Shown here in pieces: positions 1 to 35,038 of a stretch of DNA of 35,038 nt. Position 1 is the first letter of the stretch. Every line of letters starts with the position of its first letter. Source of the stretch: Cyanobium sp. FGCU52 (GTDB lineage Bacteria; Cyanobacteriota; Cyanobacteriia; PCC-6307; Cyanobiaceae); contig JANWUS010000008.1 of the NCBI GenBank assembly GCA_024958715.1, forward strand, positions 1 through 35,038, written 5' to 3'. The notes beneath the pieces are model-generated. The model searched no databases and was not told the origin of the DNA. It saw nothing but the letters and a program-made list of their open reading frames with translations. A program made the position numbers and the translations under genes.

Positions 1-278
1 TATGTATCAGTCTAGCCTGAGGAGGCCTGTGCGGAGCTTGCTACCTAATCAAGAGATTCCAAGGGGCAAGGCAGGGAGGCGATTAAGGCCTTAACGGCGC
101 ACGCTTGCCGATTTAGGAGTCAGCAGGAAGGTCTACAGAGTTAACGCAAATGAGAAAGTGTTGATCATAAACCTTAGCCCCAAATACCCTCATAACTGGG
201 CAGCCACTAGAAGTTCCCCTAAAATGCATTCCAAGATGAAGAATGCACCAATTAGTTCGTAGAAGTCTGGAGAGAGTT
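1..278. other. Gene-free left edge, lower GC
   Basis: I see no credible coding frame on either strand. The only sizeable frame, on the minus strand from 334 to 113, runs through the psaB terminator and resembles nothing. Composition is unlike the neighbouring genes: bases 1-60 are 50% G+C and bases 121-180 are 43% by my count. There is a 12-bp perfect palindrome TTAAGGCCTTAA at 83-94. This may be the upstream region of a gene beyond the left edge, but I cannot identify a promoter with confidence. Confidence 0.5.
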
Positions 279-306
279 AAAAAACCCCCGACCCAGGGGC
301 CGGGGG
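279..306 (-). terminator. Rho-independent terminator of psaAB
   Basis: Read on the minus strand, a GC-rich inverted repeat (285-306; arms of about nine to ten pairs with one G-T pair) is followed directly by six T residues (284-279). It starts 39 bases past the psaB stop codon. Strong stem plus U-run is the classical intrinsic terminator form, so it most likely ends the psaA-psaB transcript. Confidence 0.9.
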
Positions 307-344
307 CATGTCGTCCCTCGAGGGAGGGGAGCAAGGGGCTGGGA

Positions 345-2570
345 TCAGCCGAACTTGCCGGAGGTGGAGGCGATCAGGAAGGCGGCGTAGGTGAGGACGA
401 AGCCCACGGCGAAGTGAGCGAGACCAACCACACGAGCCTGAACGATCGAGAGAGCCACGGGCTTGTCACGCCAGCCCACCAGGTTGGCGAGCGGAGTGCG
501 CTGGTGGGCCCAGACGATGGTCTCGATCAGCTCCTGCCAGTAACCGCGCCAGGAGATCAGGAACATGAACCCGGTGGCCCACACCAGGTGACCGAACAGG
601 AACATCCAGGCCCAGACCGAGAGGTTGTTGGTGCCGAAGGGGTTGTACCCGTTGATCAGCTGAGAGCTGTTGAGCCAGAGGTAGTCGCGGAACCAGCCCA
701 TGAGATAGGTGCTGGATTCGTTGAACTGAGCCACGTTGCCCTGCCAGATGGCGAGGTGCTTCCAGTGCCAGTAGAAGGTGAGCCAGGCGACGGTGTTCAG
801 GGCCCAGAAGAGTGCCAGGTAGAAGGCATCCCAGGCCGAGATGTCGCAGGTACCGCCACGGCCGGGGCCGTCGCAGGGGAAGGAGTAGCCGAAGTCCTTC
901 TTGTCGGGCATCAGCTTCGAACCCCGGGCATCCAGAGCACCCTTGACCAGGATCAGGGTGGTGGTGTGCAGTCCGAGGGCGATGGCGTGGTGGACCAGGA
1001 AGTCACCAGGGCCGATCGGCAGGAACAGGGAGTTGTTGCCCGCGTTCACGGCCTCGATCCAGCCGGGGATCCAGCCGCCACCGGGACCGGGAGGGTTGCT
1101 CACCAGGCTGTTGGCATTGGCGAGCAGCACATCCATGCCGTAGAGGGCCTTGCCGCTGGAGGCCTGAACGAACTGGGCGAACACCGGTTCGACCAGGATC
1201 TGCTTCTCGGGAGTACCGAAGGCCACGACCACGTCGTTGTGGACGTAGAGACCAAGGGTGTGGAAGCCGAGGAAGAGGGAAACCCAGCTGAGGTGGCTGA
1301 TGATGGCTTCCTTGTGCTCGAGCATCCGGGCAAGGACGTTGTCCTTGTTGGCCTCGGGGTCGTAGTCGCGGATGAAGAAGATCGCACCGTGGGCGAAGGC
1401 ACCGCACATCAGAAAGATGGCGATGTACTGGTGGTGGGTGTAGAGGGCGGCCTGGGTGGTGTAGTCCTTCGCGATGAAGGCATACGAGGGCAGCGAATAC
1501 ATGTGCTGCGCCACCAGGCTGGTGACCACACCCAGCGAGGCCAGAGCAAGACCCAGCTGGAAGTGCAGGGAATTGTTGACCGTGTCGTAGAGACCCTTGT
1601 GGCCGGCGCCCAGGGCACCACCGAAGGGAGTTCCCTTGGGCGGGTTGTGGGCTTCGAGGATCTCGCGGATGGAGTGACCGATCCCGAAGTTGGTCCGGTA
1701 CATGTGACCGGCGATCACGAACAGGCAGCCGATCGCCAGGTGGTGATGAGCGATGTCCGTGAGCCAGAGGGACTCGGTCTGCGGGTGGAACCCACCGAGG
1801 AAGGTGAGGATCGCCGTGCCGGCACCGGTGGAGGTGCCGAAGAGCTGGGACGCGGTGTCGGGGTTCTGGGCGTAGACGCCCCAGTTACCGGTGAAGAAGG
1901 GAGCAAGACCCGCAGGGTGGGGAGCCACCGAGAGGAAGTTGTCCCAACCCACGTGCACACCACGGGATTCAGGAATCGCCACGTGGACCAGGTGACCGGT
2001 CCAGGCGATGGAGCTGAAGCCGAACAGAACGGCGAGGTGATGGTTCAGACGCGATTCGGCGTTCTTGAACCAGGCCAGGGAAGGCAGGAACTTGGGCTGA
2101 AGGTGGAGCCAGCCGGCGAACAGGGCCCAGGCCGACAGGATCATCATGAAGATGGAACCCTGATAGAGCTCGGCGTTGGTACGCATGCCGATCGTGTACC
2201 ACCAGTGGTACAGACCGGAATAGGCGATGTTCACCGGAGAGGAGGCGCCCGCCTGGGTGAAGGCGGTGATGGCGCCCTGGCCGAAGTGGGGGTCCCAGAT
2301 CGCGTGAGCGATCGGACGGACGTGCAGGGGATCGGCGACCCACTGCTCGAAGTTGCCCTGCCAGGCGATATGGAACAGGTTGCCCGAAACCCAGAGGCCG
2401 ATGATCGCCAGGTGACCGAAATGGGTGGAGAAGAGCTTTTGGTAAAGCCGCTCCTCCGTCATTCCGTCATGGCTCTCGAAGTCGTGAGCCGTGGCGATGC
2501 CGTACCAGATACGACGGGTTGTCGGGTCCTGTGCCAGACCCTGGCTGAACGAAGGAAATTTCGTTGCCAT
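345..2570 (-). CDS. psaB: Photosystem I P700 chlorophyll a apoprotein A2 (PsaB)
   Basis: PsaB is one of the two large core subunits of photosystem I in the thylakoid membrane. With PsaA it binds P700, the antenna chlorophylls and the 4Fe-4S cluster FX, and carries electrons from plastocyanin or cytochrome c6 towards ferredoxin. The 741-residue product is normal length for the family. The FX loop [12 protein letters not shown], giving two of the four cluster cysteines, is followed by DISAWDAF. The last helices carry the conserved [16 protein letters not shown] stretch, and the protein ends in the typical STSGKFG. Many His-containing membrane helices are visible (for example [10 protein letters not shown]). 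It begins 20 bases after psaA and is surely cotranscribed with it; no clear Shine-Dalgarno lies in that short gap, so translation may be coupled. A terminator follows at 279-306. Confidence 0.99.
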
Positions 2571-2590
2571 TGGGAAAGGTCAGGTGGAGG

Positions 2591-4894
2591 TCAGCCGACC
2601 GCAATCATGCGGGCCAGGAAGAAGGACCACGTGGTCGCGATACCGCCCAGCAGGTAGTGGGCGACGCCGACGGCACGGCCTTGGGTGATGGAGAGCGCCC
2701 GCGGCTGAATGGCGGGGGCAACCTTCAGCTTGTTGTGAGCCCAGACGATGGACTCGATGAGCTCCTGCCAGTAGCCGCGGCCGCTGAACAGGAACATCAG
2801 GCTGAAGGCCCAGACGAAGTGGGCACCCAGGAACATCAGGCCATAGGCACTGGAGCTCGAGCCGTAGCTGTTGATCACCTGTGCGGCCTGGGCCCAGAGG
2901 AAGTCACGCAGCCAGCCATTGATGGTGATGGCGCTCTGCGCGAAGTTGCCATTGGTGATGTGCTGGACGGTTCCGTCGGCATTGACGGTGCCCCACACAT
3001 CGCTCTGCATCTTCCAGCTGAAGTGGAAGATGACGATCGACAGGGAGTTGTACATCCAGAACAGGCCGAGGAACACGTGGTCCCAGGCCGACACCTGGCA
3101 GGTGCCGCCACGGCCGGGGCCGTCGCAGGGGAAGCGGAAGCCCAGGTTCGCCTTGTCGGGGACGAGGCGGGAGCTGCGGCTGTAGAGCACACCCTTCAGC
3201 AGGATCAGCACGGTGACGTGGATCGTGAAGGCGTGGATGTGGTGCACCATGAAGTCGGCCGTTCCCAGGGGAATCGGCGCAGCGGCAACCTTGCCCCCCA
3301 CGGCCACCACGGCACCGTTGAACACCTCGCTCACACCCGCGAGGGCGTTGGGAGCGGTGGTGCCGGCGGCAGCGGCGTGCAGGCCCTGGATCCACTGGGC
3401 GAAGACGGGCTTCAGCTGGATCGCGGTGTCGCTGAACATGTCCTGGGGCCGGCCCAGGGCACGCATGGTGTCGTTATGGATGTAGAGGCCGAAGCTGTGG
3501 AAGCCGAGCCAGATGCACACCCAGTTGAGGTGGCTGATCAGGGCATCGCGAGCCTTGAGCACACGGTCGAGCACGTTGTCGACGTGCTTGGCCGGGTCGT
3601 AGTCGCGGACCATGGCGATGGCGGCGTGAGCGCCGGCGCCGACGATCAGGAAGCCACCGATCCACACGTGGTGGGTGAACAGCGAGAGCTGGGTGGCGTA
3701 GCTGACACCGATGTACGGATACGGAGGCATCGCGTACATGTGGTGGGCGACGATGATCGACAGGGAGCCGAGCAGCGCCAGGTTCACGGCCAGCTGGGCA
3801 TGCCAGGAGGTGGTCATGAACTCGAACAGGCCGTTGTGGCCGTTCGGAGCGGGGAACAGCAGGGGATCACCCTTCTGACCCTCGAGGATCTCCTTGATGC
3901 TGTGGCCGATGCCCCAGTTGGTGCGGTACATGTGGCCCGCCACGATGAACAGCACCGCGATCGCCAGGTGGTGATGGGCGATGTCCGTCATCCAGAGGCT
4001 GCCGGTGACAGGATTCAACCCACCTTTGAAGGTGAGGAAATCGCTGTAGGCGGCCCAGTTGCCGGAGAAGAAGGCGGAGATGCCAGCGCCGAAACCGGGG
4101 AACAGCTGGGCGAGCAGGTCCTGATTCAGGAACTCGTGGGGCAGCGGAATGTCGGCCACCGAGGCGATGGTCTTGCCGTTGAGCACCAGCGGCTTGCCGG
4201 CGTCGATGGCATCCATCAGCTGCGTGGTGGGCAGCGACACGTGCAGGAGGTGCCCCGTCCAGGACAGGGAACCCAGACCCAGCAGACCGGCCAGATGGTG
4301 GTTGAGCATCGACTCAACGTTCTGGAACCACTCGAGCTTGGGCGCTGCCTTGTGGTAGTGGAAGACGCCGGCGTTGAGCATCAGGCCGGCCATCACCAGA
4401 GCACCGATGGCGGTGCAGAGGAGCTGGAACTCATTGGTGTAGCCCCAGGCCCTCCACATGTGGAAAAGACCGGAGGTGATCTGAATGCCGTGGAAGCCGG
4501 CACCCACATCGCCGTTGAGAATTTCCTGGCCGAAGATCGGCCAGACCACCTGGGCACTGGGCTTGACGTGCAGGGGGTCGGCCAGCCAGCCGGAATAGTT
4601 GGAGAAGCGCGCTCCGTGATAGAAGGCGCCGCTCAGCCAGATGAAGATGACGGCCAGATGGCCGAAGTGAGCGCTGAAGATCTTCCGGGAGACCTCTTCG
4701 AGATCGCTCGTGTGGCTGTCGAAGTCGTGAGCGTTGGCGTGGAGGTTCCAAACCCAGGTGGTGGTTTTGGGACCTTTGGCCAGGGTGCGGTCGAAATGGC
4801 CGGGCTTTTCGAAAAGCTCGAACGTGGCCGGAACGGGGTTCCGGTCGACCAGCTCCTTGGCTGTTTTCCCACGCTCTGGTGGGCTGATGGTCAT
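2591..4894 (-). CDS. psaA: Photosystem I P700 chlorophyll a apoprotein A1 (PsaA)
   Basis: PsaA is the partner of PsaB in the photosystem I heterodimer and supplies the other half of the P700 and FX sites. The product is 767 residues, the length usual in marine and freshwater picocyanobacteria. It contains [12 protein letters not shown] (FX ligands), the histidine-rich membrane helices ([23 protein letters not shown]) and the C-terminal [19 protein letters not shown] chose the ATG at 4894 ([15 protein letters not shown]), which matches the family N-terminus and has a GAGGA ribosome-binding site eight bases upstream (4903-4907). The frame stays open another 43 codons to 5023, but that part is leader sequence. 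It is the first gene of psaAB, transcribed away from the gene at 5338. Confidence 0.99.
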
Positions 4895-5097
4895 CGAGAC
4901 GTTCCTCGAGGGACGGGGTCGAGGTGGAGGTCCACCCCTTCGACATCGGCGAGACCGGAGAACGGCTCCGCCTTTGCCGATGGGGCCCATGACGCAGGGT
5001 CCGCCGAGGCGGATGGCCGTCACGGGCGCCAGCCGGACAAGGGCAAAACCCTTGTCACGACTGGAGCTTTGGGCCCCGAAAGGGGACCGCTGGCGGA

Positions 5098-5151
5098 AGT
5101 ATAGGGGTCGAAAACAAGCGGATTCGGCCGCCAGTTACAAAGGTTCAATCC
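5098..5151 (-). promoter_or_regulatory. Candidate psaA promoter with HLR1-like (RpaB) half-site
   Basis: On the minus strand a TATACT hexamer (5103-5098) could be the -10 box, placing the start of transcription near 5091 and leaving a leader of about 200 bases. No good -35 box is at the right distance. About 31-48 bases upstream of it lies GTTACAAA (5134-5141 on the plus strand), followed by GG and a degraded second repeat. GTTACAAA fits one unit of the HLR1 direct repeat that RpaB binds at photosystem genes, including psaA, in other cyanobacteria. The second unit does not fit well, so this is suggestive only. Confidence 0.35.
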
Positions 5152-5236
5152 CGGAGCATTCCAGGCTGGGACTGGGGTCTGCCGGGAGGTTGTGATCAGT
5201 GAAACAGGCCGAGGCGCGGCCAGTTTCCAACACTGC

Positions 5237-5266
5237 AAATACAGAATTAAGGGCAATTAAATACAG
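5237..5266 (+). repeat. AAATACAG direct repeats upstream of the secreted-protein gene
   Basis: AAATACAG occurs twice (5237-5244 and 5259-5266), exactly 22 bases start to start, about two helical turns, with AATTAA also repeated between them (5245-5250 and 5255-5260). This AT-rich patch lies in the 443-base divergent region between psaA and the gene at 5338. Each copy contains TACAG, close to the TACAGT hexamer seen before lipA and clpS, so it could hold a -10 box or a paired operator. Nothing else is recognisable between 5152 and 5236. Confidence 0.35.
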
Positions 5267-5337
5267 CAACTCCTCGTTCTGCGCCCCGCTGAGCAGAATG
5301 GCTCCCATCCGGCCGGAAACGAAGGGTGAGTGCAGCC

Positions 5338-6729
5338 ATGGGAAGGGAAGGAGGCCGGTTCCGCTGCGGCCGGCTGGTGGCCCGAGCCATGGCCCTGCTG
5401 CTGGCCATTGGCCTGATCTGGCCGGCGCAGGCCCTGGCCCTGGGGTTCCCCGGACGTCAGCGGGGCGAAACGGCGGCCGGGGCCCAGGGCCTGGCGCGTC
5501 CCCGGCAGGGCGCGCTTCAGGAGGTGGCCCCTCCCCCGGCGGTGCAGGAGCTGCGGCAGGCCCTGGCGGACCATGAACCCCGCCTGCGCATCGTTTCGCC
5601 CACCAACGACAGCCTGCTGCCCGCCGGCCCCTGGAGCCTGCGCCTGGAAGTGGAGGACTGGCCGCTGGTGGATGCGGGCCCCCTCGGTCTGGGGCCCCAT
5701 CTGGTGGCGCAGCTCGATGATCTGCCGGCGATCTCGCTGACCAGCACCGAAGCGGAGATGCCGGCGCTGAGCCCGGGCAGCCATCGGCTCACGGTCTACG
5801 CCGCACGCCCCTGGGGCGAGGCGGTGAAGAGCCCGGGTGCCTACCGCCAGATCCGCCTGCATCGGGTGGCGGCCAATCCCCTGGCGGTTCCCGCCCCCGG
5901 CAGCCCCCAGCTCATCCCGGTCCGTCCCACCCCGGGGCCCGTCCAGGAGCCGGTTCTGCTCGACTGGCTGCTGCTGGACGCCCCCTTGCAGCGCCTGCGG
6001 GGGGAGGGGACCGAGGGCTGGCGGCTGCGGGTGAGCGTGAACGGTGACAGCTTCCTGGTGGATCAGCAGACGCCGCTCTGGCTGAGCGGATGGCGGAGCG
6101 GTGAGAACGCGCTTCAGCTCGAACTGGTGGATGGCCGGGGCGAGCCCCTCAATCCACCCTTCAACTCCCTGGTAAGCGGGGTGACGGTGTCAAGGGGTCT
6201 CTCCCAGCCGCGCTGGCTGGGGGCACCGCTGGAGCCGCTGGAACGGGCACGCCTGCTGGGCGAAGCCGTCCCCGAGCCAGAGCCGGAGCCAGAACCGGAG
6301 CCCGAGCCCGAGCTTGAGCAGACGACCTCTGCCACCCCGGCTCCGGCTCCCGAGGCCCCGGCTTCGCCAGCGGAAGCCGTCGACAACGACAACGATCAAG
6401 AGGCTCCGGAGCCGGTTGCCAAGGCGGCGCCGGAAGCCCAGCTTCCAGAAGCCGGCCCGGAGAATGAAACCGCCGCCGTAGCCCCGGCGGAACCGCTCGC
6501 AGAGGCTGTCACGGACAAGGTGGCGGGTCGTGAAGACACGCCGGCGACGCCCGAACCGCTGCCACCGCCCCCACCCTTGCCATCTCCACCGCCCGGCTCC
6601 CCTTCGGCTCCCCGAACGGCGAGCAGCGACCTGCCCCCCGCCAGGACCCAGGTGAACCCGGTTGGCACCCTGATTCGCCCCGCTCCCCAGGGACCGCTGG
6701 CACGTCTGCGCGAGCGGCTCGGCCGATGA
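5338..6729 (+). CDS. Secreted Pro/Glu/Ala-rich protein of unknown function
   Basis: I do not recognise this 463-residue protein. The N-terminus looks like a signal peptide: basic residues, then a hydrophobic run (MALLLAIGLIWPAQALALG), so it is probably exported to the periplasm or an outer membrane. Residues about 65-280 form a compact-looking, beta-rich part, with segments such as LRIVSPTNDSLLPAGPWSLR that recall Ig-like folds. The rest is low complexity: an (EP)n run near residue 315, Ala/Glu/Pro-rich sequence and a Pro-rich stretch, ending in a basic tail. I prefer ATG 5338, with GGTGA as ribosome-binding site; GTG 5326, four codons earlier, is also possible. Its stop overlaps the start of the cobalamin gene by four bases (ATGA), so the two are probably translated together. 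A functional link to cobalamin synthesis is not shown. Confidence 0.75.
   Translation: MGREGGRFRCGRLVARAMALLLAIGLIWPAQALALGFPGRQRGETAAGAQGLARPRQGALQEVAPPPAVQELRQALADHEPRLRIVSPTNDSLLPAGPWSLRLEVEDWPLVDAGPLGLGPHLVAQLDDLPAISLTSTEAEMPALSPGSHRLTVYAARPWGEAVKSPGAYRQIRLHRVAANPLAVPAPGSPQLIPVRPTPGPVQEPVLLDWLLLDAPLQRLRGEGTEGWRLRVSVNGDSFLVDQQTPLWLSGWRSGENALQLELVDGRGEPLNPPFNSLVSGVTVSRGLSQPRWLGAPLEPLERARLLGEAVPEPEPEPEPEPEPELEQTTSATPAPAPEAPASPAEAVDNDNDQEAPEPVAKAAPEAQLPEAGPENETAAVAPAEPLAEAVTDKVAGREDTPATPEPLPPPPPLPSPPPGSPSAPRTASSDLPPARTQVNPVGTLIRPAPQGPLARLRERLGR
6274..6318 (+). repeat. Hexanucleotide tandem repeat GARCCN coding for (EP)n
   Basis: Six consecutive GARCCN units (6274-6309) and a degraded unit (GAGCTT GAG) encode alternating Glu-Pro inside the secreted protein. 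In-frame hexamer repeats of this kind can gain or lose units without frameshift, so the length of this linker may vary between strains. Confidence 0.8.
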
Positions 6730-8516
6730 CCGGTTCTTCGAAGCCAGTGCTGGGGCTGGGGTTCGCACCTGCCGCCGAAGCACTCCTGGGCAGGCTGCTC
6801 GCAGCCGGGGTTGTGGACGAGGTGCACGGGCCAGGGGCGACGGCCCCGGCCGCCTGGCTGCAGCAGCGCTGGCAGGGGGCCGGTGCGGTGGTGGCCGTCG
6901 GGGCCTGCGGACTGGTGGTGCGCCTGATCGCCCCCCTGCTCCAGGGCAAGGACACGGATCCCGCCGTGGTGGTGCTGGACGGCCTGGGGCGATTCGCCGT
7001 CCCCCTTCTGGGAGGCCATGGCGCCGGGGCCGACCGGCTGGCCGAGGCCATCGCCGCCCTGCTGGGGGGCCAGGCGGTGACCACCGGCAGCAGTGCTTCG
7101 AGCGGTCGCCTGGCTCTGGATGCCTTCGGCAAGGACTGGGGCTGGCGGCGGGGGCGGGGCGACTGGAAGGCCCTGATGACCGCCTCGGCCCGGGCGACCC
7201 CGGATTCGCCCCTGCGGGTGCGCCAGGAGAGCGGATCCGTTCTCTGGCACGACATGGAGGCGGCGGCGGGACTGGCGGTGGTCGGTGCCAGTGAACAAGC
7301 CGACCTGGTCATCGGACCCCAGCGGGGCGAAGGCTGCCGCTGGCATCCCCCCTCCCTGTGGCTGGGCATGGGCTGCGAGCGCGACACCGATCTGGTGGTG
7401 CTCGAGCGGCTGGTGGAGCAGACGCTTTCGGCGAACGATCTGGCGGCCGAGGCGGTGGCGGGGCTGGCGACGATCGACCGCAAGGGGAACGAACCAGCCC
7501 TGCTGGCCCTGGCGCAGGAACGGGGCTGGGCGCTGCGGCTGTTTTCTGCCGCGGATCTGGCCGCCATCCCTGTCCCCCATCCCTCGGACGCGGTGGCCCG
7601 GGAGATGGGCACGGCCAGCGTGGCCGAGGCGGCGGCCCTGCGGGCGGCGGGGGTGACGGCGGAACGCCTGCGGGTGCCCAAGACGATCGGCCGGGCCGAG
7701 CCGGGCGAGCGGGGCGCCGCCACCCTGGCGATCGCCGAGGCCGCCGAATCCTGGGCGCCGGCCCGCGGGGCCCTGCATCTGGTGGGCAGCGGCCCGGGGC
7801 AGCTCGATCTGCTCAGCGGCGATGCCCGCCGCGCCCTGGCGGAGGCCACGGTGTGGGTGGGCTACGGGCTCTATCTCGATCTGCTGGAGCCCCTGCGGCG
7901 GCCGGATCAGGCCCGCCGGGACGGGCGGCTCACCGAGGAGCGGGCCCGCTGCGCCGAAGCCCTGAAGCTCGCCCGAGCGGGGGCGAAGGTGGCCCTGATC
8001 TCCTCCGGCGACAGCGGCATCTACGGGATGGCGGGCCTGGCGCTGGAACTCTGGCTGGGGCTGCCGGAGCAGGAGCGGCCGCGGTTCGAGGTGCATCCTG
8101 GCCTTTCGGCCCTGCAGCTGGCCGCTGCCCGGGTGGGGGCTCCGCTGATGCACGACTTCTGCACCATCAGCCTGAGCGACCGGCTCACCCCCTGGAAGGT
8201 GATCGAGGCGCGGCTGCGGGCCGCCGCCGCCGGCGACTTCGTGGTGGCCCTCTACAACCCCCGCTCACGCGGCAGGGACTGGCAGCTGGAGCGGGCCCGG
8301 CAGCTGCTGCTCGAGGGACGATCAGGGGACACGCCGGTGGCCATCGCCCGGCAGCTGGGACGCCGCGAGGAGCGGGTGGATCTTCACACGCTTGCCACCC
8401 TGCCCGTGCCGGAGGTGGACATGCTCACCCTGGTGCTGATCGGCAACCGCAGCAGCTACGTGCGCGACGGCCGCATGGTGACGCCGCGCGGCTATCCCGG
8501 GGCCGAGTTGGCCTGA
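6726..8516 (+). CDS. cobJ: Fused CbiG / precorrin-3B C17-methyltransferase (CobJ/CbiH)
   Basis: This is a two-domain corrin-ring enzyme of 596 residues. The first part (about 1-340) is CbiG-like, the cobalt-precorrin-5A hydrolase that opens the delta-lactone: GAVVAVGACGLVVRLIAPLL, then DGLGRFAVPLLGGHGAGAD, with a C-terminal CbiG section around EMGTASVAEAAALRAAG. The second part (from about residue 350, LHLVGSGPGQLDLL) is a tetrapyrrole methyltransferase of the CobJ/CbiH family, which methylates C17 and contracts the ring: ISSGDSGIYGMAGLALEL, VHPGLSALQLAAARVGAPLMHDFCTISLSD. Single-domain CobJ proteins are about 250 residues, so the extra length is the fused CbiG. The two reactions are neighbouring steps. 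The start ATG overlaps the upstream stop by four bases. The two-domain assignment is firm from motifs; substrate order is family knowledge. Confidence 0.95.
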   Translation: MTGSSKPVLGLGFAPAAEALLGRLLAAGVVDEVHGPGATAPAAWLQQRWQGAGAVVAVGACGLVVRLIAPLLQGKDTDPAVVVLDGLGRFAVPLLGGHGAGADRLAEAIAALLGGQAVTTGSSASSGRLALDAFGKDWGWRRGRGDWKALMTASARATPDSPLRVRQESGSVLWHDMEAAAGLAVVGASEQADLVIGPQRGEGCRWHPPSLWLGMGCERDTDLVVLERLVEQTLSANDLAAEAVAGLATIDRKGNEPALLALAQERGWALRLFSAADLAAIPVPHPSDAVAREMGTASVAEAAALRAAGVTAERLRVPKTIGRAEPGERGAATLAIAEAAESWAPARGALHLVGSGPGQLDLLSGDARRALAEATVWVGYGLYLDLLEPLRRPDQARRDGRLTEERARCAEALKLARAGAKVALISSGDSGIYGMAGLALELWLGLPEQERPRFEVHPGLSALQLAAARVGAPLMHDFCTISLSDRLTPWKVIEARLRAAAAGDFVVALYNPRSRGRDWQLERARQLLLEGRSGDTPVAIARQLGRREERVDLHTLATLPVPEVDMLTLVLIGNRSSYVRDGRMVTPRGYPGAELA

Positions 8517-8529
8517 GGAAGAAAGGCAA

Positions 8530-8603
8530 TCGGGATGACAGGATTCGAACCTGCGGCCCCTTCGTCCCGAACGAAGTGCGCTACCAAGCTGCGCTACATC
8601 CCG
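8530..8603 (-). tRNA. trnP-CGG: tRNA-Pro (anticodon CGG)
   Basis: Read on the minus strand, the 74 bases fold as a complete cloverleaf: seven perfect acceptor pairs (CGGGATG with CATCCCG), a D arm GCGCAGCTTGGTAGCGC, an anticodon stem CTTCG/CGAAG with loop TTCGGGA, and a T arm with loop TTCGAAT. The anticodon is CGG, reading the proline codon CCG. The C1-G72 end pair is usual for bacterial proline tRNA and the discriminator base is A. CCA is not encoded. A TAAAGT hexamer (minus strand, 8617-8612) lies just upstream and could be its -10 box. Confidence 0.97.
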
Positions 8604-8633
8604 ATAGGCCGACTTTAGAGGATGGCCCTCCCC

Positions 8634-8654
8634 GCACCGGCACGCCGCCGGTGC
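8634..8654. other. Perfect 8-bp hairpin between tRNA-Pro and lipA
   Basis: GCACCGGC (8634-8641) and GCCGGTGC (8647-8654) can pair around a five-base loop. There is no T-run on either side, so it is not a typical terminator. It sits upstream of the candidate lipA -10 box and of the tRNA promoter, and may be only a structural element between two divergent promoters. Confidence 0.4.
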
Positions 8655-8670
8655 CCCACCGGGGGCTTCC

Positions 8671-8676
8671 TACAGT
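8671..8676 (+). promoter_or_regulatory. Candidate -10 box of lipA (TACAGT)
   Basis: TACAGT lies 21 bases before the lipA GTG, implying a leader of only about 15 bases. The same hexamer precedes clpS (32148-32153) at similar distance. I see no matching -35 hexamer. Confidence 0.4.
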
Positions 8677-8697
8677 CTTTGTCCCCTGCCCAGCACG

Positions 8698-9630
8698 GTG
8701 AGCACCACGGAATCCAGGGTGACCCCCCCCGCCGGAGTCACGGCGTCCAGCGTCCCCGAAGGCGGCAAACCACCGTGGCTGCGGGTGAAGGCGCCCCAGC
8801 GCGAGCGGATCGGCGCCGTGGCCGACCTGCTGCTGGATCTGAAGCTGAACACGGTCTGCCAGGAAGCCAGCTGCCCGAACATCGGCGAATGCTTCGCCGG
8901 CGGCACCGCCACCTTCCTGATCATGGGGCCGGGCTGCACCCGGGCCTGCCCCTACTGCGATATCGATTTCGATCGCAGCGTCAGGCCCCTCGACCCTACC
9001 GAACCTGAGCGGCTCGGGGAGGCCGTCACACGGCTGGGGCTGAGCCACGTGGTGATCACCTCGGTGAACCGCGACGACCTCGCCGACGGCGGGGCGAGCC
9101 AGTTCGTGGCCTGCATCGAGCAGGTGCGCCGGCGCTCCCCCCTCACCACGATCGAACTGCTGATCCCGGATTTCTGCGGCAACTGGCAGGCTCTGGCGGC
9201 GGTGATGGCCGGCGCCCCCCATGTGCTGAACCACAACATCGAAACGGTGCCCCGGCTCTACCGGAAGGCCCGCCCCCAGGGGATCTACGAACGCTCCCTC
9301 GCGCTGCTGCAGAAGGTGCGAACCAACCATCCCGCCGTCTACACCAAGTCGGGACTGATGGTGGGCCTGGGCGAAACCGACGAGGAGGTGCGCCAGGTGA
9401 TGGCCGACCTGCGGGCCCATGCCGTGGACATCGTGACCATCGGCCAGTACCTTTCCCCGGGGCCGAAGCACCTGCCGGTGGATCGCTTCGCGACCCCGGA
9501 GCAGTTCGAGGCGTTCCGCCGCTACGGCGAAGAAGAGCTCGGCTTCCTGCAGGTGGTGAGCACCCCCCTCACCCGCAGCAGTTACCACGCCGGGGAGGTG
9601 CAGCGCCTGATGCGCGAGCACCCCCGCTGA
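8698..9630 (+). CDS. lipA: Lipoyl synthase (radical SAM)
   Basis: LipA inserts two sulfur atoms into octanoyl groups attached to the lipoyl domains of enzymes such as pyruvate dehydrogenase, using S-adenosylmethionine and two 4Fe-4S clusters. Both cluster motifs are present in this 310-residue protein: the auxiliary CX4CX5C (C54, C59, C65 in [12 protein letters not shown]), which is sacrificed as sulfur source, and the radical-SAM CX3CX2C (C80, C84, C87 in CTRACPYC). The C-terminal RSSYHAGE, whose serine ligates the auxiliary cluster in the family, is intact. The start is GTG 8698, just behind a candidate -10 box; there is no strong ribosome-binding site. It stands alone between tRNA-Pro and the convergent glsF, which ends 29 bases away. 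Confidence 0.97.
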
Positions 9631-9659
9631 GGGGGGCCCGCTGAGGGTGACGGCGAGCT

Positions 9660-14291
<4,632 letters not shown>

Positions 14292-14352
14292 AACCCGGTG
14301 GGGGGACGGACGACACGCCGCCGCGCAGGCGCGATGCGGAAGTGAACCAATG

Positions 14353-14358
14353 ATCCTA
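14353..14358 (-). promoter_or_regulatory. Candidate -10 box of glsF (TAGGAT)
   Basis: On the minus strand TAGGAT lies about 60 bases before the glsF ATG. The same hexamer stands before the LON-domain gene (21686-21691) and the DUF1997 gene (24306-24311), which supports it as a -10 form in this genome. I found no NtcA site (GTA-N8-TAC) in the 140-base region between the two divergent genes. Confidence 0.4.
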
Positions 14359-14431
14359 AGGAGCAGCAGTTTCGTTCCGTTCAGCGGGTCTACCTTTTCC
14401 ATCTGCGGATCGTGGTGCGGGAGCGAGCGGC

Positions 14432-16276
14432 ATGGGCATGACCACCTGGACCGCCATGACGGCGGCCTTGCTGGCGGGGGCCCCGCTCGCGGCGATGCCG
14501 GCGGGCGCTCCGCTGCCACCGCCGCTGGTGCCCGTCCCCACCACCCCCGGGTTCGGCACACCCACCTCCCTGCCCCTGGAGCGGCCCGGTGAAGCCCGCC
14601 GCAGCGGCACCACCCTGGTGATCAACGGCCGTTCCCAGCGAGCCCGCTGGCTCTGGCTGGGACGCGGCGATGCCCCCCGCGAGCTGTGGTTGCCCCTGGA
14701 GGTGCTGCAGGGGCAGCTCGGGGTCAGCGCCCGCACCCGCTCCGACGGTGTGCTCGATCTGGAGTGGTACGGCCGCGGTCTGCTGGTGCCCCCGGACGCG
14801 CAGCGATCCCTCGACGACGAGGTGGCGCTGGAGGTCGGCAGCCTGCTGCGCGCGAACGGGGTGCAGGCGTTCCTGCGAGGCGATCGGCTGGAGCTGACCA
14901 TGCCCCTGGGCGGCGTGCGCCAGGTGCGCGATTCCGGCCTGGCCGGAGGACGACGGGTGGTGCTCGACCTCGATGGGCCGGCCCTGGTGCGCAACGAGGA
15001 CGGCACGCTCCTGCTCGGGCTGGGCACCATCGACCCGATGGCGGAACGGCGGCTGGCCTCCCTCGGTCTGCAGGGGAGCCGCCGTGCCGATGGCCTGGTG
15101 CTGAGCGGCGTCCGTCCCATCCGGGTGTTCACCCTGGGAGAACCGCCGCGGGTGGTGATCGACCTCCCCGGTTCCGCCGGCGGTGGCGGTACGGCCGCTG
15201 AGGCGAGGCCTGCACCCGGGAGGATCGATCCGCGTCTGCAGGCGCTGCTGGGGCGCGACCTCACCTGGAACCGCCAGCTCCTCAGCGTCGGCGGCAGCCG
15301 GGTCCGGGTGACGTCGGTGAGCATGGATCCCCGCAGTGCCCCAGTGGAACTGCGCACCCTGAGCCGCCGCGATGGCATGGAGGGGCTGAGTTCCCTGCCG
15401 GGGCTGGCCCGGGGCCAGGACGCGCTGGTGGCGATCAACGGCGGCTACTTCAACCGCGTGCGGCGCCTGCCCCTCGGAGCCCTGCGCGATCAGGGCCGCT
15501 GGCTGTCGGGCCCGATCCTCGGGCGCGGCGCCATGGGCTGGGAGTCGCGGCAGGTGCCTCGCTTCGGCCGGCTGCGCCTGGATGAATGGGTGAGCGATGG
15601 CTCCGGCCGCAGGTGGCCGCTGGTGGCCCTCAACAGCGGCTGGGTCCAGCGGGGGATCAGCCGCTACACGGCCGACTGGGGGCCGGACTACCGGCCGATC
15701 AGCGGCACCGAATCGGCCCTGCTGCTGCGGGGCGGTGTGGTGCAGTGGCGGGCCCAGGGTGCCCAGCTGGCGGCCGGCGTCGCCCTCGCCCCGGGCGATG
15801 AGCTGCTGGTGGCCCGGGGCGGCGCCGACCTGCCGGGGAACCCCGGGGACCGGCTGCAGATCGAGAGCCGGCCGAGCGATCCGGTGGGCCGGGCCAGCCA
15901 TGTGATCGGGGGCGGCCCGCTGCTGCTGCAGGACAGCCGGATCGTGCTGGACGGATCGGCCGAGGGGTTCGGTGCCGCCTTTCTGCGGCAGGCGGCGCCC
16001 CGCACGGTGGTGGCCAGCGACGGCAGCCGGATCTGGCTGGTCACCCTGGAGGGCAGCGGCGGCGACGACCCGGGCCCGACCCTCGGGGAAACGGCCTGGC
16101 TGCTGCAGAGGATGGGGCTCCGGGACGCCCTCAACCTTGACGGCGGCAGCTCCACCGGGCTGGTGATGGGCGGGGTCCACAGCGTCAAGGGCCGTGGCGT
16201 GGGCGGGGCGGTACACAACGGCCTCGGCCTGGTGCCGGCCTCCCCGGCCCTGGCCGGAGGTGGCTCCGGGTCCTGA
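14432..16276 (+). CDS. Secreted phosphodiester glycosidase (NAGPA) family protein
   Basis: This is a 614-residue exported protein. A short signal peptide is visible (MTTWTAMTAALLAGAPLAAMPAGA). The middle (about 50-240) is a beta-rich region resembling AMIN-type or copper-amine-oxidase-like N-terminal domains (LEVGSLLRANGVQAFLRGDRLEL, RVVIDLPG). The C-terminal half, from about residue 270, is the phosphodiester glycosidase fold (NAGPA, formerly DUF2233): VAINGGYFNR, ALNSGW, HVIGGGPLLLQDSRI and NLDGGSSTGLVMGG are typical. The best known member removes GlcNAc from mannose-6-phosphate tags; bacterial members probably act on cell-envelope sugar phosphodiesters, but the substrate here is unknown. 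GGGAG (14419-14423) is a good ribosome-binding site for ATG 14432; ATG 14438 is an alternative. It is divergent from glsF. Confidence 0.88.
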   Translation: MGMTTWTAMTAALLAGAPLAAMPAGAPLPPPLVPVPTTPGFGTPTSLPLERPGEARRSGTTLVINGRSQRARWLWLGRGDAPRELWLPLEVLQGQLGVSARTRSDGVLDLEWYGRGLLVPPDAQRSLDDEVALEVGSLLRANGVQAFLRGDRLELTMPLGGVRQVRDSGLAGGRRVVLDLDGPALVRNEDGTLLLGLGTIDPMAERRLASLGLQGSRRADGLVLSGVRPIRVFTLGEPPRVVIDLPGSAGGGGTAAEARPAPGRIDPRLQALLGRDLTWNRQLLSVGGSRVRVTSVSMDPRSAPVELRTLSRRDGMEGLSSLPGLARGQDALVAINGGYFNRVRRLPLGALRDQGRWLSGPILGRGAMGWESRQVPRFGRLRLDEWVSDGSGRRWPLVALNSGWVQRGISRYTADWGPDYRPISGTESALLLRGGVVQWRAQGAQLAAGVALAPGDELLVARGGADLPGNPGDRLQIESRPSDPVGRASHVIGGGPLLLQDSRIVLDGSAEGFGAAFLRQAAPRTVVASDGSRIWLVTLEGSGGDDPGPTLGETAWLLQRMGLRDALNLDGGSSTGLVMGGVHSVKGRGVGGAVHNGLGLVPASPALAGGGSGS

Positions 16277-16329
16277 CGCCTTCCCGGCGGCGGAACTGCC
16301 AGAGTGGATTCCACATCCGGCATTCCACC

Positions 16330-16686
16330 GTGCCCAGGGGCCACAGCCTGCGCATCACCGCCGCCGCCGCGGCGGAACTCAGCCGCCAGGCCGCCGTGGC
16401 CGGCACCCCCGGTCTGATGCATCTCGACCTGCTGGAGGGCAGCTGCGAGCGCTGGGCGATCCGTCTGCGACCCGGCCACCTGGCGGGAACCCCGGTGGCC
16501 CGGGCCGATGGCGTCACCCTGCACGCCCCTCCCGAGCAGACCGCGCTGCTGGCGGGACTGCAGCTCGACTACAAGGGGGATCTCAGCGGCGGCGGTTTCC
16601 TGGTGCGGGCAGCCGAGGGTGTCGTCACCTGCCCCTGCGGCTCCGCCTTCAGCCGCTCCCCTGGACGGGGGACGGCGACCCAGTAA
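16330..16686 (+). CDS. IscA/HesB-like iron-sulfur protein, atypical
   Basis: This 118-residue protein resembles A-type iron-sulfur carriers (IscA, SufA, HesB), which pass 2Fe-2S or 4Fe-4S clusters to target enzymes. The C-terminal half is clear: LDYKGDLSGGGFLVRA followed by CPCGSAF, matching the CXCG pair of the family. The first ligand cysteine, normally in a GGGCSG context, appears here only as LLEGSCERW, so the glycine-rich loop is missing. It may be a divergent cyanobacterial branch with changed cluster chemistry. The start is GTG 16330, matching the family start (LRITAAAAAEL). It ends 67 bases before rpsL; the TAA stop overlaps a possible -10 box (TAAGGT, 16684-16689) for the translation operon. 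Confidence 0.8.
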   Translation: MPRGHSLRITAAAAAELSRQAAVAGTPGLMHLDLLEGSCERWAIRLRPGHLAGTPVARADGVTLHAPPEQTALLAGLQLDYKGDLSGGGFLVRAAEGVVTCPCGSAFSRSPGRGTATQ

Positions 16687-16705
16687 GGTGTCGGTTTGTC
16701 GAAAT

Positions 16706-16723
16706 CGGTCGGACGTCCGACCG
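16706..16723. promoter_or_regulatory. Perfect 18-bp palindrome upstream of rpsL
   Basis: CGGTCGGACGTCCGACCG is fully self-complementary and lies 30 bases before the rpsL start codon. As RNA it gives a 7-bp stem with ACGT loop. No T-run follows, so a simple terminator is unlikely. It lies just downstream of a possible promoter (TGGACG, 16 bases, TAAGGT at 16684-16689), so it would fall in the 5' leader of the operon, as an operator or an RNA hairpin. Confidence 0.6.
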
Positions 16724-16753
16724 GCACACTCCGACCAGCCCTAACGGCCCTCG

Positions 16754-17128
16754 ATGCCCACCATCCAGCAGCTGATCCGCACCGAGCGGCAGCGTCTCAC
16801 CCGCAAGACCAAGTCGCCCGCCCTGCGCGCCTGCCCTGAGCGTCGTGGCGTCTGCACCCGCGTCTATACCTCCACTCCCAAGAAGCCGAATTCCGCTCTG
16901 CGGAAGGTGGCCCGTGTCCGCCTCACCTCGGGCTTCGAGGTGACCGCGTACATCCCCGGCATCGGCCACAACCTGCAGGAGCACTCCGTGGTTCTGATCC
17001 GCGGCGGTCGCGTCAAGGATCTGCCCGGCGTCCGCTACCACATCATCCGCGGCACCCTGGACACCGCCGGCGTGAAGGACCGGCGCCAGGCCCGCTCCAA
17101 GTACGGCGCCAAGACCCCCAAGGCCTGA
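16754..17128 (+). CDS. rpsL: 30S ribosomal protein S12
   Basis: S12 lies at the decoding centre of the 30S subunit and controls accuracy. The 124 residues are of normal length, with the conserved [11 protein letters not shown] (K43, K44) and [14 protein letters not shown] (K88, D89) segments. Both lysines where streptomycin-resistance changes normally arise are wild type. It opens the str-type operon rpsL-rpsG-fusA-tuf-rpsJ, and a perfect palindrome lies in its leader. Confidence 0.99.
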
Positions 17129-17186
17129 TCCCCACGGGCGATGTCGGGCGACGGCCGTCCTCCGGCTCTGGATCCGCCTGAAGGAC

Positions 17187-17231
17187 TCTCCCGTCCCGTC
17201 CCCTTTTCCCCTTCCCTCTCCCTTCCGTTCC
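17187..17231 (+). promoter_or_regulatory. Pyrimidine-rich leader of rpsG
   Basis: The last 45 bases before the rpsG ATG contain only three purines (G at 17193, 17198 and 17227) and no Shine-Dalgarno sequence. Translation without Shine-Dalgarno, aided by ribosomal protein S1, is known for some cyanobacterial mRNAs such as rbcS; by analogy this tract may load the ribosome through S1. The function is inferred. Confidence 0.45.
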
Positions 17232-17702
17232 ATGTCCCGCCGCAACGCCGCCGAGAAGCGCCCGGTCCTGCCCGATCCCCAGTTCAACAGCCGTCTGGCG
17301 TCGATGATCGTGGCCCGGCTGATGAAGCACGGCAAGAAGTCCACGGCCCAGCGCATCCTTTCGGACGCCTTCACCCTGATCAACGAGCGCACGGGCGCCG
17401 ACCCGCTCGAACTGTTCGAGACGGCCGTGCGCAACGCCACCCCCCTGGTGGAAGTGCGTGCCCGCCGCGTCGGCGGTGCCACCTACCAGGTGCCGATGGA
17501 AGTGCGTCAGGAACGGGGCACGGCCATGGCCCTGCGCTGGCTGGTGAACTTCTCCCGGGCCCGCAACGGCCGCAGCATGGCTCAGAAACTGGCCGGTGAA
17601 CTGATGGATGCCGCCAATGAGGCCGGCAGCGCCGTCCGCAAGCGGGAGGAGACCCACAAGATGGCCGAGGCCAACAAGGCCTTCGCCCACTACCGCTACT
17701 GA
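17232..17702 (+). CDS. rpsG: 30S ribosomal protein S7
   Basis: S7 is a primary 16S rRNA-binding protein that nucleates the 30S head and borders the exit site. The 156-residue product starts [16 protein letters not shown] and carries the conserved [48 protein letters not shown] region. It follows rpsL after 103 bases, a gap that ends in a C/T-rich tract lacking a Shine-Dalgarno. In E. coli S7 is the autoregulator of the str operon; whether that holds here cannot be seen. Confidence 0.99.
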
Positions 17703-17730
17703 AGCCCGCCGGCGCCGGATCCCCTGGGCG

Positions 17731-17784
17731 GGTCCGGCCTGGCGGACCGGGCACCGCCGGTCTGTAGAGTAACGCCCGTTTTTT
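17731..17784 (+). other. Structured rpsG-fusA spacer with T-run
   Basis: The spacer holds a hairpin GGTCCG/CGGACC (17731-17736 and 17743-17748). It also has a longer-range pairing CGGGC (17748-17752) with GCCCG (17774-17778), followed at once by six T residues (17779-17784). The second pairing has a 21-base loop, so it is a weak terminator at best. The two pairings share base 17748 and could compete, as in an attenuator. This is a reading of the sequence only; no folding was computed. Confidence 0.35.
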
Positions 17785-17812
17785 GCCTGTCCCTTCCTCG
17801 GAGAAGACCCCC

Positions 17813-19888
17813 GTGGCCCGCGCCTACCCTCTGGAACGCACGAGAAATATCGGTATCGCCGCTCATATTGACGCGGGCAAAACCACCACCACCGAGCGGA
17901 TTCTTTTCTATTCGGGCGTGGTGCACAAGATGGGCGAGGTGCATGATGGCGCCGCCGTCACCGACTGGATGGAACAGGAGCGCGAGCGTGGCATCACGAT
18001 CACGGCCGCGGCCATCTCCACCAGCTGGAAGGATCACCGCATCAACATCATCGACACCCCGGGCCACGTCGATTTCACGATCGAAGTGGAGCGCTCCATG
18101 CGCGTCCTCGATGGTGTGATTGCCGTGTTTTGCGCGGTGGGCGGTGTGCAGCCACAGTCGGAAACGGTGTGGCGCCAGGCGGATCGCTACAACGTGCCCC
18201 GGATCGTGTTCGTCAACAAGATGGACCGCACCGGTGCCAATTTCCTGAAGGTCTATGAGCAGATCAAGGATCGGCTCAAGGCCAATGCAGCCCCGATCCA
18301 GCTGCCGATCGGTGCCGAGGGCGAACTGAAGGGCATCGTCGATCTGGTGCGCAACAAGGCGATCATCTACACCAACGACCTGGGCACCGACATCCTCGAA
18401 GGTGAGATCCCCGCCGACATGAAGGATGAGGCCGAGGAGTGGCGGCTGAAGCTGATGGAATCGGTGGCCGAAACCGATGAAGAGCTGCTGGAGGCCTTCC
18501 TCGAGAACGGCGAACTCACCGAAGAGCAGCTCATCAAGGGCATCCGCAACGGCGTCACCCACCACGGCCTGGTGCCCATGCTGTGCGGTTCGGCGTTCAA
18601 GAACAAGGGCGTTCAGCTCGTCCTCGACGCCGTGGTCGACTACCTGCCGGCCCCGGTCGATGTGCCTCCCATTCAGGGCGTTCTGCCCGACGGCACCGAA
18701 TCGACCCGCCCCAGCGACGACAGCGCACCGTTCAGCGCCCTGGCGTTCAAGGTGATGGCCGATCCCTACGGCAAGCTCACCTTCGTGCGGGTCTATTCCG
18801 GGGTGCTGCAGAAGGGCAGCTACGTTCTCAATTCCACCAAGGACAAGAAGGAGCGGATCTCGCGTCTGATCCTGCTCAAGGCCGATGAGCGCGAGGAAGT
18901 GGATGAGCTGCGTGCCGGCGATCTGGGTGCGGTGCTGGGCCTGAAGGACACCACCACGGGCGACACCCTGTGCATTGACTCGGATCCGATCATCCTGGAA
19001 TCCCTGTTCATCCCCGAGCCCGTGATCTCGGTGGCCGTGGAGCCCAAGACCAAGGGCGACATGGAGAAGCTCTCCAAGGCCCTCACCTCCCTTTCCGAGG
19101 AAGATCCCACCTTCCGTGTGCGGACGGATCCGGAAACCAATCAAACGGTGATCGCCGGCATGGGCGAACTCCATCTGGAGATCCTTGTCGACCGCATGCT
19201 GCGGGAATTCAAGGTGGAGGCCAATATCGGCGCTCCCCAGGTGGCCTACCGCGAAACCATCCGCGGCCGTGCCAAGGGCGAAGGCAAGTTCGCCCGCCAG
19301 ACCGGCGGCAAGGGCCAGTACGGCCACGTGGTGATCGAGATGGAGCCCGGTGAACCCGGCTCCGGCTTCGAGTTCGTCAACAAGATCGTTGGCGGCATCG
19401 TGCCCAAGGAGTACATCGGTCCGGCGGAAGCCGGCATGAAGGAAACCTGCCAGTCCGGCGTGATTGCGGGTTTTCCGATGATCGACGTCAAGGTCACGAT
19501 GGTCGACGGTTCTTACCACGACGTCGACTCTTCTGAGATGGCGTTCAAGATCGCCGGCTCCATGGCCTTCAAGGACGGCGTCAAGAAGTGCAATCCCGTA
19601 CTTCTCGAGCCGATGATGAAGGTGGAGGTCGAGGTCCCCGAGGATTTCCTCGGCTCGATCATCGGCGACCTCTCCTCCCGCCGCGGCCAGGTGGAGGGGC
19701 AGTCCGTCGACGACGGACAGTCCAAAGTCCAGGCCAAGGTGCCCCTGGCCGAGATGTTCGGCTACGCCACCCAGCTCCGATCCATGACTCAGGGTCGGGG
19801 TATCTTCTCGATGGAATTCAGCCATTACGAGGAAGTTCCTCGTAATGTGGCCGAGGCCATCATTTCCAAGAATCAGGGCAATTCCTGA
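17813..19888 (+). CDS. fusA: Translation elongation factor G
   Basis: EF-G is the GTPase that drives translocation of tRNAs and mRNA on the ribosome. The GTP-binding motifs are all present: [19 protein letters not shown] (P-loop), [11 protein letters not shown] (switch I), [18 protein letters not shown] (G3) and NKMDRTGA (G4), followed by domains II-V ([38 protein letters not shown]). I chose GTG 17813, giving 691 residues with the family N-terminus [22 protein letters not shown] and a GGAGA ribosome-binding site eight bases upstream (17800-17804). The frame is open ten codons further up, but that part is leader. Third gene of the operon. Confidence 0.98.
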
Positions 19889-19927
19889 TCTCTATACCCA
19901 CACACAACCCCCCGATTCTTTTACGTC

Positions 19928-21125
<1,198 letters not shown>

Positions 21126-21127
<2 letters not shown>

Positions 21128-21190
21128 GCCTGAACAGGCTCACGCGCTGATCTAGCCTGGGAAGGCGATGGCCACGGTCATCGCCTTCCC
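21126..21190 (+). other. Two hairpins in the tuf-rpsJ spacer
   Basis: A 16-base inverted repeat (GAGCCTG AA CAGGCTC, 21126-21141) overlaps the tuf stop codon. It is followed by a perfect 12-bp stem, GGGAAGGCGATG (21159-21170) with CATCGCCTTCCC (21179-21190), around an 8-base loop. Only TT follows, so read-through to rpsJ seems likely. Possible roles are partial terminator, processing site or mRNA-stability barrier. A TAGCCT hexamer (21154-21159) just before the large stem might instead be a -10 box for rpsJ. Confidence 0.6.
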
Positions 21191-21302
21191 TTGAACCTCG
21201 ACAACCCGCATCCGCGCCCGGCTCCTCTCGGTGGCTGCGGTGCCCCCCTCCTGCGCCTCCCCAGCAACCGCATTTCGCAATCGCTTTTCGCAATCGACGT
21301 CC

Positions 21303-21623
21303 ATGTCCTCCGCCCTTGCCCAGCAGAAGATCCGCATCCGCCTGAAGGCGTTCGATCGCCGCATGCTGGATCTCTCCTGCGAAAAGATCATCGAAACCGC
21401 CGATCACACCGCTGCCACGGCCATCGGCCCCATCCCCCTGCCCACCAAGCGCAAGATCTACTGCGTGCTGCGCTCGCCCCACGTGGACAAGGATTCCCGC
21501 GAGCACTTCGAAACCCGTACCCACCGCCGCATCATCGACATCTACAGCCCGTCGTCGAAGACAATCGATGCGCTGATGAAGCTGGATCTGCCCAGTGGTG
21601 TGGACATCGAAGTGAAGCTCTGA
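21303..21623 (+). CDS. rpsJ: 30S ribosomal protein S10
   Basis: S10 is a 30S head protein and, with NusB, part of transcription antitermination complexes. The product from ATG 21303 is 106 residues ([23 protein letters not shown]...), with the conserved GPIPLPTKR loop and [19 protein letters not shown]. The frame is open 24 codons further upstream, but that part is not conserved. In cyanobacteria rpsJ is the last gene of the str-type cluster rather than the first of an S10 operon, as seen here. A strong terminator follows. Confidence 0.98.
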
Positions 21624-21644
21624 GCCGCAGCCACCATCGGCAGC

Positions 21645-21686
21645 GAAACCCCTGCCCCGCGGAGCGGCGGCAGGGGTTTCGTTTCT
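21645..21686 (+). terminator. Terminator of the str-type operon
   Basis: GAAACCCCTGCC (21645-21656) pairs perfectly with GGCAGGGGTTTC (21669-21680) around a 12-base loop, followed by GTTTCT. It starts 21 bases after the rpsJ stop and closes the operon. The T-rich tail is short and mixed, but the stem is very stable. Confidence 0.85.
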
Positions 21687-21691
21687 AGGAT
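21686..21691 (+). promoter_or_regulatory. Candidate -10 box of the LON-domain gene (TAGGAT)
   Basis: TAGGAT stands directly behind the operon terminator and about 75 bases before the next GTG. The leader that follows is strongly C/T-rich (21696-21740), much like that of rpsG. Confidence 0.4.
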
Positions 21692-21765
21692 TCGCTCTGC
21701 CCCTCCCCTTCCTTGCACTCCCTTCCGTCCCGTCGCCGCCGTGTCCGTCACGGCACTCCCTCCGC

Positions 21766-22470
21766 GTGACCGACCTGGCCGTCCGGGAACTGCCTCTGTT
21801 CCCCCTGCCCGATGTGGTGCTCTTCCCCCAGGAGGTGCTGCCGCTCCACATCTTCGAGCCGCGCTACCGGATGATGCTGCGCACGGTCCTGGCTGAAGAC
21901 CGTCGCTTCGGTGTGGTGCGCTGGGATCCCCAACAGCAGCGCATGGCCGAGGTCGGCTGCTGCGCCGAGATCCTCCACTGCCAGACCCAGGAGGACGACC
22001 GCAGCAACATCGTGACCCTGGGGCAGCAACGGTTCCGGGTGCTCGACATCGTTCGCGACGCCCCCTTCCGGGTGGCGATGGTCAGCTGGATCGAGGACGA
22101 GGTGAGCGAGAGCCATGAACAGCTCGAGACCCTCACCGCCGAGGTGACCCGTGCCCTGCGGGACGTGGTGGAACTGACCGGCAAGCTGATCGGCAAGCCC
22201 TCCAGCCTGCCCACCGACCTGCCCGATCTGCCCCGGGAACTCTCGTTCTGGATCGGTGCCCACCTGGGTGGTCCGGTGGCCGATCATCAGCAGGCCCTGC
22301 TTGAGATCACCGACACCGGCGAGCGGTTGCGGCAGGAGTACGAACTGCTCGATCAGACCCGTCGTCAGCTGGCCGCCCGCACCGTACTCAAGGACACCTT
22401 CACCGGCCTCGATGGCGAGGAAGGCAACGAGGCGGACGGTGGAGAGGAAGGCGCCCGGAGCGATCGCTGA
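21766..22470 (+). CDS. LON substrate-binding-domain protein
   Basis: A stand-alone protein of 234 residues with the N-terminal domain of Lon protease (PF02190) but no ATPase or protease part. The signature is clear at residues about 6-110: RELPLFPLPDVVLFPQEVLPLHIFEPRYRMM, FGVVRW and GQQRFRVLDIV. The rest is predicted mostly helical, ending in an acidic, probably disordered tail. Such proteins may bind unfolded or damaged proteins; their role in cyanobacteria is not established. The start is GTG 21766, close to the conserved region. The methyltransferase gene begins two bases after its stop, so the two form an operon. Confidence 0.9.
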   Translation: MTDLAVRELPLFPLPDVVLFPQEVLPLHIFEPRYRMMLRTVLAEDRRFGVVRWDPQQQRMAEVGCCAEILHCQTQEDDRSNIVTLGQQRFRVLDIVRDAPFRVAMVSWIEDEVSESHEQLETLTAEVTRALRDVVELTGKLIGKPSSLPTDLPDLPRELSFWIGAHLGGPVADHQQALLEITDTGERLRQEYELLDQTRRQLAARTVLKDTFTGLDGEEGNEADGGEEGARSDR

Positions 22471-22472
22471 CG

Positions 22473-23480
22473 ATGGCCGGCCTGCTTCCCGCCGGAGTGC
22501 CGCTGGCGCTCCCGGTGCTTCTGATCGCGTTGGCGCTTGCCGCGCTTGCCGCCGTGCTCTGGCTGCGGCAGCACCGCCGCTACGCGGGCAGTGCCAGCGT
22601 GGCCGAGGCCTACGACCGCTGGACCGAGGACCGGCTGCTGGAGCGGCTCTGGGGCGAGCACGTGCACCTGGGCCACTACGGCGATCCGCCTGGCCGGCGT
22701 GACTTCCGCAAGGCCAAGGAGGCCTTCGTGCATGAGCTGGTGCGCTGGAGCGGCCTCGATGCCCTGCCCCGGGGCAGCCGGGTGCTCGATGTCGGCTGCG
22801 GCATCGGTGGCAGCGCCCGCATCCTGGCCCGTGACTACGGTTTCGAGGTGCTGGGCATCAGCATCAGCCCCGGCCAGATCGAACGGGCCCGGGCGCTGAC
22901 GCCGGCGGATCTGAGCCAGTGCCGCTTCGCCGTGATGGACGCCCTCGCCCTGGACCTGCCGGCCTCCTGCTTCGACGCGGTCTGGAGTGTGGAGGCAGGG
23001 CCGCACATGCCCGACAAGCAGCGCTACGCCGATGAGCTGCTGCGAGTGCTGCGGCCCGGCGGGATCCTGGCCGTGGCCGACTGGAACCGGCGGGATCCAG
23101 TCGATGGCGCGCTCAACCGTCGGGAGCGCTGGGTGATGCGCCAGCTTCTGGATCAGTGGGCCCACCCTGAGTTCGCCAGCATCCGAGGTCTGCGGGGGCA
23201 TCTCGAGAGCAGCGTCTGGGCCGGGGGCATGGAGGTGCAGACGGCCGACTGGACTGACGCCACCCTCCCCTCGTGGATCGACTCGATCCTGGAGGGGTTC
23301 CGGCGACCGGGGGCGGTGCTGGGGCTGGGCCCCGGGGCCGTGCTGCAGGGGCTGCGGGAAACGCCCACCCTGCTGCTGATGGACTGGGCCTTCCGCCGGG
23401 GCATGATGCAGTTCGGCGTCTTCCGGGGGCGCAAAGCTCAGCCGGCGGACTCCTCCAGGGAGCGATCGGTGAGCGGATAG
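22473..23480 (+). CDS. MPBQ/MSBQ methyltransferase (Sll0418 type)
   Basis: This enzyme methylates 2-methyl-6-phytyl-benzoquinol and 2-methyl-6-solanyl-benzoquinol with S-adenosylmethionine, in tocopherol and plastoquinone synthesis. The 335-residue protein has an N-terminal membrane anchor (about 8-30), then AYDRWTEDRLLERLWGEHVHLGHYG, the SAM site VLDVGCGIGGSARIL (near residue 104), VWSVEAGPHMPDKQRYADELLRVLRPGGILAVADW and LLDQWAHPEFASI. I recall the same order and wording from Synechocystis Sll0418, so I rank it above gamma-tocopherol methyltransferase, the nearest alternative. It sits two bases behind the LON-domain gene. Its last 43 bases overlap the convergent pheA; the overlapped tail (ADSSRERSVSG) is not conserved. 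Confidence 0.9.
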   Translation: MAGLLPAGVPLALPVLLIALALAALAAVLWLRQHRRYAGSASVAEAYDRWTEDRLLERLWGEHVHLGHYGDPPGRRDFRKAKEAFVHELVRWSGLDALPRGSRVLDVGCGIGGSARILARDYGFEVLGISISPGQIERARALTPADLSQCRFAVMDALALDLPASCFDAVWSVEAGPHMPDKQRYADELLRVLRPGGILAVADWNRRDPVDGALNRRERWVMRQLLDQWAHPEFASIRGLRGHLESSVWAGGMEVQTADWTDATLPSWIDSILEGFRRPGAVLGLGPGAVLQGLRETPTLLLMDWAFRRGMMQFGVFRGRKAQPADSSRERSVSG

Positions 23481-24280
23481 GCACCGAACAGGGCCAGGTG
23501 CTCACACAGGGGCTCAAGCTCCGCCAGCGCCCGTTGCAGAGGGTGATGCCCCTCGGGCAGCTCGAGATCGACGAAGAAGATGTACTCGCCCATCTCCCGC
23601 TTGGAAGGGCGCGACTCGATGCGGCTCATGTTCAGCCCCTGGCGGGCGAAGCAGCCCAGGGCCTCCAGCAGGGCACCGGGGAGGTTGGAGTGCAGCGAGA
23701 ACGCCAGGCTGGCGAGGGGCCCCTCGGTGGAGCGCGGCCCCCTTCGCAGCAGCAGGAAGCGGGTGCAGTTGCCCGCCACGTCGTTGATCGGATGGGCCAG
23801 CACCTCCAGCCCGTGCTCGGCCGCCGCCTCGCGGGAGGCCACGGCGGCGCGGAAACGGCTGCCGCGCACCATCCGCGCGGCCTCGGCGGTGGAGCTGGTG
23901 GGCAGCTGCAGGGCGTGGGGCAGATGGGCCGCGAGCCACTGGCTGCACTGGGCCAGGGCCTGGGGATGGGAGAGCACCTCGCTGATCCCCTCGATCGGGC
24001 CGCTGCCCACCAGCGCGTGCCGGATCGGCAGCACCAGGGCGCGGGCCACCGCCAGTTCGGGCACTTCCCAGAGGGCATCCAGACAGGCCGTCACGCCGCC
24101 TTCCACGGAGTTCTCCACCGGCACCACCGCCGCCTCGCAGTCGCCGTGGGCCACCGCCTGCACCACCGAGCGGATCCCCTGCTGGGGCACCAGCTCGGCC
24201 TCGACCCCCTCCAGCCGGGCCAGCTGCAGGGCCGCCTGCTCCCCGTAGGTGCCGACGGGACCGAGGAAGGCGAGGCGCAT
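23438..24280 (-). CDS. pheA: Prephenate dehydratase
   Basis: PheA turns prephenate into phenylpyruvate, the committed step to phenylalanine. The 280-residue, monofunctional protein (no chorismate mutase part) begins MRLAFLGPVGTYGEQAALQL. It shows VVPVENSVEGGV and the catalytic TRF triplet (about residues 172-174, in NDVAGNCTRFLLL). A C-terminal ACT regulatory domain follows, with NLPGALLEALGCFARQGLNMSRIESRPSKREMGEYIFFVD; the ESRP motif is the phenylalanine-binding signature, so feedback inhibition is likely. Its 3' end overlaps the methyltransferase gene by 43 bases in antisense. It is divergent from the DUF1997 gene, 54 bases apart. Confidence 0.97.
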   Translation of the reverse strand: MRLAFLGPVGTYGEQAALQLARLEGVEAELVPQQGIRSVVQAVAHGDCEAAVVPVENSVEGGVTACLDALWEVPELAVARALVLPIRHALVGSGPIEGISEVLSHPQALAQCSQWLAAHLPHALQLPTSSTAEAARMVRGSRFRAAVASREAAAEHGLEVLAHPINDVAGNCTRFLLLRRGPRSTEGPLASLAFSLHSNLPGALLEALGCFARQGLNMSRIESRPSKREMGEYIFFVDLELPEGHHPLQRALAELEPLCEHLALFGAYPLTDRSLEESAG

Positions 24281-24305
24281 GGCGGGGTTGAACAGGGAGG
24301 GCCGA

Positions 24306-24311
24306 TAGGAT
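24306..24311 (+). promoter_or_regulatory. Candidate -10 box of the DUF1997 gene (TAGGAT)
   Basis: TAGGAT lies 23 bases before ATG 24335, in the short divergent region shared with pheA, implying a leader of under 20 bases. Confidence 0.4.
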
Positions 24312-24334
24312 CATGCCCTGCCGGCCCGCTGCCC

Positions 24335-24847
24335 ATGCCCCTGGCCTTCAGCGCCAGCCAGCAGCTCTCCCTTCCCATTCCGGGGAACGTCGATCGCCTC
24401 CCGGATTACCTCAACGACGAACAACGGGTGGTGGGCTCCCTGCTCGATCCCCGTCAGCTCGAACCCCTCGGTCCGGGGCGCTACCGCTACACCGTGACGC
24501 GGGTGCAGGTGTTCCAGCTGCAGATCCAGCCGATCGTGGAACTCCAGGCCCGTCATCATGGTTCCCGCCTGGAGCTGGAGGCCCTCGACTGCGCCCTGGA
24601 GGGGCTCGGGCTGGTGGATGACTTCCGCCTCACCCTGCAGTCGTGGCTGCAGCCGGGGGACGAGGGACTGGAGGGCGAGGCCACCCTCGCCGTGAGCGTC
24701 AGCCGTCCGCCGCTGCTGAAGCTCATTCCCGAACGGGTGCTGGAGGCCACCGGCCACTCGATCCTCAGCAGCATCCTGCTGGGGATCAGGAAGCGGGTGG
24801 GCCATCAGCTGCTGGCCGATTTCCAGCAGTGGTGCCAGGTGAACTGA
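24335..24847 (+). CDS. DUF1997 family protein
   Basis: A 170-residue protein of the DUF1997 family, found in cyanobacteria and plastid-bearing plants; its function is not known to me. Visible features are [29 protein letters not shown] near the N-terminus, a beta-rich middle ([21 protein letters not shown]) and a helical C-terminus ([22 protein letters not shown]). There is no signal peptide or membrane helix. I chose ATG 24335; the frame is open far upstream across pheA in antisense, which is not coding. Its last 62 bases overlap the 3' end of rnhB on the other strand. Confidence 0.85.
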
Positions 24848-25481
24848 GCTCCGTGGTTCCCCGGAAGCTCTGACGGTGCAGCGGGGTGGGTCCGAGCCGG
24901 GCCAGAGCCTCGCGATGCAGGGCGGTGCCGTAGCCCGCATGGCGCTCGAGGCCGTAGCCGGGGAAGCGGACTGCCAGCCGCACCATCAGAGCATCGCGGG
25001 CCTGCTTGGCGAGCACGCTGGCCGCAGCGATCGCCAGGCAATGGCGATCGCCCGCCACCAGGGTGCGCTGCTCCCCAGGCCATCCCCGCAGCGGCAGCAC
25101 GCCATCGACGATCACCAGCTGGGGCACCATCCCCAGCCGGGCCAGGGCGCGGCGCATGGCCCGCTCGGTGGCCGGGCGGATGCCGAAGCGATCGACCTCG
25201 GCCGCGCGCGCCTGGCCGAGGGCCCAGGCCAGGGCCAGGGCCTCGATACGGGGCACCAGCTCGGCCCGCTGCCGAGGGCTCAGCCGCTTGCTGTCGGTGA
25301 GTCCCGCCGCGGCAAGGGGAGCCAGGGCTGTGGACGGGAGCACCACGGCGGCGGCGAAGACCGGGCCGAACAGACAGCCCCGACCCACCTCATCCACTCC
25401 GGCACACAGGGCCGGATCCCGGCCCCCCCAGGGATCGGCCGGGCCGGGATCCGAGCCGGCGGAGCCCCTGGCCAGGGTCAG
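24786..25481 (-). CDS. rnhB: Ribonuclease HII, start codon uncertain
   Basis: RNase HII removes ribonucleotides built into DNA and degrades RNA of RNA-DNA hybrids. The metal-binding acidic residues are present: D and E of [14 protein letters not shown] of IVDG and D of [18 protein letters not shown], followed by [17 protein letters not shown]. No ATG or TTG precedes the conserved core in frame, and the only GTG (25397) is the valine of GVDEVGRG itself, which would remove the first beta strand. The upstream frame [14 protein letters not shown] looks like genuine family sequence. I therefore extend the gene to CTG 25481, which overlaps the rne stop as CTGA and gives 231 residues; CTG at 25475 or 25409 is also possible. 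The non-conserved C-terminal 20 residues overlap the DUF1997 gene in antisense. Confidence 0.85.
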
Positions 25482-27484
25482 ACCGTGGCGGAGGAACGGC
25501 GGCGGCGGCGGCGGGGCTCGTTGGACTCCTCGGCCTCTTCCACTACGGGCGTGGCAACGGGTGCGGCGGTGGCGACGGGAGCCTCAGCCACCGCCGCCCG
25601 GGTGCCACCGCCGCGGCGGCGGGTGATCGGCACCTCCACCGTGACCACATCGGAGGCGGGGGCGGCGCCGGGCAGCTCCATGGGGAGAGGGGTGATCTCC
25701 ACCACGGGGATCGGGGCGAAATGGCTGGCCTCCCCCTGGGGTGCCGCCTCCTCGGCGGAGCGCCCGTCGTCGCCGGAGCCGCGGCCCCGGCGACGACGGC
25801 GGGAGCCGCTGGCGGCGAACTGCTGGCGGGCTTCTTCGAGAACGGTCTCCGGGTCGGCGCCGGGACGCACGACCCGCACCGCCAGATGGTCGCCCTGGGG
25901 CGGGGGATCCAGCAGCAGGGAAGGATTCAGACCCATCCAGCCATAGACCAGTTCCTGATCGGCATCCATGGGAACGGCCACCAGTTCGGGCTCGCCCCTT
26001 CGGGGGGCGGCATCGCCGGAGCCCCCCGAGGACTCGGGGAACGGGGTCGTGGCGGCTGCCCCCGTGGAGGGGCTTGCAGGTTCGCTGAGGTACGAGGTCG
26101 GCTCGGACAGGTCGGCGCCGCCAGCGCCGCGGCCACCGCGACCGCCGCGGCGCCTGCGGCCCCCGCCGGAGCTCTCGCCGGTGACCGGGCTGGGCACCTC
26201 GGCCCGGGCGGAGGCGGCGGAGCGCACCAGACCCGACACCGTGGCCAGGGGCTGGAGGGTGTCGCGGCCGGGCAGCACGGCCACATGACCCAGGCCGCCG
26301 CAGCTCGGGCAGGCGCGGCCGAACAGCTCGTAGATGTTCTGCCCCTGGCGCTTGCGAGTGAGCTCCACGAGCCCCAGTTCCGTGAGCTGGGCGATCTGGG
26401 GACGTGCCGAATCGTGGCGCACCGCCTGGGTGAAGTGCTCGAGGAGCTGCAGCTGATCGCGCCGCGACTCCATGTCGATGAAATCGATCACCACCACGCC
26501 GCCGATGTTGCGCAGCTTGAGCTGGCGGGCGATCTCAACCGCTGCTTCGCAGTTGGTCCACAACACCGTCTCTCGGGCATTGGCGGAACGGGTGAACGAA
26601 CCCGAGTTGACGTCGATGACGGTGAGGGCTTCGGTGGGTTCGACGATGATGTAGCCGCCTGAGGGGAGATCGACCCGGGGCTTGAGGGCGTCGCGGATGG
26701 CCGCATTCACCTTGTAGTGCTCCAGGATCTCGCTCGATTCGTCGTGATGCTCCACGACCAGGTTGGCCTGGTCGGCGCCGAGGAAGGCCTGAACCCGGCC
26801 CACGGCCTCGGGGGTGTCGACCACCACCCGCACCACCTCCGGGCCGTAGAAATCGCGCAGGACGCGGTGCACGAAGTCCTCGTCGCGGTTCAGCAGCACG
26901 GGCGGCGTGGCGCTCTCCGCCGCCTGCTGGATGGCCTCCCACTGCCGCAGGAGGTTCTCGAGGTCGTCGATCAGCAGGTCTTCCCCGACCCCTTCCGCCT
27001 CGGTGCGGATCAGCAGGCCGGCGCCGGGGGGTTTGATCAGCACCCCGAGGGCCCGCAGGCGGTTGCGCTCGTTCTCGCTGTTGATCCGCCGGGAGATGTT
27101 CACGCCCTGGCCATGGGGCTGGAGCACAAGGAAACGGCCAGGCAGGGTGAGATTGCCGGTGAGGCGAGGCCCCTTGGTGCCGGTGGGCTCCTTCATCACC
27201 TGAACGAGCACCTTCTGGCGCGGCTCGAGCAACTCGGTGATGGAAGCGCCCCCCTTCCTCAGCCGCAGGGGGCCGAGGTCGGTGATGTGGATGAAGCCGT
27301 TCTTTTCGCTCTCGCCGATGTTGACGAAGGCCGCATCGATCCCCGGCAGCACGTTCTCGACGGTGCCGAGATAGACATCACCGATCTGATAGCGGCCCTG
27401 GGCGACGACCAGTTCGTCGACGCGGTCGTCGCTGAGCACGGCGGCGATCCGCAGGTGCTCGGCGATGACGATCTGCTGGGGCAT
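25478..27484 (-). CDS. rne: Ribonuclease E/G
   Basis: RNase E is the main endonuclease of mRNA decay and rRNA/tRNA processing. From ATG 27484 ([17 protein letters not shown]) it has 668 residues. Visible parts are the S1 RNA-binding domain (about 35-120: [23 protein letters not shown]), the 5' sensor/RNase H-like region, and the DNase-I-like catalytic region ([27 protein letters not shown]). The zinc-link CPSCGG (C392, C395) follows, then a long low-complexity tail rich in Gly, Arg, Ala and Pro. The end reads [11 protein letters not shown], matching the RRRRRRSSA nonapeptide that recruits PNPase in cyanobacteria. The frame is open to a TTG at 27520, but that part is not conserved. It lies between the radical SAM gene and rnhB on the same strand. 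Confidence 0.97.
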
Positions 27485-27791
27485 GGAAGTTCTGATGGGC
27501 TCGGGGAGCCCTGCCCGCAAGGGCAGGTGGGGGAGACGGCAGGCCGGGCGTCAGGGGTGGGAGGGTGGCGCGTCAACGTCTCCGAGCAGCGCAGGAAGAC
27601 ATGGGGCAACCCCACCCGGGGCACCGAGAACGCGGAAGGGATGTCAGGTCGGGAACCTGTCCGCGATCGGTGGGAAGAGAAGCGCTTCCGGTGAGGGGCT
27701 CTCGAGAAAGCGACCTTGGGGAGAAGCGTCTGGCCGGCGAAGGAGCGGGAGGGGCAGGGCCCCTGCGTTCATCGTCCGTCTTGCTGGCAAG
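27485..27791 (-). promoter_or_regulatory. Structured 307-base leader of rne
   Basis: There is no gene here. In minus-strand orientation it holds a short hairpin just after the radical SAM stop (27780-27791), a 5-bp stem GGGGC/GCCCC (27751-27763), palindromes TCTCGAGA (27700-27707) and GAAGCGCTTC (27679-27688), and a perfect 7-bp stem CCTGCCC/GGGCAGG with a 4-base loop (27510-27527), 25 bases before the rne ATG. No T-run follows any of them. Long rne leaders mediate autoregulation in E. coli; a similar role here is inference. I could not place a promoter. Confidence 0.45.
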
Positions 27792-30446
27792 CTAGCACGC
27801 AGCCAGTCGCAGGGCCTCCCGCCGGACAGCAGCCAGCTGCAGCGGCAGCGTGAGCCGTTCGCCCAGCCAGGCGCGGATCTGCTCGGGGCGCAGGCTGCGG
27901 CCCTGGGGGTCGATGGCAGCCCGAAGCAGAAGATCGGCAGTCCCTGCCTCCACCGCCTCCGCCACCAGTTCCCGCAGGGAGGGACGGCAGTCCCGCTGCC
28001 GCGGCCGTCCCTTCTTGTCGGTGTCGTTCCAGAGGAGGGGATCGGTGGCCAGCAGGTCAGCAATGGCGCGCCGCCAGGCCACCGGATCCGGGGCAGGTGA
28101 GCCTGCGGGCGTCCGCAGGGTGAAGCGCCAGTGGGCCTCGGCGAGTTCCTGGGAGAGGCTGGGACCGAACACCGGCACTTCCGCCACCGAGAGCAGCCGG
28201 AAGCCCTCGGGCAGCTCCGCCTGGAGCCGTTCCCTGGCATCGGCGACCGCCACCGGAGCCGCGAACTCCAGGTCGAGCCATTCGCCATGGCCCTCCACCC
28301 CCAGGGGCAGCGGCAGGGCCAGCTGCAGGCGGGGCAGGGGATGGAAGCCGCCGGTGAAACTCACCGGCAGGCCCGTGCGCCGCAGGGCGCGCTCCAGCAT
28401 CCGCAGGGTGTCGAGATGGCTGATCAGGGCGAGGGAGCCGGCCTTGGCGAAGCCGAAGCGCAGACGCTGCACCCGCTCGCTGGCGGGGGCGCGGCGCGGC
28501 AGCGCCGGCGGCACCGGCGGCGGGGCGATCGCCACGTTGTGCCCGAGATCAGGCCCGCAGACGCCACAGCTGCTGCACCCCTCGAAGGAGCAATCGGGCA
28601 CGACCGCCGCCGCCAGGGCCCGCTTGAGATCCTCGGCGAGCCAGCGCTTGTCGATGCCGGTGTCGATGTGATCCCAGGGCAGGGACTGGCGGCAGAAGAG
28701 ATCGAGATCGTCGGCCGCCAGGGCGTCCTCGGCGGCCTGCCAGCCCCCGAGCTCCAGGGCGCGGTAGCGCCCCCCGAGGCCCGCCGCCTCAATGGCGCGG
28801 GCCCAGGCGGCGTGGCTGCGGTCGGCCGATTCGAACCAGGCATCGAGCCCGGCCCCCTCCCGCCAGGCGGCCTCGATCACGGCCGCCAGCCGCCGATCCC
28901 CACGGCCGATGAAGTCCTCCACCGCCGAGAGGCGCACATCGGTGAAGTTGGTCTTGATGCCCCGCAGGGAGCGCAGGGCGGAGCGCAGCAGCTGCTGGCG
29001 CCGCACGAACTCGGCGGTGCTGACGCTGTGCCACTGGAAGGGGGTGTGGGGCTTGGGCGTGAAGTTGCTGATCGTGAGATTCAGCTCCAGGCGGCCCAGA
29101 TCACGGCACTGCTGCTGGAGCGATCGGCAGGTGTCGGCGATGCCGAGCACGTCGGCATCGCTTTCGCCCGGCAGCCCGATCATGAAATAGAGCTTCACCT
29201 TGCGGTAGCCGTTCTCCATCGCCGTGCGGATGCCGCGCAGCAGCTCCGCATCCGTGAGCCCCTTGTTGACGATGTCGCGCAGGCGCTGGGTGCCGGCCTC
29301 CGGCGCGAAGGTGAGCCCCGCCTTGCGGGTGCCGCCGAGGATGTGGGCGATGTTCTCGTCGAAGCGATCCACCCGCTGGCTGGGGAGGGTGAGGGAGACG
29401 TTCTGATCCGCCAGCCGGTTGCGCAGTTCCACGCCCACCGCGGGCAGGGCCAGGTAGTCGCTGCAGCTGAGCGAGAGCAGCGAGAAGTCGGCGTAGCCGG
29501 TGCGGCGCATGCCCTCCTGCACCGCCTCGATCACCTCCTCGGGCTCCACGTCGCGGGCGGGGCGGGTGAGCATGCCCGGCTGGCAGAAGCGGCAGCCACG
29601 GGTGCAGCCGCGGCGGATCTCCACCGTGAGCCGGTCGTGGACGGTTTCCACATGGGGCACCAGCCCCATGGCGTAGTGGGGCATGGGGGTGGCCGTGCGG
29701 CGCAGGATGCGGCGCGGCAGACCGGGCTCCAGGGGCTCGACGCTGACGCCATCGGCGCCCGGGGCGTAGAGCGACGGCACGTAGACCCCGGGGATCCTGG
29801 CGAGATCGCGCAGCAGGTCGCGGCGGCCGAGCCCGGCGGCCCTCCCCTCCGCCACCACCAGGCCGATCTCCGGCAGCAGCTCCTCGCCATCGCCGAGGGC
29901 CAGGAAATCGAAGAAGGCGGCGAACGGCTCCGGGTTGCTGGTGGCGGTGGGCCCCCCGGCGAAGATCAGCGGTGGGGCCTCGGGGTGGGCCAGGGGGAGG
30001 TCGCCCCGCTCGGCGGCATGGAGGGGGAGGCCCGCCAGCGCGAGCATCTCGAGGATGTTGCTGGCCCCGAGCTCGTAGCTGAGGCTGAAGCCCAGCACGT
30101 CGAAGGCCGCCAGGGGGCGCCGGCTCTCCACGGCGAACAGGGGCTCCCCGCGCGTGCGCAGGCGTTCGGCCAGGTCGGGGGCGGGCAGGTAGGCGCGGTC
30201 GCAGAGCTGGCCGGGAACGCTGTTGAGGATCGAATAGAGAAGGATGTGGCCGAGATTGCTGGCCCCCACCTCGTAGACCTCCGGGTAGGTGAGGGCCCAG
30301 CGCACCCCCGCCGCCGGCCAGGCTTCCGCCCAGTCGCGAGGGATCACGCCGCGCTCGTTGCCGAGGTAGCGGGCCGGCCGGGAGATCTCCAGATCCACCA
30401 GCGCCTCGAAGTCGACCGGGGCGGGGCTGGGAGCGGCAACGGACAC
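27792..30446 (-). CDS. B12-binding-type radical SAM protein fused to DUF2344 domain
   Basis: A large (884-residue) radical SAM protein of the type described by TIGR03960 joined to TIGR03936 (DUF2344). The N-terminal part (about 1-250) resembles a cobalamin-binding fold ([39 protein letters not shown]). The radical SAM CX3CX2C is at C281, C285, C288 ([14 protein letters not shown]). A second cysteine cluster lies at about 619-630 ([13 protein letters not shown]). The DUF2344 part begins near 650 ([43 protein letters not shown]). The reaction is unknown. The family is often found next to RNase E/G genes, as here, which hints at RNA or ribosome modification, but that is inference. The start is GTG 30446, fitting the family N-terminus. 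Confidence 0.92.
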
Positions 30447-30838
30447 AGGCGGCAGCGGGGTGCTGGCTGGATCGTATGCAGGCCGGGCAGACCGCGCCCG
30501 TGGTCGTGGGCTTCGAGATCAGCCCTGACCCCTGGCTGCGGCCGCCCCTCGCGGCCAGCGGCACTGCGCTCAGAGCTGGTGCACCGCCGGGGTGGGCGAA
30601 AGCTCGCAGGCCTTGCGCACGAAGGCACGTCGAAGCTGACCAGGGCCGCGCAGCCCTCACTGCGGAGCCGATGCAGGGCATCGGCGAAATCCAGGGCCAG
30701 GCGATCGCCGGCGCGTAGCCCGAGCCACTGGCGCAAGCGGGCCGGAATCACCAACTGCCCCTTGGAGGAGAGGGTGAGCAGGCGTCCATCGATCCAGCCA
30801 CGAGCCTGGCTTAGCACTGTGGGCCAGATCCTCCGCAT
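30344..30838 (-). CDS. AbrB/SpoVT-type DNA-binding ORF, possible remnant
   Basis: From ATG 30838 the frame encodes about 164 residues. Residues about 19-52 ([32 protein letters not shown]) are a clear swapped-hairpin AbrB/MazE-type domain, as in antitoxins and transition-state regulators. The sequence after it is Arg/Pro/Ser-rich, resembles no antitoxin tail, and the frame closes only inside the radical SAM gene (103-base same-strand overlap in another phase). No toxin gene (PIN or MazF type) follows. The N-terminal 18 residues before the domain are also unusual. It may be a short regulator, an orphan antitoxin or a decayed toxin-antitoxin locus; a frameshift near 30690 would explain the odd tail. 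It is divergent from dapL. Confidence 0.5.
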
Positions 30839-30890
30839 AGGACAATCACGCCCAGTGTCAACGGGCCCGGCGGCGGCCCACCGCGCAGCG

Positions 30891-32117
30891 ATGGTCCAGG
30901 TCAACGGCAACTACCTCAAGCTCAAGGCGGGTTACCTCTTCCCGGAGATCGCCCGGAGGGTGAAAGCCTTCAGCGAGGCCAACCCGGAGGCCCAGGTCAT
31001 CCGCCTGGGCATCGGCGACGTGACCGAGCCCCTGCCGGAGGCCTGCCGCACGGCCATGAAGGCGGCGATCGATGCGATGGGCACAAGCGAGGGCTTCCAC
31101 GGCTACGGCCCCGAGCAGGGCTACCCCTGGCTGCGGGAGGCGATCGCCCGCCACGACTTCCAGTCCCGCGGCTGCGAGGTGAGCGCCGAGGAGATCTTCA
31201 TCTCCGACGGCTCCAAGTGCGACAGCAGCAACATCCTCGACATCCTCGGCGAGGGCAACCGCATCGCCGTCACCGACCCGGTGTATCCGGTTTACGTGGA
31301 CTCCAACGTGATGGCCGGCCGCACCGGTGATGCGGATGGGGTGGGTCGCTACGGCGGGCTCACCTACCTGCCGATCACCGCGGCCAACGGCTTCACCGCC
31401 GAGATCCCCAGCGGCAAGGTGGATCTGATCTACCTCTGCTTCCCCAACAACCCCACCGGCGCGGTGGCCAGCCGCGAGCAGCTCAAGGCCTGGGTGGACT
31501 ACGCCCGCGCCTCAGGCGCCCTGATCCTGTTCGATGCCGCCTACGAGGCCTTCATCCAGGACCCGGAGCTGCCCCACTCGATCTATGAGATCGAAGGCGC
31601 CCGGGAGTGCGCGATCGAGTTCCGCTCCTTCTCCAAGAACGCCGGTTTCACCGGCACCCGCTGCGCGCTCACCGTGGTGCCCCGGGGCCTGATGGGAACG
31701 GCCGCCGATGGCGAGAAGGTGGAGCTGTGGGGCCTGTGGAACCGGCGCCAGTGCACCAAGTTCAACGGCGTCAGCTACATCGTGCAGCGGGGCGCCGAGG
31801 CGGTGTACTCGCCCGAGGGGCAGGCCCAGGTGAAGGCCCTGACCGCCTTCTACATGGAGAACGCCGCGATCATCCGGCGCGAGCTCACGGCGGCCGGAAT
31901 TCAGGTTTATGGAGGCGAGCAGGCCCCCTATGTGTGGCTGAAGACGCCGGAAGGCCTCGATTCCTGGGGCTTCTTCGATCAGCTGCTGCAGCGGGCCCAC
32001 GTGGTGGGCACCCCCGGCAGCGGCTTCGGTGCCGCCGGCGAGGGCTACTTCCGCCTCTCGGCCTTCAACAGCCGGGCCAACGTGGAGGAGGCGATGCGGC
32101 GGGTGCGGGCCCTCTGA
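30891..32117 (+). CDS. dapL: LL-diaminopimelate aminotransferase
   Basis: DapL converts tetrahydrodipicolinate directly to LL-diaminopimelate with glutamate as amino donor, the short route to lysine and peptidoglycan used by cyanobacteria and plants. The 408-residue PLP enzyme starts [23 protein letters not shown]. It shows [27 protein letters not shown], the PLP site [14 protein letters not shown] (Schiff-base lysine near residue 249), [11 protein letters not shown] and a C-terminal [11 protein letters not shown]. The frame is open far upstream, but similarity starts at ATG 30891. A TAGGAC hexamer (30837-30842) about 50 bases upstream may be its -10 box and overlaps the start of the divergent AbrB-type ORF. 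Confidence 0.97.
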
Positions 32118-32147
32118 GCCCCCAGGCCCGATGCCGGTCCTGCTGCC

Positions 32148-32153
32148 TACAGT
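32148..32153 (+). promoter_or_regulatory. Candidate -10 box of clpS (TACAGT)
   Basis: TACAGT lies 28 bases before ATG 32182. It argues against the alternative in-frame ATG at 32131, which would lie upstream of the implied transcription start. Confidence 0.4.
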
Positions 32154-32181
32154 GAGTCTCCAAGCGCTGACTCCTCCCCCC

Positions 32182-32547
32182 ATGGGCCTGCGGGCTTCCC
32201 TGGCTGAGCGGCCGGTGGCCACGATTGCCACGGTGGCCACCGAAACACCGGGGCGTTCACCCGGCGGCGCCGCGGTGATCGAGAAGGAAACGCAGCAGGT
32301 GCGCAAGCCGGCGCCGCGCTACCGGGTGCTGCTGCACAACGATCCGGTCAACACCATGGAGTATGTGGTGATGACCCTGCGGCAGGTGGTGCCCTCGCTG
32401 AGCGAGCAGGATGCGATCGCCGTGATGCTCGAGGCCCACAACACCGGCGTGGGCCTGGTGATCGTCTGCGACATCGAGCCCGCCGAGTTCTACAGCGAGA
32501 GCCTCAAGGCCAAGGGCCTCAGCAGCACGATCGAACCGGAGAGCTGA
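32182..32547 (+). CDS. clpS: ATP-dependent Clp protease adaptor ClpS
   Basis: ClpS hands N-degron substrates to the ClpC/ClpP machine. The core is at about residues 45-118 of 121: PRYRVLLHNDPVNTMEYVVMTLRQVVPSLSEQDAIAVMLEAHNTGVGLVIVCDIEPAEFYSESLKAKGLSSTIEP. The end pattern CDIEPAEFYSESLKAKGLSS is typical of the cyanobacterial ClpS1 form. In the usual ND(D/Y)xxPM motif the sequence here is HNDPVNTMEYV, a small variation near the binding pocket. The N-terminal 40 residues are variable and Ala/Thr-rich. I prefer ATG 32182 to ATG 32131 because a -10 box lies between them. The next gene starts directly at its stop codon. Confidence 0.94.
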   Translation: MGLRASLAERPVATIATVATETPGRSPGGAAVIEKETQQVRKPAPRYRVLLHNDPVNTMEYVVMTLRQVVPSLSEQDAIAVMLEAHNTGVGLVIVCDIEPAEFYSESLKAKGLSSTIEPES

Positions 32548-33378
32548 GTGACAGCGGGTGGCGGCGGCATCAGCCGGCGGCCCAGCTGGGTCGGGACCGT
32601 GCTCTACGTGCCGCTGCTCTATAGCGGCGGCTGGTTGGCCAGTCGCCCACTCGCTCTGGTGAGCCCATCCCTGCGGCCGGACCAGGTGAATCTGGCGGGA
32701 GCCGTTCTGGCCCTGGTTCTGCTGCTGCTCACCCTCCCCCTGCGGCTGCGGCGGGCCTGGGGGATCGATCAACCGTGGCGCCAGCTGGGGCTTGTGGCCC
32801 CGGTCCCGGCGGTGCTGCGGGCCCTGGTGCGCGGCCTGCTCAAGGCCCTGCTGCTGCTGGGGCTGGTGAGCTTCGTTCTGCTGATCACGGGCAACGCCCG
32901 CTGGGCCGGGGTGCTGAGTGGTGGAGCCGCCGCCAACGCCCTGGCCCTCGGGGCCGGGGTGGGCTTCGCCGAGGAACTGCTGTTCCGCGGCTGGTTCCTG
33001 GGCGAACTGGACCGCCACCTTGGGGCCAACCGGGCCCTGATCGTGCAGGCGGTGGTGTTCGCCCTTGTGCATCCCTGGTACCGGCTGCCGGGACTCGGAG
33101 CGGCGGGCCTCCTGGGCGGGCTAGTGATGTTGGGCCTGGTGCTGGCCCTGCAGCGGCGGGCTGATGGCGGTGTGCTCTGGGGAGCGATCGGACTGCACGG
33201 CGGGCTGGTGGGGGGCTGGTTCGCGCTGCAGGCCGGCCTTCTCAGCCTTTCACCCACGGCCCCGGGCTGGATGAGCGGCCCGGGGGGGATGGCTCCCAAC
33301 CCGATCGGTGGGCTGGTGGGTTGGCTGGGGCTGGGGGCTCTCCTGTGGGTGCGGTGGCGGTGGTGGCGTAGGGCCTGA
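32548..33378 (+). CDS. CPBP-family intramembrane glutamic protease
   Basis: A membrane protein of 276 residues with about seven hydrophobic helices and the CPBP (Abi, PF02517) motifs: EELLFRGW with E142, E143 and R147, FALVHPW with H175 and GLHGGLVGGW with H217. Members are intramembrane proteases related to Rce1; bacterial ones are linked to bacteriocin immunity or protein processing, but the substrate here is unknown. The start is GTG 32548, immediately after the clpS TGA, so translation is probably coupled. Pairing with clpS hints at a proteolysis link, though this is only position. It ends five bases from the convergent gene at 33384, with no visible terminator. Confidence 0.92.
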   Translation: MTAGGGGISRRPSWVGTVLYVPLLYSGGWLASRPLALVSPSLRPDQVNLAGAVLALVLLLLTLPLRLRRAWGIDQPWRQLGLVAPVPAVLRALVRGLLKALLLLGLVSFVLLITGNARWAGVLSGGAAANALALGAGVGFAEELLFRGWFLGELDRHLGANRALIVQAVVFALVHPWYRLPGLGAAGLLGGLVMLGLVLALQRRADGGVLWGAIGLHGGLVGGWFALQAGLLSLSPTAPGWMSGPGGMAPNPIGGLVGWLGLGALLWVRWRWWRRA

Positions 33379-33383
33379 GGAAC

Positions 33384-34877
33384 TCAGAAAAACACGATCT
33401 GGGGGGTTCCCACAACATTTTGGCCTGCAAGTCCGACAAGCGTGGCAAACTTATTACTGTTATAGAAAAGATCCAGATCGAGACCGTTATTGGCCTGCGA
33501 GAGCAGACCAGGAGTAGTAAAGACCGCATCCTCAAGCTGAATGGTGCAGCTGCTGCTAAAGCCTCTGACGGTATCAACGGAAGCAAAATCCGAGAATACG
33601 ATGGCATCGTCACCGCCGTTTGTGGTGATGTCGTCGTTGCCACCACCGCCGGCAATCCATTCCTTGTCAGAAGTACCCGTGATGGTGTCCGCACCGGTTC
33701 CGCCCACCTGGAGAGCGACGTACGCGACGCCGTTGACGGTATTAGTGCCGAAGGTCAGCACGGAGTTGGGGGTGGAGATTTGGTTCAACACGGCAAGGCC
33801 ACCGTTGAAGGCGTTGAACTCGATGACGAGGTTGGCAAGGTTGGTGACTGATTGACCATTGCGTACAACGACGCCGTAGCCGCCGTTGAGAAGTGTGAAT
33901 GTGTTGTTGGCTATGCCGAGCCCATTGGTGGGATCAGGATCTGTCGGGAAAGTGGAGGGAAGATCGAGGTTCTGAAGATCGAGATAGGCACCTTGCTCGA
34001 ATGTATTTTCGGTCACGCTTCCCTTAACCCGCGAGAGCGTCTCACCGGCGGTGCGAATGCCCTGGTTAGCAGTGCGGGTGAAGGTGTTTTTGAAGATGGT
34101 GACGTTGGTCTCGAAGCCACTGGCCCCCCAGAGGGAGAGGGCGTTGCGATAGCCGGCCTCATCGAACGTGGAATTGGTGACGGTGATCTGGGGTCCATTG
34201 GCCAGCAGGAACGCCGAACCGTAGCCGGTGGGGTTGTTGGCGAAATAGGTGCCGCCTCCCTGACCGGTGAGAGCTACGTTGATCTTGTTGAACGTGAGGC
34301 TGGTTCCGACGGCCACATCCATGTAGTTGCCATACGGGGCTCCTCCGTTATTTCCTACAGCGCCGGTGTGCACACCGGCGAAGGTCACACCATCGAGGGA
34401 GACGGTGCCGATCCGGCTGGTGATGCCAGTCAGGCCGCCAGCACCGTATTGCTTAACCCCCGACTGGAGGATGTAGCCGCTTCCATTGGGGGACGTGTAG
34501 CCTGTGAACACTTCCCCATAGGAAAGCCGAAGTCTATTGATCGTGATCCCAACGGGAACGCCGGAACTTCTGTCGCTTTGATTGGTGTAGATCCGGGCGT
34601 TGCCGGTAATGATGGTGCTGATCGTGGGGTCGTTGCTACTGCCGGAACCTGAGAAGGTGAGAGTCTTGGCACCGAAACGGGCGAAGGTGTTGGGATTGCG
34701 GAGCGCGAGCGGATCCGGATTAGGGATCGGAGTTAAGACGGTGTCGGAGCTGCGGATGTCGTACAGGCCCGTGCCGATGTCGATCGTCTGATTGTTGAGG
34801 GCACCTGAGGTGGCAGCTCTGATGGCCAAGCGTAAATTATTGTAGTTGACGCTGCCGGTCGTGATGAACTGGGCCAT
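33384..34877 (-). CDS. Beta-helix protein with C-terminal RTX repeats
   Basis: A 497-residue protein unlike its neighbours. Residues about 40-390 are Asn/Thr/Gly-rich with recurring short strands (NSTFDEAG, IFKNTFTRT, VTENTFEQ, IANNTFTLLNGG, IEFNAFNGG), typical of a right-handed parallel beta-helix. Residues 392-428 contain three RTX-type calcium nonapeptide units (GGTGADTIT, GGGGNDDIT, NGGDDAIVF). A terminal domain (DTVRGFSSSCTIQLED...GTPQIVFF) follows, as in type I secreted proteins. There is no N-terminal signal peptide, which fits type I export. It is probably a surface or extracellular protein; the target is unknown. G+C is lower than elsewhere (45% in 33421-33480, 57% in 33901-33960 by my count), suggesting accessory origin. 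No Shine-Dalgarno is obvious before ATG 34877. Confidence 0.85.
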   Translation of the reverse strand: MAQFITTGSVNYNNLRLAIRAATSGALNNQTIDIGTGLYDIRSSDTVLTPIPNPDPLALRNPNTFARFGAKTLTFSGSGSSNDPTISTIITGNARIYTNQSDRSSGVPVGITINRLRLSYGEVFTGYTSPNGSGYILQSGVKQYGAGGLTGITSRIGTVSLDGVTFAGVHTGAVGNNGGAPYGNYMDVAVGTSLTFNKINVALTGQGGGTYFANNPTGYGSAFLLANGPQITVTNSTFDEAGYRNALSLWGASGFETNVTIFKNTFTRTANQGIRTAGETLSRVKGSVTENTFEQGAYLDLQNLDLPSTFPTDPDPTNGLGIANNTFTLLNGGYGVVVRNGQSVTNLANLVIEFNAFNGGLAVLNQISTPNSVLTFGTNTVNGVAYVALQVGGTGADTITGTSDKEWIAGGGGNDDITTNGGDDAIVFSDFASVDTVRGFSSSCTIQLEDAVFTTPGLLSQANNGLDLDLFYNSNKFATLVGLAGQNVVGTPQIVFF

Positions 34878-35038
34878 GACTTCGGGAGGGGGCGACGGGT
34901 TAGGAAAAATGAGAGACGCTGGGCTTTTGTTAACGGGAGCCCCAGGGGAGTCTCCTCATCAGGAGCTAAAGCACACAAATATTGTATCCATTCAAGGGTC
35001 GGGATAGCTCACCGCGAACTTCAGCTCTGCTGAACCCT
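34878..35038 (-). other. Upstream region of the RTX gene
   Basis: There is no gene in this 161-base, AT-richer end. A TACAAT hexamer on the minus strand (34986-34981), about 104 bases before the ATG, could be a -10 box, but no -35 box is spaced correctly. A small hairpin CTCCT/AGGAG (34952-34965) lies in the implied leader. Confidence 0.3.

Follow-up and report, generated by a model that had tools for sequence, protein, structure and literature searches.

What is the role of a perfect palindrome that lies directly in front of the first gene of a translation operon? In the window, by which we mean the whole stretch of 35,038 nucleotides of Cyanobium sp. FGCU52 analysed here, the 18-bp sequence CGGTCGGACGTCCGACCG occupies positions 16706-16723, 30 nt upstream of the rpsL ATG (16754). 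A first-pass annotation, made from the letters alone, had described it as free of mismatches and as lying 30 bases before rpsL; position, sequence and distance proved exact, and the gene is identified by PF00164. A comparison of related leaders indicates that the palindrome is one species' form of a small RNA hairpin at the start of the rpsL mRNA.

The annotation had also held that chance is unlikely to give such a palindrome. Taken over the whole window (composition 68% GC), this claims too much: first-order Markov copies of the window contain on average 0.47 perfect palindromes of at least 18 bp, compared to two observed. The second one, CGCCGGTGTGCACACCGGCG, is 20 bp long (34361-34380) and located inside the span of a minus-strand ORF (33384-34877); the palindrome count, with this site included, is near the chance expectation for the composition of the window. 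Since 0.47 are expected and two were found in a GC-rich window, the perfection of a palindrome alone proves little, and the strong evidence for the site in front of rpsL is comparative. The features of the locus are the following:

16684..16689, + strand: putative -10 element TAAGGT of the rpsL promoter, assigned by the spacing of TANNNT to the box in relatives
16694..16704, + strand: box GTTTGTCGAAA (family consensus GATTGTSGAAA), conserved and located at the predicted start of transcription or just behind it
about 16696, + strand: predicted transcription start, derived from promoter spacing
16705..16724, + strand: predicted RNA hairpin UCGGUCGG-ACGU-CCGACCGG, 8 bp and a tetraloop, based on conservation, covariation and the covariance model R1
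16707-16712 and 16717-16722, + strand: arms of the conserved hairpin core, 6 pairs
16725..16753, + strand: leader tail from the hairpin to the ATG, without a Shine-Dalgarno sequence and of different length among relatives
16754..17128, + strand: rpsL, ribosomal protein S12 (PF00164, E 2.3e-40)
17232..17702, + strand: rpsG, ribosomal protein S7, the next gene and possible source of the leader ligand (PF00177, E 1.7e-62)

The hairpin, which includes the palindrome, has a predicted energy of -13.5 kcal/mol for a 26-nt stretch. By the usual gene order, the ORFs at 17783 and 19928 would presumably be fusA and tufA. A small upstream ORF (16330-16686), for which no Pfam match was found at 1e-5, ends with a TAA stop that forms the first three bases of the rpsL -10 element (16684-16686); L014 is among the relatives in which this ORF has an earlier in-frame stop and the promoter is retained. 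Elsewhere in the window, we found a psaA RNA leader (4891-5105, minus strand; RF01752, 121 bits) and a tRNA gene (8530-8603, minus strand), both of them ordinary.

Conservation of the hairpin in the picocyanobacteria

The first-pass annotation had suggested to compare the rpsL upstream regions of picocyanobacteria, with a lack of conservation in close relatives speaking against its reading. Instead, the hairpin turned out to be conserved across the genus of the window: rpsL is present in 40 of the 42 genomes searched, and the hairpin is kept in all 40. The sequence GATTGTCGAAA (with at most two changes) and then directly the hairpin were found in 38 of these 40 upstream regions; of the other two, L010 has an intact hairpin behind a changed box, and L015 has both box and hairpin further upstream.

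Beyond the genus, the family, Cyanobiaceae by its GTDB name, which we take to be the picocyanobacteria, was searched with R1. The model matches 189 of 300 genomes (E ≤0.05, with about 15 chance matches expected) and 136 of the 197 genomes that are at least 90% complete. No match was obtained in 111 of the 300. For 26 of these 300 genomes the search for rpsL itself gave no match, and the model overlooks divergent hairpins recognisable by eye, e.g. in L172 and L181. Among the matches listed, 107 (E ≤8.4e-4) could be checked, namely those with a known position of rpsL, and 106 of them share the strand of rpsL and precede it by 14-77 nt. The exception, in G173, is on another contig than rpsL, which in this genome starts at base 15 of its own contig. 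Among the rpsL relatives listed, the closest one with a name is a Vulcanococcus (Synechococcaceae according to NCBI).

In the genome of the window itself, R1 scores 37.5 bits at the hairpin, followed by the opposite strand of the same hairpin (15.7 bits) and two further weak places (15.5 and 15.1 bits), so that there is a single strong match. Seven family genomes have a second match away from rpsL (22.6-28 bits, E 0.004-0.05), which is in line with chance, and in G165 a match elsewhere outscores the one at rpsL.

In a class-wide draw, R1 matched 14 of 23 genomes of the family versus 5 of 172 others, and the five matches outside the family (E 0.016-0.042) are all away from the listed rpsL place. 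The nine unmatched family genomes belong to the genera g17 (seven), g10 (one) and g56 (one). Most g10 leaders have a shorter stem of the GGUC/GACC type, with poor pairing in L174, and the g56 leader has retained UGGUC/GACCA. Neither box nor hairpin was found in the g17 leaders (L216-L219, L221, L222 and L224) and in L038. To judge from AT-richness and one named relative (L038), g17 would represent high-light Prochlorococcus-like genomes; its spacers between rpsL and rpsG measure only 24-26 nt.

For the comparisons below, upstream regions were taken from part of the 274 family genomes with rpsL, drawn from the best matches. This yielded 140 leaders; they come from 43 numbered genera and from three loci that lack a genus number, and at least four genomes are represented twice (L036/L117, L174/L210, L188/L211 and L202/L212). 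Hairpin counts omit L015, L137, which is at the start of a contig, and, for want of box and hairpin, L038 and the loci of g17. Automatically placed arms were misplaced or shifted in L172, L180, L175, L191, L196, L206 and several g47 loci.

RNA stem versus DNA dyad

For the palindrome, the first-pass annotation had left the choice between an operator for a dimeric regulator and an RNA hairpin. Within a 24-nt window and with G-U pairs allowed, a stem of at least five consecutive pairs was found in 80 of 88 distinct leaders; for the same 88, two windows further upstream gave 34 and 26 such stems, and shuffled sequences 24. Among 24 distinct pairs of arms, double changes occur in five of the six pairs (shuffle mean 2.2; three of 500 shuffles as high) and in nine cells (shuffle 3.2; 0/500), and the covariation score is 0.261 versus 0.197 in shuffled arms (1/500). 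This set omits L125, L126, L131, L143, L175, L191, L196 and L206, whose hairpins are shifted or different, and contains three arms set by hand (L172, L180 and L214). If the partner is slid by one column, pairing falls from 85% to about 43%. On a 75-row alignment of chosen sequences, with those of shifted register excluded, double-change pairs (1/500) and cells (2/500) again stand out, but the score is weak (83/500). A larger model alignment, A2, covers 85 loci with 114 matches, of which at least 36 are a second match within the locus; it gave 2/500 for pairs, 1/500 for cells and a weak 38/500 for the score, and is only a rough check because it includes matches on the opposite strand and elsewhere. 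RNAalifold recovered three of the six pairs on a MAFFT alignment, which has register errors.

Single changes are informative about the strand. With the same eight loci omitted, the outer four pairs show 37 G-U cells, 2 A-C cells and 8 other mismatches, an excess of G-U as selection on the sense RNA would produce. The picture reverses at the inner two pairs (4 G-U, 11 A-C and 17 other mismatches), from which we conclude that the top of the stem is often open; closing pair 6 alone has 11 A-C versus 3 G-U cells. Over all six pairs, this amounts to 41 G-U versus 13 A-C cells, with 25 further mismatched cells. Because many G-U cells were inherited together, separate cases within genera weigh more. 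U-A and U-G both occur in g5, g31 and g1, the last of which also has C-G (L020, L031 and again L015); g35 has U-G and C-G, and g48 G-U and A-U. Pair 4 (C-G) is identical in all 24 arm combinations, while the loop and the inner pairs change. Pair 3 is mismatched in L128-L130, L145 and L170, other leaders have shorter stems, and in g47, g54, g24 and g44 the hairpin is shifted or different. Taken with the variable loop, the covariation and the G-U-type changes of the outer pairs bear out the RNA half of the annotation's proposal: the leader almost certainly contains a selected RNA hairpin.

The other half, a DNA operator for a dimeric transcription factor, could appeal to the perfect dyad in the window and to its place just downstream of the putative promoter. 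However, a perfect DNA palindrome is present in only 29 of the 140 leaders (all of them counted) and in 7 of 44 genus groups, the spacing between the arms varies from 3 to 7 nt, and the outer pairs show the G-U-type asymmetry. The genome also lacks an excess of related sites: near-copies of CGGTCGGACGTCCGACCG with at most three changes number 7 versus 34 for the reversed control pattern, and a search for further copies, as proposed in the annotation, showed that the exact 18-mer occurs once in the 3.48 Mb. A dyad symmetry conserved at fixed spacing was thus not observed, and we reject the operator, which we consider very improbable. In viral contigs, we noticed one exact copy of the 18-mer with a T-run after it; no rpsL start was found at that locus.

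A GC-rich hairpin in a leader also brings to mind a transcription attenuator or terminator. In agreement with the annotation, there is no T-run in the DNA, and hence no U-run after the stem, and we found no terminator-like site within 16300-17300 and no conserved alternative pairing of box and tail; lacking the U-run, this reading was rejected as hardly credible. When whole leaders were folded, 77 of 115 had the canonical hairpin in their best structure, and the leader of the window together with the gene start folds no better than shuffles (z -0.92). An outer helix of box and tail, seen in the minimum-energy fold of the window, was discarded, since exchanging the tails among 42 genus groups made no difference (-4.51 kcal/mol for real versus -4.49 kcal/mol for permuted combinations).

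Promoter, box and the position of the hairpin

The architecture in the family is a -10 element, 4 nt, the box GATTGTSGAAA, 1-2 nt and the hairpin. TANNNT ends exactly 4 nt upstream of the box in all 132 distinct family leaders scored, a row being scored only if TANNNT occurred at 4 or 5 nt, and the gap between box and hairpin is nearly constant. By comparison, the distance from the hairpin to the ATG is 15 nt in many divergent genera and 13-14 or 16-55 nt elsewhere; in the genus of the window it ranges from 18 to 86 nt, with about 166 nt in L015. At this last locus the box ends 185 nt before the ATG, after the usual TAAGGT, and a GGCCGG/UCGGCC stem follows directly 3' of the box. By these spacings, the hairpin keeps its place relative to the promoter end of the leader, whereas its distance to the start codon is free.

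The same distances bear on the idea that the hairpin helps to place the ribosome, i.e. that by ending about 15 nt before the ATG it aids initiation on an mRNA without a Shine-Dalgarno sequence. The value of exactly 15 nt in many divergent genera and the scarcity of Shine-Dalgarno-like 4-mers (3 of 140 family leaders) would fit. On the other hand, the 18-86 nt in the genus of the window and the roughly 166 nt in L015 do not, and other cyanobacteria are equally poor in such 4-mers (3 of 51) with no clear enrichment of hairpins behind the box (stems of at least five pairs in 13 of 47 leaders, with 15 in a window further upstream and 8 in shuffled sequences as controls). We therefore regard ribosome placing as improbable.

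For 47 of the 51 other cyanobacteria, a promoter could be scored that consists of a TTGACA-like and a TATAAT-like element with a spacing of mostly 18 nt. A related box with the consensus YTGTTGAAA follows 7-15 nt after the -10 element in most of the 47, with a G at position 9 in 42. As this box follows their promoter, most of the cyanobacteria sampled would have it at the 5' end of the transcript, and it looks as if the window's family has added the hairpin.

Some further observations concern this region. In the rpsL promoter of the family (16670-16689 in the window), no TTGACA is conserved where one would usually be. Immediately 5' of the -10 element, some 14 nt with the pattern G....G.YGACCCAG are conserved over 43 genus groups and not so in the 47 other cyanobacteria; it may be an activator site or part of an extended -10 promoter. 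In L006, L007 and L008, which belong to the window's genus, the tail is lengthened to 78-86 nt and the hairpin remains at the promoter.

Possible functions and comparison with known systems

Because most of the picocyanobacterial relatives examined keep the hairpin, it is probably a control element of ribosome synthesis rather than a DNA switch or an accident. We consider it an even bet that the str operon has here a new ribosomal-protein leader, to which S7 or S12 might bind. According to this proposal, the hairpin would be part of the 5' UTR of the rpsL-rpsG mRNA, about 9 nt after the predicted start and directly behind the conserved box. Box and stem base (GGUC/GACC) would form a protein-binding site; the bound protein would most likely be a product of the str operon, S7 or S12, and, when in excess of rRNA, would lower translation or lifetime of the mRNA. 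Such a feedback step by an operon protein is plausible, if a shade short of an even chance. Promoter-like sequence is conserved directly upstream of box and hairpin, and the transcript start is a prediction.

A further regulon was looked for in the window's own genome and dismissed: there is one strong R1 match, and the promoter-box pattern is at control level (34 matches per strand versus 36 and 40 in controls). An operon-specific ligand fits both the single strong match and the lack of enrichment of the promoter-box pattern elsewhere, and the single match together with the conserved stem base favours a specific ligand in general. Some ribosomal leaders resemble the rRNA site of their ligand; a comparison of the leader with the 16S rRNA of one relative (L290), used as the 16S gene is missing from the window's own assembly, gave no local sequence similarity. 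To our knowledge, the ribosomal leaders described so far are more complex than a hairpin of 6 bp whose loop is free to vary. A bound protein would not shield the start site in every leader, as between 13 and about 166 nt separate the hairpin from the ATG.

This freedom of the distance keeps a function of the 5' end without any ligand a serious rival: the hairpin might protect the 5' end of the mRNA from nucleases or help RNA polymerase in early elongation, resulting in a steadily high output of the operon. In its favour, the element has a fixed place relative to the promoter at variable distance from the ATG, its loop is variable, and in most of the other cyanobacteria scored the box would lie within the initially transcribed sequence. 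A general stabiliser should, however, recur at highly expressed genes, whereas the genome of the window has one strong match and the strong matches of its relatives are at rpsL. Also, the sequence of the stem base is conserved beyond the needs of pairing, and the free 5' tail, at about 9 nt, exceeds what is usual for classical protection by a 5' stem-loop. We thus view a ligand-free element as a tentative possibility of some weight.

A more specific version of the ribosomal-protein leader would have two parts, the old 5'-terminal box and the hairpin added by the family, which together are recognised by S12, or by S7; in the latter case the S7 site would have left the rpsL-rpsG spacer for the mRNA 5' end. 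We consider this version unlikely but worth stating: if it were true, the loss of the leader in high-light Prochlorococcus-like genomes would mark a lost feedback on ribosome synthesis in streamlined cells. Kept in most of the picocyanobacterial family and absent in its streamlined branch, the leader offers a testable handle on how ribosomal proteins are matched to rRNA, and it is a place where constructs in picocyanobacterial strains should not be cut.

How does the element compare with known systems? The str operon of E. coli is controlled by S7 through the spacer between rpsL and rpsG. A review of 2024 considers a similar mechanism likely in cyanobacteria, citing Meng et al. 1989 for a similar spacer (PMC10931766). 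In the literature compared here, this is the only control site of the str operon proposed for cyanobacteria; it is based on structural similarity and lies elsewhere than ours (PMC10931766). The operon and the proposed logic of feedback by an operon product are the same; unlike the E. coli site, the element described here is upstream of rpsL, at the start of the transcript, and not in the spacer. The spacers of 91 family loci, viewed by eye, are 24-198 nt long and show no obvious conservation.

Searched against Rfam, the leader of the window hit no family at the gathering cut-off and had only a chance-level match to a Pseudomonas sRNA (E 5.3). Among the titles and abstract beginnings listed, no picocyanobacterial rpsL leader is named, and no leader protein S12 is named in the literature compared here. 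The main texts of two Synechococcus elongatus transcriptome papers, in the parts consulted, mention neither rpsL nor rps12 (PMC3219970, PMC6091082). The rpsL motif of Candidatus Pelagibacter ubique, reported from Pelagibacter and marine metagenomes only, is likewise a structured RNA in the 5' UTR of rpsL with a proposed role in the control of ribosomal protein genes and a ligand that is unknown (PMC2704228). It differs in architecture, having a bulged P1 and a three-stem junction, whereas we found one hairpin of 6-8 bp plus a box.

Ribosomal leaders have also been sought in four model cyanobacteria, whose genomes we take to lie outside the hairpin-bearing family. Leaders of rpl10 and rps2 were predicted there, with neither rpsL nor rps12 in the main text as consulted (PMC2662882); our candidate resembles these two in being a ribosomal leader predicted for cyanobacteria. 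A survey of 20 ribosomal leader candidates includes no S12, S7 or cyanobacterial leader in its Table 1 (PMC7247131). The properties by which such r-leaders are recognised, a covarying structure consistently upstream of a ribosomal protein gene (PMC7247131), recur in the picocyanobacterial element: it lies upstream of rpsL in 106 of the 107 checked matches and 40 of 40 genus genomes with rpsL, and its conserved secondary structure is supported by double changes, with the score alone being weak on the larger alignments.
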